Shown: positions 1-64,000 of the stretch, one piece after another
Numbering within the stretch: the first letter of the stretch is position 1
Layout: each line of letters opens with the position of its first letter
NCBI GenBank assembly: GCA_000063505.1
Contig: CT971583.1
Coordinates: forward strand, 1,953,918-2,017,917
DNA from: Synechococcus sp. WH 7803
GTDB lineage: Bacteria > Cyanobacteriota > Cyanobacteriia > PCC-6307 > Cyanobiaceae
Direction of reading: 5' to 3'
Length of the DNA: 64,000 nucleotides
Position numbers and translations under genes: made by a program
Notes under the pieces: generated by a model
Databases searched by the model: none
What the model saw: only the letters and a program-made list of their open reading frames with translations
Told to the model about the DNA's origin: nothing

Positions 1-219
1 GGTGACATCCACTCCACCGATGGGAGACACCACGCGACGGGTGAGCGCCAGCACGGGTTCAGTGGGCAAGGCGATCACCGCCCAGGGTGCAGCCTTGAGA
101 ACCACCTGGGGGTACCAGGTGAGCACGATGCGCAGCAGGAACATCAGGCTCCAGGCCGCCAGCAGCAATCCCAACAGCGGGTTCAGGAAAGTCAGCACCT
201 GAAGCAAGGTCGGCGTCAC
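1..219 (-). CDS. YggT/Ycf19-family membrane protein, 5' part only
   Basis: This is the first 73 codons of a minus-strand gene that runs off the left edge. The translation has a hydrophobic N-terminal helix, then a conserved PVLALTRR..SPIGGVD stretch typical of the YggT (Ycf19) family of small two-helix membrane proteins. In cyanobacteria and plastids this family has been linked to thylakoid or nucleoid organisation and cytochrome assembly; a role here is inference from the family. The GTG start at 219 has a GAGG ribosome site a few bases upstream. The ATG slightly further upstream is out of frame and closes at once. It is divergent from psbX. Confidence 0.8.
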   Translation of the reverse strand, partial: MTPTLLQVLTFLNPLLGLLLAAWSLMFLLRIVLTWYPQVVLKAAPWAVIALPTEPVLALTRRVVSPIGGVDVT

Positions 220-316
220 AAACCTCAAAGCAATCGGAGCGACATCGTAGAAAGCTGCCAGCGATCCCTAGGATCGTTGCGTTTCAGATCAGATCGTCAG
301 CCTCGGCGCGCTTGCT

Positions 317-439
317 ATGACCCCCTCCCTCGCCAATTTCCTCAGCAGCCTGGTTTGGGGTGCAGTGATCGTGGTGGTTCCCGCCTCCATCGGCCTCTTT
401 TTCCTGAGCCAAACCGACCGCGTCGATCGCAAACTCTGA
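317..439 (+). CDS. psbX: Photosystem II reaction centre protein PsbX
   Basis: A 40-residue single-helix protein. It begins [16 protein letters not shown], continues through a hydrophobic stretch, and ends with a polar tail ([10 protein letters not shown]). Length and sequence match the cyanobacterial PsbX family, a low-molecular-weight subunit at the periphery of photosystem II near cytochrome b559 in the thylakoid membrane, involved in quinone exchange. The ATG is the only sensible start. It sits between the divergent yggT-like gene and ycf66, an arrangement typical of marine Synechococcus. Confidence 0.93.
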
Positions 440-520
440 TTGCTCTGGCGCGCTTCGTAAACTTGAAGGGTTAGCGCTGCTTTCATTCAGGGCTAACAAC
501 CGTTTCCCGGGGGACTCAAC

Positions 521-1465
521 GTGGTTAACGCCAGCCTCAACTGGGCCAGCATCGTTGGAATCGTGCTGGCCGTTGGCGGCGCAATGCTGTACTTCATGCG
601 CAGCTTCAAGCCGGCACTCGCCCGCGATTACGACGTTTTTTTTGCTGCTATCGGCTTGCTCTGCGGCGGCATCCTGTTTTTCCAAGGATGGCGACTTGAT
701 CCGATTCTCCAGTTCGGACAGTTCCTGCTCGCTGGCACCACGGTCTTTTTTGCCTACGAAAGCGTTCGCCTGCGCGGAATCTCAGCGGAACAAGCCAAAC
801 GTTCGGCTTATTTCGACGATGAGCCCCCGAGCCGCGTTCCCGCCGGAGGCCTGCGGGGGGGCTACGACGACGCCTATGACCGCTTTGACGAACCTCAGCC
901 CCTGAGGCGCCGGTTTGCAGGCCAGGAGTTTGATGAGGCGCAAGCGGACGACCAGGACTTCTACCGTCCGCGCCGCAACCCCCGCGCTGCCATCCCCGAA
1001 GAGGCAGCCAGCCGCAGACGTGGCCGCAACGAGGCATCCAGCGATTGGACCGGCGATAGTGAGCGGGAGCGACGCATGGCGCGGTTCGGCAACCGTGACG
1101 ATGAACCCCGCCGTTCTGGCCCGAGCTTCGGCGATCGGCGCAGCCAACGCGAAGACCAGCGCCGCGGCAGCAGACCCAGCCCAGCATCCAGCCGCTCTTC
1201 CGAAACGTCTGCACAAACGGAACGGAGCGGTGCTCCGAGCCAACGGACTCAGGGAAGCAGGCCAGTGGGCCGATCCCAAGCCGGCATCCCCCAAGGTTCA
1301 CCCCTGCGCCAACAGGCGGAAGATGCGGCTTACACCCCGAGCGAGCGCTCAACTCCACCAGCGCGGAGGCCTGCAGGACCGACCGCGGCTCGCACTGAGG
1401 GTGCTGATCGCACTCCGCCCCGCAGTTCTCGCCCACGGGACAACAGCTCCCGGTTCGACGACTGA
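521..1465 (+). CDS. ycf66: Ycf66-family membrane protein with long disordered tail
   Basis: 314 residues. Residues 1-85 hold three hydrophobic segments (about 8-26, 40-56 and 62-80) matching the Ycf66 N-terminal domain found in cyanobacteria and plastids; its function is unknown. The remaining ~230 residues are low-complexity and rich in Arg, Ser, Pro, Asp and Gln, so probably disordered. Plastid Ycf66 proteins are far shorter, so the tail is the variable part. Its TGA stop overlaps the likely CTG start of the following lipoprotein gene (CTGA). Confidence 0.88.
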   Translation: MVNASLNWASIVGIVLAVGGAMLYFMRSFKPALARDYDVFFAAIGLLCGGILFFQGWRLDPILQFGQFLLAGTTVFFAYESVRLRGISAEQAKRSAYFDDEPPSRVPAGGLRGGYDDAYDRFDEPQPLRRRFAGQEFDEAQADDQDFYRPRRNPRAAIPEEAASRRRGRNEASSDWTGDSERERRMARFGNRDDEPRRSGPSFGDRRSQREDQRRGSRPSPASSRSSETSAQTERSGAPSQRTQGSRPVGRSQAGIPQGSPLRQQAEDAAYTPSERSTPPARRPAGPTAARTEGADRTPPRSSRPRDNSSRFDD

Positions 1466-1989
1466 AACGCCTAATCCTGCTGGTCCTCGTGGCTGGTTTG
1501 AGCACAGCCGGCTGCAGCGGCAGAAGCCGGCGGGCACCGAGCGGGCTTCTATCAGCCCAACAACAGCAACCCAGCCTCAGTGGCGATGGCAGCAAACTCG
1601 CTGTGATCGCTGACCAACGCGGGCGCCCGACCGTGCAACTGAGGGATCTCAAGAGCGGGCAGCCGTTGCAACTGCGCCACTTCTCGCGCCATCAGCCTCA
1701 CAGCTCACCATCGCTGAGTTGGAACGGCCGCTACCTCGCCGCTGTGATTCAACGAGGAAATCGACGACTCGTACTGATTGAAGATCGACTCACGGGCCGA
1801 GCACATCCACTGCGTCTTCCAGCAGGCCGTGATCCTGTGACCCTCAGCCTGGCACCCGATGCACGCGAACTGGCCGTGCAGACGGCTGAGCAGGGGCGCT
1901 GGCAGGTTGAAGTGTTCAACCTCAGTGAACTGCTTGAAGCGGATCGTGCGGGCGGGCGCCGCGAAACCACAACCATGCAGGACCCTTGA
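1462..1989 (+). CDS. TolB-like beta-propeller lipoprotein (copy 1)
   Basis: About 175 residues. The N-terminus LKRLILLVLVAGLSTAGC is a lipoprotein signal with a lipobox (STAGC), but only if translation begins at the CTG at 1462, which overlaps the ycf66 stop as CTGA. A GTG at 1489 would leave a truncated signal. The mature part has repeats of the type LSGDGSKLAVIAD, LSWNGRYLAAVIQ and LAPDARELAVQT, resembling WD40-like TolB/PD40 propeller strands, but with too few repeats for a full propeller. It is a tandem paralogue of the next gene. Function unknown; probably a periplasm-facing lipoprotein. Confidence 0.72.
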   Translation: MKRLILLVLVAGLSTAGCSGRSRRAPSGLLSAQQQQPSLSGDGSKLAVIADQRGRPTVQLRDLKSGQPLQLRHFSRHQPHSSPSLSWNGRYLAAVIQRGNRRLVLIEDRLTGRAHPLRLPAGRDPVTLSLAPDARELAVQTAEQGRWQVEVFNLSELLEADRAGGRRETTTMQDP

Positions 1990-2477
1990 AGGGATGGCGA
2001 GAACCGGTGATCCTGGCGTCAGTGCTGGGACTGTGCATCTCAGGATGCGCCGGGTCCGGCATGCGTCCGCAACCGGGCTTGAATTCCGCCCTGCGACGCA
2101 GTGCAGACAGTCGCAGACAGCCAGCCTTGGGGCAGCAGTGGCTGGTGTCGATTGCCAGCCGAAATGGGCGAGAACGCATTGAGCTGGTGGATCTGCGCAC
2201 CCGCCAACCGGTCCCTCTGCCTGGCCTCAATCAAGCAGGCAGTCAGCCGGTGAGCGCAAGCGTGAGCGGCAATGGCAAACGCATTGCGTTTATCCGCACC
2301 CGGGAGGGACGCACAGAGCTGATGCTCTACAGACGCGATGCTGGAGCGCTTCAGCGATTGCCCGTTGAACCATCAGGTGTCCCCAGGGAAGTGAGTCTGG
2401 ATGGAGAGGGCAGGCGCTTGGCCGTTCAGGTGAGTCGCGAGGGGCGCTGGGATGTGGATGTGATCCGACTCCCTTGA
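1986..2477 (+). CDS. TolB-like beta-propeller lipoprotein (copy 2)
   Basis: 163 residues, starting at a TTG that overlaps the previous stop (TTGA). MKGWREPVILASVLGLCISGCAG is a lipoprotein signal with a LCISGC lipobox. Downstream come PD40-like repeats ([37 protein letters not shown]). The ending, EGRWDVDVIRL, mirrors QGRWQVEVFNL of copy 1, so the two genes arose by tandem duplication. The overlapping stop/start suggests coupled translation with copy 1 and ycf66. Function unknown. Confidence 0.78.
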   Translation: MKGWREPVILASVLGLCISGCAGSGMRPQPGLNSALRRSADSRRQPALGQQWLVSIASRNGRERIELVDLRTRQPVPLPGLNQAGSQPVSASVSGNGKRIAFIRTREGRTELMLYRRDAGALQRLPVEPSGVPREVSLDGEGRRLAVQVSREGRWDVDVIRLP

Positions 2478-2681
2478 TCAGCGCAGGAAACCAGCCCAGT
2501 GCAGAAAGGTGTCATGGCTGATGGCTTCCACAATCAGAAGCGCCACGAAACCCACCATGGCGAAACGGCCGTTCACCCGTTCCGCATAGCCGCTCCAACC
2601 AAACGCTGGTACATCGGTTGTGGTGGCTGAAGGGGTGAGATCCGGGCTGGCGTTGGATGCGTTGGTGGAATCAGACGTCAT
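2478..2681 (-). CDS. High-light-inducible (Hli/Scp) protein
   Basis: 67 residues. The C-terminal half carries the single chlorophyll-binding helix signature ERVNGRFAMVGFVALL of the Hli/one-helix CAB family; the first ~30 residues are a Ser/Thr/Asp-rich extension. Hli proteins bind chlorophyll and carotenoid in the thylakoid and protect photosystem assembly under high light. It lies 8 bp downstream of the SbmA-like ABC transporter on the same strand, so the two are probably cotranscribed. Many picocyanobacteria have several hli genes; a second is at 57928. Confidence 0.9.
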   Translation of the reverse strand: MTSDSTNASNASPDLTPSATTTDVPAFGWSGYAERVNGRFAMVGFVALLIVEAISHDTFLHWAGFLR

Positions 2682-2689
2682 CAGAGCAG

Positions 2690-4687
2690 TCAGGCGAGTT
2701 CAGGTTGATAGTTGGAAGCCGCAACAAGGCGCCAGTCACCGTTGCCGTACAACTCCAGCACACTGGAGTGAAAACGCGTTAGCGATGGGCGGTGGCCAAC
2801 GCTAATAAAGGACACATCACGCTCCAACAGAAGCTCATAGAGCAACCGCTCCGTTTTCACATCAAGGGCACTGGTCGCCTCATCAAGAACCACATAGCGG
2901 GGTGAATTCAGAAGCAATCGTGCAAATGCCAGGCGTTGCTGCTCACCCAGAGAAAGAATTCTCTGCCAATCCTGCTTGACATCAAGATCAGGATATCTCG
3001 CAACAAGCTGTGGAAGATTCACTTTTTCCATAACACTTTTCAACTGAGAATCGCTGAAAAAGTCTTGGTCACTCGGATAACAAAGCTGTTCTCTCAGTGA
3101 GCCCAAAAGCAGATAAGGCTTCTGGGGAATGAACAGGAGATCGCCAGTTGCAGGACGCTCAACAGACCCAGTACTGGGAGTCCACAATCCGCTGATCATC
3201 CGCATCAACGAGGTTTTCCCGCATCCAGAGGGACCCACCACCAGGACGCGGTCTTCTTCACTCACTGTGAGGTTAAGGTCACGGATCACGGGAATCCTGG
3301 CTTTCGGGGTATAGAGATCTGCATTCGAAATCACAATCCCTCCTCCAGCACGAACAAGCTGGCGTTCATCAGCCGCAGGCGCAGCGGCAACCTGCTCAAC
3401 TTTCGACTGAAACCCTTCCAGACGGGTAATGCCGGCGGTGAACTTAGCGAGCTCCTCAATTTGATTCACAACAAACAGAAGAGAACCCTCAACCATATTG
3501 AAGGCGAAGTTGGCCTGCACAAAACTTCCGTAGTCTGTTTGACCCGAGAAAATCGCCGGCGCCAGGATGAGATAGGGGAAAAAGACGCCGGAATAGTTCG
3601 TGGAGCGTCGCATCACATCGATCACAACCTGCCAGTTGATGATGAAATTGAAATTGCGCACAACCTCGCCGAGCCTGCGCTTGGTTTCCTGGGCCTCAGG
3701 AGCTTCACCGGCGTAGAAAGCAATCGATTCAGCGTTGTTCCTGATGTGAACGAGCCCGTAACGGAAGTCAGCCTCGTAACGCAGCTGATCAAACTGCAAG
3801 GCCACGAGCTTTCGGCCAGCAATCACCAGCAAGGTTGTTGAGAAAGCCGCATACACAAACAAACCTACTGTTAGCTCTCTACTGATTCCCAACAAAATCA
3901 AAATATTCAGGAAGAATGTGAGAAGGGCGTCAAAAATTCCAATCGTGAAGGCCAGACTCTGTGCTGTAAAGGCACGCGTATCTTCTGTGATCCTCTGGTC
4001 AGGATTATCAACATCAGTCGCCTGTTCGTCATTAGGGTTCAACACGTAATAGGCACGATTACTCATGTAATCGCTGATGAGAGCGCGTGTTAACCAGTCT
4101 CTCCAAATAATGCCAAGCTTGAAAGTAAAGAAGATTTGAGAGACCCTGATGGGTAGAGCGACAACGAAACAACAGGCATAAATAATCAAGATTCGATAAA
4201 AATTATCCTCCTGCTGCTTGACCAGCGCATTGGTCAGGTCTCGAGCGATAAAACCAATCCCCGCGTTGATCCCGTTCACCGCCAGGAGCATCAGCACAAT
4301 CGCGGCCAACAGCAACCAGTGCAACCAGCGACGCTGCTTGAGTTGGTTACGAAAAGCCGTAAAACTTGCAACCCCAAGAACAAATAAGGCAACAAATGCA
4401 CCTCCCCACCAAGACGACCAGATGTCGGTGATGGTGTCAGCGACACCGCCGAAATAATTTTCGGTCAGAACTGGTTGCCAACGCTCAAGAACGTTGAGAA
4501 GTCCTGTGAGAAGCGCGAGGACAATGCCACCGACACAAAACAGAAGGGAAACCAGCAGCCATACAAACTGCCAGCCATTCGCTTGATTGAGCGGGAGGAA
4601 AAACGGCTGGGCCAGATGTCGCAACTTGCTGAGTTGCTGCCGAAGCGACCGAAACGATCCGGTCCTCACAGGACTAAGAGATGTCAT
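2690..4687 (-). CDS. SbmA/ABCD-type ABC transporter, fused permease-ATPase
   Basis: About 665 residues from the ATG at 4687 (MTSLSPVRTG). The N-terminal ~420 residues have about six hydrophobic segments and the SbmA/BacA-type permease pattern (for example WRDWLTRALISDY and NPDQRITED). The C-terminal ATPase has Walker A GPSGCGKTS (around 484), signature LSLGEQQR, and Walker B VVLDEATSALD (around 596). The family exports or imports peptides, vitamin B12-like compounds or fatty acyl groups; the substrate cannot be told here. The signature LSLGE replaces the usual LSGGE, which is common in this subfamily. It lies between the HIT gene and hli on the same strand. Confidence 0.85.
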   Translation of the reverse strand: MTSLSPVRTGSFRSLRQQLSKLRHLAQPFFLPLNQANGWQFVWLLVSLLFCVGGIVLALLTGLLNVLERWQPVLTENYFGGVADTITDIWSSWWGGAFVALFVLGVASFTAFRNQLKQRRWLHWLLLAAIVLMLLAVNGINAGIGFIARDLTNALVKQQEDNFYRILIIYACCFVVALPIRVSQIFFTFKLGIIWRDWLTRALISDYMSNRAYYVLNPNDEQATDVDNPDQRITEDTRAFTAQSLAFTIGIFDALLTFFLNILILLGISRELTVGLFVYAAFSTTLLVIAGRKLVALQFDQLRYEADFRYGLVHIRNNAESIAFYAGEAPEAQETKRRLGEVVRNFNFIINWQVVIDVMRRSTNYSGVFFPYLILAPAIFSGQTDYGSFVQANFAFNMVEGSLLFVVNQIEELAKFTAGITRLEGFQSKVEQVAAAPAADERQLVRAGGGIVISNADLYTPKARIPVIRDLNLTVSEEDRVLVVGPSGCGKTSLMRMISGLWTPSTGSVERPATGDLLFIPQKPYLLLGSLREQLCYPSDQDFFSDSQLKSVMEKVNLPQLVARYPDLDVKQDWQRILSLGEQQRLAFARLLLNSPRYVVLDEATSALDVKTERLLYELLLERDVSFISVGHRPSLTRFHSSVLELYGNGDWRLVAASNYQPELA

Positions 4688-4712
4688 GAAGCAATTCTCG
4701 CCTGATTCAGCT

Positions 4713-5114
<402 letters not shown>

Positions 5115-5124
5115 TCAACCATGA

Positions 5125-6702
5125 ATGCTTGCACGTTGCCTCAGCGCCTCGCTGCTTGGAATCGACGCCCGCCCGGTCACCGTGGAGGTGGACCTGGCCC
5201 CTGGCCTTCCAGGCCTGCATTTGGTGGGGCTGGCTGACACAGCCATCCAGGAGTCCAGAGAACGGGTGCGCTCGGCCCTGCGCAACAGCGGCTTCCGTGG
5301 CCCCCTCGTGAAAGTGGTGGTGAATCTGGCGCCGGCAGATCTACGCAAGGAAGGTCCTTGCTTTGATCTGCCCATTGCCCTCGGCCTGCTCATCGCGAGC
5401 GGTCAACTGGATTCACCCTGCCTGCAAGACCTCTGGAGCGCAGGCGAACTCGGCCTCGACGGTCGCCTGCGGCCTTGTCGCGGCATCCTTGCCATTGCCT
5501 GCTTAGCCAAATCCCAGGGAGCACGGGGCCTGCTGGTCGCCGCCGAAGATGCAGCAGAGGCCTCCCTGGTCAAGGGCCTGAAGGTGACAGCAGCGGCATC
5601 GCTGAAGGATCTGGTGAACCTCCTCCGCGCTGGCGACTTGGTGCAGACCCCGGCACGGCCCCAACACCAAACCCCAAGAGATCCATGCGCTGCTGCAAAG
5701 CGATCCGCGGCACCAGCACCTCTGAATCTGCCGGCCCAGCATCTGGCCCGCCAGGGACTGGCCCTCGCGGCTGCAGGAGGCCATCACCTGTTGATGGTGG
5801 GTCCTCCAGGGTGCGGCAAGACCCTGCTTGCGCAGCAATTGCCAGGCCTGCTGCCACCTCTCGACGATGCTGAGGCTCTCGAGATCACCCGGCTGCATTC
5901 GATCGCAGGGTTGCCTGGCAGGAGAGAGGGCTTGATGCGCCAACGGCCGTTCCGGGCTCCGCACCACAGCGCCTCAGCCGCCGCATTACTGGGTGGAGGC
6001 GCGAATCCCAAACCCGGTGAGCTGAGCCTCGCCCATGGAGGCGTGCTGTTTCTCGATGAGCTCGGGGAGTTTCCTCGTGCCGTGCTCGATCAGTTGCGGC
6101 AACCGCTCGAAGCGGGGGTGCTGATGCTGAGCCGCGCCCGGGTGCGTTGTGCCTTCCCATGCAAGGTCACCCTGGTTGCCGCCACCAACCCATGCCCCTG
6201 TGGCTGGAATGGGGATTCCCGCTGCCGCTGCAGCGAATCCCAAGTGAAGCGCTATTGGCGCCGGATGTCGGGTCCGTTGCTCGATCGGATCGATCTGCAG
6301 CTGCGTCTGGAAGCTCCGGCAGCGGACTCCCTGCGCCAAATGATCGAAGAACGCCGCGGTGCGATTGCAAGGGAGACGATGCACACCACGATCGAGATGG
6401 CACGCCGACAGATGCAGCAACGCAATCCAGAGGGATGCAGCAATCGCGACCTCTCCCCAGCAGATCTCAGACGCCATGGAGCGTTTCAGTCAGACACGCT
6501 CACCTCCTGGGAGCAGGTGATGAGCGTGCGACGCCTCAGCCTGCGCAGCGGCCTGAAGCTGTTGAAGGTGTCACGCACGATTGCCGATCTTGCCGGTGAA
6601 AGGGATGTAACCGTGGAGCACCTTGCAACAGCCCTCTGTTTTCGAAGTTTCGACGAACAGATCCAAGAGGGATCTGCACCTGTCTCTCACCGCGCAGCGT
6701 GA
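5125..6702 (+). CDS. comM: ComM/YifB Mg-chelatase-like AAA+ ATPase
   Basis: 525 residues, the normal family length. Residues 1-180 form the Lon-protease-like fold of the YifB N-terminus (DLAPGLPGLHLVGLAD). Then comes Walker A GPPGCGKTLL near 226, Walker B GVLFLDELGEF, a Cys-rich NPCPCG...CRC element near 354, and the Mg_chelatase C-terminal helical domain. ComM is a hexameric helicase that promotes branch migration during natural transformation in other bacteria; that role here is inferred from homology. The 3' end overlaps a small convergent gene. Confidence 0.93.
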   Translation: MLARCLSASLLGIDARPVTVEVDLAPGLPGLHLVGLADTAIQESRERVRSALRNSGFRGPLVKVVVNLAPADLRKEGPCFDLPIALGLLIASGQLDSPCLQDLWSAGELGLDGRLRPCRGILAIACLAKSQGARGLLVAAEDAAEASLVKGLKVTAAASLKDLVNLLRAGDLVQTPARPQHQTPRDPCAAAKRSAAPAPLNLPAQHLARQGLALAAAGGHHLLMVGPPGCGKTLLAQQLPGLLPPLDDAEALEITRLHSIAGLPGRREGLMRQRPFRAPHHSASAAALLGGGANPKPGELSLAHGGVLFLDELGEFPRAVLDQLRQPLEAGVLMLSRARVRCAFPCKVTLVAATNPCPCGWNGDSRCRCSESQVKRYWRRMSGPLLDRIDLQLRLEAPAADSLRQMIEERRGAIARETMHTTIEMARRQMQQRNPEGCSNRDLSPADLRRHGAFQSDTLTSWEQVMSVRRLSLRSGLKLLKVSRTIADLAGERDVTVEHLATALCFRSFDEQIQEGSAPVSHRAA

Positions 6703-6830
6703 GGACGATCTCGATAAGGCTGCGTTCCAATGGCAGGAGGTTGCGTCAGCCTCTCTTCGCTGGGGTTCCCCATGGCATGGACAAGGGTTTCAGCGACCCA
6801 GCAACGGAATTGTTCAAGCTTCTGGCCCAT
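6687..6830 (-). CDS. Small conserved-looking protein downstream of rpsU
   Basis: 47 residues (MGQKLEQFRCWVAETLV... ending in RPHAAR). I do not recognise a named domain. The helical start and the PSEERLTQPPAIGTQPYRD tail look like a real protein rather than a shadow. The start is supported by GAGG 8 bases upstream of the ATG. That GAGG lies in the 3' arm of a 10-bp hairpin (see the regulatory entry at 6839). It lies downstream of rpsU on the same strand and could share its transcript. The 3' end overlaps comM by 16 bp. Confidence 0.6.
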   Translation of the reverse strand: MGQKLEQFRCWVAETLVHAMGNPSEERLTQPPAIGTQPYRDRPHAAR

Positions 6831-6838
6831 GGTGTTGA

Positions 6839-6875
6839 CCTCACGTTCTCCCTTCAGTTTCAACGGAACGTGAGG
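6839..6875 (-). promoter_or_regulatory. RBS-sequestering hairpin between rpsU and the 47-aa gene
   Basis: The plus strand reads CCTCACGTTC, 17 bases, then GAACGTGAGG: two perfect 10-bp arms. In the minus-strand transcript the GAGG of the 3' arm is the Shine-Dalgarno site, 8 bases before the ATG at 6830. No T-run follows, so it is not a standard terminator. The structure is seen in the sequence; translational control is inference. Confidence 0.55.
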
Positions 6876-6917
6876 TGGTGCCAACAGGTTGAAGTACCGG
6901 TTTTCCGGACAGCGAAC

Positions 6918-7088
6918 TCAGCGACGGCGGCGGCGCTGCTGAGCCTTGCGCTTGTACTTCTCGATGGGCGTTTCGTGGTGACGCAGACGCTTGAGATCAG
7001 CGAAGATGCCGGCCTTGGAGACCTGGCGCTTAAAGCGACGCAGGGCTGATTCGATGCCTTCGTTTTCTCCGACCGTGACCTGAGTCAT
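6918..7088 (-). CDS. rpsU: 30S ribosomal protein bS21
   Basis: 56 residues beginning [20 protein letters not shown] and ending in a polyarginine tail ([10 protein letters not shown]). This matches bS21, the small basic protein of the 30S subunit near the mRNA exit/anti-Shine-Dalgarno region. The ATG start is unambiguous. It is upstream of the 47-aa gene on the same strand. Confidence 0.96.
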
Positions 7089-7132
7089 GCAATCTGCAGG
7101 GATATCCAGCTGATCAACTTAGCAAGCCATGG

Positions 7133-7705
7133 TCAGGGTGTTTCTGCGTCCGCTGCCGGAGCCGCATCCCTGTACACGTACAGATGACCCAGGGTGCGCT
7201 TCCCGTACTGACGACGCATAAGGCGCCAGCCAGGCTCGAGAACCAACTGAATGAAGTCATTGCCTGGTCCCCCTGCCTTCGCGATCAGATAGGTGGGCTG
7301 GGAAGGATTCCGGGTTGGAACGGCCATCAGCTGCACATCGTCCGCCGACTTGATCACCGACAGCCGGTAACGGGTGCCCAGGTCATCGCCTCCGATGCGC
7401 AAGGAATAACCATTGCCATCGATGTACCGATTGCAGATCCCCGTGAAGTCAAAGGTGGCCAGCATCGGATTCACCACAGCCGGTGCGCTCCCCGACATCT
7501 CGAAACAGGGCCTGGCATTGGTGCGTTGCTCATAGATATTGAGCTGAGCACTGGATCCACTGCCGATCGGTGCCGACACCATCACAAACTTCGTTTGATC
7601 CACCTCAGCCGCGGTGAACAAGGACCCTTGAGCCCTGACCGGGGAAGTCAGGCCGGTCGCCACCGTGGCAGTGAGAACGGCAGTAACGATCCGCAAACGG
7701 GCCAT
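7133..7705 (-). CDS. DUF3747 exported protein
   Basis: 190 residues from the ATG at 7705 (MARLRIVTAVLTATVATGL), a signal peptide ending near SPVRAQG. The body (SLFTAAEVDQTKFVMVSAPIG ... GWRLMRRQYGKRTLGHLYVYRD) matches DUF3747, a cyanobacterial secreted family of unknown function. A second ATG three codons upstream is possible. Single gene, upstream of rpsU on the same strand. Confidence 0.82.
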   Translation of the reverse strand: MARLRIVTAVLTATVATGLTSPVRAQGSLFTAAEVDQTKFVMVSAPIGSGSSAQLNIYEQRTNARPCFEMSGSAPAVVNPMLATFDFTGICNRYIDGNGYSLRIGGDDLGTRYRLSVIKSADDVQLMAVPTRNPSQPTYLIAKAGGPGNDFIQLVLEPGWRLMRRQYGKRTLGHLYVYRDAAPAADAETP

Positions 7706-7763
7706 TCGGAACAAGGTGATGTGTCTGGATGGTAAAAGTCCTGCGCTGGATCAGCCGCCTGGT

Positions 7764-7955
7764 TCAGGCCGGTTTGTTGATCCGAATCGCAACAAGAAGT
7801 GACCCGATGGTGGCCGGGAGGCTCACCCCGAGAATCAAACGTGTGACACGCACGCCAAGGTCTGGATCGCCATAGGCCAGCTCAAACACGCAACCGGTAG
7901 CAGCAATTCCCAGCACGCAAGCCAGGGCCAGGAAGAGGCCGGCAAGAGGTTTCAT
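7764..7955 (-). CDS. Small two-helix membrane protein
   Basis: 63 residues from MKPLAGLFLALACVLGIAAT. Two hydrophobic segments (about 4-22 and 36-56) flank a short acidic loop (ELAYGDPDLG). No domain recognised. It starts 10 bp after the def stop on the same strand, so it is probably cotranscribed with def. A longer in-frame start would overlap def. Confidence 0.6.
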   Translation of the reverse strand: MKPLAGLFLALACVLGIAATGCVFELAYGDPDLGVRVTRLILGVSLPATIGSLLVAIRINKPA

Positions 7956-7965
7956 CGGCATAGCG

Positions 7966-8571
7966 TCAGGCCAGAGAGCGAACGTCATTGGGCTGAAAGC
8001 CATGGTCTTTCAGTTCCTTGGTCAACCCTCCGGCATCGGTCACACGGTCAACAAACAGCACACCGGTGAGGTGGTCCATTTCATGCTGGATGCAGCGGGC
8101 CATCAGGCCATCAGCCTTCATGGTTCTCGGCCGCCCCATTTCATCGCGGAAACTCACCTGCACCGCGCTGGGGCGCACCACATCCAGATAAACCCCCGGG
8201 ATGCTGAGGCAGCCTTCCTCATAGGTCTCGAGGCTTGCACTGGCCGAGGTGATCTCGGGATTGATGAGCACGAGCGGGGGCGAGCTGGCTGTTTCCGGAT
8301 CCAGATCAATCACGAGCAGCTGCTGGTGCACACCCACCTGGGGAGCCGCAAGACCGATGCCACGGGCTGTATACATGCTGCGCAACATGTCGCGGGCCAG
8401 ATCGCGCACGGTTTCATCCACCTTGCCGATGCGTCTGGCATCCAGCCGCAGAACATCATCTCCAAGGGTGTGAATCTGCAGAGGTGCGGTGTCCAGAGGC
8501 TCTTTGGGCACGGCCACCGGAGACCCTGCCTTCTCAGCTGATCGTGCTAATTGGGCAAAGCTCCTGGCCAA
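7966..8571 (-). CDS. def: Peptide deformylase
   Basis: 201 residues. All three metal and active-site motifs are present: GIGLAAPQVG, EEGCLSIPG and HEMDHLTGVLF. The enzyme removes the N-formyl group from nascent proteins in the cytosol using Fe2+ or Zn2+. The ~30-residue N-terminal extension before LQIHTLGDDVLR is usual in cyanobacterial type-1B enzymes. It is divergent from the S9 peptidase gene. Confidence 0.95.
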   Translation of the reverse strand: MARSFAQLARSAEKAGSPVAVPKEPLDTAPLQIHTLGDDVLRLDARRIGKVDETVRDLARDMLRSMYTARGIGLAAPQVGVHQQLLVIDLDPETASSPPLVLINPEITSASASLETYEEGCLSIPGVYLDVVRPSAVQVSFRDEMGRPRTMKADGLMARCIQHEMDHLTGVLFVDRVTDAGGLTKELKDHGFQPNDVRSLA

Positions 8572-8634
8572 GACCTGTCCTGCAATCTGCTGTGCTGATC
8601 TTAGGCAGTCCCCTCAACCGTCGGATCGCGCGCC

Positions 8635-10563
8635 ATGGCCACCCGCCAGCCCCTCTCCGCCCGTCAAGCCCTCGGAAAGCAACCCTCCCTCAAAGCACCC
8701 AGGGTTCTTGGCGACTGGCTGCTGTGGCTCGAACAGCGCCCCCAGGACAAGGGCCGCACCACTGCGCTGTTGCGGCCTTGGGGACGCCCTGAGCAAACGC
8801 CCAAGGAACTCACCCCAGCCCCCTGCAACCTGCGTTGCCGGGTCCACGAATACGGCGGTGGCGCCAGCGCGGCAGCCCTGGATGACCATGGCCTCCTGCT
8901 GACCTGGATCGATGACAGCGATGGCTGTCTCTGGGCCCGGTCCTGGGGCGGACTGGCTGACGGAGACCCACAAACCGTGGTGGCGAACGGACCTGCCCGG
9001 CGTCTGACGGCCCCTGGCGAGGGTCTGCTGGGCGGTGGTGTGATCGATGCGAAGCGAAACCGCTGGATCGGCGTGATGGAGCACGCCGGGCGGGACGTCC
9101 TCGTGCAGGTGGCGATCGACCGCTTGGATCAGACGCCGGTTGTGCTGCACACAGCGGCGGATTTCGCGGGATACCCCGCCATCAGCCCTGATGGCGACCA
9201 GCTGGCTTGGGTGGAGTGGCAACAACCCGCCATGCCCTGGGAAGCCGCCGCACTGCACTGGGCTCCCATCAACGCCCATGGTGATCTCGGCAGCGTTGGC
9301 ACGCTGGCAGGCAGCACACCCGACGCTGAGCGTCCAACATCCATCTTCCAGCCGCTTTGGCTTCCTGACGGCCAGCTGATCGTTGCGGAGGACGCTGGTG
9401 GCTGGTGGAATCTGATGCAACACCAGGATCCCGGAGACCCGTCCCAGCGATGGGAACGGCTCTGGCCCATGCAGGCCGAGACGGCCATGCCGCAATGGGT
9501 GTTCGGCATGAGCACCACAGCCTGGGATGGGGAACAGCTGATTGCCGCTGTGTGCGCTGAAGGCCGTTGGCAATTGAAGCGGCTCAGCGCCGATGGCTCG
9601 ATCCGCATGGTGGACCAACCCTTCGACGACCTTGCGGAGCTGCATGCCGACGCAGGCCGTGCTGTAGCGATCGCCAGCAACAGCACAACCGGGCAGGGGC
9701 TGCTGGAACTGCACATCGCCAGTGGACGCTGGAGCCATACGCCGGCTTCAGCCCCGGTGTTGGAGCCGGAGAGCATCAGCATCGCCGAACCCCTCTGGTT
9801 CGCGGGAGCAGCCGGTCGGCGCACCCACGCCTGGTACTACCCACCCCGCGGCGGCGCCTCACCGAACACGCCCCTGCTGGTGAAAAGCCACAGCGGTCCC
9901 ACCGCGATGGCCCGCCGCGGCCTCAGCCTCGGCATTCAGTTCTGGACCAGCCGAGGCTGGGGCGTGGTGGATGTGAATTACGGGGGCTCTACTGGCTTTG
10001 GGCGGGCTTACCGCGAGCGGCTGAACGGTGAATGGGGCGTCGTGGATGTGCAGGACTGCGCCGCAGCAGCGAAGGCTGTGATCGCGAACGGAGATGCGCA
10101 CCCGCAGCGGATCGCCATCGAAGGGGGAAGTGCCGGCGGCTTCACCACCCTGGCCTGCCTCTGCTTCACCGATGTGTTCCAGGTGGGAGCCTGCCGTTAC
10201 GCGGTCAGCGACCTCTTGGCGCTGGCCTCCGAGACCCACCGCTTCGAAGCCCGCTATCTCGATGCTCTGGTGGGTGCATGGCCGCAGGACCGCCAGCGCT
10301 ATGAGGAGCGTTCACCCCTGCACCACGCCGATCGCATCCGTTGCCCGGTGATCTTCTTTCAGGGTCTGCAGGACAAGGTGGTGGTGCCGGAGCAAACGGA
10401 ACGGATGGCTGAGGCCCTGCGCCGCAACGGCATCCCTGTGGAGGTGCGCACCTACGCCGAGGAAGGGCATGGCTTCCGCGACAGTGCCGTGCAGGTGGAT
10501 GTGCTCGAAGCAACGGAAGCCTTCTTCCGCCAACACCTCGGACTCGAGCCCCACCCTCACTGA
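8635..10563 (+). CDS. S9-family prolyl-oligopeptidase-like serine peptidase
   Basis: 642 residues. An N-terminal beta-propeller (about 1-380; WIDDSDGCLW, ISPDGDQLAWVEW) precedes a C-terminal alpha/beta hydrolase domain. Catalytic residues appear as Ser in GGSAGG (about 499), Asp in QGLQDKVV (about 579) and His in EEGHGF (about 611). There is no signal peptide, so it is probably cytosolic and trims peptides or acyl-peptides. It is convergent with the aldolase gene, overlapping by 7 bp. Confidence 0.88.
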   Translation: MATRQPLSARQALGKQPSLKAPRVLGDWLLWLEQRPQDKGRTTALLRPWGRPEQTPKELTPAPCNLRCRVHEYGGGASAAALDDHGLLLTWIDDSDGCLWARSWGGLADGDPQTVVANGPARRLTAPGEGLLGGGVIDAKRNRWIGVMEHAGRDVLVQVAIDRLDQTPVVLHTAADFAGYPAISPDGDQLAWVEWQQPAMPWEAAALHWAPINAHGDLGSVGTLAGSTPDAERPTSIFQPLWLPDGQLIVAEDAGGWWNLMQHQDPGDPSQRWERLWPMQAETAMPQWVFGMSTTAWDGEQLIAAVCAEGRWQLKRLSADGSIRMVDQPFDDLAELHADAGRAVAIASNSTTGQGLLELHIASGRWSHTPASAPVLEPESISIAEPLWFAGAAGRRTHAWYYPPRGGASPNTPLLVKSHSGPTAMARRGLSLGIQFWTSRGWGVVDVNYGGSTGFGRAYRERLNGEWGVVDVQDCAAAAKAVIANGDAHPQRIAIEGGSAGGFTTLACLCFTDVFQVGACRYAVSDLLALASETHRFEARYLDALVGAWPQDRQRYEERSPLHHADRIRCPVIFFQGLQDKVVVPEQTERMAEALRRNGIPVEVRTYAEEGHGFRDSAVQVDVLEATEAFFRQHLGLEPHPH

Positions 10564-11231
10564 TCCTGCTGGCCGTAATGCAGACCTTTGAACTGGGCAT
10601 GCACAGCCTCCATCTGCTCTGCATCGAGCAGGGGAGGCTCCCCCAATTGCAGGGCCTGCAGGTACATCTTCGCCAGGGTTTCCACCTCCACGGCAATGCG
10701 CAGGGCAGCCTCAAGATCCGAGCCCAGCGTGACCAGCCCGTGCCTGGCCATCAAACAGGCCTGCCGCTCGACAAGCGCTCTCACCACATGTGCCGACAAG
10801 GCTGCGGTGCCAAACGTGGCGTAGGGAGCGCAGCGGATGTCATCCCCACCGGCCACCGCCACCATGTAGTGAAACGCGGGAATCGGCCGGTCATGGCAAG
10901 CCAGGGCAGTGGCATGCACCGGATGGCAGTGGAGCACGGCTTGCGCCTCAGGACGGGAGGCGAGCACATCCGCATGCAACCGCCACTCGGAGGATGGACG
11001 GCGCTGCCCCGACTGCAGCGGCTGGCCGCTCAGATCCAGTGCCACCAGATCCCCGGTTGTCATCTGCTCGTAGGGCAATGAGCTGGGAGTCACCAGCAGT
11101 CCGCCGTCGATGCGGACAGACAGGTTTCCCGATGTGCCTTGGTTGAGACCAGAGCCATTCAGGCGACGCGCCACCGCAACGAGTTGCTGCCGCAGAACGT
11201 CATCGTTGCCGAGACACTCAGCTCGGGCCAT
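10557..11231 (-). CDS. Class II aldolase/adducin-family protein next to mtnA
   Basis: 224 residues from MARAECLGNDD. Family motifs are GTSGNLSVR near 33, a Glu in SSEWRLH, the metal-binding pair in HCHPVH, and a third His in ARHGLV. The family includes L-fuculose-phosphate aldolase, MtnB dehydratase and 5-deoxyribulose-1-phosphate aldolase. Its start lies inside the 3' end of mtnA (14-bp overlap), so it is translated with mtnA. That favours acting on the MtnA product: either MtnB-like dehydration of methylthioribulose-1-phosphate, or cleavage of (deoxy)ribulose-1-phosphates to DHAP and an aldehyde. Sequence alone does not decide. Confidence 0.82.
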   Translation of the reverse strand: MARAECLGNDDVLRQQLVAVARRLNGSGLNQGTSGNLSVRIDGGLLVTPSSLPYEQMTTGDLVALDLSGQPLQSGQRRPSSEWRLHADVLASRPEAQAVLHCHPVHATALACHDRPIPAFHYMVAVAGGDDIRCAPYATFGTAALSAHVVRALVERQACLMARHGLVTLGSDLEAALRIAVEVETLAKMYLQALQLGEPPLLDAEQMEAVHAQFKGLHYGQQDQ

Positions 11232-12330
11232 AGAGCCCCCGCAAACCGTCCTCACTGGCCTCTGCCACACCCCGATCGGTAATCAGAGCCGTCACCAGCC
11301 GAGCCGGGGTGACATCAAAGGCGGGATTAAACCCCTCACTGCCATCGGGAGTGAGCTGCACCGGCACCAGTGAGCCAGCGGCGGCTCCCTCCACCACCCG
11401 CCCCTGGATGTGGGTCACCTCCTCGGCCGACCGCGCTTCAATCGGGATCTCAGCCACACCGTCATCCAGGCTCCAGTCGATCGTGGATGCAGGCAGTGCC
11501 ACGTAAAACGGCACGCCGTTGTCGTAAGCAGCCAGGGCCTTGAGATAGGTGCCGATCTTGTTGCAGACATCACCGCGGCGCGTGGTGCGGTCGGTGCCGA
11601 CGATCACCGCATCCACCTCACCGTGCTGCATGAGGTGGCCGCCGGCGTTGTCGACGATCACCGTATGCGGCACCCCCTCCCGCCCCAGCTCATAGGCGGT
11701 GAGGGAAGCCCCTTGATTGCGGGGACGGGTTTCATCCACCCACACATGGATGTTGAGTCCAGCGCGATGGGCCTTGTAGATGGGAGCCAAAGCAGTTCCC
11801 CAGTCCACGGTGGCCAGCCAGCCAGCGTTGCAGTGGGTCAGCACTTGGAAGGGCATCCCCTGGCGTTCCTTGGGGCGAGCGGCCGCCAGCCGCTGGAAGA
11901 TCTCGAGGCCATGGTCGCCGATGGCCGCACACATGGCCACGTCCTCCTCGGCGATCAAACCCGCTTCCTCCCTGGCGGCGGCAGCCCGTTGCTCCGGCGG
12001 CAGGGGCCGCACCCGGTCGCGCACGCGCTCCAAGGCCCAGCGCAGATTCACCGCCGTGGGTCTGGTGGCGTTGAGCTGGTCAAACGCTGCTGCCAGTGCC
12101 GCATCCGCGGGATCAACCTGCAAAGCCAACATCAACCCATAGGCGCCGGTCACCCCAATGAGCGGAGCGCCACGAACCACCATCGTGCGAATGGCCTCGG
12201 CCGCCTCTGCACAAGTGCTGAGGGTGAGGGTTTGAAACTGATGGGGGAGCTTGGTTTGGTCGATCACCCACACCGAGCGACCGCCTGGTTCAAGCCCGAT
12301 GGTGCGCCAGGCCTGGCCATCAATGTTCAT
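11218..12330 (-). CDS. mtnA: S-methyl-5-thioribose-1-phosphate isomerase
   Basis: 370 residues from the ATG at 12330 (MNIDGQAWRTIGLEPGG). Conserved blocks include VVRGAPLIGVTGAYG, the catalytic Cys region LTHCNAGWLAT, and the catalytic Asp region AVIVGTDRT. The enzyme isomerises methylthioribose-1-phosphate (and 5-deoxyribose-1-phosphate in some bacteria) to the ribulose form in SAM by-product salvage. It is first of a two-gene overlapping operon with the class II aldolase. No other salvage gene (mtnK, mtnP, mtnC, mtnD) is in this window. Confidence 0.93.
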   Translation of the reverse strand: MNIDGQAWRTIGLEPGGRSVWVIDQTKLPHQFQTLTLSTCAEAAEAIRTMVVRGAPLIGVTGAYGLMLALQVDPADAALAAAFDQLNATRPTAVNLRWALERVRDRVRPLPPEQRAAAAREEAGLIAEEDVAMCAAIGDHGLEIFQRLAAARPKERQGMPFQVLTHCNAGWLATVDWGTALAPIYKAHRAGLNIHVWVDETRPRNQGASLTAYELGREGVPHTVIVDNAGGHLMQHGEVDAVIVGTDRTTRRGDVCNKIGTYLKALAAYDNGVPFYVALPASTIDWSLDDGVAEIPIEARSAEEVTHIQGRVVEGAAAGSLVPVQLTPDGSEGFNPAFDVTPARLVTALITDRGVAEASEDGLRGLYGPS

Positions 12331-12431
12331 TTGATGCGCAATGGGTGACCCAGCCAATCTGCCTGGCCGGTCACTCCCATGAACCAACGGTGCCACCGGG
12401 ATGGCAACCTGCCGGCACTCACGCAACCGTT

Positions 12432-13850
12432 ATGGGGCTCAAGCTTTTTGACGTGCTGGTGGCCTTTGCCGGCCTGAGCCTGCTGCTGCTGGCGGGGATG
12501 GCCCTGCGCCAGAGGCTGCGCTGGCTGCGGGCACTGGGGATTCCCGAGGCCCTGGTCGCAGGCCTTCTGGGGTTGCTGGTTGGCCCTTTCGGACCCTGGT
12601 CGGTGTTCCCTGATGCGGTCTACAGGGTGTGGAGTCAAACCCCCGGCGTGCTGATCTCCCTGGTATTCGCCACCTTGTTCCTGGGACAACAACTGCCCAG
12701 CCCAAAGGTGATCTGGAACCGGGCCGCCGGGCAGACAGCGTTTGGCATGGTGCTGGGATTTGGCCAGTACCTGGTGGGAGCGCTGCTGGTGCTGGCGGTG
12801 CTCCAGCCCCTGTTTGGCACTGACCCGCTGATGGCCGCCTTGATTGAAGTGGGCTTCGAGGGGGGCCACGGCACCGCCGCCGGCATGGGCCCCACCTTCA
12901 CAGAGCTAGGGCTGCCCTCTGGAGAAACCCTGGGTCTGGCCATGGCCACAGTGGGCGTTCTGACCGCCGTGCTGCTCGGCAGCACCCTGGTGGTAATCGG
13001 TCGCAGTCGCCACTGGCTGTCCCGAGGAGACAGCGAAGCCGGCAGCAGCGCCTCCGCCACCCCACTGATGCGAACAGGGGACGGCGACCCGATGTCGGCG
13101 GATGAACGACTCGCCCTGGAGACGGCTGCCGGAACCGTGGAGTCAGACCAAGCGGAGTCGATGACCATCGATGCGCTCACGGTGAACGTTGCGCTGGCCG
13201 GCGGCGCTGTCGGCCTGGGAATCCTGCTCAAAGCTGGACTCACCCAGCTTGGTGGATTGACTGGAGGCGAGGGCACAGCAAAGCTCTTGGCCGCGATTCC
13301 CGTCTTTCCCCTGGCGATGGTGGGGGGCTTGATCGTTCAGATTCTTCTGCAGCGCAGTCGCCAGACCCGCCTGGTGTCACCCGTGGCCCAGGCCAGCATC
13401 GGCTCCCTGGCGATGGATCTGCTGATCACCGCTGCCATGGCCAGCCTCAACCTGCCGCTTCTGGAGGAAAACTGGCTTCCCTTCGCGCTGCTCGCTGCAG
13501 CTGGTCTCACCTGGAATGTCTGTGCATTCCTCTGGTTGGCCCCTCGCATCTTCAGCGACCACTGGTTTGAGCGGGGCATTGCCGACTTCGGGCAGGGCAC
13601 GGGGGTCACGGCCACGGGATTGCTGCTGCTGCGCATGGCCGACCCGTTCGGACGCAGCCGCGCCATGGAGGCGTTTTCCTTCAAACAGTTGCTGTTTGAG
13701 CCCTTTCTCGGTGGCGGGCTGGTGACGGCCCTCTCCCCCTTGCTGATCGTGAGTTGGGGGTTGCCCCGCTTCAGCGTGGTGGCTCTGCTGCTCACCCTGG
13801 CCGCGTTGCTGCTGGGTCTGCGCCTCGGGCGACAGCGCCAACGGAGCTGA
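12432..13850 (+). CDS. GltS-like sodium/glutamate symporter-family protein
   Basis: About 472 residues from MGLKLFDVLVAFAGLSLLLL; the open frame extends upstream over the mtnA start but lacks family sequence there. Two halves of about five membrane helices are separated by a polar linker (residues ~195-255). Conserved signatures include GFEGGHGTAAG and the second-half FGQGTGVTATG, typical of Na+/glutamate carriers (ESS/GltS). The substrate is probably a dicarboxylate or glutamate, in the plasma membrane. It is divergent from mtnA. Confidence 0.85.
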   Translation: MGLKLFDVLVAFAGLSLLLLAGMALRQRLRWLRALGIPEALVAGLLGLLVGPFGPWSVFPDAVYRVWSQTPGVLISLVFATLFLGQQLPSPKVIWNRAAGQTAFGMVLGFGQYLVGALLVLAVLQPLFGTDPLMAALIEVGFEGGHGTAAGMGPTFTELGLPSGETLGLAMATVGVLTAVLLGSTLVVIGRSRHWLSRGDSEAGSSASATPLMRTGDGDPMSADERLALETAAGTVESDQAESMTIDALTVNVALAGGAVGLGILLKAGLTQLGGLTGGEGTAKLLAAIPVFPLAMVGGLIVQILLQRSRQTRLVSPVAQASIGSLAMDLLITAAMASLNLPLLEENWLPFALLAAAGLTWNVCAFLWLAPRIFSDHWFERGIADFGQGTGVTATGLLLLRMADPFGRSRAMEAFSFKQLLFEPFLGGGLVTALSPLLIVSWGLPRFSVVALLLTLAALLLGLRLGRQRQRS

Positions 13851-13915
13851 CGGTCGGGATCCCCTACCCCTGCCGATGGAGACCGCTGTCAGCCTGAAGG
13901 GAACGGGAGACAGGA

Positions 13916-14665
13916 ATGAAGAGCCTGTTTGAACAACAGTGGCAGACCTACCGCACCGTGCTCGAGCACGACGCCATGGAGCACCGGGCGGTGGCTGCCG
14001 CCACAGGCAAGGAACTGCAGATATGGCTGGCACAACGCCCTGCGCACCGGCCCCTGCCAACACTCGTGGATCTTGGCTGCGGCGATCTGGCCCGCATGGC
14101 CGACCTCTTCAGGACCTTGCCCCTCGGCGCCTACACCGGCCTGGACCTGGCAGCGTCGGTGTTGCCCCTGGCCGCGCAGGCGATGGGTGAGGCGCCATTC
14201 CCTTGCCGATGGGAGCAGGGTGATCTCCTCGCCTGGGCTGAACGGCCCAACCCTCTGGCCGATGGCAACCAACCGGAGCGCGTGGATGTGATTCATTCCG
14301 CTTTCGCCATTCATCACCTCAGCGACAGCCAGAAAATTCAGTTTCTGCGAGGCGCCCGGCAACGGATCGAGACGGACGGTCTGCTGCTGTGGGTGGATGT
14401 GTTTCAGAACGAGGACGACACCCGAGAGACCTACCTCGACCGTTACATCGATCGGGTGCGCCACTGGCCCGCACTCAACACCCTGCAGATCCAGGCCATT
14501 GTTGAGCACATGCAGGCCTGCGACTGGCCTGCCCAGCGGGGCACGATTGAAACGATCGCCGCCCAAGAAGGATGGAGCTGGCGCTGGGCCTGGCGCGGCA
14601 CCTCAGGGAGCGAGGCTCTCGCTGTGCTTCAGCCGTGCTCCCTGAAGAACGCAATCACGCCCTGA
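13916..14665 (+). CDS. Class I SAM-dependent methyltransferase
   Basis: 249 residues. Motif I is VDLGCGDLARMADLF (about 44-58). Next come YTGLDLAASVLPLA and VIHSAFAIHHLSD, as in Rossmann-fold small-molecule methyltransferases. The substrate is unknown. The 3' end overlaps sufS (convergent) by 37 bp. It follows the GltS-like gene after 65 bp and may be cotranscribed. Confidence 0.82.
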   Translation: MKSLFEQQWQTYRTVLEHDAMEHRAVAAATGKELQIWLAQRPAHRPLPTLVDLGCGDLARMADLFRTLPLGAYTGLDLAASVLPLAAQAMGEAPFPCRWEQGDLLAWAERPNPLADGNQPERVDVIHSAFAIHHLSDSQKIQFLRGARQRIETDGLLLWVDVFQNEDDTRETYLDRYIDRVRHWPALNTLQIQAIVEHMQACDWPAQRGTIETIAAQEGWSWRWAWRGTSGSEALAVLQPCSLKNAITP

Positions 14666-15897
14666 AGCTCGGCGGCAAAACGATCGATCTCTTCAAACGT
14701 CGTGGTGAAGCTGAGGCTGGCCCTGGCCGAACCCGTCACCTTGAAGTGACGATGCAGAGGCTGGCAGCAGTGGTGTCCGCTGCGGATGCAGATGCCGGCG
14801 AGATCGAGCATGGAGGCAATGTCGTTGGCGTGGACACCATCAACGAGAAACGTGGCAAGGGCTCCCCGTCCCGGCTGCTGCTCCGGTGTCGGACCAAGGA
14901 TGCGCAGTCCCTCGATGCTGTCGAGCTGCTGGAAGAGATAGCGGGTGAGTTGCGCTTCCCAGGCAGCGATCTGCTCCAAGCCGAGCGCCTCGAGGTAGGT
15001 AATCGCCGCGCCCATGCCCACAGCTTCGCCGATGGCGGGGGTGCCGGCCTCGAACTTATGGGGCAAAGCAGCCCAGGTGCTGTGATCGAGGAATACATCC
15101 TGGATCATTTCGCCACCCCCCAGGAATGGAGGCATGGCGTCAAGCAGGTCTTTCCGTGCCCAAAGGAAGCCCATGCCCGTAGGCCCGCACAGCTTGTGGG
15201 AGGACCCCACAAGAAAATCAACACCCAGCTGATTCACATCGGTGGATTGGTGGGCCAAGCTCTGGCAGGCATCCACGAGCATCAGCGCACCAACCCCATG
15301 GGCCAAGGCCGCGATCTCCTCCACGGGATTGCGGCAACCCAGGGTGTTGCTGATGTGCACAAGGCTCACCAAACGGGTGCGCTTGTTGAGCTGCTGACGC
15401 AAATCATCGAGGTCGAGCTCTCCGCTCTCGGTGATGCCCACATGACGCAGAACGCAACCCGTGCGCTGGGCGAGCTGCTGCCAGGGCACGAGATTGCTGT
15501 GGTGCTCCATGACGCTGAGCAGCACCTCATCGCCGGCCTGAAGGTTGGCATCCCCCCAGGTGCGCGCCACCAGATTGATGGCCTCCGTGGCGTTGCGAGT
15601 AAACACCACTTCATCGGGCCCGGCAGCGCCCACGAATCGGGCCACGGCAGCGCGGGCTCCCTCGAAGGCCTCAGTGGCACGGGCGCTGAGCTGATGGGCC
15701 CCCCGATGCACATTGGCGTTGTCATTGCTGTAGTAACCGCGCAAGGCATCGAGCACCGCCTGGGGCTTCTGACTGGTGGCCGCATGGTCGAGATAGACCA
15801 AGGGACCACCCTGAGAATCCAACTGATCCAGGATCGGAAAATCGGAACGAGTCCGTTCCGCAAGCGTTACGCCAACGTCACGAGAAAGTGTGGTCAT
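14629..15897 (-). CDS. sufS: Cysteine desulfurase SufS
   Basis: 422 residues, class II (SufS/CsdA) desulfurase. The PLP lysine lies in VGSSHKLCGPTGMGF and the catalytic cysteine in RSGHHCCQP. It mobilises sulfur from cysteine as persulfide for Fe-S assembly. It is the last gene of ftrC-sufB-sufC-sufD-sufS; its ATG overlaps the sufD stop (ATGA), so translation is coupled. Confidence 0.96.
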   Translation of the reverse strand: MTTLSRDVGVTLAERTRSDFPILDQLDSQGGPLVYLDHAATSQKPQAVLDALRGYYSNDNANVHRGAHQLSARATEAFEGARAAVARFVGAAGPDEVVFTRNATEAINLVARTWGDANLQAGDEVLLSVMEHHSNLVPWQQLAQRTGCVLRHVGITESGELDLDDLRQQLNKRTRLVSLVHISNTLGCRNPVEEIAALAHGVGALMLVDACQSLAHQSTDVNQLGVDFLVGSSHKLCGPTGMGFLWARKDLLDAMPPFLGGGEMIQDVFLDHSTWAALPHKFEAGTPAIGEAVGMGAAITYLEALGLEQIAAWEAQLTRYLFQQLDSIEGLRILGPTPEQQPGRGALATFLVDGVHANDIASMLDLAGICIRSGHHCCQPLHRHFKVTGSARASLSFTTTFEEIDRFAAELQGVIAFFREHG

Positions 15898-17096
15898 AGG
15901 GGGCGGGCGGGATCGTTGATGGCAGCGGATGCCAGCCAGGAGGGCGCCATTGAAGGAAGGCGATCCACCACATCGCAGCAGTAGCCCTTTAGCAGCAGCG
16001 CTGCAGCCTCATCGGCAGCCACGCCGCGGCTGCGCAGGTAAAAAAGCTGATCCTGCTGCAGTTGGCTGACCGTGGCTCCGTGAGCGCAACGGACATCGTC
16101 GGCCACAATCTCCAGCTCCGGCTTGGCATCCACGCGGGCCCGATTGGACAACAGCAGATTGCGACTGAGCTGGGACGCATCGGTGCGCTGTGCAGCCCTG
16201 GGCACCTGGATGGCGCCGTTGAAAATGCTGTGAGAGCGATCAGCCGCCACAGCTTTTTGCAGCTGATCCAGTGATCCCTCCGGGCCTTCAAAGCAAACAC
16301 TCGTGTGGGTGGCGAATTGTTCATCCGTGCCGGTCATCGCCAAACCGGTCAGGCGAGTGGTGGCCTGTCCATCCACCTGCAGCACCCGAGGCTCCAGCCT
16401 CCCGAAGCGCCAACCACGACACACACTCACGAAGTCGTAGCTGCTGCGAGGTTCCTGCTCCACCGCCAGATGGGCGAGCAAGGAGCTGTCGTCACTCGCA
16501 CTGGCCAGAACGCCATGGCGCAGGCGCGCTTCCTGTCCCAGATGCACCTCAATCACATGGCTGTGCGCCAACGGCGCAGCCGCGGATTCACGCTCAGCAG
16601 GAATCACCTGAAACAGATCCAGCTCAGCCTTTTCCTCGAGAAGCAAAAGCACCCGCGTGGCCACCAGACCACCCCCTGCAGCCAGCACAATTTCGAGCGG
16701 AGCCACCGAGCCGCGCACGCGCAGAGCCAAAACGCGCTGGCTGCGGGCATGGTTGAGCTCCACGGGCCAGGTCTCAGCGCAACCACAGCGATCCAGGGTG
16801 TGCCCAAGGGCCTGCTCGAGCTCGGCTTCGCTCAAAGGCGAGACACCCTCAGGAAGTTGAACTCCTTCGAGGGGATCGACGCCGGTTCCGATCACGAAGC
16901 GGGTCACGCCCTGGTGGATGGAAGGCCAGGCATGCTGAGCAGACCCTTCAACGGACGGCAGGGAGGCCATCGCCTCCAGCCGCTTGAGATCTGTGAGCCG
17001 CCAGGCTTCCTGGCGTCGGGTCGGCAGACCCAGCCGCTCGAGATTGGCCTGCCCCCGCTTCTGAACTGGTGTCAACACCGTGTTGACCATGATCAA
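15894..17096 (-). CDS. sufD: Fe-S cluster assembly scaffold protein SufD
   Basis: 400 residues from a TTG that overlaps the sufC stop (TTGA), or 398 from the ATG two codons later. The C-terminal half carries the SufB/SufD beta-helix core (RVDAKPELEIVADDVRCAHG ... LFYLRSRGV). SufD pairs with SufB in the SufBC2D scaffold complex. The N-terminal half is more divergent, as usual. Confidence 0.94.
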   Translation of the reverse strand: MIMVNTVLTPVQKRGQANLERLGLPTRRQEAWRLTDLKRLEAMASLPSVEGSAQHAWPSIHQGVTRFVIGTGVDPLEGVQLPEGVSPLSEAELEQALGHTLDRCGCAETWPVELNHARSQRVLALRVRGSVAPLEIVLAAGGGLVATRVLLLLEEKAELDLFQVIPAERESAAAPLAHSHVIEVHLGQEARLRHGVLASASDDSSLLAHLAVEQEPRSSYDFVSVCRGWRFGRLEPRVLQVDGQATTRLTGLAMTGTDEQFATHTSVCFEGPEGSLDQLQKAVAADRSHSIFNGAIQVPRAAQRTDASQLSRNLLLSNRARVDAKPELEIVADDVRCAHGATVSQLQQDQLFYLRSRGVAADEAAALLLKGYCCDVVDRLPSMAPSWLASAAINDPARPL

Positions 17097-17881
17097 ACCA
17101 CTCCCTCAGCAGCCAGCTGCTCGTCCACCCAGTCGTATCCGATCTGCTCAAGCTCCAACGCCAGCTCCCTGCCGCCGGTCCGCAGAATGCGACCTGCAGC
17201 CATCACGTGGACATAGTCAGGAGTGATCTCATCCAGCAACCGCTGGTAGTGGGTGATCAAGATGGATGCGGTCTCCGGGCTGGAAAGTTGATTCACGCCA
17301 CTGGCAACGATGCGCAGGGCGTCGATGTCGAGCCCGGAATCGGTTTCGTCCAGGATGGAGACCACCGGCTCAAGAAGAGCCATCTGCAGGATTTCATTGC
17401 GTTTTTTCTCTCCCCCGGAGAATCCCTGATTCACGCTTCGATCAAGGAAGGCAGGGTCCATCTGAACCACCTTCAGCCTTTCGCGCACATGGTCTTCGAA
17501 GTCGAAGGTGTCGAGCTCCTCCTGCCCCTGGGTCTCGCGGCGAGCATTGGTGGACACCCTGAGGAATTCCAGGTTGCTGACGCCTGGAATTTCCACCGGA
17601 TACTGAAAGCCAAGGAACACACCGAGGCGGGCCCGTTGCTCGGGTTCGAGCGTTAGGAGATCGTCACCGCGGTAACGCACCGATCCTCCGGTGACCCGAT
17701 ACGCAGGGTGACCGGCAAGAACTTTGGAGAGTGTGCTCTTGCCACTGCCGTTACGCCCCATGACGGCATGAATTTCACCGGCACGAACCTGCAGATTCAC
17801 ACCCTTCAGGATGGGTTGATCCTCCACGGACGCATGCAGGTCGGAAATGTCGAGGAGCAGCTCGGCGTCGGGGCGGATCAC
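17093..17881 (-). CDS. sufC: Fe-S cluster assembly ATPase SufC
   Basis: 262 residues from the GTG at 17881 (VIRPDAELLLDISDLHASVED); longer in-frame starts run back into the intergenic region and sufB and lack family sequence. It has Walker A GRNGSGKST, signature FSGGEKKRNEI and Walker B LDETDSGLD. It is the ABC-type ATPase that drives conformational change in SufB-SufD. The gene lies 52 bp after sufB and overlaps the sufD start by 4 bp. Confidence 0.95.
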   Translation of the reverse strand: MIRPDAELLLDISDLHASVEDQPILKGVNLQVRAGEIHAVMGRNGSGKSTLSKVLAGHPAYRVTGGSVRYRGDDLLTLEPEQRARLGVFLGFQYPVEIPGVSNLEFLRVSTNARRETQGQEELDTFDFEDHVRERLKVVQMDPAFLDRSVNQGFSGGEKKRNEILQMALLEPVVSILDETDSGLDIDALRIVASGVNQLSSPETASILITHYQRLLDEITPDYVHVMAAGRILRTGGRELALELEQIGYDWVDEQLAAEGVV

Positions 17882-17933
17882 GATGGAAGAGAGGGCGGGA
17901 TAAAAGGAAACTCGTTCAGGAGAGCTGCGGACG

Positions 17934-19373
17934 TCAGCCCACGGAGCCCTCGAGCTTGAGAGCGAGAAGCTTGTCCGCTTCGGCAGCGAACTCCATGGGC
18001 AGCTGATTGAACACATCGCGGCAAAAGCCGCTCACCATCATGGACACAGCTTCTTCAAAACCGATGCCGCGACTTTGAAGGTAGAAAAGCTGGTCTTCGG
18101 AAATTCGGCAGGTGCTGGCTTCGTGCTCCACAGCTGAATCAGGCTGCTGGGAGCGGATGTAGGGATAGGTGTTGGCACCTGCCTGATCACCGATCAACAT
18201 CGAATCGCACTGGCTGTAATTGCGGGCGCCGGAGGCACCCGGGCCGATCTGCACCAGGCCGCGATAGCTGTTGCTGGAGTGCCCCGCGCTGATGCCTTTG
18301 CTCACGATCGTTGAGCGAGTGCGGGGACCGACGTGAACCATTTTGGTTCCGGTATCGGCCTGCTGGCGGTTGTTGGTGAGCGCCACGGAATAGAACTCGC
18401 CAACCGAGTCAGCTCCCTGAAGAACACAGCTCGGGTATTTCCAGGTGATCGCCGAACCTGTTTCCACCTGTGTCCAGCTGATGCGGCTCCGCGCCCCGCG
18501 GCACTGGCCTCGCTTGGTCACAAAGTTGTAGATCCCTCCCACACCGTTCTCATCGCCGGCGTACCAGTTCTGCACCGTGGAATATTTGATCGACGCATCA
18601 TCCAGCGCCACCAGCTCAACCACAGCCGCGTGCAGCTGATTGGTGTCGAACATCGGAGCGGTGCAGCCCTCGAGGTAGCTCACCGACGCACCTTCTTCGG
18701 CAACGATCAGCGTGCGCTCAAACTGCCCTGTGTCTCCTGAGTTAATGCGGAAATACGTGGACAACTCCATTGGGCACTCAACGCCTTTGGGGATGAACAC
18801 GAAGGATCCATCACTGAACACGGCGGAATTGAGAGCCGCGAAGTAGTTGTCGTTGCTGGCCACCACGGTGCCCAGGTAGCGCTCGATCAGGTCTGGGTGT
18901 TCCTTGACAGCCTCACTGAAGGAACAGAACACCACACCGTGCTCTGCAAGCTTTTCCTTGTAGGTGGTGGCAATAGAGACACTGTCAAACACCGCATCCA
19001 CAGCCACATTGCTCAGACGCTTCTGCTCACTCAGAGGGATTCCGAGCTTGTCGAAGGTTTCCAGCAACTTGGGGTCGACCTCATCGAGACTCGCCTTCTT
19101 CTCCTGCTGCTTCGGAGCTGCGTAATAAACGATGTCTTGGTAATCGATCGGCGGGTACCCAAGCGCAGCCCAATCGGGTTCTTCAAGGGTGAGCCAATGG
19201 CGAAAGGCCTTCAGTCGGAACTGGAGCAGGAAGTCGGGTTCAGCCTTCTTCTCAGAAATCAGACGCACCACGTCTTCACTGAGACCTTTAGCAATCTTGT
19301 CGGTCTCGATCTCGGTGACGAAGCCGTATTTGTACGGCTGGCTTACAAGATCCCGTGTGGACGTGGAGGTCAT
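17934..19373 (-). CDS. sufB: Fe-S cluster assembly protein SufB
   Basis: 479 residues, full length. Conserved blocks include [41 protein letters not shown]-type and [19 protein letters not shown]. It is the main scaffold on which [4Fe-4S] or [2Fe-2S] clusters form with SufC and SufD. It is second in the operon, 5 bp downstream of ftrC. Confidence 0.96.
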
Positions 19374-19378
19374 GGCAA

Positions 19379-19738
19379 TCAGCCGGCAGTGGCGTGAATG
19401 GTTTCGGTGCTGATCGTCTGCTCATCACCCCGGAAAGGATTGTCCTCAGTGAGGAAAAGCATGCAATGGCATTCCTTGCGCTCACGCATCGGCACACAAG
19501 GGCAGTTCCAGAACGCCTGGGACACCTCTGCTTCCTTGTCCTCGTAGTGACGGCAGGGGCAGAGAGCACCACCGAGCTCATCCTTGTGACGCGCCAGTCC
19601 CTTCAGCACAACAGCGGTCACACCGGGGTCGCTACAGAAATAGGTCCCTGTGCGCTGGGCATAGGTCTCTGCGAATTTACGGATGACCTCGAGGCTCTCA
19701 GCAGTCGGTTCTGAAGTGCCGGCAGGGGCGTCTGTCAT
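19379..19738 (-). CDS. ftrC: Ferredoxin-thioredoxin reductase catalytic subunit
   Basis: 119 residues. The [4Fe-4S] and active-site Cys motifs are all present: [14 protein letters not shown] and CHCMLF. The enzyme passes electrons from photosystem I-reduced ferredoxin to thioredoxin. It leads the suf operon; having an Fe-S enzyme first in the Fe-S assembly operon is seen in many cyanobacteria. A 20-base hairpin-like repeat lies 42-61 bp upstream of its ATG. Confidence 0.96.
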
Positions 19739-19779
19739 GGCGCGAAACGGGGCTACGGGGAAGAGAACCGGGGGGAGAT

Positions 19780-19804
19780 ACGAAACCTATTGGTTTCGTT
19801 TTTT
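19780..19804. promoter_or_regulatory. Inverted repeat with T-run upstream of ftrC-suf
   Basis: The plus strand has ACGAAACC, a 4-base spacer, then GGTTTCGT, followed by six T residues. The arms are perfect (8 bp). It lies in the divergent region between ftrC (minus) and the fructose-bisphosphate aldolase gene (plus). It could be an operator for SufR, encoded 1.3 kb away, or a plus-strand terminator of a short RNA. There is no plus-strand gene upstream for it to terminate. Confidence 0.4.
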
Positions 19805-19949
19805 GGAGCCTAGAGCACGGATCCATCACCCGACGGATCCAGCCATTGTGAATGACACCGGATCACCACAACGGACAAGCGATGTTGCCCAGGCACTGAC
19901 GGATCTGTGGGCTGTCATTACCTTCGGCGCATCAACACAGTGATCCGCC

Positions 19950-21023
19950 ATGGCCATTGCCAACCGTCCGATCAGCGACTGGCTGGGAGATGAAGCTGAA
20001 CTGCTGCTGAACGCCGCTCCCCGGGTGAGCAAAGAGCGACTCCATCTGCCCAACACCCACGTGGTGGATCGCTTCAGCCTGACCGACCGCAACCCCCAGG
20101 TGCTGCGAAGCATTCAGCAGATGTATGGAAGCGGTCGTCTCGCGAACACCGGGTACCTCTCCATCCTCCCGGTCGACCAAGGCATCGAGCACTCTGCGGC
20201 CCATTCCTTCGCCCCCAACCCCGACTACTTCGATAGCGAGGCGATCGTCGAGCTGGCTGTGGAGGCCGGCTGCAATGCCGTGTGTTCCACCCTCGGCGTT
20301 TTGGGATCCGTGGCCCGGAAGTGGGCCCACCGCATTCCGTTCATGGTGAAGGTGAACCACAACCAGCTGCTCACAGCACCGAACGTGCATGAGCAGATCC
20401 TCTTCGCCTCGGTCGACCAAGCCTGGGACATGGGGGCTGTGGCCATCGGTGCCACCATTTATTTCGGAAGCGACGACTGCAACAGAGAACTGCAACAAAT
20501 TGCGGCCCTGTTCGAACATGCCCACGACCGCGGCCTGGCCACGGTGCTGTGGTGCTACCTGCGCAATCCGATCTTCAAGCAACCCGAAGCCGACTACCAC
20601 CTCTCCGCCGACCTCACGGGTCAGGCGGTTCACCTCGGCGTCACCATCGGCGCCGACATCATCAAGCAGAAGCTGCCGGCCAACAACGGTGGCTATCCCG
20701 CCGTTGCCAAAGCTCTCGGCCAGTCGTTTGGCATGACGGACGATCGCATCTACAGCGAACTCTCGAGTGACAACCCGGTGGATCTTTGTCGGTATCAGGT
20801 GCTCAATTGCTACTCAGGCCGGATCGGCCTGATCAACAGCGGCGGCGCCTCAGGCAGCGATGACATGCATGAAGCGATCCGCACAGCCGTGATCAACAAA
20901 CGGGCTGGGGGCAGCGGTTTGATCATGGGGCGCAAGGCGTTCCAAAAGCCCCGTCAGGAAGGGGTGGATCTGATTCACGCCGTTCAAGACGTCTATCTGA
21001 GTCCCGAGGTCAATATCGCTTGA
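19950..21023 (+). CDS. Class I fructose-bisphosphate aldolase (DhnA type)
   Basis: 357 residues. DhnA-family features include [28 protein letters not shown] and the likely Schiff-base lysine region [10 protein letters not shown]. This archaeal/bacterial type of class I aldolase cleaves fructose-1,6-bisphosphate in glycolysis and the Calvin cycle without a metal. The ATG at 19950 fits the conserved N-terminus. It lies between the suf operon and sufR. Confidence 0.92.
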
Positions 21024-21064
21024 GCCCAGATCCCATGGCATGGTGAGGAGACGATTCCGATGTC

Positions 21065-21730
21065 ATGGGCGCTCCATCCCAGGCACCCACCCGCGAAGCG
21101 ACCCTCACCCTGCTGTTGAGGCAGGGTGAGATCGATGCGGCCGGACTGGCCAGCCAACTGGGCATCTCCGTGCAGGCCATGCGGCGGCATCTGCGCACCC
21201 TCGAAGACGAGGGGCTGGTGGAATCCACCGCGGTGACTGCTGGACCGGGGCGCCCTTCGAACCTCTGGCGGCTCACGTCCCGCGGCCATCAACACTTTCC
21301 CGATGGCAGCGAAACCTTCGCGATCGGCTTGCTGGACTCATTGGCTCAAAGCCTGCCTCCGGAAATGCTGAGCGCTCTGCTCCAGCAGCAGGCGCAGGAC
21401 AAGGCCGACCAGTACAGACGTCATCTCGGTGATGCTCCGCTCGAGGAACGGGTGCGTGCCCTTATTGATCTGCGCAGTCGCGAGGGGTACGTGAGCGATA
21501 TGGCGCCTGCGCAGGATGGTCACGGGTGGTGCATCAGTGAATTTCACTGCTCCGTGCAGCGCATCGCCGAGGAATTCCCCGCCATCTGCGACCAGGAACT
21601 GCAGCTGATCAGGATGACGTTCCCCGACTGTCAGGTGGAACGGGTGCACTGGCGCCTGGAATCAGGCCACTCCTGCGGTTTTCAGATCAGCCCCACAGAC
21701 CACCTCCACGACACGAAGACCCCGCTGTGA
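21065..21730 (+). CDS. sufR: Fe-S-sensing transcriptional repressor SufR
   Basis: 221 residues. The N-terminal winged helix (ATLTLLLRQGEIDAAGLASQ ... MRRHLRTLEDEGLVE) is a DeoR-like HTH. The C-terminal cluster motif is exactly C-x12-C-x13-C-x14-C (from EFHC to GHSC), the SufR [4Fe-4S] signature. SufR represses suf genes when clusters are plentiful. It is not immediately divergent from suf; the aldolase gene lies between. Its stop overlaps the next gene's GTG start (GTGA). Confidence 0.93.
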   Translation: MGAPSQAPTREATLTLLLRQGEIDAAGLASQLGISVQAMRRHLRTLEDEGLVESTAVTAGPGRPSNLWRLTSRGHQHFPDGSETFAIGLLDSLAQSLPPEMLSALLQQQAQDKADQYRRHLGDAPLEERVRALIDLRSREGYVSDMAPAQDGHGWCISEFHCSVQRIAEEFPAICDQELQLIRMTFPDCQVERVHWRLESGHSCGFQISPTDHLHDTKTPL

Positions 21731-22107
21731 TCGAGTCTTCTTCACCCAAAGGGCCCCTCAGCCGCGAGGACGCCGAGCGGATCGAAGCCACCCTGCTTCC
21801 CACCCTGGACCGCCACCATCTGCGCTTGCAGGCGCACTGCCTGTCCACCCTGAAGTCCATTGCAGCGCCGCGTTGTGAAGGACCACTGCCAAGCGACGCC
21901 GAGATTCAGGCCTGGTGCCGGGACCAACCTGCGCTGCGTGACGCTTCCGATTTCCAGGATGAGCTGCTCAGACAGTTCCAAGTGATTTCCGATCAGCTCA
22001 ACGCCCTGGCGAACACCTGCGGATGCTCCCCGCTCGAACTCACCCTCACCGCATTGATCGAACGTGCCGAAGCCGCGAGCCGCCAACGCCTCGCCCAGGA
22101 GCGCTGA
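21727..22107 (+). CDS. Hypothetical protein translationally coupled to sufR
   Basis: 126 residues from a GTG overlapping the sufR TGA. Mostly helical and charged (LLPTLDRHHLRLQAHCLSTL ... LIERAEAASRQRLAQER). No domain recognised. The 4-bp overlap suggests it is made with SufR; a functional link to Fe-S control is only inference. The phycobiliprotein lyase gene follows after 60 bp. Confidence 0.75.
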   Translation: MIESSSPKGPLSREDAERIEATLLPTLDRHHLRLQAHCLSTLKSIAAPRCEGPLPSDAEIQAWCRDQPALRDASDFQDELLRQFQVISDQLNALANTCGCSPLELTLTALIERAEAASRQRLAQER

Positions 22108-22167
22108 ATCGGCGGGTCCCCAGCACTGCAGACCTCCTGCAATCATCAGTGAAGTTCTTCTCTCACC

Positions 22168-22758
22168 ATGACTCTGGAGATTCCTGACGCTCTGAGCTTC
22201 TTCCGGCTCAGCTGCGGGCAGTGGCGATCCCAGCGCAGCGTTCACCATCTTCTGCACCGACGTGCCGAAGCCGGGGGATCACTGATCGTGGTGGACGACC
22301 TCCTGCCAACGGATGATCGGCTGGTGGCGATGGCCCGGCAACACGGCCAGGATCCGGCACGGATCATCGGCGGAAGCCACGTGCGCTGGAGCGCCAACAT
22401 GGCCTGGGATCGCGATGGCGATGCCCACGACGGCGAAACCTGCTTTGCCTTGATTGCTGACGCCGACGCTGAGCGCAGCGGCACCTTGCTCAGAGACCAG
22501 GGCTACGCCGAGAAAGCACCAGCGACATCCACCTTCAGCATGGACGACCGCGACGGCCTGATTTTGCGCACGAGCTACGAGATGATGACGGTGTGGGAGC
22601 GATTCAGCTTCAACGGTCCGAACGTCAGAGTGCGCTCGAGCACCGTTGAGGGCTTGTCGAACAATGCGTCCTTCTGCGTCGAAACGCGGCTTTCGGACGC
22701 TGCCCCAAGGGGTGCTGCATCCGCTAGTGGACCAGTGAACTCCCTCTTTGGCTGGTGA
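22168..22758 (+). CDS. CpcS/CpeS-family phycobiliprotein lyase
   Basis: 196 residues. The lipocalin-like CpcS fold is indicated by ALSFFRLSCGQWRSQRSVHHL at the N-terminus and SYEMMTVWERFSFNGPNVRV with a conserved Trp-Glu-Arg. S-type lyases attach phycocyanobilin or phycoerythrobilin to Cys-82-type sites of phycobiliprotein subunits. Which subunit and bilin cannot be told from sequence here. It lies next to cpcG, which fits phycobilisome biogenesis. Confidence 0.88.
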   Translation: MTLEIPDALSFFRLSCGQWRSQRSVHHLLHRRAEAGGSLIVVDDLLPTDDRLVAMARQHGQDPARIIGGSHVRWSANMAWDRDGDAHDGETCFALIADADAERSGTLLRDQGYAEKAPATSTFSMDDRDGLILRTSYEMMTVWERFSFNGPNVRVRSSTVEGLSNNASFCVETRLSDAAPRGAASASGPVNSLFGW

Positions 22759-22850
22759 GCGTCTCTGTTACGGACTGTGAGGCACCGGTGGGCAGTTGAG
22801 AGGGGTGTTGACTCACACTTCTACGATCACGCCAGTGGATTTAGAAACGC

Positions 22851-23609
22851 GTGGCACTCCCCCTTCTGCAGTACGCCCCAACCACGCAGAACAACCGAGT
22901 CGCTGCCATCCGGGTTGCGTCTGACGAGAACCAGCGCACGCGTCAGATGGATATCTCCATGGACCCGGAGAACCTGAAGACAGTGATTGAGTCGGCGTAC
23001 CGCCAGATCTTTTTCCACGCGTTCAAGAGCGACCGTGAGATCTTTCTCGAATCCCAGCTCCGTAGCGGTCAGATCACTGTTCGCGATTTCATCCGAGGTC
23101 TCTGCCTCTCCGACACGTTCAAGCGCAGCTTCTATAACCTCAACTCCAACTACAAGGTGGTCCGCCATCTGGTTGAAAAGGTGCTCGGACGCAAGACCCA
23201 CGGAAAATCTGAGGAAATCGCCTGGTCGATCGTGATTGCCACCAAGGGCGTGGAGGGCATGGTGGATGCCCTTCTCGACAGCGAGGAGTACCTCAACGCC
23301 TTTGGGTACGACACCGTGCCTTACCAACGCAACCGCGTCCTCCCGGGTCGCGAGCTGGGTGAAACCCCCTTCAACATCACCACCCCCCGTTACGACGAGT
23401 ACTACCGGGGCATCCTGGGCTTCCCTCAGGTCGTTTACACCGGCACAGCCAAAGCACTGCCTGCAAGAGCCAAACGGGTTCGTGGTGGATCACCGTCGGA
23501 CTATCTCCCCTGGGTGCGCGGCCTGTCGAATGCACGGGGAGCTTCGCCCAGTGGATCCGCAGACATCGACTACCTCGCCAAGGTTCCCTACCGCAGCGTC
23601 GGACGCTGA
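22851..23609 (+). CDS. cpcG: Phycobilisome rod-core linker CpcG
   Basis: 252 residues from a GTG (VALPLLQYAPTTQNNRV, the typical CpcG start). Residues ~20-150 are a phycobilisome linker domain (FKSDREIFLESQLRSGQITV, FIRGLCLSDTFKRSFYNLNS). The C-terminus has no long hydrophobic helix, so it is the rod-core form rather than the membrane CpcL form. It joins phycocyanin rods to the allophycocyanin core. A strong terminator follows. Confidence 0.92.
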   Translation: MALPLLQYAPTTQNNRVAAIRVASDENQRTRQMDISMDPENLKTVIESAYRQIFFHAFKSDREIFLESQLRSGQITVRDFIRGLCLSDTFKRSFYNLNSNYKVVRHLVEKVLGRKTHGKSEEIAWSIVIATKGVEGMVDALLDSEEYLNAFGYDTVPYQRNRVLPGRELGETPFNITTPRYDEYYRGILGFPQVVYTGTAKALPARAKRVRGGSPSDYLPWVRGLSNARGASPSGSADIDYLAKVPYRSVGR

Positions 23610-23634
23610 GCCCTCAAGCAATCGAATCGTTTCA

Positions 23635-23659
23635 ACGGGGCCAGCGCCCCGTTTTTTTT
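23635..23659 (+). terminator. Rho-independent terminator after cpcG
   Basis: A GC-rich 7-bp stem (ACGGGGC / GCCCCGT) with a CAGC loop is followed by eight T residues, 25 bp after the cpcG stop. Typical intrinsic terminator. Confidence 0.9.
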
Positions 23660-23767
23660 GCGCCGAAACCAGCTGCAGTCAGAAGATGCTGACCCTGGGC
23701 ATTCCGCTTGTTTGAAAAAAGGGATTTGCCTGCAGACTGATCCCAAAGAAACTCAGGAGCACGCCCG

Positions 23768-24838
23768 GTGACGCAGGCCATCACAAATCTTGCCCGACTG
23801 ACTCTTCGTCAGCTGCGTCAGATGGCGAGTGACCTGGGCGTGACTCTCTATAGCCGCAAGAGCAAGCAAGACCTCGTTTCAGCCATTGCCGAACGACAGG
23901 AACGTCGTGGTGGCGATCTCAAGGCGATTGAAGCTGAACTCAACCCCCCAGCTCGGCCTCAGGCCAACACCAGGGTGGTTTTCCTCCCCCGCGACCCCCA
24001 GTGGGCTTACGTGTTCTGGGAACTCTCGGATGACGACCGCCGGCGCGCCCAAAGTGAGGGAGCCTCTCACCTCAGCCTGCGCCTGGCAGATGTTACCGGC
24101 CTGCAAGATGGCTCCTCCCATCCCCACACCCTTCAGGAAGTTCCTGTCGATAGCCACAGCACCGAGTGGTATCTGCCAGTGCCGCTGTGCGATCGCGACT
24201 ACCGAGTTGAGCTCGGATTCCGTGCCGGCAGTCAGTGGATGTCCCTAGCCTTCTCATCGGTTGCTCGGGTGCCTGCTCTCCATCCAAGCGATCAGATTCT
24301 TGATCAGTTTGTTCCCTTCAGCCTCGATGCCAGTGCGCCGGCTCCCCAGCCGGTCACCACTCCGATCGAACCCAGTGACAGTGGCCTGCACGAGCGTCTC
24401 TATCAAAGCGCCACCACCCACTTCCGCAGCCGCCGAGTGGGTTCTGAGGTTCTGCATGAGCTGGACTCACAATCCGGCGATCAGCGGGGGCTGAGCGATT
24501 CCGGCGCAGGACTTTGGGCCAGTGGACGCAACGAATCAGGTCTCGGCGGTGTGGCGCCGCGCCAGCGCAGTTTCTGGCTGGTTGCTGATGCTGAGCTGAT
24601 TGTTTACGGAGCCACTGATCCCTCGGCGCGTCTCACCATCGGCGGCGAAGAGGTTCCCCTCTCCAGCGACGGCACCTTCCGCATCCAGGTCCCATTCCGC
24701 GACGGCGAGCAGGCCTACCCCATCGAAGCAACCGCCGCCGATGGAGAGCAGAAGCGCAACATCACGCTGAACTTCGAGCGTGTGACCCCTGAAGACAACA
24801 GCAACCCCGCCAGCGAAGCCAAAGCTGAGTGGTTCTGA
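23768..24838 (+). CDS. DUF4912 protein with SAP/Rho-N-like N-terminus
   Basis: 356 residues from a GTG. Residues ~8-45 (LARLTLRQLRQMASDLGVTL ... KQDLVSAIAE) resemble a Rho N-terminal/SAP helix-extended-loop nucleic-acid-binding unit. Residues ~70-160 match DUF4912 (RVVFLPRDPQWAYVFWELSD). The C-terminal ~80 residues form a beta-rich segment (ELIVYGATDPSARLTIGGEE) also seen in cyanobacterial DUF4912 proteins. Function unknown; possibly nucleic-acid or envelope associated. Confidence 0.82.
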   Translation: MTQAITNLARLTLRQLRQMASDLGVTLYSRKSKQDLVSAIAERQERRGGDLKAIEAELNPPARPQANTRVVFLPRDPQWAYVFWELSDDDRRRAQSEGASHLSLRLADVTGLQDGSSHPHTLQEVPVDSHSTEWYLPVPLCDRDYRVELGFRAGSQWMSLAFSSVARVPALHPSDQILDQFVPFSLDASAPAPQPVTTPIEPSDSGLHERLYQSATTHFRSRRVGSEVLHELDSQSGDQRGLSDSGAGLWASGRNESGLGGVAPRQRSFWLVADAELIVYGATDPSARLTIGGEEVPLSSDGTFRIQVPFRDGEQAYPIEATAADGEQKRNITLNFERVTPEDNSNPASEAKAEWF

Positions 24839-24848
24839 TTGGGTGGGG

Positions 24849-25034
24849 ATGACCAACAACCGTCCACTGCGCTGGTTCGTGGCCATCACGCCCCTGGCGG
24901 GGGCCATGATTTTCCCAGTGGCTGTTCCACTCACGATGGCCAAGGTTGGCATTGGTGCCGGTGTCGGCGTGGCCTTGGTGTTGAGCAGTCTCTGGTTCGT
25001 CACCATGCTGCGCACTTCTGAGATGCCTCACTGA
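24849..25034 (+). CDS. Small two-helix membrane protein
   Basis: 61 residues from the ATG at 24849 (MTNNRPLRWFVAITPLAGA), preceded by a G-rich ribosome site. Two hydrophobic segments, no known domain. It starts 10 bp after the DUF4912 stop and probably shares its transcript. Confidence 0.65.
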   Translation: MTNNRPLRWFVAITPLAGAMIFPVAVPLTMAKVGIGAGVGVALVLSSLWFVTMLRTSEMPH

Positions 25035-25070
25035 CATCAATCGGGGAATCCTGTTGCCATCCGCTCCAGG

Positions 25071-26477
25071 GTGATGAACTACGGCCCGATCGCCTTACTG
25101 GCCTTCACGCTGCTGGGCTGCAGCCAGCCCGGCATGGTGATCGGCCGCTCGCCCAGCGAACTCCCATTGCCAACGGCGATTGAGGTTCGCTTCAACCATC
25201 GCGACAACAGTCGCTACCGCTCTCCACTCGGTGGCCAGTGGCGCAACGGCGACGATTTTGAAGGACACCTGATCGAGCAAATCGATGCTGCCAGGACGGA
25301 ACTGCTGGTTGCTGTTCAGGAGCTCACGCTTGCGCAGGTCGCCGCCGCACTGGTGAGAGCCCACCAGCGCGGCGTGATCGTGCAAGTGGTGCTTGAAAAC
25401 AGCTACAGCGCACCCTGGGCCGATCTGCATGAATCGGATCTGCCGCCCCACGCTCGTCAGAGACTGCGACGCTTGGAGGCCCTTGCCGACGTTGACAGCG
25501 ATGGCGTGGTGACAGCAAGGGAGCGCCGTGCAGGCGATGCCGTGGGGTTGCTGCATGAGGGCGGCGTGCCTGTCATCGACGACACCGAGGACGGCAGCCG
25601 CGGCAGTGGACTGATGCACCACAAATTCATGGTGATCGACAAGCGCCAGGTGATCACCGGGAGTGCCAACTTCACAAGCTCTGGCGTCCACGGCGACGGT
25701 GGAGCACCACGGACCCGCGGGAATGTGAATCATCTGCTCAGCATCCAAAGCACCGAACTGGCTGCTGTGTTCCAAGAAGAATTTCAGATCCTGTGGGGGG
25801 ATGGTCCGGGAGGCCTCCAGAACAGTCGCTTTGGCAGAGGAAAGCCAAGCCGGCCTGTCCAAAGCGTGACGGTGGAGGGAACACGGATGGATGTGCTGTT
25901 CGCTCCTCACAGCAAGCGGTCCAAAGGCCATGGCCTCCAACTCATTGCACAACACCTGAGCACGGCAGAGCGCAGCATTGATCTGGCCCTGTTCGTGTTC
26001 TCGGCCCAGTCGCTGACGGATGTGTTGGCCCAACGTGTTCAATCCGGAGTAGCGATCCGGCTGCTGGCGGACCCGGGCTTCGCCAGTCGATCTTTTTCAG
26101 AGGTGCTCGATTTACTCGGGGTGGCACTGCCCGACCGTTTCTGCAAGCTGGAACAGGGCAACCGCCCCTTGGCCAAGGCCCTGAAGGGCGTCGGCACCCC
26201 CCGCCTCGCCCGCGGCGACAAGTTGCACCATAAGTTCGCCGTGATCGACAACCGCAAAGTAATCACGGGATCCTTCAATTGGTCACCGTCGGCTGCTCAT
26301 CAGAACGACGAAACCCTGCTGGTGATTCACTCACCCACACTGGCAGCGCACTTCACCCGTGAGATCGATCGCATGTGGCGCGGCGCTGAACTGGGCATCA
26401 CAAAGCGCATGCGCCGCAAACTGGAACGGCAGCGTGCCAAGTGCGGCAGTGGTGAAGAAAGAAGCTCAAACAGCTGA
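25071..26477 (+). CDS. Phospholipase D-superfamily lipoprotein with EF-hand insertion
   Basis: 468 residues from GTG 25071 (or ATG 25074). The N-terminus ends in a lipobox (LLGC), so it is a lipid-anchored exported protein. Two HKD catalytic motifs are present: HHKFMVIDKRQVITGSANF (about 183) and HHKFAVIDNRKVITGSFNW (about 385). Between the N-terminal fold and HKD1 is a canonical EF-hand loop, DVDSDGVVTARE (residues 140-151), with Asp at 1, 3 and 5, Gly at 6 and Glu at 12. It may act as a phospholipase, cardiolipin-synthase-like enzyme or nuclease, perhaps Ca2+-dependent. A decayed copy of its tail lies at 27221. Confidence 0.88.
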   Translation: MMNYGPIALLAFTLLGCSQPGMVIGRSPSELPLPTAIEVRFNHRDNSRYRSPLGGQWRNGDDFEGHLIEQIDAARTELLVAVQELTLAQVAAALVRAHQRGVIVQVVLENSYSAPWADLHESDLPPHARQRLRRLEALADVDSDGVVTARERRAGDAVGLLHEGGVPVIDDTEDGSRGSGLMHHKFMVIDKRQVITGSANFTSSGVHGDGGAPRTRGNVNHLLSIQSTELAAVFQEEFQILWGDGPGGLQNSRFGRGKPSRPVQSVTVEGTRMDVLFAPHSKRSKGHGLQLIAQHLSTAERSIDLALFVFSAQSLTDVLAQRVQSGVAIRLLADPGFASRSFSEVLDLLGVALPDRFCKLEQGNRPLAKALKGVGTPRLARGDKLHHKFAVIDNRKVITGSFNWSPSAAHQNDETLLVIHSPTLAAHFTREIDRMWRGAELGITKRMRRKLERQRAKCGSGEERSSNS

Positions 26478-26605
26478 AGAGATAGCAGCCAACAACAACG
26501 TGTTTCGGGCCAAGCTGCCATCACACGCAAAATTGAATTTTTAGTTGACTACACGTGTGTTGCCGAGGAGCCTAAGCAGACTAAAGGCCTTCCCCAAGCC
26601 TGACG

Positions 26606-27085
26606 ATGACCTCATTCACCCATGGGACCATCAGCAAAAGATCATTATTTGCCCTACTCGGTGTCCTGAGGTTGTTCTTAGCCGTGGCAGCCATCACGGT
26701 CATCACCGTCGAAATCATTGAGGTCTACATGCAAAAAGAGGTCATGCACCTCGCCCTATTTGCGATGTTTTTCCTGATCTGCAATTTTCAGATCAACCTC
26801 AGCAGACACACATCTGTCTTTAAGAAAGAAGAGCGAATCAGTCGATTATTCATCCTGGCTCTCTTCAGTCTTGCCGCTGCCTTCTTTGAACTTGTCGACC
26901 TTGGCTTTGACCAGCTCACCAAAAACCTCAAAAGCAATCCCCTACTCACAACTGGCTACCAAAGCATCTGCGTCCTAGAGACTGCGGTTGCGATTTTAGC
27001 CATTCTCTTAATCACCTATTCCATTGATCGAATGCTGGTCACCCTGCGCTCAACGGCACATGACCACAGAACAGTCAATCTATGA
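26606..27085 (+). CDS. Four-helix membrane protein of unknown function, AT-richer than neighbours
   Basis: 159 residues. Four hydrophobic segments (about 17-38, 46-64, 83-105 and 125-150) with basic loops (RHTSVFKKEERISR). The pattern resembles small YqhA-like/UPF0114 four-helix proteins, but I cannot assign it with confidence. Base composition and codon use are noticeably AT-richer than the flanks. It lies between the phospholipase gene and a remnant of that gene's 3' end. It may have been acquired or brought in with the duplication. Confidence 0.72.
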   Translation: MTSFTHGTISKRSLFALLGVLRLFLAVAAITVITVEIIEVYMQKEVMHLALFAMFFLICNFQINLSRHTSVFKKEERISRLFILALFSLAAAFFELVDLGFDQLTKNLKSNPLLTTGYQSICVLETAVAILAILLITYSIDRMLVTLRSTAHDHRTVNL

Positions 27086-27145
27086 TTAACAAATAAATGA
27101 GCCACTAACCGAAGACCAAGAAAGCGCTTTGGAGCAACCCAAAGA

Positions 27146-27172
27146 AATCAACACCGATCATTGTTGATTTTA
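27146..27172 (+). terminator. Weak hairpin terminator downstream of the four-helix gene
   Basis: An AATCAACA / TGTTGATT 8-bp AT-rich stem with an 8-base loop is followed by a short T stretch (TTTTAT), 60 bp after the membrane protein stop. Weak but well placed. Confidence 0.4.
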
Positions 27173-27220
27173 TTGCGACCCTCTCAAGGAAGGAACCTAA
27201 AGAGCAGCACAATTCAGCGA

Positions 27221-27312
27221 AGTGATCGATCGGATAGAGCCCGGACCAGAACTGACCATCAACGAGCGCATAGGCCGCAGAATGGATCGACAGCGTGCCG
27301 AGTGCGGCAGTG
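27221..27312 (+). pseudogene. Remnant of the 3' end of a second phospholipase D gene
   Basis: Codons here read (VIDRIEPGPELTINERIG then RRMDRQRAECGSG). They align without gaps to the tail of the phospholipase at 26363-26454 (EIDRMWRGAELGITKRM then RRKLERQRAKCGSG). Nucleotide identity is high in the last 30 bases (CAGCGTGCC.AGTGCGGCAGTGG). No HKD motif is present, so only the extreme C-terminus survives. It implies duplication and decay, or recombination, around the intervening gene. Confidence 0.65.
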
Positions 27313-27351
27313 GCAAACAATGCAGAGGATCAAACGTTCGCCGGCAAGGTC

Positions 27352-28047
27352 ATGCGGGCCCTGCGCCTTTTGATTCGGCGCAACTTCAGCGCCCGCGGCC
27401 TTTATCTGCGCTTTCTGGCAGGACGGATCACCTTTGTTGATGGCAGAGAGAACAACGCAAGAGCGATCGTCCTGCAGATTCCAGGTCAGACCGACCCCTG
27501 TTACAGCCCGTTCAACACAGGAATCGCCCGCAAGCTGTGCGCTGAGGGTTACACAGTGGTTCGCTGCGATTTCAGCGGTCAAAAGCTCAACCAAATGAAA
27601 CGCGAACTCACAGATCACCAGGTGGATGCTTTCTGCGAACAGCTCATTCAGCGCTGTCAGCGCTTGCGGCGGCGTCATCACCAACCACTGATCCTTGTCG
27701 GCAAATCACTGGGAGGAGCCATCGTGACCAAAGCGCTCGACAGAACAGGCGCAGCTGGCTGTGTGGTGCTCGGCTACCCATTCCACAAAGAGGGAAGCCA
27801 CTGGGACCGGCTTCGCCACCTCCAACACATCCGCAAGCCCGTGTTCATCATTCAGGGTGAGGACGACCGCTACGGCGGCAAGAACCTGGTCGCAGGACTG
27901 ACACTGTCCGATTCAATCGACATGGTGTGGATCGCTCAAGCCGAGCATGGCTTCAAACACCACATACCGGCTCTCAAAGACGAATTGGCAGGCGCTTGTC
28001 AGACGATCCTCAACGGATCCAATGGTCTGGAATCAGAGGCAGAATGA
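27352..28047 (+). CDS. Alpha/beta-hydrolase (KANL3/Tex30-like)
   Basis: 231 residues from the ATG at 27352; a GTG at 27295 would add residues that overlap the phospholipase remnant. The nucleophile elbow is VGKSLGGAI (GxSxG), the acid is likely in QGEDDRYGG, and the His in AEHGFKHH. This small hydrolase family is common in bacteria; the substrate is unknown. It is immediately followed by an overlapping small exported protein gene. Confidence 0.8.
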   Translation: MRALRLLIRRNFSARGLYLRFLAGRITFVDGRENNARAIVLQIPGQTDPCYSPFNTGIARKLCAEGYTVVRCDFSGQKLNQMKRELTDHQVDAFCEQLIQRCQRLRRRHHQPLILVGKSLGGAIVTKALDRTGAAGCVVLGYPFHKEGSHWDRLRHLQHIRKPVFIIQGEDDRYGGKNLVAGLTLSDSIDMVWIAQAEHGFKHHIPALKDELAGACQTILNGSNGLESEAE

Positions 28048-28447
28048 CGACCTCTTCCCTCACCTCGCCTTGCGCTTCCTGACTCTTCTGCTCAGCCTCG
28101 CGGTGTTGAGGGTGCCTGCCGCCCAAGCGAAGGTTGAGTATGTACCTCTGCCCACCAAAGACGAGCTGCGCTCGCTTCAACTGCAGGCCTACGCCTGCTC
28201 CAGGGAGAACGATGCGGATCTCTGCGAAGCAACCCGGAAGACAGCAGACCCCTTGATGGACCACCCCCGACTCCCCGCGGCCTGCAAAGACGCCGTGTGG
28301 GAGCTCATTCAGGCCTCCACCCCCGCCACACCGAACACCTTCCAGCGGCGCGACAGCATCGACAGGCCAGCACGTCGGCTCACGGTGGTCTGCGCCAAAC
28401 CGGTCAAACCCAAAAAGCAAGCCACCCCGGCTCCAGGCAAGGCCTGA
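28022..28447 (+). CDS. Small exported Cys-containing protein
   Basis: Up to 141 residues. A hydrophobic signal (LRFLTLLLSLAVLRVPAAQA) precedes a short soluble domain with four Cys (YACSRENDADLCEATRKTAD, LPAACKD, VVCAK) and a basic Lys/Pro tail. The start is uncertain: ATG 28022 overlaps the hydrolase 3' end, while TTG 28070 would give a compact signal peptide. No domain recognised. Confidence 0.55.
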   Translation: MVWNQRQNDDLFPHLALRFLTLLLSLAVLRVPAAQAKVEYVPLPTKDELRSLQLQAYACSRENDADLCEATRKTADPLMDHPRLPAACKDAVWELIQASTPATPNTFQRRDSIDRPARRLTVVCAKPVKPKKQATPAPGKA

Positions 28448-28453
28448 GGTCTC

Positions 28454-28693
28454 TTAAGACCAATCGAAACTGAAACGCTGACCGGGCAGAAGTCGAGAGA
28501 CTTCTGAACGCGCTTCATCCAGCAACTGCGCGCTGATCAGTGGGTGGCTCTTCAGATCTCGGATCAATTCGTTCATGTCATCACTCGTCAGCCCGTGGCT
28601 GGACACCATGGATTCCAGGCGCTTGCGGAATTCATCAAGCACTGCTTTTTGCTCCTCCGAGAGAGGTCCGGCATTCGGATGATCGATCTGCAT
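28454..28693 (-). CDS. Small helical hypothetical protein
   Basis: 79 residues starting MQIDHPNAGPLSEEQKAVLD. Predominantly helical with a DDMNELIRDLKSHPLISAQL segment and an aromatic C-terminus. No family recognised. It stands alone on the minus strand between two plus-strand genes, divergent from pgm. The longer open frame in this phase extends antisense through pgm and is not real. Confidence 0.6.
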   Translation of the reverse strand: MQIDHPNAGPLSEEQKAVLDEFRKRLESMVSSHGLTSDDMNELIRDLKSHPLISAQLLDEARSEVSRLLPGQRFSFDWS

Positions 28694-28804
28694 ACAACGC
28701 AACGTTCTCCCTTCCTTCAAAGGTAGCTGCAACAACTGGTTGTGCCGAACACCCCTAACGGCTTCAGACGTGTTTAGGTTCCCGTTGAATTGCTGTCTGA
28801 TGGG

Positions 28805-30463
28805 ATGACCGCATCCGCCTCGGCCGAACCGACGCACACCCTTGTGCGTCTGGACGCTCCCTTCACTGACCAGAAACCCGGCACGTCCGGACTGCGTAAG
28901 AGCAGCCGCCAGTTCGAACAGCCGCACTATCTGGAAAGCTTTGTTGAGGCAGTGTTCCGCACACTCCCTGGGGTTCAAGGCGGCACCCTGGTCCTGGGGG
29001 GCGACGGTCGCTACGGCAATGCCCGGGCCATCGACATCATTCTGCGCATGGGCGCAGCGCACGGTCTCAGCAAGGTGATTGTCACCACGGCTGGCATCCT
29101 CTCCACACCAGCAGCATCCAATCTGATCCGCAAGCGTCAGGCGATCGGTGGAATCATCCTCTCGGCCAGTCACAACCCAGGGGGAGCCGAAGGGGATTTC
29201 GGCGTGAAGGTGAACGGTGCCAACGGGGGGCCTACGCCTGCCTCTTTCACGGACGCCGTCTTCGAATGCACCAAGACACTCGAGCAGTACGCCATCGTCG
29301 AGGCGCGAACCCCCAGCCTCGATGCCCCTGGCAAGCATTCCATTGGCGCCATGGACGTGGAGGTCATCGATGGCGTGGATGATTTCGTGGAGTTGATGCA
29401 GGAGCTGTTCGATTTCGATCGGATCCGCGATCTGATCCGCAGTGACTTCCCCCTGGCCTTCGACGCCATGCATGCCGTGACCGGCCCCTATGCGCGACGT
29501 TTGCTGGAAGGTTTGCTCGGAGCACCAGCTGGAAGCGTGCGCCATGGCACGCCCCTCGAAAACTTTGGTGGTGGACACCCCGATCCCAACCTCACCTATG
29601 CCCACGAACTGGCTGAACTGCTCCTCGATGGGGACGAGTACCGCTTCGGCGCTGCTTGCGACGGTGATGGCGATCGCAACATGATCCTGGGCCAGCGCTG
29701 CTTTGTGAATCCAAGCGACAGCCTTGCGGTGCTCACCGCCAACGCCACGGTGGCTCCGGCCTATGCCAATGGCCTGGCCGGGGTGGCCCGTTCGATGCCC
29801 ACCAGCGCTGCGGTGGATGTGGTGGCCAAAGAGCTGGGGATTGACTGCTTCGAAACCCCAACTGGCTGGAAATTCTTTGGCAACCTGCTGGATGCCGGCA
29901 AAATCACACTGTGCGGTGAAGAGAGCTTCGGCACCGGCAGCAACCATGTGCGCGAAAAGGACGGCCTCTGGGCCGTGCTGTTCTGGCTGCAGATCTTGGC
30001 CGAGCGCCGCTGCAGCGTCGCTGACATCATGACCGAGCACTGGAAGCGCTTCGGACGCCACTACTACTCGCGTCACGACTATGAGGCTGTTGCCAGCGAA
30101 GCCGCCCACGGGCTTTACGACCGTCTCGAGAGCATGCTTCCAGACCTTGTTGGGCAAGCGTTTGCCGGGCGCACCATCAGCGCGGCCGACAACTTCAGCT
30201 ACACCGACCCCGTGGACGGGTCCGTGACCACGGGGCAGGGCCTGCGCATCCTGTTGGATGACGGCAGCCGAGTGGTGCTGCGTCTCTCGGGCACCGGCAC
30301 CAAAGGCGCCACGATCCGGATCTATCTCGAGAGCTACGTCCCCAGCAGCGGCGATCTCAACCAGGATCCCCAAACTGCCTTGGCAGGCATGATCACGGCC
30401 ATCAATGACCTCGCTGAACTAGAGCAGCGCACGGGCATGGACAAGCCCACGGTGATCACGTGA
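28805..30463 (+). CDS. pgm: Phosphoglucomutase (alpha-D-glucose phosphate-specific)
   Basis: 552 residues from the ATG at 28805. The active-site phosphoserine loop is ILSASHNPGG, the metal loop DGDGDRNMI, the sugar-binding loop GEESFGTGSNH, and the C-terminal phosphate-binding region RLSGTGTKGAT. It interconverts glucose-1-phosphate and glucose-6-phosphate for glycogen, sucrose and cell-wall synthesis. A strong terminator follows. Confidence 0.95.
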   Translation: MTASASAEPTHTLVRLDAPFTDQKPGTSGLRKSSRQFEQPHYLESFVEAVFRTLPGVQGGTLVLGGDGRYGNARAIDIILRMGAAHGLSKVIVTTAGILSTPAASNLIRKRQAIGGIILSASHNPGGAEGDFGVKVNGANGGPTPASFTDAVFECTKTLEQYAIVEARTPSLDAPGKHSIGAMDVEVIDGVDDFVELMQELFDFDRIRDLIRSDFPLAFDAMHAVTGPYARRLLEGLLGAPAGSVRHGTPLENFGGGHPDPNLTYAHELAELLLDGDEYRFGAACDGDGDRNMILGQRCFVNPSDSLAVLTANATVAPAYANGLAGVARSMPTSAAVDVVAKELGIDCFETPTGWKFFGNLLDAGKITLCGEESFGTGSNHVREKDGLWAVLFWLQILAERRCSVADIMTEHWKRFGRHYYSRHDYEAVASEAAHGLYDRLESMLPDLVGQAFAGRTISAADNFSYTDPVDGSVTTGQGLRILLDDGSRVVLRLSGTGTKGATIRIYLESYVPSSGDLNQDPQTALAGMITAINDLAELEQRTGMDKPTVIT

Positions 30464-30490
30464 TCCAACCTGCACCTCGCAGTAGCCAGA

Positions 30491-30516
30491 AAGCCTCCCC
30501 AAAGGGGGGCTTTTTT
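30491..30516 (+). terminator. Rho-independent terminator after pgm
   Basis: GCCTCCCC, AAA, GGGGGGC then six T residues, about 28 bp after the pgm stop. It abuts the convergent small membrane gene ending at 30515. Confidence 0.88.
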
Positions 30517-30808
30517 ATTGGCGACGTCTGCGTTGCTTGTGGTGATACTCAGGCTCGGGCGAAGCCTCCTGAAGTTGGCGCATGCTCTCGATGGAGGAAC
30601 CGAACAGAGCCGCCGATGCCACCACCACGCCGTAGAGATAGGTGAGGCGATTGTTGGATAGATCCGCAGGGGTATGACGGATGAAGGTTTCGAGAAAAAA
30701 CGCCAACACAAGCCCGATCCCGGCACCGATGAATGCCGACCAGAGAACTTTGAATCCGTTGAATCCAGGTGGTTTTCCCGAATTCTGACCAGAAGGAGCC
30801 TGGGTCAT
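30515..30808 (-). CDS. Small membrane protein coupled to the RND efflux operon
   Basis: 97 residues. Two hydrophobic segments (about 20-40 and 58-72) are followed by a basic tail (HHKQRRRRQ). No family recognised. Its ATG overlaps the RND transporter stop (ATGA), so it is the third gene of the efflux operon. An accessory role to the pump is inference. Confidence 0.68.
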   Translation of the reverse strand: MTQAPSGQNSGKPPGFNGFKVLWSAFIGAGIGLVLAFFLETFIRHTPADLSNNRLTYLYGVVVASAALFGSSIESMRQLQEASPEPEYHHKQRRRRQ

Positions 30809-33800
30809 GAGCTGGCCCCTGCCTCAGACTGACCATCTGCCTCACCCAAAAGGCTCTTCATCACCACGTAAAAGACGGGAACAACGAACAGAGACAGCAC
30901 CGTGGCAATGAGCAGTCCGCCGAACACCACAGCGCCGAGCGATGTCTGACTGCGCGCACCAGCACCACTGGCAAACACCAGGGGGATGAAACCGAACAGC
31001 GATGAAATCGCCGTCATCAGAATCGGCCTGAGTCTGGATCCTGCGGCGAAACGGGCAGCATCCAGAGCATTGGCACCGGCCTGCATGCGCTGGTTGGCCA
31101 TATCCACAATGAGGATGCCATTGCCGGCTGCAAGCCCGATCAGCATCACCAGGCCTACCTGCGCGTACACATTGAGCACCTCACCCCGCAGCGCCAGAAA
31201 CACCAGGGCCCCGAGCATGGCCGTCGGAACCGTCATCAGGATGATCAGGGGATCTGAGTAGCTTTCATATTGCGCTGAGAGCACCAAATACACCGCCAGG
31301 ATGCCCAGGGCAAAGATCACCACCGCCAAAGCACCTGCTTTCACCTCTTCACGGGAAATACCGGTCCAGTCGAAACCGAGCCCCTGGGGATTCAGGGTTT
31401 CAAAGGTGCCTTTCATGGCCGTGATCGCCTGGCCTGAGCTCTTGCCAGCAGCTGGTGTGCCCTCAATTTTGATCGCCCGATACAGGTTGAAGTGAGGAAC
31501 AACTGTGGGACCCAGGGTTTCGCGAACCGTGAAGAACTCAGAGAGGGGAATCTGCTCGCCGCTCTGATCTTTCACATAGATCGCTGAAAGTTTTTCAGGT
31601 GTCGCCCGACTCTCCGCATCAGCCTGCACATAAACGCGGCGGACCTTGCCTTCCTGGAAGGTGTCGTTGACGTACAAGCCACCGAAATTCACGCTGAAGG
31701 TCTGCATCGCAGAGCCAAAATCAACATCAACGGCTGCCATGCGCTCACGATCGACCTTGATCTCGATCTGAGGAGACTCAGGAGCAAACAGGGTGTACAC
31801 CCTGTTGAGATCAGGGTCGGCATTGCCTGCCTGCACGAGGCGTCCGGCCGTCGCATAGAGATCAGCAAGGTTGTAGGCGCCACCGCTTTGATCCAACAAT
31901 TGGAACTCAAAGCCGCCTCCGGTTCCGTAGCCAGGAATGGCTGGAGGCTCGACAACGATGACCCGCGCACCATCAATCGAAGCAGCCAATTTCTGGTTGA
32001 GTCGCTCCACGATGGCACCCACGTTCTGGTCTCGTTCTTTGCGATCAGACCAGTTCTTTGTGCCAAAGAAAAACAGACCTTTGTTCGGGCTGTTTCCATC
32101 AAGGCTGGCGCCGCTGAACACGGATGCGGCTGTGATGTCTTTCTCCGTTCTCAACACGGCGGCCACCTTCTGGTTGATGGCTTCAGTCACCTGAGTGGAC
32201 ACACCTTCAGGAGCCTGGACAACGCCAATGGCATACCCCTGGTCCTCAATGGGTACGAAGCCGCCCGGGATCGCTCGGAACGCAACAGCTGTGAGCAGGA
32301 TGCCGACACCGAGAATTCCCATCACAAGCCGGCGTGATCCCAGAGCCCAGTTCAGAGCGGAGGAATAGCGGGCTTCCATCACCGCATAGAAACGATTGAA
32401 ATTGGCGAAGATCACCGGGGTGAACCAACCCAGCGTGAGGCCAAGGGCGGGATAGAGAATCACCGGAACAATCCGGCTCACCCCCACGAGCACCAACCCG
32501 GCGATGGCGCCACCAACCGTGAAGGGCAGAACCGCAGGTCGCTGCAGAAAACGAGAGAGGAGAAGTCCGACCAGAGCACCAACGAGGGTCGGAACCATCA
32601 CCAACGCCGCACCATCACCCACCACCAGAAGCCCGTAAAAGAATCCGATCACGGTTCCGGCGATGGCGTAAACCTTGCGGCCAGGATCCTTCGACTCCCG
32701 CGCCAGCAACAGGGCCGAGAGCATCGGCGAGAAGGTGAGGGCGTTAAAGGTGGAAATGGCGATCGAGAAAATCACCGTGGCCGCGAATTGCTTGTAAATC
32801 GTTCCTGTCGCGCCTGGGAAGAAGAGAACCGGCAGGAACACGGCAAACTTCACCAGAGAGGTGGCGATGATGGCTGAAAACAACTCATCCATCGTGGATT
32901 TAGCCGCTTCAAGGGCACTGAGTCCTTCAGACTTTTTCGTGGACGTGTCTTCAATCACCGTGATCGCGTCGTCAACGACGAGACCTGTTGCGAGCACAAG
33001 GCCGAAGAGGGTGAGCTGATTAAGCGAAAAACCAAAGGCCAAAACCAGCCCGAAGGTTCCAATCAATGCAACCGGAATTGCAATTCCGGGGACCAAGGTC
33101 GCTTTCCAATTCTGAAGAAACAGAAAGAGAATCAGCACCACCAGGATCACAGCATCGCGGAGGGAGTTCACGACTCCTTTGATCGATGCCGTGATGAAGT
33201 CAGTGTTGTCGTAGATCTTCTCCATCTTCATGCCGATCGGCATGGTCTTCTCGAATTCAGCAAGCACCTTCTTGACGCCGTCTGATACCTCGAGGGCGTT
33301 ACTGCCTGTGAGCTGATAAACAGCCAGACCCACCGATGGGACCCCCTGAAGATCCGTGGCACTCACCGCATAAGACTCACCGCCCAGCTGAACGCTGCCC
33401 ACGTCACGCAACCGCACCAAACCACCTTCATCGGCAGTTCGAACAATCATGTTTTCAAATTCTTCAACGCTGCGCAGGCGACCCTGAAGTTGAACAGTGA
33501 ATGTGAATTCCTGCCCTTTCGGCGACGGTTCGCCACCCACCTGTCCGGCTGGAACCAGACGATTCTGACTGCTGAGCTGATTAACCACATCGGTGGAGGT
33601 CAGCCCGTAGGTGGATAACTTGCTGGGATCGAGCCAGAGACGGAAGGCCAGTTTGCGGTTCCCGAAATAGGTGAGGTCGCCCACACCGGTCACACGCTTG
33701 ATCGAATCAGTGAGCTTGAGATCGAGAAGACCGCTGATGGTTTCCGCGCTGTAGAGAATCTCCTCTGGATTAGCGCTTCCGAAGTTGTAAACGAGCAGGA

Positions 33801-34212
33801 TGGAGTTGGATGCCTTGTTCACGGTGACCCCGGCCTTCCGCACCTCCTCGGGAAGCTGCGGTTCTGCCAGCGACACCCTGTTCTGCACGTTCACCTGATT
33901 GATGTCGCCATCGGTGCCACTGGCGAAGGCAACATCGATCGCGCTCACACCATCGGAAGAACTGTTGGATTTAATGAAATCCATGTTCTCCACACCGTTG
34001 ATCTGCTGCTCCAGAACGGTGGTGACCCCTTCTTCAACCGACACCGCGTCGGCACCGGTGTACGTCGCTCTCACCTTCACCGTGGGAGGAGCAATATCAG
34101 GAAGGTTCTCAATGGGCAGGATTGGAATGGCAATCAGGCCAACAATCACAATGAGAATGCTGCAGACCGTTGTCAGAACCGGTCGCGTAATGAAGTTATT
34201 GGATGCAGACAT
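30805..34212 (-). CDS. RND efflux transporter (AcrB/HAE-1 type) with enlarged central membrane region
   Basis: 1135 residues against about 1040 for AcrB. RND signatures include ENLPDIAPPTVKVRATYTGA, the proton-relay region GLVVDDAITVIED near 405, and DQGYAIGVVQAPEG. Twelve standard helices are expected. In addition, residues ~505-605, between helices 6 and 7, hold about four extra hydrophobic segments (for example LVGALVGLLLSRFL and FTVGGAIAGLVLVG). It exports hydrophobic or amphiphilic compounds with the fusion protein encoded 11 bp upstream. No outer-membrane factor gene is adjacent. Confidence 0.92.
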   Translation of the reverse strand: MSASNNFITRPVLTTVCSILIVIVGLIAIPILPIENLPDIAPPTVKVRATYTGADAVSVEEGVTTVLEQQINGVENMDFIKSNSSSDGVSAIDVAFASGTDGDINQVNVQNRVSLAEPQLPEEVRKAGVTVNKASNSILLVYNFGSANPEEILYSAETISGLLDLKLTDSIKRVTGVGDLTYFGNRKLAFRLWLDPSKLSTYGLTSTDVVNQLSSQNRLVPAGQVGGEPSPKGQEFTFTVQLQGRLRSVEEFENMIVRTADEGGLVRLRDVGSVQLGGESYAVSATDLQGVPSVGLAVYQLTGSNALEVSDGVKKVLAEFEKTMPIGMKMEKIYDNTDFITASIKGVVNSLRDAVILVVLILFLFLQNWKATLVPGIAIPVALIGTFGLVLAFGFSLNQLTLFGLVLATGLVVDDAITVIEDTSTKKSEGLSALEAAKSTMDELFSAIIATSLVKFAVFLPVLFFPGATGTIYKQFAATVIFSIAISTFNALTFSPMLSALLLARESKDPGRKVYAIAGTVIGFFYGLLVVGDGAALVMVPTLVGALVGLLLSRFLQRPAVLPFTVGGAIAGLVLVGVSRIVPVILYPALGLTLGWFTPVIFANFNRFYAVMEARYSSALNWALGSRRLVMGILGVGILLTAVAFRAIPGGFVPIEDQGYAIGVVQAPEGVSTQVTEAINQKVAAVLRTEKDITAASVFSGASLDGNSPNKGLFFFGTKNWSDRKERDQNVGAIVERLNQKLAASIDGARVIVVEPPAIPGYGTGGGFEFQLLDQSGGAYNLADLYATAGRLVQAGNADPDLNRVYTLFAPESPQIEIKVDRERMAAVDVDFGSAMQTFSVNFGGLYVNDTFQEGKVRRVYVQADAESRATPEKLSAIYVKDQSGEQIPLSEFFTVRETLGPTVVPHFNLYRAIKIEGTPAAGKSSGQAITAMKGTFETLNPQGLGFDWTGISREEVKAGALAVVIFALGILAVYLVLSAQYESYSDPLIILMTVPTAMLGALVFLALRGEVLNVYAQVGLVMLIGLAAGNGILIVDMANQRMQAGANALDAARFAAGSRLRPILMTAISSLFGFIPLVFASGAGARSQTSLGAVVFGGLLIATVLSLFVVPVFYVVMKSLLGEADGQSEAGASS

Positions 34213-34223
34213 GATTTAGACCC

Positions 34224-35330
34224 TCAGCCCTTCACCTTGACCGGCACACCGTGTCGCAAGCTCAGCAGGTTGCTGGTGATAACCTTCTGACCAAGTTTCA
34301 GACCCTTTGTGACGGGGTAACGGTTGTTCTGCAGAGACCCGAGGGTGACCGGAGTTTGCAACGCAAACAGTGTTGTGGAGGGAATTTTGCCGAGCTCGAT
34401 TCCTTTTTTGATCCGGGCAAGATCAGCTTTTCCAGGCTGGGCCTCGAGTTCCTTGAAGGTGCCAAGGCGAAACACGAAACTCTGACCGGATGATTGAGTC
34501 ACAGCGGCAAACGGCACGGAGGGCTGCTTGCGTTCCTCGAGCTGCAAACGCGTTCGCAGGCGCTGCCCATTACGCAATTTTCCGTCAGGGTTAGGGAACA
34601 CGGCGAGGGCCAGCAAGGCCTGGGTGTCTGAGGTGATGTTGGGATCCACCGAAAGCACGGTGCTCTCGGCGATCACCTCATCGCTGCCTGGACGACTGAG
34701 CAGCACGGGCAAACCAACCTTCACGCGGGTGGCAGAGGTGGAGGGAATTTCCACACGCGCCTCCAGCGTGTTGTTGCGGATCAACTTGGTGAATGGATCT
34801 CCAGAACGCACCACGTCGCCCACTTTCACGGAAACATCAGCCACGGTGCCGCCAATCGGCGATTGCAAGTTGCTGTAGGCAAGCGTCGCCTCCTGTGCCT
34901 GCACCTGCGCGCGGGAGGCGATGTAAATGGCTCGGCGCTGATCACGCTCAGAAGCAGGGGCTGCTCCCAGTGGAACAAGAAACTCGTAGCGCTTCAGCTC
35001 AAGCAGATCCTTCTGTTCCTGAGCCTTCGCCGAAGCCAGTCGCGCCTGCTCCTGGGCCTGATCCAGAACCATCAGCAGTTGCCCGGGCGCGACTTTGTCG
35101 CCTTGGGCGATCTTCAGCTCCAGAACCCTTCCCGTGGCCTGTGCTGCAAGCTGAACCAGATCGTTGGCCTCAAGCGTGCTCACCGTGTCGATGTCGTCGG
35201 TGAAGGACGCCTCCTTCACTGCAGCCTGCTGCACTTCGGGCAGGGGTCTCTGCGCCTCACCCTTTCCACCACAGGCACTGAGTGCAGTGGTAGTCAGTGC
35301 CAAGGCCAGGCAGGAAGTTAGCGCTCGCAC
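34224..35330 (-). CDS. RND efflux periplasmic adaptor (membrane fusion) lipoprotein
   Basis: 368 residues. The signal MRALTSCLALALTTTALSAC has a lipobox (LSAC). Next come a lipoyl/barrel-sandwich region (ATGRVLELKIAQGDKVAPGQ), a helical hairpin (LASAKAQEQKDLLELKRYE), and a second lipoyl half (QSPIGGTVADVSVKVGD). This is the AcrA/HlyD-type adaptor. It is first of a three-gene operon with the RND pump and the small membrane protein, and divergent from rarA. Confidence 0.92.
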   Translation of the reverse strand: MRALTSCLALALTTTALSACGGKGEAQRPLPEVQQAAVKEASFTDDIDTVSTLEANDLVQLAAQATGRVLELKIAQGDKVAPGQLLMVLDQAQEQARLASAKAQEQKDLLELKRYEFLVPLGAAPASERDQRRAIYIASRAQVQAQEATLAYSNLQSPIGGTVADVSVKVGDVVRSGDPFTKLIRNNTLEARVEIPSTSATRVKVGLPVLLSRPGSDEVIAESTVLSVDPNITSDTQALLALAVFPNPDGKLRNGQRLRTRLQLEERKQPSVPFAAVTQSSGQSFVFRLGTFKELEAQPGKADLARIKKGIELGKIPSTTLFALQTPVTLGSLQNNRYPVTKGLKLGQKVITSNLLSLRHGVPVKVKG

Positions 35331-35397
35331 GGTTCAGATCCGGTCGGCCGCATTATGACCGCGAAAAAGGAAATAGCTGGGCCGTTTCGGGCAAGAA

Positions 35398-37635
35398 TTG
35401 GGCCATGCACATCTAACGCTCTTGAGCGGAACGCAGGATTCCGATTTATTCAGTTTTCAACGGGAGACCTTGCGGCGTCGACAGGCTCCTCTCGCTGATC
35501 GGTTGCGCCCGCGCAACCTCGACGAATTTGTCGGCCAGGGAGCGATCCTTGCGGAGGGTCGATTGCTGCGCCGTGCCATCGCCGCAGATCGTGTTGGGAA
35601 TTTGATCCTTCATGGCCCACCAGGTGTCGGGAAGACGACCCTGGCCCGAATCATCGCCAATCACACCAGGGCTCATTTCAGCTCCCTGAATGCGGTTCTC
35701 GCAGGGGTCAAAGACTTGCGTGCCGAAGTGAGCGAGGCCGGACAGCGACTGGAGCGCCATGGTCTGCGCACCATCCTCTTCATCGATGAAGTGCATCGCT
35801 TCAACAGTGCACAACAGGATGCCCTACTCCCCTGGGTTGAGAACGGAACGCTCACCCTGATCGGTGCCACCACCGAAAACCCCTATTTCGAAGTCAACAA
35901 GGCTCTTGTCAGCCGCTCCCGTCTGTTCCGACTTCAGGCGCTCACGCCAGGCGACCTCAGCAAGCTCCTCAACAGCGCCTTGAAGGATCCCGAGCGTGGC
36001 TACGGCGATCGCAAGATCAAAATCGAGCCTGAGGCCGCGGCCCATCTCGTGGATGTGGCATCCGGTGATGCGCGCAGTCTCCTCAATGCCCTGGAACTGG
36101 CGGTGGACAGCACCCCAGCGGATGAGAACGGCTTAGTCCGCATCGATCTGGGCATTGCCGAGGAATCCATCCAGCAGAGGGCCGTTCTGTACGACAAGCA
36201 GGGGGACGCGCACTTCGACACGATCAGCGCATTCATCAAGTCGATCCGGGGCTCCGATCCCGACGCGGCTCTGTTCTGGCTGGCTCGCATGGTTGAGGCC
36301 GGTGAAAATCCCCGGTTCATCTTCAGGCGCATGCTGATCTCTGCTGGTGAGGATGTCGGTCTGGCCGATCCTCAGGCCGTGGTGGTGGTAGAAGCCTGTG
36401 CCGCGGCCTTTGAACGCATTGGTCTGCCCGAAGGCCTCTACCCCCTGGCCCAGGCAGCTCTTTACCTGGCCGGCACCGACAAGAGCAACAGCACCGGTGG
36501 CTTCTTCGAGGCGCTTCGACAGGTTCGCAGCGCCCAGCGCCAAGACGTCCCCACCCACTTAAGGGATGCCAATCGTGATGGGGACGCCTTCGGCGATGGT
36601 CAGGGCTACCGCTATCCCCATGCCTTCCGGGAGCATTGGGTCGCCCAGCAGTACCTTCCCGATGCCCTTCAAGGGGAAGCGTTTTGGGCCCCAAGCCATC
36701 AGGGTTGGGAAGGTCAGCGGCGGGAGCGGATTCTCGAGCGCCGGGCCGCTCAGCTTGCCGCCGCTGTGGAAGCGGAGGATGCCCATCCGCTTCTAGTGAG
36801 CAGTGGCCCCGATCAACCTCAGCTCGAGCGTTGGCTTCAACGGCAACTGGCCATCGACGGTGAGCGACTGCAGACCCTCCGCCAGCGCCTCTGGGCTGAT
36901 CTGAACTGGAGCCGTACCGACCGCGTTCTGATGCTCGGTGGTCGCTCTTTGCTCTGGAGTTTGGATCCCCTGGCCGCTGTTGCGGAAGGAGGGGTGATGA
37001 TTTTGTGCGGTTCAGAAACCGATGAAGCGCGGCTGGACGCGCAGCTCACCCTGTTGGATCCCCTACAGAGGCCGGCCTTGCTAGGCGACCCGAACGACCT
37101 CAAGGCTCTGAGTGCAAACCTCAACTTTGAAGTCATCGGCGGACGCCTCAATCAGGACGATCTCAAGTCGTCATCCTTGATGGATCTCTGGCCCACCATC
37201 ACCAAGCGAACAGGCAAAGGAGCCCGGCTACGCCTTCTGTTGAGTGAATCTGAACTGGGCCCTGCGTCGGCTCTGCTGGAGCACAGCCAGGGTGCCTTCG
37301 CCCCCGAAACCGCTCAGGCGTTGCATGGCTTGCAACAACTGGAAGCCCAATGGCTCAGCCAAAAGTCGGAGCGTGAAGCCCTCATGCAACAACTGGAAGC
37401 CTGCGGCTGGAGCCTCGAAAGCACCAACTGGAAAGAATCCTCCAACCTGCGCCTGGATCAGGCCTTGATGAGCCGCTGGCTGGGTGCAGGACGGCCCTAC
37501 CGACTGGCCGTTGAACGCCAGACCTGTGGCACGCCCACTGCTCTTGCCAGCTTGACCCAGGAACTGACGCATCGCCTTGGTCAACAGCTGCCGATGCGAC
37601 TGCAGCACTGGCGGATTGATGGCCGCCGGGGCTGA
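35398..37635 (+). CDS. rarA: RarA/MgsA-like AAA+ ATPase fused to a C-terminal domain
   Basis: 745 residues against about 440 for ordinary RarA. Residues ~30-430 are Rar[16 protein letters not shown] (Walker A), [12 protein letters not shown] (Walker B), [13 protein letters not shown] (sensor) and [10 protein letters not shown] in the helical C-terminal domain. The family acts at stalled replication forks. The extra ~300 residues contain a Rossmann-like patch ([18 protein letters not shown]) that may be a degenerate methyltransferase fold. There is no ATG before the family sequence: TTG 35398 is used, TTG 35422 is possible. Confidence 0.88.
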
Positions 37636-37641
37636 AAGACA

Positions 37642-37670
37642 TAAAAAAAAACCCCGGCATTGCCGGGGTT
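37642..37670 (-). terminator. Rho-independent terminator of the DUF1400 gene
   Basis: On the minus strand, AACCCCGGCA pairs with TGCCGGGGTT and runs into a T-run of nine (seen as A residues at 37643-37650 on the plus strand). It lies 36 bp after the DUF1400 stop. On the plus strand no T-run follows, so it serves mainly the minus-strand gene, though the hairpin may also help rarA. Confidence 0.85.
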
Positions 37671-37705
37671 CGAACGATGCAATGAAATCCGAAGATTTCA
37701 ACCGA

Positions 37706-38335
37706 TCACCAGAGGCCGCGGACGGGAGCAGCGGCGCGGGGAGCGGGAGCAGCGGGGAGGATCTGGTTGGCCTGCACGCAAGCGGGCAGGAACACGTACC
37801 AGGACAGCAGTGAGGTGGCCTGAGCACCGTCGAGGCCGTCCTTGCAGACGTTCTGAGCGCCGTCGGAGGAGCCGTTGTCGTTCAGACGGAAGGCAACGGG
37901 CAGCTGCTTCATGATGCCGGCGGAAGAGATCTTGCCGTCAGCAGCGTCGAGGATGATGGCGGAGCGAAGAGCCACAACAGCGGTCTTCTTCTTCTGCCAG
38001 TAGGGGAAGTAGGAGCGGGTCTGATCCTTCAGGAACTTGACACCATCCTTGGAGTAGAGGAAGCGGGACACGCCCACCAGATCCACTTCATAGGTTTTGG
38101 TCATGCCCTCTTGGATCTCATCGGCAGTCCAACCGGAGTTGTTGATGCCAGCCTCAAGAGCGCGATCGGTGATTTCACCGTTCTTGAAGAACTTTTTGAA
38201 AGCCTTGGACTTGGTGGTCCAGACAGCACCACCGGACACCCAGCGCACAGGGCGCTTGGTGCCAGCTTCAGCGGCGACAGCCAGAGTGGAGATGGAAGCG
38301 GCGGCGAGAGCGCCAGCAGCGAATCGGGTGAGCAC
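37706..38335 (-). CDS. Secreted stand-alone DUF1400 protein
   Basis: 209 residues with a signal peptide (MLTRFAAGALAAASISTLAV ... AEA). The body (FFKNGEITDRALEAGINNSG, EVDLVGVSRFLYSKDGVKFL, ALRSAIILDAADGKISS) matches DUF1400. In other cyanobacteria DUF1400 forms the N-terminus of alpha/beta hydrolases; here the hydrolase part is absent. Pro/Ala-rich C-terminus. The strong terminator and biased codons hint at high expression. Function unknown. Confidence 0.78.
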   Translation of the reverse strand: MLTRFAAGALAAASISTLAVAAEAGTKRPVRWVSGGAVWTTKSKAFKKFFKNGEITDRALEAGINNSGWTADEIQEGMTKTYEVDLVGVSRFLYSKDGVKFLKDQTRSYFPYWQKKKTAVVALRSAIILDAADGKISSAGIMKQLPVAFRLNDNGSSDGAQNVCKDGLDGAQATSLLSWYVFLPACVQANQILPAAPAPRAAAPVRGLW

Positions 38336-38457
38336 GGACGGCGAGAAAAGACGTCGATTTAAACCTAGCCGGAAGAAATACGAATGCCAACAACTATCCC
38401 CTGATCAGCACAGGAAGCCGAGAAAAAACCGCACGAACAGGATCACGCATCTCGGGT

Positions 38458-38474
38458 CTCGCGAATCTCGCGAG
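38458..38474. promoter_or_regulatory. Perfect inverted repeat upstream of the DUF1400 gene
   Basis: CTCGCGA, ATC, CTCGCGA-complement TCGCGAG: 7-bp perfect arms with a 3-base spacer, in the 164-bp gap upstream of the DUF1400 gene. No T-run. It may be an operator or an mRNA hairpin; unproven. Confidence 0.35.
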
Positions 38475-38499
38475 GCGCACGAATCTCTCCAAGTCGCTC

Positions 38500-38994
38500 T
38501 TAAGGAGCTGACTGCTTCATCGGTGTCCAGCCAAGGGGACATTGACCTGCGTTTGCTTCAACTTCATCTCCAGAAGTCCCCCGGCAATGCAAACGCTCCA
38601 GCTGCTCGCCGTTGAAGCTCACTTGCGCCAGATAAGCCTCCGCACCCCGGCGAGGGGTCAGCCAGAGCCTGGTCACACCCTCAACATTTTCAACACGAAC
38701 CCCAAGTGAGGAATCAGCCGTCAGGCCAAGGTCCGCGAGCGTGGGAGCGAAATGTCCCCAGTAGTGGCGTGTGAGCTGTCCTTTGGTGAATGCCGCAAGC
38801 AGATCTTCAACGCCCCTGCGTTGAAGCAACGTGGCATCCCTTTCGTCCAGGCGGCTGTAGTCAGGGTCTGCCCCAGTCCAGGCACTCTCCAAGCCCTGGC
38901 TGGACGGAGCGTCCAGCATCGCCGCAAGTCCAAGACCAGCAAGAGCCGCTGCACTGACCAGGGACGGAAGGCTGGGCAAGCCGGCAGCAGGCAC
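38500..38994 (-). CDS. Membrane-anchored or exported hypothetical protein
   Basis: About 164 residues from GTG 38994. A CTG at 39024 overlapping the preceding gene's stop (CTGA), or a start at 39087, are alternatives. There is one hydrophobic stretch (LVSAAALAGLGLAAML) near the N-terminus, then a soluble part with VENVEGVTRLWLTPRRGAEA and two Cys near the C-terminus (LHCRGTS, GQCPLGWTP). The layout is reminiscent of pilin-like exported proteins, but no family is recognised with confidence. It follows the phosphopantetheinyl transferase. Confidence 0.6.
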   Translation of the reverse strand: MPAAGLPSLPSLVSAAALAGLGLAAMLDAPSSQGLESAWTGADPDYSRLDERDATLLQRRGVEDLLAAFTKGQLTRHYWGHFAPTLADLGLTADSSLGVRVENVEGVTRLWLTPRRGAEAYLAQVSFNGEQLERLHCRGTSGDEVEANAGQCPLGWTPMKQSAP

Positions 38995-39020
38995 TGGAGT
39001 GGGGGCAAAAACAGTTGCGT

Positions 39021-39686
39021 TCAGGCTAGGCAGAGGGTGATGGATTGCAGAACTTGTTGATCTGCTGCCACGACGGCGAACGCCCAAGCGTCGTAGTCAT
39101 GCAGTGCAGCGGCCAGCGTTTGCTGACTGCGTTGATGCACCACGCTGCTCATCCCAGGACGGACCTCCCAGAAGCGCAGATCACGGGAGATCGCCCCCTG
39201 CTGCCACTTGATTGAGGCTTCCTTGATCAACCAGTGCCTCAACACTGCCAGTCGCAGGTCCTCTGCGCGCAGGTGTTGCAGCCGCTCCTGTTCCTCGCGG
39301 CAGTAGGACCGCCGCAGGATCGACGCGGCCGGAAGCATCCGGTCGCGACGCTCGAGGTCCAAACCAATGGGGTGCTTGGAACAGCCCAGCAGCAGGGCAT
39401 CAGGGCAATGACTCAGGCTCAGGAACCCCCAGCCATTGGGAAGGACGGGGGGTTCTCCCGGTGGCGCCTGCAGTGGCACCGCCTCGGGAGACAACTGGAA
39501 GCGATCGCCCAGACAAGCTCGCATCCACACCCGCGAACGGATGAAAACATCAGAACGGGTTTTGGATAGGCGCGTTGACCACTGCAGCTCCTGCTGGGAT
39601 AAACAGCTGGCATCGCACGGCAGCGACGCTGACATCCGCCGAAACCAGAGGGCCGTTACGCTTCCGCCACTCCATCCCTGATCCAT
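39021..39686 (-). CDS. 4'-phosphopantetheinyl transferase (Sfp/HetI type)
   Basis: 221 residues from ATG 39686. The magnesium and CoA-binding motif is IGLDLERRDRML and the second motif WLIKEASIKW. It activates acyl carrier proteins or carrier domains by adding the phosphopantetheine arm. The start at 39686 keeps the first beta-strand (VTALWFRRM); ATG 39635 would remove it. The start codon shares the CATG palindrome with the divergent bcp start. Confidence 0.85.
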   Translation of the reverse strand: MDQGWSGGSVTALWFRRMSASLPCDASCLSQQELQWSTRLSKTRSDVFIRSRVWMRACLGDRFQLSPEAVPLQAPPGEPPVLPNGWGFLSLSHCPDALLLGCSKHPIGLDLERRDRMLPAASILRRSYCREEQERLQHLRAEDLRLAVLRHWLIKEASIKWQQGAISRDLRFWEVRPGMSSVVHQRSQQTLAAALHDYDAWAFAVVAADQQVLQSITLCLA

Positions 39687-40158
39687 GACCCTGCAGATCG
39701 GTGATCCAGCCCCGGACTTCACACTTCCGAACGAAAAGGAAGAGCTTGTGACCTTGTCGTCACTCAAAGGCCAGCGAGTGGTGATCTACTTCTACCCGAA
39801 GGACGCGACACCTGGCTGCACCAAAGAAGCCTGCAATTTCCGAGACCGCTGGGACCAGTTCGAAGCCCATGGCATTCGGGTTCTTGGGATCAGCAAAGAC
39901 AACGCCGCCTCGCACAGCCGCTTCATCAGCAAACAGGAGCTTCCTTTCACCCTGCTCACTGACGTCGAGCCCTGTGCCGTCGCCAGCGCCTATGAGAGTT
40001 ACGGCCTCAAAAAGTTCATGGGCCGCGAATACATGGGCATGATGCGCCACACCTTTGTTGTGGATGCTCAGGGAAATCTTGAGCTGATCTATCGAAAGGT
40101 GAAAGCCGAAATCATGGCCGACCAGATCCTCAATGACCTGGGCCTCACAGCTAGCTGA
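39685..40158 (+). CDS. bcp: Peroxiredoxin Q / thiol peroxidase Bcp
   Basis: 157 residues. The peroxidatic Cys is in DATPGCTKEACNFRD, with the resolving Cys five residues later, as in 2-Cys Bcp/PrxQ proteins. It reduces peroxides using thioredoxin. The ATG at 39685 overlaps the divergent phosphopantetheinyl transferase start. The 3' end overlaps coaX by 8 bp (convergent). Confidence 0.95.
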   Translation: MTLQIGDPAPDFTLPNEKEELVTLSSLKGQRVVIYFYPKDATPGCTKEACNFRDRWDQFEAHGIRVLGISKDNAASHSRFISKQELPFTLLTDVEPCAVASAYESYGLKKFMGREYMGMMRHTFVVDAQGNLELIYRKVKAEIMADQILNDLGLTAS

Positions 40159-40849
40159 CGAGATCCACAAAGGTCTCCATCACAAGGTTCGGGGTGTGCT
40201 GGACCTCAACACCCCGAGCCTTCAGCTCCGGGAACAGAAGCGGAGCATCTCCTCCGCAAAGCCAAACTGGTCCAGGGCAACGCAGCTGAGCGCCGTGGAT
40301 CAAACCCAACAGGCTTTGGAGAACGCCCTGGGTCATGGCACTTGCCGTCTCAGCGGGGAACGTTGGGCAGGGATCAAGACACGGCCCGTCAGGTCCTAGC
40401 GCTGGTAGGGCTGCGGTTCCCTCACCCATGGCCTGGAGCTGAAGACGCAACCCGGCGCAAAGCCATCCTCCACCAAAACATCCCGCGGCGGTGACCCGCG
40501 TCAGGCTGAGCACCGTTCCAGCATCCACAACGCACACACCTTCACCGCCGCCGGATCGCAGCCAGGCCCCCCAACCAGCAAGAGCACGATCGATGCCCAG
40601 CCATGGAGGCGCATCCTTCAAGGGCACCTGATCGAGAAGCAGTTGCTGGTCAGCGTGTTGCGACAACGCAGCGGGAATCTTGCCAACGGCGGCCCAACGA
40701 TCAGGGGTTGAAGTCTTCGGCAATGGTTCAACGAGCGGGTCGGTGTGACGAAACAACCAGCGGGATGCATGCGCACGGTCAGCCCAATGCCAGCGTGAAT
40801 TACCGATCAGGAGGCATTGCTGGGGAGTCACAGCATCAAATGCCGTCAC
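40151..40849 (-). CDS. coaX: Type III pantothenate kinase
   Basis: 232 residues. The N-terminal LLIGNSRWHWA replaces the usual DIGNT motif. VVDAGTVLSLTRV is the central DxGT motif, and GGGWLCAGLRLQLQAM the conserved GG(x)I-PG-like segment. The family does the first step of coenzyme A synthesis. The N-terminal Asp of the usual motif seems replaced (LLIGN), as in other picocyanobacterial CoaX. It overlaps cysH by 14 bp. Confidence 0.86.
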   Translation of the reverse strand: MTAFDAVTPQQCLLIGNSRWHWADRAHASRWLFRHTDPLVEPLPKTSTPDRWAAVGKIPAALSQHADQQLLLDQVPLKDAPPWLGIDRALAGWGAWLRSGGGEGVCVVDAGTVLSLTRVTAAGCFGGGWLCAGLRLQLQAMGEGTAALPALGPDGPCLDPCPTFPAETASAMTQGVLQSLLGLIHGAQLRCPGPVWLCGGDAPLLFPELKARGVEVQHTPNLVMETFVDLVS

Positions 40850-41609
40850 CCATCACCCCAGGCACATGAATCCCACACTCCTGTCGTTGTCCACCAAAAC
40901 GTGTGCTGCGTCCCTCGCCATCCACACCGTCTGGAGCACTGGAATGCCAATCGCCAACTGTGGAATATCCCTGATCAAACAGAGGATGCTGCGGTAGGTC
41001 GTGATCCTGCATGTAATAGAAGATGTCTCTATTGGTCCAATGCAGAAGCGGCCTGAGGGAGAGTCGGCCGCGGATCGGATCCAGCACCGTCATCGTGCTT
41101 CTGTGACTGGTCTGTCGGCTGCGCACCCCACTCGCCCAACAGCGCACAGCAAGGCGATCGAGCGCACTCTCGAGAGGCTCAACTTTGCGCAGTTGAAGGT
41201 ATTGATCAAGGTCGCTGTCGCTGCCCGTTTCCCAAAGTCGCCCATGCAGGGCTTCCATCCGTGCTGGGGACACAGACGATTGGACGACATCGGGTTGAAG
41301 ACCAAGACGGTCGCAGAGCGTTTTGGCGTAGCGATAGGTCTCTTGGGGCAAATAACCGGTATCCACCCAAATCACCGGCACCGATTCAAAATCCGGCAGA
41401 CCAGAAAGCATGTGAAGGAGCACGGACGATTGGATCCCAAAGCTCGTGGTCATCGCGAATCCCGACCCGAACTGATCCCGCGCCCACTGCAGCCGCTGCG
41501 CAGGCTCTAAGGACTCAAGGTCCTCCCTCAGACGCGTCAGCTGGGCGGGATCACCGCCGCAATCCAAGTCCGCGGCAGCGCCTGTCATCGCAATGATGCC
41601 GTTCCTCAT
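40836..41609 (-). CDS. cysH: Phosphoadenylyl-sulfate (PAPS) reductase
   Basis: 257 residues from ATG 41609 (ATG 41588 is also possible). Conserved elements are MTTSFGIQSSVLLHML (the P-loop-like site), VIWVDTGYLPQETY and the catalytic Cys in RQECGIH. It lacks the CC...CxxC Fe-S motif of APS reductases, so it uses PAPS and thioredoxin in sulfate assimilation. It is upstream of, and overlaps, coaX; divergent from the NDH-2-like gene. Confidence 0.93.
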   Translation of the reverse strand: MRNGIIAMTGAAADLDCGGDPAQLTRLREDLESLEPAQRLQWARDQFGSGFAMTTSFGIQSSVLLHMLSGLPDFESVPVIWVDTGYLPQETYRYAKTLCDRLGLQPDVVQSSVSPARMEALHGRLWETGSDSDLDQYLQLRKVEPLESALDRLAVRCWASGVRSRQTSHRSTMTVLDPIRGRLSLRPLLHWTNRDIFYYMQDHDLPQHPLFDQGYSTVGDWHSSAPDGVDGEGRSTRFGGQRQECGIHVPGVMGDGI

Positions 41610-41678
41610 CGGTGCATTCTCATACGCCGGGGTGACCAGGGGCCTGCCTAGGGTCGGATCAAGAACAGATAGCCCCCC

Positions 41679-42854
41679 TTGACGCAAACACCCAATCCGC
41701 AGGAGCAACCGATCCTTGTGGTTGGTGGAGGCTTCGCAGGGTTATCCGCCCTGCAAGCATTCAGCAGGGTGCATCCCCGTCCCCCCCTCGTTTTGATCGA
41801 ACCGCGATCGAAGTTCTTGTTTGTTCCCCTTCTCTATGAGCTGCTCAGCGGGGAGCTTCAGGGATGGGAAGTCGCGCCCGACTACGGACAGCTCCTGCAA
41901 GCACGGGGGGTCAGCCACGTGCAGGACTCGGTGCGCTCGATCAACTTGGAGGATCACGTCGTCACAACGAACGGCGGTCAGCGAATGCCTTACAGCCAAC
42001 TGGTGCTGGCCACTGGAGCGGTGCCCGAAGACTTTGGAATCCCTGGCGTCCGCGAGCACGCCCTGCGCTTCCACGCCTTGGAGGACATCCCTCCACTTCA
42101 GGCTCGCTTGAGGGAACTGCGCCACCGTCCCTCCGGAACCAGCACGCTTGTGATTGTTGGAGCCGGTGCCACAGGCGTGGAACTCGCTTGCAAACTCGTC
42201 GATCTGCTGGATGGAGCAGCCCGGGTGCATCTCGTCGAACAGGGAGAACAGATCTTGTCTCGTTCGCGGGCCTTCAACCGAGAGCAAGCAGAGCGCGCCT
42301 TGAAACAACGCGGTGTCACGGTGCATCTGAAGACGCGCGTTCTCAATGTGAGCGCAAACGCCGTGCAGTGGAGTGGGGTGGAAGGCGAGGTGGAGCAAGC
42401 CCACGACGGCCTGATCTGGACGGCAGGCAGCCGGCCCAACATCCCTGAGCTGACGCCTTCCATCGCGCCTCATCACAAACGCCTGCCCGTGGATGAAACG
42501 CTGCGACTGATCGGGCAACCGGACGTTCTTGTGCTGGGGGATATCGCCAGCCAGCCCACGATTGATGAAGGTCAAACGCCCTGGCCTTTGTCAGCCCAGG
42601 TCGCCATCCAGCAAGGGCAAGCCGCGGCTCGCAGCCTTCAATCCCATCGCCAAGGCAACCGCTCCGATCCCTTTGTGTTCAAGGATCTTGGCGAGATGCT
42701 CAGTTTGGGAATCGGTGATGCCACCCTCACCGGCATGGGCGTCACGTTGGCGGGTCCTCTGGCCTTTCAAATGAGGCGCCTGGCTTACCTCACACGCATG
42801 CCCGGACTGTCCCTCGGGCTGCGCTCTGCAGGGGCCTGGTTGTTCAGTTCTTGA
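41679..42854 (+). CDS. NDH-2-type NAD(P)H dehydrogenase / FAD oxidoreductase
   Basis: 391 residues from a TTG. The FAD-binding motif is ILVVGGGFAGLSAL, the NAD-binding motif LVIVGAGATGVELA, and the later FAD site WTAGSRPN with VLVLGDIAS. It is similar to single-subunit type II NADH:quinone dehydrogenases and Ndb proteins, acting at the cytoplasmic face of the membrane. A weak C-terminal membrane-binding region is present. Its stop overlaps the hflX TTG start (TTGA). Confidence 0.86.
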   Translation: MTQTPNPQEQPILVVGGGFAGLSALQAFSRVHPRPPLVLIEPRSKFLFVPLLYELLSGELQGWEVAPDYGQLLQARGVSHVQDSVRSINLEDHVVTTNGGQRMPYSQLVLATGAVPEDFGIPGVREHALRFHALEDIPPLQARLRELRHRPSGTSTLVIVGAGATGVELACKLVDLLDGAARVHLVEQGEQILSRSRAFNREQAERALKQRGVTVHLKTRVLNVSANAVQWSGVEGEVEQAHDGLIWTAGSRPNIPELTPSIAPHHKRLPVDETLRLIGQPDVLVLGDIASQPTIDEGQTPWPLSAQVAIQQGQAAARSLQSHRQGNRSDPFVFKDLGEMLSLGIGDATLTGMGVTLAGPLAFQMRRLAYLTRMPGLSLGLRSAGAWLFSS

Positions 42855-44557
42855 AGCAGGCTCACCTCGCAGGACGCACACGCGGGCTGAGGCCATCCCA
42901 GCTGCGTCAGCTGGAAAGGCTCAGCCACCGGCGTCATCCGCAGAACGCTGGCAGCGATCTGCTCACCCTTGAACGCCTGGCCGAACTCACCTCCGAGCTC
43001 AAGCAGTCCTTGCATCTTTTGATCGATGCCCGCGGTGTTTGCAGGCTGCTTTGGGTCGGCCCCCTGGGAGAGTCCAGCCGGCTAGACGACCAGCTTCCCG
43101 GCGGATTGCGACGCCGCCAGCGCTGGCGGCTGGTGAGTTCGTTGCCGGGCACGCAAGGAGTGGATCTGAAACCAGAGGGGCGCGAGGCCGTCATCGCCTT
43201 GGATGTTGCTCCCAGCACCTGGCTACGGCTCCAGGCTGCAGCCACGCGTTCAGGAACGCGACCCGCTGCGCTCTGGCGCGCCGACGCCGCGGCCGCGATC
43301 GGATGGCGATGCGATGCCATCGATGCGCTATCAGCATTGTGTGCAGACGAGACAACACCCTCCGCTGCCGAGCCGGCCGGTGTCAAAGACCCCGGCGACC
43401 ATCCCGGGTCCCAGGAGGAACGCGTCTTGCTGCTGACACTCATCGGCGCCGACCCCGCCATCAATGAGCGCGAGCTCGCTGAACTCGAGGGGCTGACGCG
43501 CAGCGCCGGTGCCTGCCCCGTTGCGGTGTGTCGTCAACGCCTCGGCCAGATCAACCCTCAGACACTCTGGGGAACGGGAAAACTCCAGGAAGCTGCCGTT
43601 GATGTGCGCCGCCATGGGGCCTCTCTGGTGATTACAGACAGGGAGCTGACCCCTGTGCAAGCAAGAAACCTCGAGCGCCTTCTCGACTGTCCAGTGATGG
43701 ATCGCAGCGAACTCATCCTGGATATTTTTGCCCAGCGCGCCACGAGTGCTGCCGGCCGACTTCAAGTGGAGCTAGCCCAGTTGCGCTACAGGCTTCCACG
43801 CTTGACCGGACGCGGGCTCAGCCTGTCGCGCCAAGGAGGGGGCATTGGCACCCGGGGACCGGGGGAAACACAGCTGGAGAAAGACCGCCGCGCCATCAGC
43901 CGCCGCATCGAGCATCTGAGCCGGGAATTGCGGCAGCTGGGGGCTCATCGCGCGCGGCTGCGGCAACAACGCAGCACGCTTCCGAGAGTTGCCCTGGTGG
44001 GCTACACCAATGCCGGAAAGTCATCCCTTCTCAATGCACTCTGCGACCGTGGGCAGGGGCGTGCCGTGGAAGCGAAAAACAGACTGTTTGCAACGCTCGA
44101 TCCCACCACCAGGCGGTTATGCCTTCCCCAGTCAGGGGCTGCACCGAAAGAGCTGCTGATCACCGACACAGTCGGCTTCATTCGGGAACTACCCGAACCG
44201 TTGATGCAGGCCTTCATGGCCACGCTTGAAGAAACTCGGGAAGCCGATCAGCTTCTTCTGGTGGTGGATCTCGCAGATCCAGACTGGCAAGGCCAACTGA
44301 CTGCAGTGCATTCCATTCTCAACGGGCTTCACTGCCAGCAACCGCGGCAGGTGATCGCCAATCAGATCGATCGCTGTGATGCTTCAGCACTGGAGGTGAT
44401 CAGAACGGTTGAACCGGAAGCCCTTTATCTCTCAGCCACTCAAGGGACAGGATTGAAAGGTCTGCGATCATGGCTCGAGCAAACGTTCTGGGAGACCTCA
44501 CCAGAACAGAACTGCCCATCCTCCTCCGATCAGACCAGCGCACGCGCCCATGGCTGA
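42851..44557 (+). CDS. hflX: HflX-family GTPase with extended N-terminus
   Basis: 568 residues from a TTG overlapping the previous stop. Residues ~1-185 are an N-terminal extension found in cyanobacterial HflX. The HflX domain follows (NPQTLWGTGKLQEAAVDV, GRGLSLSRQGGGIGTRGPGE), then the G domain with GYTNAGKSSLL (G1), DTVGFIRELP (G3) and NQID (G4). HflX binds the 50S ribosome and rescues or splits stalled ribosomes after stress. The gene overlaps the SLC13 gene by 8 bp. Confidence 0.93.
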   Translation: MKQAHLAGRTRGLRPSQLRQLERLSHRRHPQNAGSDLLTLERLAELTSELKQSLHLLIDARGVCRLLWVGPLGESSRLDDQLPGGLRRRQRWRLVSSLPGTQGVDLKPEGREAVIALDVAPSTWLRLQAAATRSGTRPAALWRADAAAAIGWRCDAIDALSALCADETTPSAAEPAGVKDPGDHPGSQEERVLLLTLIGADPAINERELAELEGLTRSAGACPVAVCRQRLGQINPQTLWGTGKLQEAAVDVRRHGASLVITDRELTPVQARNLERLLDCPVMDRSELILDIFAQRATSAAGRLQVELAQLRYRLPRLTGRGLSLSRQGGGIGTRGPGETQLEKDRRAISRRIEHLSRELRQLGAHRARLRQQRSTLPRVALVGYTNAGKSSLLNALCDRGQGRAVEAKNRLFATLDPTTRRLCLPQSGAAPKELLITDTVGFIRELPEPLMQAFMATLEETREADQLLLVVDLADPDWQGQLTAVHSILNGLHCQQPRQVIANQIDRCDASALEVIRTVEPEALYLSATQGTGLKGLRSWLEQTFWETSPEQNCPSSSDQTSARAHG

Positions 44558-46352
44558 GCTCAGTGCCGCTCTTCAAAACGGAGACGCTCTTATCACCCTT
44601 GGGGTGCTGTTACTGGCTGTTGTTCTGTTCATCAGCGGCGTCATCGCCCCCGAACTTGTTGGTTTGCTCAGCCTTTCACTGCTGATGATCGGGGGTGTGC
44701 TGACGCCCCTTCAAGCGCTTGCAGGCTTTGGGAGCCCAGCCCTAATCACACTGATGGGCCTGTTCGCGGTTTCCGCTGCCCTCTTCCGCAGTGGGGCCCT
44801 CGATCGCCTTCGCGAGCAAATCGCCTCCGACCGGATCCGCTCCCCCCGCCGACTGATCGCGCTCCTCGGTCTCGTGGTGGCGCCGGTGTCCGGGGTCGTG
44901 CCCAACACACCCGTTGTGGCCACGCTTCTCCCCGTGTTGGAAGCTTGGTGCCGGCGGCGACGGGTGGCGCCATCAAGGGTGCTGCTCCCTCTGTCCTTCG
45001 CCACACTGCTGGGGGGAACCCTGACCCTGCTTGGCAGCTCGGTGAATCTGCTGGCAAGCGACATCAGCGAACAGCTCGGCTACGGGCCGCTTCAGCTGTT
45101 CAGCTTCACAAGCATCGGAATTCCTGTGTGGCTCACAGGCGTCGCTTACATGCTCCTGGCCCCCCGGGGACTCCTGCCTGATCGCGGACTGGAAGCCAAT
45201 GCCCTGACACCCGACCAGAACCTGGAGGGTTATTTCACCGAAGTCACCATCCCTGGCAGGTCAAGCCTTGTGGGTCAAACCCTTCGCCACAGCCGGCTGC
45301 AGCGGCGATTTGATGTGGATGTTCTCGAGCTGCAACGCGAGGGAGAGCGGCTGATGCCGCCCCTTGCCGATCGCCAACTGGAAGCGGGTGATCGGCTGTT
45401 GCTGAGGATCACGCGCCATGACCTCCTGCGGCTCCAGCAGGATGAAACGGTTCGCTTGGCTGCCGATTCCCTGCCCCATTCTTCTGAGGAAGGGGGACAG
45501 ACGATGGTTGAAGTCCTGCTCCCCTCAGGCTCGACCCTGGCCGGTGCCAGTCTTCGGGAACTGCGTTTTCGCCAGCGCTACAACGCAACGGTTCTGGCTC
45601 TGCGCCGCGGCCAGCAGACCGTTCAAGAGCGGCTTGGGCAGGCCGTTCTCAGGGAAGGCGATGTGCTCCTGATTCAAGCGCCCGTGGATGCCATCCGAGG
45701 CCTGCAGTCCAACCATGACCTTCTCGTGCTCGACGAACTGGAAAACGACCTGCCGACCGTTCGCCGCAAACCACTGGCCATCGCGATCACCGCCGGCATG
45801 CTGTTGCTGCCAACACTGACGCCCATCCCACTCGTGGCCTCAGTGCTTCTCGCTGTGGTGCTGATGGTGATTGGCGGTTGTCTGCGCTCAGGGGAGATGC
45901 TGCGATCGATCCGTCTGGATGTGATCCTGCTTCTGGGAGCCCTCCCGAGCTTCAGTGTGGCCATGCAGCGCACCGGGCTTGCCGATGGGTTGGCCGCCTC
46001 CCTGCGATTGCTCCTGCTGAACTGGCCTGATTACGCCGCTTTACTGGTGATTTTCCTCAGCACCACACTGCTCACGGAAGTTCTCAGCAATGCCGCATCC
46101 GTGGCACTGCTGATTCCAGTGGCGACCCAACTGGCCGATCCCCTCAACCTGCCGCCGCAGGCTCTTCTGCTCACCGTGCTCTTTGGAGCAAGCCAGTCCT
46201 TCCTCTCCCCGATGGGATACCAGACCAATTTGATGGTGTTCGGACCGGGGCGTTACCGCTTCTTTGACGTCGCCCGCTACGGACTGGGACTCACCGTATT
46301 GATGACCCTGCTGGTGCCTTGGCTGATCCTCAACCAGATGGTGGGCGCATGA
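44550..46352 (+). CDS. SLC13/DASS-type anion permease with two TrkA-C domains
   Basis: 600 residues. Two membrane blocks of about five to six helices (residues ~10-215 and ~400-600) flank two RCK_C/TrkA-C regulatory domains (VGQTLRHSRLQRRFDVDVL and LAGASLRELRFRQRYNATVL). NTPVVATLLPVLEAW is the first-half signature. Homologues move sulfate, dicarboxylates or other anions with Na+. Its TGA overlaps the ktrB ATG (ATGA), suggesting coupled synthesis with the K+ system. Confidence 0.87.
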   Translation: MAELSAALQNGDALITLGVLLLAVVLFISGVIAPELVGLLSLSLLMIGGVLTPLQALAGFGSPALITLMGLFAVSAALFRSGALDRLREQIASDRIRSPRRLIALLGLVVAPVSGVVPNTPVVATLLPVLEAWCRRRRVAPSRVLLPLSFATLLGGTLTLLGSSVNLLASDISEQLGYGPLQLFSFTSIGIPVWLTGVAYMLLAPRGLLPDRGLEANALTPDQNLEGYFTEVTIPGRSSLVGQTLRHSRLQRRFDVDVLELQREGERLMPPLADRQLEAGDRLLLRITRHDLLRLQQDETVRLAADSLPHSSEEGGQTMVEVLLPSGSTLAGASLRELRFRQRYNATVLALRRGQQTVQERLGQAVLREGDVLLIQAPVDAIRGLQSNHDLLVLDELENDLPTVRRKPLAIAITAGMLLLPTLTPIPLVASVLLAVVLMVIGGCLRSGEMLRSIRLDVILLLGALPSFSVAMQRTGLADGLAASLRLLLLNWPDYAALLVIFLSTTLLTEVLSNAASVALLIPVATQLADPLNLPPQALLLTVLFGASQSFLSPMGYQTNLMVFGPGRYRFFDVARYGLGLTVLMTLLVPWLILNQMVGA

Positions 46353-47761
46353 AGCCAATGCCTCTGCCCAAGGCCATTCATCGAACCCAGGCCTGGTACC
46401 GACGCCTAACCGTGCCTCAGTTCACTGTGGTGACAGGCCTTCTGGTGATCACCACTGGGACGTTTCTTCTGGCAAGCCCCATGTGCTCCGACAGCACTGT
46501 GGGGCTCTGGGAAGCGCTGTTCACAGCCACCTCGGCCGTTACGGTGACTGGACTGACGGTGATCGACGTCGGTCGCGACCTCACCCCTTTCGGCCAAGGG
46601 GTCTTGGCCTTCATGATTCTCGTGGGAGGGCTGGGCCTCATGGCCATCACCACCTTTCTGCAGGGATTCGTGGTGCGGGGTGCCTCCCTTCGTCGGCGCC
46701 TCGATCGAGGCCAAACCCTCGATCAGTTTGGCGTCGGCGGTATCGGCAGCACCTTCAGAAGCATTGCTCTCACCGCAACCGTGCTGATCCTGATGGGAGC
46801 CCTTGTGCTGTACACCTTCGGATTCAGCGATCTACCCGCGGGGGGATCCAGGGCCTGGGCCTCTCTCTTTCACAGCATTTCCGCTTACAACAACGCCGGA
46901 TTCGGTCTCTGGAGCGACAGCCTCGAGGGATACCGGACCAATCGCGTGGTCAATGCGGTGATCATGCTTCTGATTGTGCTGGGAGGCCTGGGATGGCGGG
47001 TCACCAACGATCTTTGGAGCAACAGGCAACGGCTCAAACGTCGCAACCTCAGCCTTCACACCAGGCTTGTGCTTCGAACATCAGCACTGTTGATTCTGAT
47101 CGGGATGCTTGGACTGATGCTGACTGAATCCCTCTCGAAAGGCCACGTGCTCACCACCATGGGCTGGCAGGAGAGAGTGATGAGCACCCTGTTCGGCTCG
47201 GTGAGTGCACGCACAGCAGGCTTCACCACCGTGCCTCTGTCGATTCAGAGCATTTCGGATTCAGGCCTGCTCCTCCTCATGACGCTGATGTTCATCGGTG
47301 CCAGCCCTGGAGGGACTGGTGGAGGGATCAAAACCACCACAGTGGCCGCACTGATGGCCACCACCCGCTCAACCCTCCGGGGCCACGACGATGTCGTGAT
47401 TCGTCACCGCCAGATTCCCGACAAGGTGGTGCTGAGGGCTGTGAGCATCACCGTGGCCTCCCTGCTGTTCGTGCTGATGATGGCCTTGTTGCTGGCTCTG
47501 ATCAGTGATCCCACCGCCGACGACCCACTGTCGTTTCTGGAGCTGATGTTCACGTGCATCTCCGCCTTCGCCACGGTGGGCCTCGATCTTGGTGTGACCG
47601 AACAACTCGGGCACCTTGGTCAGCTGATCTTGGTTGTGGGTATGTTCGTAGGCCGGCTTGGCATCCTTCTGTTGCTCAGCGCCATCTGGGAGAGCTTCGA
47701 GCGCGACCAGATCCAACGCCAGAATCGAGTGGGTTATCCCCGTGAAGATCTGTATGTCTGA
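46349..47761 (+). CDS. ktrB: Potassium uptake transporter membrane subunit (KtrB/TrkH family)
   Basis: 470 residues from ATG 46349. Four pore loops of the Trk/Ktr family are visible: ATSAVTVTGLTV, SAYNNAGFGLW, SARTAGFTTV and SAFATVGLDLG, each with the filter Gly. It is a Na+-dependent K+ channel-like transporter in the plasma membrane. It is followed after 24 bp by ktrA, its cytosolic gating ring. In cyanobacteria the Ktr system is important in salt and osmotic stress. Confidence 0.93.
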   Translation: MKPMPLPKAIHRTQAWYRRLTVPQFTVVTGLLVITTGTFLLASPMCSDSTVGLWEALFTATSAVTVTGLTVIDVGRDLTPFGQGVLAFMILVGGLGLMAITTFLQGFVVRGASLRRRLDRGQTLDQFGVGGIGSTFRSIALTATVLILMGALVLYTFGFSDLPAGGSRAWASLFHSISAYNNAGFGLWSDSLEGYRTNRVVNAVIMLLIVLGGLGWRVTNDLWSNRQRLKRRNLSLHTRLVLRTSALLILIGMLGLMLTESLSKGHVLTTMGWQERVMSTLFGSVSARTAGFTTVPLSIQSISDSGLLLLMTLMFIGASPGGTGGGIKTTTVAALMATTRSTLRGHDDVVIRHRQIPDKVVLRAVSITVASLLFVLMMALLLALISDPTADDPLSFLELMFTCISAFATVGLDLGVTEQLGHLGQLILVVGMFVGRLGILLLLSAIWESFERDQIQRQNRVGYPREDLYV

Positions 47762-47785
47762 CCGAGGTTCCTTGGAGAGGCCGTC

Positions 47786-48490
47786 ATGAGGGACTGGTGG
47801 AATTGGTCACAGTCCACCGAAAGCGATCCACAGAGCTTCGGGATTGTCGGCGTCGGGCGTTTCGGGAGCGCAGTCTGTCGTCAGCTGATGCAGAACGGCG
47901 CTGAAGTGCTTGCCGTGGATCGTTCCTCCAAGGCGATCGAGGAACTGCGCCAGCTCGAACCTTCCATCGAAGCGCGGGTGGTGGATTGCACCGATGAGGA
48001 GTCACTGCGTGAGGCAGGCATCCTCGACATGGACACCGTCGTTGTGGCCATCAGTGAACCGATCGAAGCCAGCATCACAGCCACGCTCATTGCGAAGGAC
48101 AGTCCAGGGACTCGCGTGCGTCAGGTGATCGCAAGAGCCACCAGCGATCTGCACGAAAAGATGCTGAAGCGTGTTGGTGCTGATCGTGTGGTGTTCCCTT
48201 CACGCATGCAAGGTGAACGCTTGGGGATCGAGCTGGTTCGCCCCAATCTGATGGAACGGCTCGAGCTCGATGAGCATCACTCGATTGAGGAGATCAAAGT
48301 TCCTGAGCGCTTTGTGGGCCGATCCCTGCGGGATCTGAATCTGCGCAAAAACCACAGGGTGAACGTGCTCGCGGCAGGCCCTGCTGGGGAACTGCTGGTG
48401 AATCCACCCGCCTCGCATGTTCTTCTCGACGGTCATGTGCTGGTCGTCATGGGCCTCACGGAAGACCTTCAGAATCTTCCAAGAACCTGA
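47786..48490 (+). CDS. ktrA: Potassium uptake regulatory subunit KtrA (RCK)
   Basis: 234 residues. The N-terminal Rossmann RCK_N domain has VGVGRFGSAVC (GxGxxG) and conserved acidic residue at the second strand end (AVDR). The C-terminal RCK_C domain is ERFVGRSLRDLNLRKNHRVN. It forms the nucleotide-sensing ring that gates KtrB. Part of the hflX-SLC13-ktrB-ktrA run. Confidence 0.93.
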   Translation: MRDWWNWSQSTESDPQSFGIVGVGRFGSAVCRQLMQNGAEVLAVDRSSKAIEELRQLEPSIEARVVDCTDEESLREAGILDMDTVVVAISEPIEASITATLIAKDSPGTRVRQVIARATSDLHEKMLKRVGADRVVFPSRMQGERLGIELVRPNLMERLELDEHHSIEEIKVPERFVGRSLRDLNLRKNHRVNVLAAGPAGELLVNPPASHVLLDGHVLVVMGLTEDLQNLPRT

Positions 48491-48503
48491 GCAGCTCTCG
48501 ATC

Positions 48504-49667
48504 ATGCGCGTGCTCGGATTGATGAGCGGTACCAGCGCCGATGGAGTTGACGCAGCGCTCGCGCAGTTCCATGGCAGACCAGAAGCACCGCACTGGGATC
48601 TGCTGAACACCGCGTCGGTGCCCTATCCCTCAGCACTGAAAGAGCGACTGATTCGCATGGCTCAGGGTGAACCCACCCGCGCCTGCGATGTCCTGGAGAT
48701 GTCCGAGGCAGTCACAGAGATCCAGGCGGCAGCAGCCCATCTCTGCGACCCCGAGCAGTCGGCATCCCTGCTGGGCTGCCATGGCCAGACGATGTGGCAC
48801 CGCCCGCCTGTACCTTCAGGCGAGTCGTCGAGGGAGTCCGGCCGCCGAGGCGCCAGTTGGCAGATGCTCCAGGCCCCACTCCTGGCGCACCTCAGCGGCA
48901 GACCTGTGATCCACGACTTCCGAGCCGCCGATCTTGCCCTTGGAGGACAGGGCGCACCCTTGGTTCCCATGGCCGATGCGGCGCTCATGGGTCGCATCGA
49001 TGGCTGGCGAGGGCTTCTGAATCTGGGTGGAATCGCCAACATCACACTGATTCCTCCAAACGCCGGGCCCGATCGCCAGCACCCTGTCCTGGGATGGGAT
49101 TGCGGGCCGGCCAACACCCTGATGGACCTGGCGATGACCCGCCTCAGCGGCGGGCAGGACACGTTCGACCTGGATGGAGCGCTGGCGGGCCGCGGCACCG
49201 TCTGCGAGGAGACGCTCGAGCGATGGCTTCAGGAGCCTTATTTCCTCAGTTCCCCGCCGAAATCCACCGGGCGTGAGGTGTTTGGACAAGACGATCTCAA
49301 CCGACGACTGCAACAGCTGGCCCCCCATTCAGCCGCAAACCAGCTGGCCACCCTCACCGCCTTCAGCGCCGCCGTGGTGGCACAGGATCTGCGCCGGCTG
49401 ACAGCAACGGGCCAGCCTCAACCCGTGGAGCTGCTGGTTGCAGGCGGGGGGTGCAGGAATCAAACCCTGATGCGGCAGCTCAGGCGGCGGTGCCTCGGGG
49501 TGCGGGTCCGCCCGAGCAGCGACTTGAATCTCCCCACCCAGTTCCGCGAAGCACTCGTCTTTGCGCTTCTGGCCTGGTGGCACCAACGCGGCCACCCAGG
49601 CAACGCTCCGGCGATTACTGGCGCAGCAAAAGCCACAGTGCTGGGCCTGCGCGTCAACCCGGCCTGA
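48504..49667 (+). CDS. anmK: Anhydro-N-acetylmuramic acid kinase
   Basis: 387 residues from ATG 48504. Family motifs are GLMSGTSADGVDAAL (phosphate loop), LLGCHGQTMWHRP, NLGGIANITLIP and GWDCGPANTLMDL. It phosphorylates anhydro-MurNAc with ring opening in peptidoglycan recycling. It starts 13 bp after ktrA and is probably the end of that transcript. Confidence 0.95.
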   Translation: MRVLGLMSGTSADGVDAALAQFHGRPEAPHWDLLNTASVPYPSALKERLIRMAQGEPTRACDVLEMSEAVTEIQAAAAHLCDPEQSASLLGCHGQTMWHRPPVPSGESSRESGRRGASWQMLQAPLLAHLSGRPVIHDFRAADLALGGQGAPLVPMADAALMGRIDGWRGLLNLGGIANITLIPPNAGPDRQHPVLGWDCGPANTLMDLAMTRLSGGQDTFDLDGALAGRGTVCEETLERWLQEPYFLSSPPKSTGREVFGQDDLNRRLQQLAPHSAANQLATLTAFSAAVVAQDLRRLTATGQPQPVELLVAGGGCRNQTLMRQLRRRCLGVRVRPSSDLNLPTQFREALVFALLAWWHQRGHPGNAPAITGAAKATVLGLRVNPA

Positions 49668-49988
49668 TCAGTTGCCAGAGCGATCGGGACGGTGCAACCG
49701 CATCCGGCGCGGTGCACCACGCAACCGCCGGGGCTGCTGGGATTCGAGAGCTGAGCGCAGACGATCGGTCGGGGATTGGGGGGGAGCAGACGCCGGGGAG
49801 CGAAAAGCCGATTCCCCCTGCTCCAAACGCTGAACCCCCTGCTGAATCAACACCTTGGCCATGTTGCTCACAGTGCGTGATTCCTGCTCGGCGAGTGCCG
49901 TGAGGCGCAGGCAGAGATCTTCCGGGAGCACCACCTGGATCCGTGGCGACTTCGGCTTCCCGCTGGATGAGGTTTGGCGGGTTGCCAC
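49668..49988 (-). CDS. Ribbon-helix-helix (CopG-like) protein
   Basis: About 106 residues from GTG 49988. The segment SPRIQVVLPEDLCLRLTALA ... SRTVSNMAKVLIQQGVQRLE (about 15-54) is a CopG/Arc-type RHH fold. The C-terminus is Pro/Arg-rich. The open frame runs much further upstream, but that part is antisense to the Arg-rich gene at 50155. Likely a DNA-binding regulator or antitoxin-like protein; no toxin gene is adjacent on this strand. Confidence 0.65.
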   Translation of the reverse strand: MATRQTSSSGKPKSPRIQVVLPEDLCLRLTALAEQESRTVSNMAKVLIQQGVQRLEQGESAFRSPASAPPQSPTDRLRSALESQQPRRLRGAPRRMRLHRPDRSGN

Positions 49989-50154
49989 GACCGCAGAGGC
50001 AGAGCTACTTAAAAGTGTACAGAGATGCGCAAGGATAGTATCCAGCACTATGCTGATGGCATCGATCCGACCTCTGACGCCCGCCTCCACTCCAAGGTTC
50101 AACGCAACGGTTCCTTCATCCGCACTTGCTTCTCGACGTTCAGCCAGGACTGCC

Positions 50155-50469
50155 ATGCCCCGTTCCTCCAGCCAGGCCACCAGCACTCGCAAGCCAACGC
50201 CTCGCACCAGGCGCACCGGCGGTGCACGCCGGACCCGTCGTGCCACTGAAAACAGTGACGTCTTGGTGTCTGCCGTGATCAGCACCTACCTGCTGACCCA
50301 CCTGCACCATGTTCTTCAACGCGCTGAATACGGCGCCGTTCAGGAAGGGCGTCCATCCCAGGCCGCCAACTACGCCCAGTTGCGCAAGGTTCTCTGCATG
50401 GATGCGCGAAGCATGGAAGACGCCTCAGCCGCAGGCCTCAAGGAGGCGGATCTCGATCAAGCCGCCTAG
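50155..50469 (+). CDS. Arg-rich N-terminus small protein, unknown
   Basis: 104 residues. Residues 1-32 are strongly basic and low complexity (TRKPTPRTRRTGGARRTRRA). The rest is a helical domain (SDVLVSAVISTYLLTHLHHV, GRPSQAANYAQLRKVLCMDA). The pattern suggests nucleic-acid binding by a disordered tail, but no family is recognised. Divergent from the RHH gene. An earlier in-frame start is possible. Confidence 0.6.
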   Translation: MPRSSSQATSTRKPTPRTRRTGGARRTRRATENSDVLVSAVISTYLLTHLHHVLQRAEYGAVQEGRPSQAANYAQLRKVLCMDARSMEDASAAGLKEADLDQAA

Positions 50470-50567
50470 ACAACACGCCGCCTTCAGAGCTCGCCGCTTC
50501 AACAGAGCTTGCGGTTTTGGGCTGATCCGCCCGTTGTGAATACTCTGCGGTGAGTCAGGGATGGGCC

Positions 50568-50795
50568 ATGGGCAACGCTGCCGCGCTCTACGAACGCATC
50601 GAAAGTGACCGTGATCTCACCCGCTCGCTTTTTCGGCAAGCCCTGCAGAACCCTGCTGGGGCCATCGATGCCATCTGCGCGATCGGGGAGCAACTTCAGC
50701 TCCCTGTGACGGTCGACGAGGTGAAAGCTCACATCAGCAATCTTGACGACGATCTCAGCAAGCAATGGCTGATCAAAGCGAGAGGGGGGCTTTGA
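50568..50795 (+). CDS. Nif11-like small protein ending in Gly-Gly
   Basis: 75 residues from ATG 50568; a GTG at 50550 would add six residues. The pattern ALYERIESDRDLTRSLFRQA ... AICAIGEQLQLPVTVDEVKA follows the Nif11 family (leader-like domain of many cyanobacterial peptide precursors). It ends KARGGL, resembling the Gly-Gly boundary of such leaders but with almost no core after it. It may be an orphan leader-like protein. Its 3' end overlaps a convergent small membrane gene. Confidence 0.6.
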   Translation: MGNAAALYERIESDRDLTRSLFRQALQNPAGAIDAICAIGEQLQLPVTVDEVKAHISNLDDDLSKQWLIKARGGL

Positions 50796-50943
50796 CTGGC
50801 ACTGAAACCTGAGGCTTGGGCGAAGGGTTCACACGACGTTCCCGTGGTCCGCCTCCGCCAGCCCAGCTGAAGAACAGCCAGTAACTCACCAAAGCCAATC
50901 CTGCAGCGACCACAAGCGCTGCCACCTGCTCAAGCCTCCGCAT
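50773..50943 (-). CDS. Small single-helix membrane protein
   Basis: 56 residues from ATG 50943 (MRRLEQVAALVVAAGLALVS). One hydrophobic helix, a Gly-Arg loop (AGGGGPRERR), then a Pro/Val tail. No family recognised. It overlaps the Nif11-like gene 3' end by 23 bp and is divergent from the ABC-F gene. Confidence 0.5.
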   Translation of the reverse strand: MRRLEQVAALVVAAGLALVSYWLFFSWAGGGGPRERRVNPSPKPQVSVPVKAPLSL

Positions 50944-50989
50944 CACCGCCGTCTCATCGATCACCAGTCTGCCCTCACCACGGCACGGG

Positions 50990-52741
50990 ATGATGAGGGC
51001 ATCTGCCTTCGCCCCTGTGCTGCGACTTGAGCGCGTCAGCAAGATCTATCCCACCGGGGAAGTGCTCCGCGATGTGACCTGGGAGGTCAAAGACGGTGAC
51101 CGCATCGGCCTTGTGGGGGTGAACGGAGCGGGGAAATCCACGCAGATGAAATTGATCGCCGGCCTGGAAGAACCCAGCAGCGGCCAGATCGTGCGTCAGG
51201 GAGAGCCGCGCATCGCCTTTCTTCAGCAGGAATTCGACGTGGACCCCGAGAGAACGGTCCGCGAAGAGCTGTTCCAAGCCTTTGGCGAAGCAGCACAGGT
51301 GCTGAGTGAGCAGAAACAGGTTGAGCTGGCCATGGCATCCGAGCAGGCAGCGTCCGATCCAGATCATCTCGACCAACTCATCCACCGCCTCGGGGCTCTC
51401 CAAACCCGTTTTGAGTCCCTGCATGGTTACGAACTGGATGCTCGGATCGACAAGCTTCTGCCCACCATCGGCTTCTCAGCTGAAGCGGCGGAACAGCTGG
51501 TGAAGGACTATTCCGGGGGCTGGCAAATGCGCATCGCTCTCGGCAAGATCCTTCTTCAGGATCCGGATCTGCTGCTTCTCGACGAACCGACCAATCACTT
51601 GGACGTGGAAACGATCCAATGGCTTGAGGACTACCTCAAGACGCAGACCGCAGCCTTGGTGGTGATCAGTCACGACCGAGCCTTTCTTGATCAGGTGTGC
51701 AATCAAATCGTGTCCACCGAGCGGGGAATCTCCCGCGCCTACCTGGGGAACTACACAGCTCACCTCGAGCAGAAGCAGCAGGAGCAGGAGGCCACCCAGG
51801 CAGCGTTTGATCGCCAGCAGAAGGACATCGCCGCCCAGCAGGCCTACATCGACCGATTCCGTGCCAGTGCAACCCGCAGCACCCAGGCGAAGAGCCGGGA
51901 AAAGCAGCTCGAGAAAGTCGAGCGCGTTGAGGCACCGATCGAATCGGTTTCAGGGCCAAGCTTCCGCTTTCCCCCAGCACCACGGTCCGGGGCCCAGGTA
52001 GCTCTGATCGACAACCTCACCCACAGCTACGGAGACAAGATCCTGTTCCTGGGCGCCGAACTGGAAGTGGAGCGAGGCGACAGGATCGCCTTCGTTGGCC
52101 CGAATGGTGCGGGCAAATCCACTCTTCTGCGCCTGGTGATGGGGCTGGAAACCCCAGACGAAGGGTCCGCCACTCTTGGCGAACACAACATCGTGGCGAG
52201 CTATTTCGAACAGAACCAGGCGGAGGCCCTGGATCTCAGCAAAACGGTGATCGACACCCTGTTCGAAGCAGTACCGGACTGGACCCAGACCCAGGTGCGC
52301 TCTCTTCTGGGGAGCTTTTGCTTCAGCAACGAGAGCGTCTTCAAAGAAGTGGGACAACTCAGCGGCGGCGAGAAGGCGCGCCTGGCCCTGGCCCTCATGC
52401 TCTTGAGCCCCTGCAATCTGCTGGTTCTTGATGAGCCGACCAACCACCTCGACATTCCTGCCAAGCAAATGCTCGAGGATGCGCTCTGTGCCTACGAAGG
52501 GGCTGCCCTACTCGTGTCGCACGACCGCTACTTCATTTCCCGGGTGGCAAACCGAATCGTGGAACTCCGCGACGGAGAGCTTGTGCTGTACCGCGGGGAT
52601 TACAACTACTACCTGGAGAAGAAAACGGAGGAGCGCCAAGCTGCCGAGGAGGCGCTGCAGAAAGCGGAGCAGGAGGCCAAGCGCCAGGCCAAACGCGAGA
52701 AACAGAAAGAACGCGAAAGCCGGCGCAAGAAAGCTGCATAA
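50990..52741 (+). CDS. ABC-F family ATPase (Uup/EttA-like)
   Basis: 583 residues, two ATPase domains and no membrane helices. NBD1: GVNGAGKSTQ, YSGGWQMRIALG, LLLLDEPTNHLD. NBD2: GPNGAGKSTLL, LSGGEKARLALAL, VLDEPTNHLD. The C-terminus is a charged coiled coil (EEALQKAEQEAKRQAKREK). ABC-F proteins act on ribosomes, in translation-factor or branched-DNA (Uup) roles. ATG 50990 or 50993 fit. Confidence 0.93.
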   Translation: MMRASAFAPVLRLERVSKIYPTGEVLRDVTWEVKDGDRIGLVGVNGAGKSTQMKLIAGLEEPSSGQIVRQGEPRIAFLQQEFDVDPERTVREELFQAFGEAAQVLSEQKQVELAMASEQAASDPDHLDQLIHRLGALQTRFESLHGYELDARIDKLLPTIGFSAEAAEQLVKDYSGGWQMRIALGKILLQDPDLLLLDEPTNHLDVETIQWLEDYLKTQTAALVVISHDRAFLDQVCNQIVSTERGISRAYLGNYTAHLEQKQQEQEATQAAFDRQQKDIAAQQAYIDRFRASATRSTQAKSREKQLEKVERVEAPIESVSGPSFRFPPAPRSGAQVALIDNLTHSYGDKILFLGAELEVERGDRIAFVGPNGAGKSTLLRLVMGLETPDEGSATLGEHNIVASYFEQNQAEALDLSKTVIDTLFEAVPDWTQTQVRSLLGSFCFSNESVFKEVGQLSGGEKARLALALMLLSPCNLLVLDEPTNHLDIPAKQMLEDALCAYEGAALLVSHDRYFISRVANRIVELRDGELVLYRGDYNYYLEKKTEERQAAEEALQKAEQEAKRQAKREKQKERESRRKKAA

Positions 52742-52856
52742 CGCAACAATTCAACACGGCAAGATGAAACTTCACGAACAGCTAGGAAGGAAGACTCATT
52801 TGCCTTTACCCACTCAAAACGTGTGCATAAGCTGACATCACTGATCCCGGCAGCTG

Positions 52857-53036
52857 ATGACACACCCAGGAACCCTGCCCGCTGGCCGCAACCAGAGCCA
52901 GGCCAATGCAGCGGACCATGAACAGACCTGGGATGCAGTAGAGACCTATTTCGAATGCATCACCACGTGCAATCTTGACGACGGCGAATGCATCACGCGC
53001 TGCGTCGAGCAGCTGCGCGATGCGGATGAGGATTGA
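52857..53036 (+). CDS. Twin-CX3C miniprotein
   Basis: 59 residues. The centre, ECITTCNLDDGECITRCVEQ, contains C-x3-C, six residues, C-x3-C; the ECIT.C unit is repeated. The rest is acidic. It looks like a disulfide-stapled helical hairpin or a metal/cluster site. Function unknown. It lies after the ABC-F gene and is convergent with the HtrA gene, with stops one base apart (53036 and 53037). Confidence 0.7.
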   Translation: MTHPGTLPAGRNQSQANAADHEQTWDAVETYFECITTCNLDDGECITRCVEQLRDADED

Positions 53037-54224
53037 TCAGCGCATCTTCAGGGCGCGCATGTCCACCGGCGTCACCGTGATGGGAAGCGAGCGGCCCTGA
53101 CGCTCGACCCGGAGCTCCAGGGGTCGCCCCACGCCACTGCGATCAATCGCCGTCACCACCTCCGCAGGGCTCTTCACAGCCACACCTGCTACGGCCACGA
53201 TCACATCGTTCACCTGCAACCCTCCCCGAGCGGCAGGACCACCTGAAACCACTGAGCGCACGACGGCCCCAGGAGGTGTCACGCCTCCCGGAGCGGACGC
53301 AGGAATCGAGGAAAGGCCAATTCCCACCATCGGATGACTGGCACGTCCCTGCTCGACGAGTTGCATGGCAATGGTCTTGGCCCGGTTGATCGGGATCGCG
53401 AATCCCAATCCAGCACCCGGCCCTGATCGCACCAACGTGTTAATTCCCACGACTTCTCCACTGGCATTGAGCAGCGGGCCACCTGAGTTACCTGGATTGA
53501 TCGCTGCATCCGTCTGGATCAAATCCAGGCGTTTCCCCTGGATTCCCAGCTGGGACACATTGCGATTCAAATTGCTCACAATGCCGAGGGTGACCGTGTT
53601 CTCAAGTCCGAAAGGATTGCCCACAGCGATCGCCCAATCGCCAACACGAAGCTGATCGGAATTGCCGAGGGGCGCCGTTGGCCAGCTGTTACCACCCTTG
53701 AGTTTCACCACAGCCAGATCCGTCACGGAATCCTGTCCCACCACCTGCCCAGACACACGACGACCATCTGGAAGACCCACCGTGACTTGGTCGGTGTTTT
53801 CCACGACGTGAGCATTGGTGAGGACGAGGCCCTGAGCATCAAAAATCACACCACTGCCCTGGCCGCGCTCCACCCGAGAGCGAGGAGAAGGTTGACCCTG
53901 CAACCCGAAAAAGCGTTGAAAGAAGGGGTCCATCAGAAGCCCCTGGGGCAGGCCATTGCCTGCTGATGCCCGCACCGTGCGTTGCGTCTCGAGTGTGACG
54001 ACAGCAGGACCGCTTCGCGCCACTGCACCGGCAACAAAAGACTGCGAAGACAGCTGCGAAGACAGCACGGATGCTGGCGCTGGAACAGCCTTCACAGGCC
54101 TGATCTCCCACGGGGCCACCAAAGGGCCGAACAGGGACGCGGTCAGCATCAGAGACATCAGACCACGGCTGTCGCTGAGGCGTCGTGCCGAAATCCGAAG
54201 AGCGGAGGGAACAGCCACAGCCAT
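53037..54224 (-). CDS. HtrA/Deg-type serine protease with PDZ domain
   Basis: 395 residues from ATG 54224 ([20 protein letters not shown]). An N-terminal hydrophobic stretch ([18 protein letters not shown]) is a signal or anchor. Catalytic triad: His in TNAHVVE, Asp in VTDLAVVK, Ser in [10 protein letters not shown]. One C-terminal PDZ domain follows ([19 protein letters not shown]). Quality control of envelope or thylakoid-lumen proteins. The open frame extends upstream to 54392 but without family sequence. Confidence 0.93.
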
Positions 54225-54375
54225 GGCAAGAAGGGCGTTGAATCTTGCACCCGACCGTAGGGAGCAATCCTGATATGAGGCAGAGGGACAACCGCCCGTT
54301 TCATGACCGGATGCGACCGGTGCCGTGGAAATGATGCCGGTATCTACCCCCTGAAGCGATGATGGAGACGGAGGA

Positions 54376-54666
54376 ATGCGCCCGAATGCCATTCAGATTT
54401 CCGCCATGCTGAGTACCGTTTTTCCACTGATTTACGGCCTGATCTTCATGGCCCTGCTCTGGCAGGCGTTCAAGGTGATGGGCCGGGGCTTCAGTGCAGC
54501 AGGCAAACCCCTCAATGCGTCAGATAGTCGCAGGGATCGAACCGGAAAGGTGACCATCCACCCCGAGCTTCTGGATGGCGAAGGCCGCCTCACCGAAGAG
54601 GACCTGCTGACAGTTCGCTTCAGCGACGACGACGAAGACAAACCTGCCGATCGCTCCAGTGAATAA
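54376..54666 (+). CDS. DUF2973 membrane protein
   Basis: 96 residues. An N-terminal helix ([20 protein letters not shown]) precedes a soluble tail with [20 protein letters not shown], the DUF2973 signature (HPELLD). Cyanobacterial family of unknown function, often near photosynthesis genes. ATG 54376; a second ATG at 54406 is possible. Divergent from htrA. Confidence 0.82.
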
Positions 54667-54722
54667 GTTGGAGGAATGAGCTGCAAGACGGCTCGTTTCG
54701 GACTCGTAGGGGGAACTTCCTG

Positions 54723-55106
54723 GTGGACCAAAGAACGCGGATCGTTGCTGCAGTGATCAAATCCGTGAAGTTGCCGCCCCGTTTCCGGCTTCGTCTTCTC
54801 AAAGAAGATCCCGTTCGCCTGGAGCTGAGCCTGACTCCGGCCTACGGCAAAGACCCCGTGCAGGTTGGCCTGGTCGAGTCGCTCGACCTCGTGGCCCGCA
54901 GGGATCGTGAAGGACGCATTCCCAGAGACCTCCAGGGGACATGGGACTGGACGGTGCGGCACGGCAAGGTGAGCACCGGTGGCTGGAACCCTTACCTCAA
55001 GGAAGCCCTGCAGACCATGTTCGAAACCGGGCTTCCAGCCATCGTGTACGAGGAGCTCACCGGCGAGGAGTACCACCCGGTTGATGGCGCCAGACACGTG
55101 CGCTGA
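54723..55106 (+). CDS. Conserved-looking hypothetical protein
   Basis: 127 residues from a GTG. Beta-strand and helix mix with a basic start (VKLPPRFRLRLLKEDPVRLE) and a Trp-rich centre (LQGTWDWTVRHGKVSTGGWN). No family recognised. It lies 56 bp after the DUF2973 gene on the same strand, probably one transcript. Confidence 0.7.
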   Translation: MDQRTRIVAAVIKSVKLPPRFRLRLLKEDPVRLELSLTPAYGKDPVQVGLVESLDLVARRDREGRIPRDLQGTWDWTVRHGKVSTGGWNPYLKEALQTMFETGLPAIVYEELTGEEYHPVDGARHVR

Positions 55107-55201
55107 TCTGGCACGGATCTGTGAAGCCCTGCAAACCGGAACTAGCCCTCAAGGACGCGCCGGCCTAGAACAGAATCACTTCGGCCTTTAAGGTTTTCTT
55201 C

Positions 55202-55306
55202 ATGGCCACACTCCGCTTCCGATTCGCGCCTCTTGTGCGGCTGCTCGCTGCCATGGGGGCCCTCAGCAGTCTTCTTCTGCTCGGAGTGCTCGAACTCCTC
55301 AGCTAA
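55202..55306 (+). CDS. 34-residue single-helix membrane peptide upstream of hrpB
   Basis: Starts ATG ACC-type MATLRFRFAPLVRLLAAMGA and ends with a hydrophobic helix. Its TAA is in the same frame as hrpB, and the hrpB frame stays open right after it. It could be a real small membrane protein or a leader peptide for hrpB. No family recognised. Confidence 0.5.
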   Translation: MATLRFRFAPLVRLLAAMGALSSLLLLGVLELLS

Positions 55307-55318
55307 CGGGAGCTGCCC

Positions 55319-57859
55319 CTGACGGGTTCCTTTCCCATCGATCCCCTGCTGCCGGAGCTGCAGTCCCTGCTCTGTCCAGGGGCCACCGTGATCCTGCAGG
55401 CTCCTCCAGGAGCTGGAAAAACCACCCGGGTTCCGCTGGCGCTGATCGGCGAGCTTGCTGGTGGTGCGTCCATCGAAGGCAAGATCCTCCTGATCGAACC
55501 CAGGCGACTGGCAGCTCGAGCAGCAGCAGCGCGTCTTGCGGACTCTCTCGGCGAACCCATCGGCGAACGGGTGGGTTACTCAGTACGCAACGAACAGAGG
55601 CGATCCTCAAGAACCTGCATTGAAGCCATCACCGATGGCCTATTCCTGCGCAGGCTGCAGGCCCATCCCGATCTCACCGGGGTGTCCTGCGTGATCTTCG
55701 ATGAGTTTCATGAACGCCGTCGCGACAGCGACGTCGCCCTTGCACTGCTGAGGGAAGCCAGAGAGCTGCTCAGGCCCGATCTCCGACTGCTTTTGATGTC
55801 GGCCACACTCCAGCTGGGCGACCTCAGCCGACAGTTGGACGGCGCGAGGACACTGTGCAGCGAGGGACGGGCCTTCCCCGTCGAGACCCTTCACTGTGCA
55901 CCGCGCAACCAGGAGTCCCTTGATCAGCATGTGCTCCGCGCGCTTGAGGCGGAACTGCCCTATCTGGACAGCGAAGGGCTGCCCAACGCCCATCCTCCAG
56001 TTGTCCTGGTCTTTCTCCCAGGTCTCAAGGAAATTGAACGCTGCCTGCGGCGAATCAAAAGCTCAAACCAGCTGAAGGCCTGGGAGAGCGTGCCCCTTCA
56101 CGGACAGCTGTCGCTGAAGCAACAGGCCTACGCCCTTCAACCCTGCAATCGCGAATGGGACGGCCGCGTGGTGCTCGCCACATCCATTGCTGAGAGCTCA
56201 CTCACCCTGAACGGCGTGCGACTCGTGATCGACGCCGGCCTGAGCCGTCACACGCGGTTTGACCCGGGCACGGGCATGGAGGGGCTGGAGACAGTGCCCG
56301 CCAGTCAAGCCAGCGCTGATCAACGACGGGGCCGTGCCGGACGACAGGCGCCTGGGCGCTGCGTTCGCCTTTGGTCTCCAGCCGAACAACAGCGTCGTCC
56401 TCTGCAAGATCTGCCAGAACTCCAACGAGCTGACCCGCAACCAACCCTGCTCGATCTCGCCCGCTGGGGAGCAGGGCTAGGACAGGAGCTTGCCTGGCTG
56501 GAGCCACCTCCTCAAGCTCTCTTTCTTGAAGGGCGTCAGCAGCTGCAGCAGCTCGGCCTCATTGATCGCGAAGGGCAAATCACCCAGGAAGGGCGCCATG
56601 TGGCGACCTTCGGCGTTCATCCAAGGTTGGGACTGATGATGGCGCAAGCCCGTCGCTGGGGAGTCGAGCCGCTTGGCTGCGATCTCGCGGCGCTGCTGAG
56701 CGAAAGAAACTCTCCGGCCCTGCGTGCCGAAGGGAGCGACCTCCTTCGCGGCCTTCAGACGCTGCGGCAATCGAAAGGGCGCCATGCAACCACAGGTGCT
56801 GGGGCCATCCTTCAACAAAGCAGGCAATGGCAACGAGAGCTGGACAGGCTCAAGGACATTCCCCGCGGCACTCCCCCGCATGAGACCTGGGACTTGATGG
56901 CTGGAGTGCTGGTGGCGAAAGCCTTTCCCGAATGGCTGGCTCGCGCACGCGACCAACGCCCTGGGCAGTTCCTGCTGAGGCAAGGACGAGGAGCAACCCT
57001 CCCAGACCACGATCCCTTGCACCATGCCGAAGCGCTCGCTGTGGCCCAACTCGATCTCAGTGGTCGTGACGCCCGCATCCGCCTTGCCGTGCCCATGCCC
57101 AGAAGCTGGCTTGAAAACCTTGCTGAATCCGAGGGTCAGTGGCGGGAAGACGTCGATTGGGACGACCGGCAACAGAAAATCCGCGCTGAACGGATCCTGT
57201 CGCTCGGCGCTCTCGAGCTGAAACGTCAGCCGTGGCCCAAACCCTCAGCCGAGGCCATCAGCGCAGTCTTACTCGAACGACTCCGGCGCGAAGGCTTAGC
57301 GCTGTTGCCCTGGAGTAAGCGCAATGAACAACTACGCCGACGGCTGCAGCTGGCCCATCTGCGCATTGGCACACCATGGCCATGCCGTGAAACGTCCTTT
57401 CTCCAAGACCATCCTGAGCACTGGCTGATGGATGCCAGCCTGGAGTGCCGCAGCTGGGGGGAGCTGGATGAAGCGATCCTGACGCAGTCGCTTTGGGGAG
57501 ATGTTGCCTGGAGCGATCGGCGCGAACTTGATGCATTGCTACCCACGACCATTCGCATCCCCAGCGGGCGCGACGCAGCACTCACCTATGAAGAGGAGGG
57601 GGTCGTTCTCGCCGTGAAGCTTCAAGAGATGTTTGGCTGCACAACCAGTCCTCACCTCCTGAACGGAGCCCTTCCGATCACGCTGGAACTGCTCTCTCCG
57701 GCAGGCCGCCCCCTGCAACGCACAAGGGATTTACAAGGTTTCTGGAACGGCAGCTATCACGACGTTCGCAAGGAAATGCGCGGCCGATACCCCAAGCATC
57801 CATGGCCCGAGCGCCCAGCCGAGGCGGTGGCAACGCGCAAAACCAAAAAGGCCTCCTGA
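55319..57859 (+). CDS. hrpB: ATP-dependent helicase HrpB
   Basis: 823 residues from GTG 55388, or about 846 from CTG 55319. Homologue-like N-terminal sequence (FPIDPLLPELQSLL) precedes the GTG, so the real start is probably upstream, but no ATG, GTG or TTG exists between the TAA at 55304 and 55388. Helicase motifs: APPGAGKTTRVPLA (I), FDEFHERR (II, DEFH), LLMSATLQ (III), TSIAESSLTLNGV (V), RRGRAGRQAPGRC (VI). DEAH-box RNA helicase family; cellular role in cyanobacteria unclear. Confidence 0.9.
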   Translation: MTGSFPIDPLLPELQSLLCPGATVILQAPPGAGKTTRVPLALIGELAGGASIEGKILLIEPRRLAARAAAARLADSLGEPIGERVGYSVRNEQRRSSRTCIEAITDGLFLRRLQAHPDLTGVSCVIFDEFHERRRDSDVALALLREARELLRPDLRLLLMSATLQLGDLSRQLDGARTLCSEGRAFPVETLHCAPRNQESLDQHVLRALEAELPYLDSEGLPNAHPPVVLVFLPGLKEIERCLRRIKSSNQLKAWESVPLHGQLSLKQQAYALQPCNREWDGRVVLATSIAESSLTLNGVRLVIDAGLSRHTRFDPGTGMEGLETVPASQASADQRRGRAGRQAPGRCVRLWSPAEQQRRPLQDLPELQRADPQPTLLDLARWGAGLGQELAWLEPPPQALFLEGRQQLQQLGLIDREGQITQEGRHVATFGVHPRLGLMMAQARRWGVEPLGCDLAALLSERNSPALRAEGSDLLRGLQTLRQSKGRHATTGAGAILQQSRQWQRELDRLKDIPRGTPPHETWDLMAGVLVAKAFPEWLARARDQRPGQFLLRQGRGATLPDHDPLHHAEALAVAQLDLSGRDARIRLAVPMPRSWLENLAESEGQWREDVDWDDRQQKIRAERILSLGALELKRQPWPKPSAEAISAVLLERLRREGLALLPWSKRNEQLRRRLQLAHLRIGTPWPCRETSFLQDHPEHWLMDASLECRSWGELDEAILTQSLWGDVAWSDRRELDALLPTTIRIPSGRDAALTYEEEGVVLAVKLQEMFGCTTSPHLLNGALPITLELLSPAGRPLQRTRDLQGFWNGSYHDVRKEMRGRYPKHPWPERPAEAVATRKTKKAS

Positions 57860-57927
57860 TGTCGCCGTTGCGACAGTCAATAAAAGTCAACCCTTTGTTA
57901 CATTGGACCAGTTACAGGCCTTCCACC

Positions 57928-58074
57928 ATGTCTGATTCCGCACAACCCCGCTTCGGCTTCGTCAACTTCGCTGAAACCTGGAACGGCCGTCTGGCCATGC
58001 TCGGTTTCGTGATCGGTCTTGGCACCGAGCTGCTCACCGGCCAGGGCATCCTGACCCAAATCGGCCTCGGCTGA
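57928..58074 (+). CDS. High-light-inducible (Hli/Scp) protein, short form
   Basis: 48 residues. The chlorophyll-binding signature is FAETWNGRLAMLGFVIGLGT, followed by LLTGQGILTQIGLG. It is a short one-helix Hli of the type common in marine picocyanobacteria and some cyanophages. It binds chlorophyll in photoprotection. A clear terminator follows, so it is a single short transcript. Confidence 0.93.
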   Translation: MSDSAQPRFGFVNFAETWNGRLAMLGFVIGLGTELLTGQGILTQIGLG

Positions 58075-58102
58075 TTCAGCCTCAAGCTCCAATTGCTTTT
58101 GA

Positions 58103-58130
58103 AAGCCCACTGATCTCCAGTGGGCTTTTT
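58103..58130 (+). terminator. Rho-independent terminator after hli
   Basis: AAGCCCACT pairs with AGTGGGCTT, then five T residues, 28 bp after the hli stop. Confidence 0.88.
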
Positions 58131-58170
58131 CATTGTGAGAACGGCTCTACGAGAGAGTGAAGGTCGTGTT

Positions 58171-58356
58171 GTGAGTCGATTGCTTCCGTTTTTTGCCAAG
58201 AACCGCCGCGATGGTGCGCGGTTGCTCAGCAGTGCGCTGGTGATTCTTGCGGTTGCCCTGACGCAACTGACCCAACCCTGGGGGCAGGTCGTCAGTGTGA
58301 TCGCCAGTGCCCTCTGCCTCTATTGGTGGTTCGCGTACCGCCGCCTTGAACGCTGA
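58171..58356 (+). CDS. Small membrane protein upstream of xseA
   Basis: 61 residues from GTG 58171 (VSRLLPFFAKNRRDGARLLS). Two hydrophobic segments. Its TGA at 58354 lies inside the start of xseA (TTG 58346), so translation is probably coupled. No family recognised. Confidence 0.6.
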   Translation: MSRLLPFFAKNRRDGARLLSSALVILAVALTQLTQPWGQVVSVIASALCLYWWFAYRRLER

Positions 58357-59497
58357 CTCCATTCCGAGCTACTCCGTCCAGGAGTTGAACGCTTCCGTCG
58401 GGGCCCTGCTCGAACGAGGCTTTGCCCCCAGATTTCTGGTGCACGGCAGTGCTTTGCGTCCACAGATCAAAAAGGGGCATCTCTGGCTCACGCTCAGCGA
58501 TGGAGACGCCAGCATCACCGTTGTGTGCTGGGCTTCAAGACTGAAGCAGCTGAACTTTGTCCCCACTGAGGGCGAGGGCGTCACGGTGGTGGGAAAGCTG
58601 AATTTCTGGTCCGCTCGGGCCAGCCTTGCCGTTCAGGCGATCGACCTGCGTCCCAGCAGAAGCACGATCGAGCGCCGCTATGAGGCGGTCAAAGAGCTCC
58701 TCAGCCAAGAGGGATTAATTGATCCTTCGCGCAAAAGGTTCCTTCCTCCAGTACCCAAACGGATTGCCCTGCTCACGAGCGTTCCGAGCTCAGCTCTCGC
58801 CGACATGTTGCGCACAGCCCAGGAACGCTGGCCCTTGACCGAGCTGCTCGTGATCCCCATCCCCGTGCAGGGTGATGTGGCACCAAAGATCTGCTCTGTG
58901 CTGGAGCGCTTGGCAGAGCGTGTGGAGTCCTTGCAGGTGAATGCAGTCGTTTTGGCGCGTGGGGGTGGAAGCCGAGAGGACCTGATGGTTTTCGACGATG
59001 AATCGCTCTGTCGAAGGTTGGCGCACTTCCCAGTACCGGTGGTGACAGGCCTAGGCCATGAAGACGATCGAACCGTTGCTGATCTCGTCGCCGATTTCCG
59101 AGCCGCCACACCAACGGCTGCAATTGTGAGCCTCCTACCCACCCGAACCTCAGCACTGCAGTTCCTCAGTCAATGCCGACAACAACTCCAACAGTCGCAA
59201 CGTTGGAGGCTGCGCCGAGAGAAGGAGCGATTGCTCCAAAGACGAGACACCCTGCGTCGCTCCAATCCAGCTGCGGGTGTCGCACGACGACGTGATCGCC
59301 TGGAACAACGGCGGCAGCTGCTGCAGGCCCTGTCTCCCCAACGATGGTTAGCCCGTGGTTTCGCCACTGTGAGCAACAGCGACGGACGCCTGCTTCAATC
59401 CGTCGCTGATGCCCGTCCATCGCAGCCACTGATCATCCACCTCAGCGACGGAGAGATCGATGTGAACACAGTGGCCATCAGGAGTAGCAGATCCTGA
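58346..59497 (+). CDS. xseA: Exodeoxyribonuclease VII large subunit
   Basis: 383 residues from TTG 58346 (LNADSIPSYSVQELNASVGA). N-terminal OB-fold (~12-110; GHLWLTLSDGDASITVVCWA), then the nuclease core (ALLTSVPSSALADML, VLARGGGSREDLMVFDDE, PVVTGLGHEDDRTVADLVAD) and a helical C-terminus. Digests single-stranded DNA with XseB. An ATG 39 bp upstream is unlikely since it adds non-family residues. Confidence 0.93.
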   Translation: MNADSIPSYSVQELNASVGALLERGFAPRFLVHGSALRPQIKKGHLWLTLSDGDASITVVCWASRLKQLNFVPTEGEGVTVVGKLNFWSARASLAVQAIDLRPSRSTIERRYEAVKELLSQEGLIDPSRKRFLPPVPKRIALLTSVPSSALADMLRTAQERWPLTELLVIPIPVQGDVAPKICSVLERLAERVESLQVNAVVLARGGGSREDLMVFDDESLCRRLAHFPVPVVTGLGHEDDRTVADLVADFRAATPTAAIVSLLPTRTSALQFLSQCRQQLQQSQRWRLRREKERLLQRRDTLRRSNPAAGVARRRDRLEQRRQLLQALSPQRWLARGFATVSNSDGRLLQSVADARPSQPLIIHLSDGEIDVNTVAIRSSRS

Positions 59498-59542
59498 CAT
59501 CCATCCATCAGACGCCAACAAGCCCACACGGTCACGAGTGCA

Positions 59543-59824
59543 ATGCCCCGCCAATCGAAGTCCAAAAAAGACAATGCCCAGGCCCAGTGGAAAGAGGATG
59601 CCGCCACGCTGAGCTACGAGGAGTCTCTCCAGGCCTTGGATTTGCTTCTGACCAAACTTCAGGATGATTCGATCCCATTGTCTGAATTGCAAGGAGGACA
59701 TCAGCGGGCCGAGATCTATCTGAACCGCTGCGAAGATCTCCTTCAAGAGGTTGAACAGAGCGTTGCCGTACTCAACCCCGATACGCTGGAACCCGAAACA
59801 ACGGATCATCCACCTGGTGTCTAA
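59543..59824 (+). CDS. xseB: Exodeoxyribonuclease VII small subunit
   Basis: 93 residues. The XseB core is LSYEESLQALDLLLTKLQDD ... IYLNRCEDLLQEVEQSV. It binds the XseA C-terminus to form active exonuclease VII. It lies 45 bp after xseA and overlaps the DUF2834 start by 8 bp. Confidence 0.93.
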   Translation: MPRQSKSKKDNAQAQWKEDAATLSYEESLQALDLLLTKLQDDSIPLSELQGGHQRAEIYLNRCEDLLQEVEQSVAVLNPDTLEPETTDHPPGV

Positions 59825-60194
59825 AGCATTGCCCTGGATCTATCTCGTTCTTGCGGCGCTCGGCGCCTTTTTGCCATGGCAAGCCAATCTTGAATTCATG
59901 CAAGCAAGTGCCACAGGTGGGTTTGACCTCGCTGGTTTCATTGCAGATGCCAACATCACAGCGGCTTCGCGCTCTCTCAGCCGTGACCTTCTGATCGCCG
60001 CAAGCGCTTTCTCCATTTGGATCGTCTTCGAAGGACGTCGGCTTCAAGTCAAAGGCTGGCGATTAACACTTCTTGCATGTGTCACCGTTTCTTTTGCCTG
60101 CGGAGGTCCCTTGTTCCTCTATCTACGCGAGCGACGTTTGAACGAATTGAATACAGACGCATCTGAAATGTCTCCTGAAAACCCCTCGGCATAA
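59817..60194 (+). CDS. DUF2834 membrane protein
   Basis: 125 residues from a GTG overlapping xseB. Three hydrophobic segments and conserved patches LPWIYLVLAALGAFLPWQAN, SRSLSRDLLIAASAFSIWIV and CGGPLFLYLRERRLNEL match DUF2834, a bacterial membrane family of unknown function. Confidence 0.82.
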   Translation: MSKALPWIYLVLAALGAFLPWQANLEFMQASATGGFDLAGFIADANITAASRSLSRDLLIAASAFSIWIVFEGRRLQVKGWRLTLLACVTVSFACGGPLFLYLRERRLNELNTDASEMSPENPSA

Positions 60195-60210
60195 TTCGCC
60201 TGAATCGAGT

Positions 60211-60558
60211 TCAACGGTCGACATCCTCTGCCGTGATATCAATCGTGGCCGAACTGGCTGGTGTTGCATCGGCATCAAATGAACTGGCCCCTGATGGCTG
60301 GGGCTCACTTTCCAAAACAGAGCCGCAGGCAGCGCAAACCGTCGCTGAACCGATGTTGGTCGTCCCACAACGTCCGCATACCTTGAACTGACTTTGCATT
60401 CGCTTCCAGCCCAACCAGCCAAGCCCCCCCAACACAAGCGACAGGCTCAGCAGAACAAGAGCTGCTCCGCCGAAAATACCAACCAGAGCACGTCCAGCCG
60501 TCGTTGGCAGCAACAACAGCAGTGCGATCAACCAAACGAGAGGTGGAACACGACCCAT
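60211..60558 (-). CDS. Membrane protein with C-terminal zinc ribbon
   Basis: 115 residues. Two hydrophobic helices (about 5-22 and 25-48) are followed by a zinc ribbon VCGRCGTTN ... CAACGSVL (CxxC-x13-CxxC) and an acidic tail. Cytosolic zinc ribbon on a membrane anchor; function unknown. Convergent with DUF2834; downstream of the YihY gene on the same strand. Confidence 0.7.
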   Translation of the reverse strand: MGRVPPLVWLIALLLLLPTTAGRALVGIFGGAALVLLSLSLVLGGLGWLGWKRMQSQFKVCGRCGTTNIGSATVCAACGSVLESEPQPSGASSFDADATPASSATIDITAEDVDR

Positions 60559-60608
60559 TCACGACCTCAGATGAAACGAACAGAATCCATAATGACCTGA
60601 ATCCCTGA

Positions 60609-61541
60609 TCAATGGATCCGAGAAGCAAGCGGATCTCCACACTGCTTCTGCCTCAACAACGCAAGCTCAACGCTCCAACACTGACCAAAATAAATCACAA
60701 CGCCCACCATATACACCCACAATGTGAGCACCAAAACGCCCCCAATCACGCCATAGGCTTGAAAGCGGGCTCCCAAAGAGAGGATGCTTCGACTCACCGC
60801 AAGATTCAAAACTGTGAGCAAAAATCCAATCAACAATGACCCGGGAATCAGAGGAGGGAAAGGCACTTTGCGGCTTGGCAAGAGAGCCTGCAACAACAGT
60901 GCCATAGCAGAAAATCCTGCAAAAGAAAACAACACACGCCCAACCTGGATCAGCGGGAACACATCCATAAAATCTGCAAGCCAAGGAAGAGTTTGCTGCA
61001 AATCTTGCACGACGCCAGCAGGAATCATTCGCAAATTGGCACTGATCTGATCCGCAACAATCAAAAGCCCAATAAGAATAACGATAAAGAACGCTTCAAT
61101 CCGCACCCGTACAAACTGAAAGGCCTGCGCTCCAAATGGAATGCTCTCCGGCAACGGTCGAAGGGCATCTTTCCAAAGGCGATCCGCACCTCGCTGCAAC
61201 GTTAAATAAACATTCCCTGCAGTAACAAGCAGAACTGCAGCACCAAGAAGTCCTGCACCAAAGCCCTGCTGCACCAGCTGAATCAACGTCTGTCGCACAA
61301 TTGCAACAGCAGGAGGCGGCAAAACGCCACTGGCATAACTAATGATTTCTTGATCGAGATTATCCTGCCTTCCCAACAAAAATGAAGCAAGGGACAAGGA
61401 AATCAGAAGGATCGGGAAAATCGACTGCAGTGTGTAATACGCAAAAGCAGCACTGAGATCCACACAGTCTGTTCCCGCCCAACGTTGATAAGCCAACCAG
61501 AGAGAACGCACGATTCGGCGCAGAAGTAGCCGTTTGGCCAT
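60609..61541 (-). CDS. YihY/virulence factor BrkB-family membrane protein
   Basis: 310 residues from ATG 61541 (MAKRLLLRRIVRSLWLAYQR); an earlier ATG at 61604 overlaps the rRNA terminator region. Six hydrophobic segments and the family patches DLSAAFAYYTLQSIFPILLI and YGVIGGVLVLTLWVYMVGVV. Formerly annotated as ribonuclease BN. Function unclear, probably a membrane transporter-like protein. More AT-rich than most of the window. Confidence 0.88.
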   Translation of the reverse strand: MAKRLLLRRIVRSLWLAYQRWAGTDCVDLSAAFAYYTLQSIFPILLISLSLASFLLGRQDNLDQEIISYASGVLPPPAVAIVRQTLIQLVQQGFGAGLLGAAVLLVTAGNVYLTLQRGADRLWKDALRPLPESIPFGAQAFQFVRVRIEAFFIVILIGLLIVADQISANLRMIPAGVVQDLQQTLPWLADFMDVFPLIQVGRVLFSFAGFSAMALLLQALLPSRKVPFPPLIPGSLLIGFLLTVLNLAVSRSILSLGARFQAYGVIGGVLVLTLWVYMVGVVIYFGQCWSVELALLRQKQCGDPLASRIH

Positions 61542-61591
61542 CAGATCAAGATTGCACCGTACCTCCAAACTAGCGCGCACAAAAGAAGCCA

Positions 61592-61623
61592 CAAAAAAAG
61601 CCACCCCTACCGGGATGGCTTTC
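61592..61623 (-). terminator. Rho-independent terminator of the rRNA operon
   Basis: On the minus strand AGCCATCCC / GGGGTGGCT form a 9-bp stem (one G-U) with a GGTA loop, then a run of T (A residues 61593-61599 on the plus strand). It lies about 30 bp beyond the 5S rRNA 3' end. Confidence 0.85.
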
Positions 61624-61652
61624 TTTGGATCACGTCCGTGATCAGAATGTTT

Positions 61653-61771
61653 TACCTGGCATCGAGCTATTTTCTCAGGGGGCTACCCCCCAAATATCGT
61701 CGCCGCTGCTGCGTTTCACAACCGAGTTCGAGATGGATCGGAGTGGTTCCACAGCGCCATGGACACCAGGA
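61653..61771 (-). rRNA. rrf: 5S ribosomal RNA
   Basis: The minus strand reads TCCTGGTGTCCATGGCGCTG at the 5' end, has the conserved CCACTCCGATCCATCTCGAA loop, and closes with CTCGATGCCAGGTA. Length is about 119 bases. It is downstream of 23S on the same strand, as in standard rRNA operons. Confidence 0.96.
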
Positions 61772-61879
61772 TAGAAACATTCCCAAGGTTTGAACCCTGA
61801 GAACTGCATAGGTCATCACCTTCAACAAACGCTGATGATGATGGTCTAGATCGAATAAAACTTGCCTCAGACAAGAGCC

Positions 61880-64000
<2,121 letters not shown>

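Follow-up and report, generated by a model that had tools for sequence, protein, structure and literature searches.

The window analyzed here, a stretch of 64,000 nucleotides from Synechococcus sp. WH 7803 (genome in a single contig of 2,366,980 bases), contains a phospholipase D (PLD)-like gene followed by a small AT-rich insert, an alpha/beta hydrolase gene, a small gene, and a phosphoglucomutase gene (Table 1). The last two are conserved downstream of PLD in relatives; the small gene, probed with the stretch listed, gave no Pfam match. The GC fraction of the insert was 0.466, versus 0.613 for PLD and 0.601 for the window. Upstream of PLD, positions 23768 to 24838 encode a DUF4912 protein with an N-terminal Rho_N domain.

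Table 1. Features of the PLD locus, in window coordinates
Feature	Position	Strand	Evidence and remarks
PLD-like target gene, two PLD domains	25071..26477	+	PLDc_2 1.4e-44; full-length, orthologous position in 29/31 genus genomes
Second HKD motif codons (HHKFAVID)	26226..26249	+	Class B displaced ends of relatives start there, residues 383-388
Repeated part of intact PLD 3' end (copy 1)	26343..26459	+	87/117 identical to 27204-27320
Insert between PLD stop codon and displaced end	26478..27203	.	GC 0.466; no integrase, no arm-like motif
Membrane-protein gene (cargo), 159 aa, four predicted helices	26606..27085	+	Behind PLD also in G025, G018
Displaced, most likely original PLD 3' end (copy 2), last ~40 codons, decaying, runs into downstream flank	27204..27335	+	Repeat; counterpart in G025
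Alpha/beta hydrolase gene, start uncertain	27295..28047	+	Abhydrolase_11 3.4e-31; directly after PLD in G029, pieces in G006, G009
Probe stretch for conserved small downstream gene, hotspot right border	28046..28447	+	ORF in frame 27947-28447, start uncertain
Phosphoglucomutase gene, conserved right flank	28790..30463	+	PGM domains; synteny

Part of the PLD 3' end occurs a second time behind the insert. A first-pass annotation of this DNA had reported such a repeat, free of gaps, at 26363 to 26454 and 27221 to 27312, and the repeat is real. Copies 1 and 2 align without gaps and in the PLD reading frame over the 117 bases given in Table 1, and a gapped extension takes the match of copy 2 to 27335. 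The local score was 60, whereas 2,000 dinucleotide shuffles, the random-sequence control that the annotation had named, gave a mean of 10.8 and a maximum of 20. The intervals it gave were out of register by 3 bases (20 of 92 bases identical as written, 70 of 92 with copy 2 moved by +3), and the match begins about 20 bases earlier than claimed. Its statement that copy 2 has no HKD motif was borne out; the copy covers only the gene end, 3' of the second HKD motif, and extends over a GTG codon at 27295 that may be the start of the hydrolase gene. The 30 differences between the copies fell on codon positions 1, 2, and 3 in the numbers 10, 8, and 12. Because the changes are spread evenly, copy 2 shows no sign of coding constraint and resembles sequence that is no longer translated; on this ground a separate conserved small gene at 27204 to 27335 was rejected.

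The low-GC gene for a four-helix membrane protein that the annotation had placed between the copies is likewise present, the helices being predicted with moderate confidence (mean pLDDT of 73). Its differences from the G025 gene were distributed 11/2/25 over codon positions 1/2/3, a pattern that makes it look like a working gene. Relatives of the protein are encoded directly behind PLD in G025 and G018, with weaker ones elsewhere, and matches at an E value of ≤0.001 were found in 38 of 400 family genomes, the window genome included. As to function, the protein gave no Pfam match near the cutoff and none in NCBIfam, PHROG, or PADLOC, and a Foldseek comparison of its model with the PDB gave no match with an E value of ≤0.001.

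PLD is present in 29 of 31 genomes of the genus; the two without it are 80% and 63% complete. In a close relative, G029, the hydrolase gene adjoins PLD directly, whereas in the window it lies beyond the insert, and G006 and G009 keep pieces of it after PLD. The sequence GAGCGAACGTCCGC after PLD in G006 corresponds to GAGCGAACGTTCGC after copy 2 in G025. Where close relatives lack the insert, their PLD end leads straight into the downstream gene; we therefore regard copy 2 as most likely the original PLD end and the end of the intact gene as most likely newer. We read the present 3' end of PLD in the window as the end that the insert brought. A visibly foreign end was sought in the window's own PLD and was not seen: identity to the G006 gene was 0.89 for the end, compared with 0.87 for the gene body.

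This comparison of synteny, which the first-pass annotation had proposed, was decisive for its suggestions. One of them, a plain tandem duplication of the phospholipase with decay of the second copy, draws on the repeat itself but is very improbable. The genus search gave a single full-length match to PLD at the site in each genome, extra matches there being 3' ends only, and no intact second PLD was found there; moreover, the ends start repeatedly at the same places, and integrases adjoin them (see below). What recurs at the site is the 3' end alone, and we rejected a decaying second PLD gene. The other suggestion, insertion by recombination between related sequences, comes close to the reading that we prefer, and the region was correctly described as an accessory island.

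Genome comparison shows that the stretch between PLD and the small gene is an insertion hotspot. Among the 24 fetched loci that have both genes (22 of the genus plus G034 and G035 of other genera), the interval varies between 29 bp (G027) or 96 bp (G023) at the short end and 10.8 kb (G012) or 16.3 kb (G010) at the long end. Cargo between PLD and the conserved genes includes tetratricopeptide repeat (TPR) proteins that also contain a methyltransferase or glycosyltransferase domain, an RND efflux pump together with its membrane-fusion protein, PUCC, SufBD, and LysR-like proteins, pieces with weak similarity to primases, and many unknowns. A search for defense genes among ten proteins (nine from PLD-site loci and one from contig L110, described below) gave only two weak matches, at 0.0039 and 0.0002. 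Part of this cargo is located beyond the last displaced end and may be older flank.

By tblastn and merging, with one end seen twice in overlapping loci dropped, we counted 25 displaced PLD 3' ends, which belong to 14 of the 29 genus genomes that have PLD; in G015 and for two of the G005 ends the link to PLD is presumed, because contig breaks lie in between. An intact target gene on one side and a displaced end on the other, as left by an element that regenerates its target, was found in these 14 genomes, the window genome among them. No displaced end occurs in any of the six loci with an interval of <0.8 kb. Of the 18 with an interval of >1.5 kb, a displaced end is present in 11 and absent from 7 (G007, G035, G018, G019, G011, G028, and G016), and displaced ends therefore explain the hotspot in large part but not fully.

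Directly upstream of many displaced ends, on the opposite strand, lies a gene for a tyrosine recombinase of about 353 residues. The protein matches PF00589 (1.6e-18) and phrog_1 (2.3e-38). In the alignment of these integrases R195, K236, R309, H332, and Y341, which we take to be the catalytic residues, are invariant, and the usual H-x-x-R reads Y-x-x-R (Y306); the family thus has both the Phage_integrase domain and the catalytic residues of a tyrosine recombinase. In the search for phage relatives, all 80 records had <60% identity, and the best with near-full coverage had 26%. An integrase, complete or as a remnant, adjoins 14 of the 25 displaced ends of the genus and is absent from the other 11, the window among them; these loci were chosen by the PLD end and not by the integrase. 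Loci of other genera were fetched because of their integrase, so that adjacency there is not independent evidence. Integrase remnants exist in every degree of decay; the window genome has no match to the family. None of the six PLD-like tails found elsewhere (two each in G016 and G009, one each in G024 and G034) has an integrase; the tail next to PLD in G034 has an integrase remnant. Two of these distant tails, in G016 (L064:5259-5534 and 10494-10769), are copies of one diverged PLD-like tail, identical to each other (score of 465 over 465 bases), far from PLD and without the PLD-site integrase; they enclose about 5 kb of DNA that contains a 1,166-codon ORF. G009 has a PLD 3' end (L065:8507-8725; 88% identity to the window protein) about 40 kb from PLD, also without an integrase.

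The displaced ends start at recurrent places. Class A ends start at residues 364 to 375 or thereabouts (about −272), and class B ends start at residues 383 to 388 (about −235), within the codons of the second HKD motif. A third, looser group, to which the window belongs, starts around residues 402 to 425. It includes five starts within 17 bp (−164, −162, −159, −154, and −147), and this closeness could mean that the ends starting near −160 (three copies in G001, those of G008 and G020, and perhaps that of the window) mark an additional element type, with a separate crossover point and a recombinase so far unseen. We consider such an element type doubtful. The G020 end abuts an integrase remnant (residues 150 to 199) of the known family, which points to deletion; satellites at tRNA genes are described as having deletions in their displaced target fragments (PMC10111431); and the ends in the window (−132) and G025 (−123) start later still, after those of classes A and B. 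The third group may reflect either a crossover point or a set of deletions.

Related integrases have sister targets. Some adjoin the 3' end of uvrA, as in L128, which has two displaced uvrA ends plus the intact gene, and others adjoin the 5' part of the methylpurine-DNA glycosylase (MPG) gene, with the intact gene at the other end in several loci; four integrases that include the N-terminus have no assigned site (L132, L135, L137, and L147). The uvrA elements are in L100, L102, L110, L128, L131, L133, and L134, where tandem displaced uvrA ends occur, and the MPG elements, some of them remnants, are in L092, L093, L095, L096, L098, L099, L101, L129, L140, and L149. In L125 (7654-9489) a PLD-type integrase and PLD end adjoin a piece of the glycosylase gene, as if two kinds of element had met. 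A tRNA attachment site, as in tycheposons, was also considered and was rejected: the integrases lie beside PLD, uvrA, or MPG fragments, and a scan of 12 integrase loci gave no tRNA gene.

In a tree of 26 integrases, four target labels required three changes, the minimum, which none of 200 shuffles reached. Support was 100/100 for PLD versus the rest (with one member without a known target inside), 100/99 for class A, 96/94 for uvrA, and 72/71 for MPG; class B, at 36/0, is not a supported group. Between the integrase start and the gene piece, the motifs AAGCCA, paired TAGC[CT], and TGGCTT occur at constant spacing relative to the integrase start, respectively in 27, 29, and 30 of the 34 loci with known targets, compared with at most 3 in 200 shuffles; in the four loci without a known target the numbers were 0, 0, and 2. 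These motifs are presumably arm-type integrase sites. The window insert has neither the paired TAGC[CT] motif nor AAGCCA or TGGCTT in the family arrangement.

Scans of viral contigs, which used short peptide patterns and can miss relatives, gave one contig by integrase, of the uvrA type, and 12 contigs at 35 to 48% identity by PLD end; no excised PLD-type element was found in these scans. The uvrA-type contig, L110 (IMG/VR; 3,506 bp), has an exact terminal repeat of 127 bp and contains one uvrA 3' end, a methyltransferase-like gene (PF05050, 1.3e-9), and an unknown. It probably represents an excised 3,379-bp circle, but a tandem array could give the same contig.

Loci in which the PLD end is continuous with the flank are empty sites: G007 relative to G012 and G030, and G029 and G006 relative to the window and G025. 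In G007, PLD runs into a gene of a PUCC-like cluster. In G012, after an insert of about 9 kb, the displaced end agrees with G007 at 226 of 228 positions and its flank at 159 of 160, versus 191 of 228 for the intact end; the G030 displaced end beside PUCC matches G007 at 192 of 231 positions and its flank at 151 of 161. The bodies of the G012 and G007 PLD genes are only 85% alike, although end and flank are 99% alike. Because the bodies differ by 15%, homologous recombination must have acted here recently as well; in this pair it is inseparable from integration.

We also compared pairwise identity in 120-bp windows with identity over the rest of PLD in 29 intact genes; the pairs are not independent, and the coefficients are given as descriptions, with no formal test. 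The correlation (r) was 0.82 to 0.94 up to −303 and 0.74 in the window across the border, and it fell to 0.53, 0.36, 0.45, and 0.38 in the last four windows. The region of the first HKD motif, which is equally conserved, kept an r of 0.86. As judged by sequence identity, the last ~270 bp of PLD is decoupled from the rest of the gene between lineages.

Our interpretation, which we hold to be probable, is that small integrative elements of marine picocyanobacteria use the PLD 3' end as their attachment site in the chromosome and that one of them left the window insert as a remnant. Each element would carry its own copy of the PLD 3' end, and its tyrosine integrase would recombine the element end with chromosomal PLD within or close to the stretch that encodes the second HKD motif, the candidate crossover region. 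The host PLD would gain the element's 3' end and stay intact, and the old end would come to lie beyond the element, next to the integrase gene. Successive insertions would accumulate cargo and displaced ends and would keep exchanging the last ~90 residues of the enzyme. The sequences themselves show the hotspot, the displaced ends, the integrases beside them, an empty site, gene ends with a history apart from that of the gene, and the sister targets; strand exchange by the PLD-site integrase, the exact core, present mobility, and the origin of the window insert as a deletion relic are the parts of this scheme that we infer. Several observations weigh against the scheme: 11 of the 25 displaced ends lack an adjacent integrase, 7 of the 18 long intervals have no displaced end, class B integrases are an unsupported group, homologous exchange acted at the G012/G007 site, and the scans gave no excised PLD-type element.

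In the window, one small insert would be left, with the membrane-protein gene and a decaying displaced end and without an integrase. The insert is most likely a deletion relic of an integrase element: we read it as an old, deleted element because it is small and AT-rich, lacks an integrase, is shared with G025, and has an end that leads into the flank found after PLD in G006. Two points speak against this reading: the intact PLD end of the window does not look foreign, and the start of its displaced end is later than in classes A and B. The main rival for the window insert is homologous recombination, by which a cassette free of integrase, with a PLD end, would have come from a relative, the integrase elements being separate users of the site. 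The insert has neither integrase nor arm-like motif, the distant G018 has the same membrane gene behind PLD without a displaced end, and the G012/G007 site has signs of homologous exchange. Such an import is nevertheless unlikely: on its own, it does not create displaced gene ends of one set orientation, and scars of the same type are tied to an integrase in 14 of 25 cases, with remnants in all stages of decay.

Applied to the sister targets, the attachment-site reading would extend to the whole integrase family. We give about even odds to the broader proposal that this family repeatedly took conserved protein-gene motifs as its address (the HKD motif of PLD, the C-terminal end of UvrA, and the YGIHHCVN region of MPG), with regeneration of the 3' end in two and of the 5' part in the third, and with exchange between lineages of the last ~90 residues of PLD, half of its active site. 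If this is true, the PLD site is an engine by which lineages keep trading half the active site of an enzyme encoded in the chromosome, and mobile elements remodel part of that enzyme at each arrival.

A PLD-gene site was not recognized in the open-access literature at the level of titles and the starts of abstracts, although the original tycheposon paper may mention one, and the word "phospholipase" had zero occurrences in the term-searched papers on marine picocyanobacterial genomes. The kind of event is already known from cryptic prophage e14 at icd and from the dusA islands. In Escherichia coli K-12, as described, e14 inserts into the coding frame of an enzyme gene close to its 3' end, the end supplied by e14 restores the gene, and a displaced gene end of 165 bp is left (PMC11148124). 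There the gene and the integrase are different, whereas the PLD site has serial insertions by many elements with short cargo; no prophage genes were recognized among the proteins scanned. The dusA islands are reported to have a tyrosine-integrase family of their own, tied to one conserved protein gene, and very different cargo (PMC4482086). They are in Proteobacteria and hit the 5' end of the gene, whereas the picocyanobacterial targets are the 3' ends of PLD and uvrA and the 5' part of the glycosylase gene; their excision was shown by PCR, whereas the PLD-type elements are known here from sequence alone.

Helper-embedded PICIs and fis/hpt PICIs are described as having an integrase clade with several protein-gene targets (PMC10111431). 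They resemble the PLD-site elements in having a precisely placed, conserved attP motif, occasional tandems, and damaged displaced fragments; they differ in that no helper phage or satellite gene set was identified for the PLD-site elements, in whose proteins primase-like matches were weak (phrog_47, 4.7e-6 and 2.5e-10). Tycheposons and the picocyanobacterial integrase of a protein-language-model study are described at tRNA genes (PMC10872708 and PMC10187409). They share with the PLD-site elements the marine picocyanobacterial hosts, a tyrosine recombinase, and cargo islands, but their sites are at tRNA genes, in contrast to the 12 loci scanned here; in addition, the integrase of that study was reported as missed by PHROG profiles, whereas the PLD-site integrase was matched by phrog_1. 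To the picocyanobacterial elements so described, the PLD site would add a protein-gene address with its own integrase family, recognizable scars, and small cargo, so that the gain of cargo and its order could be read strain by strain.
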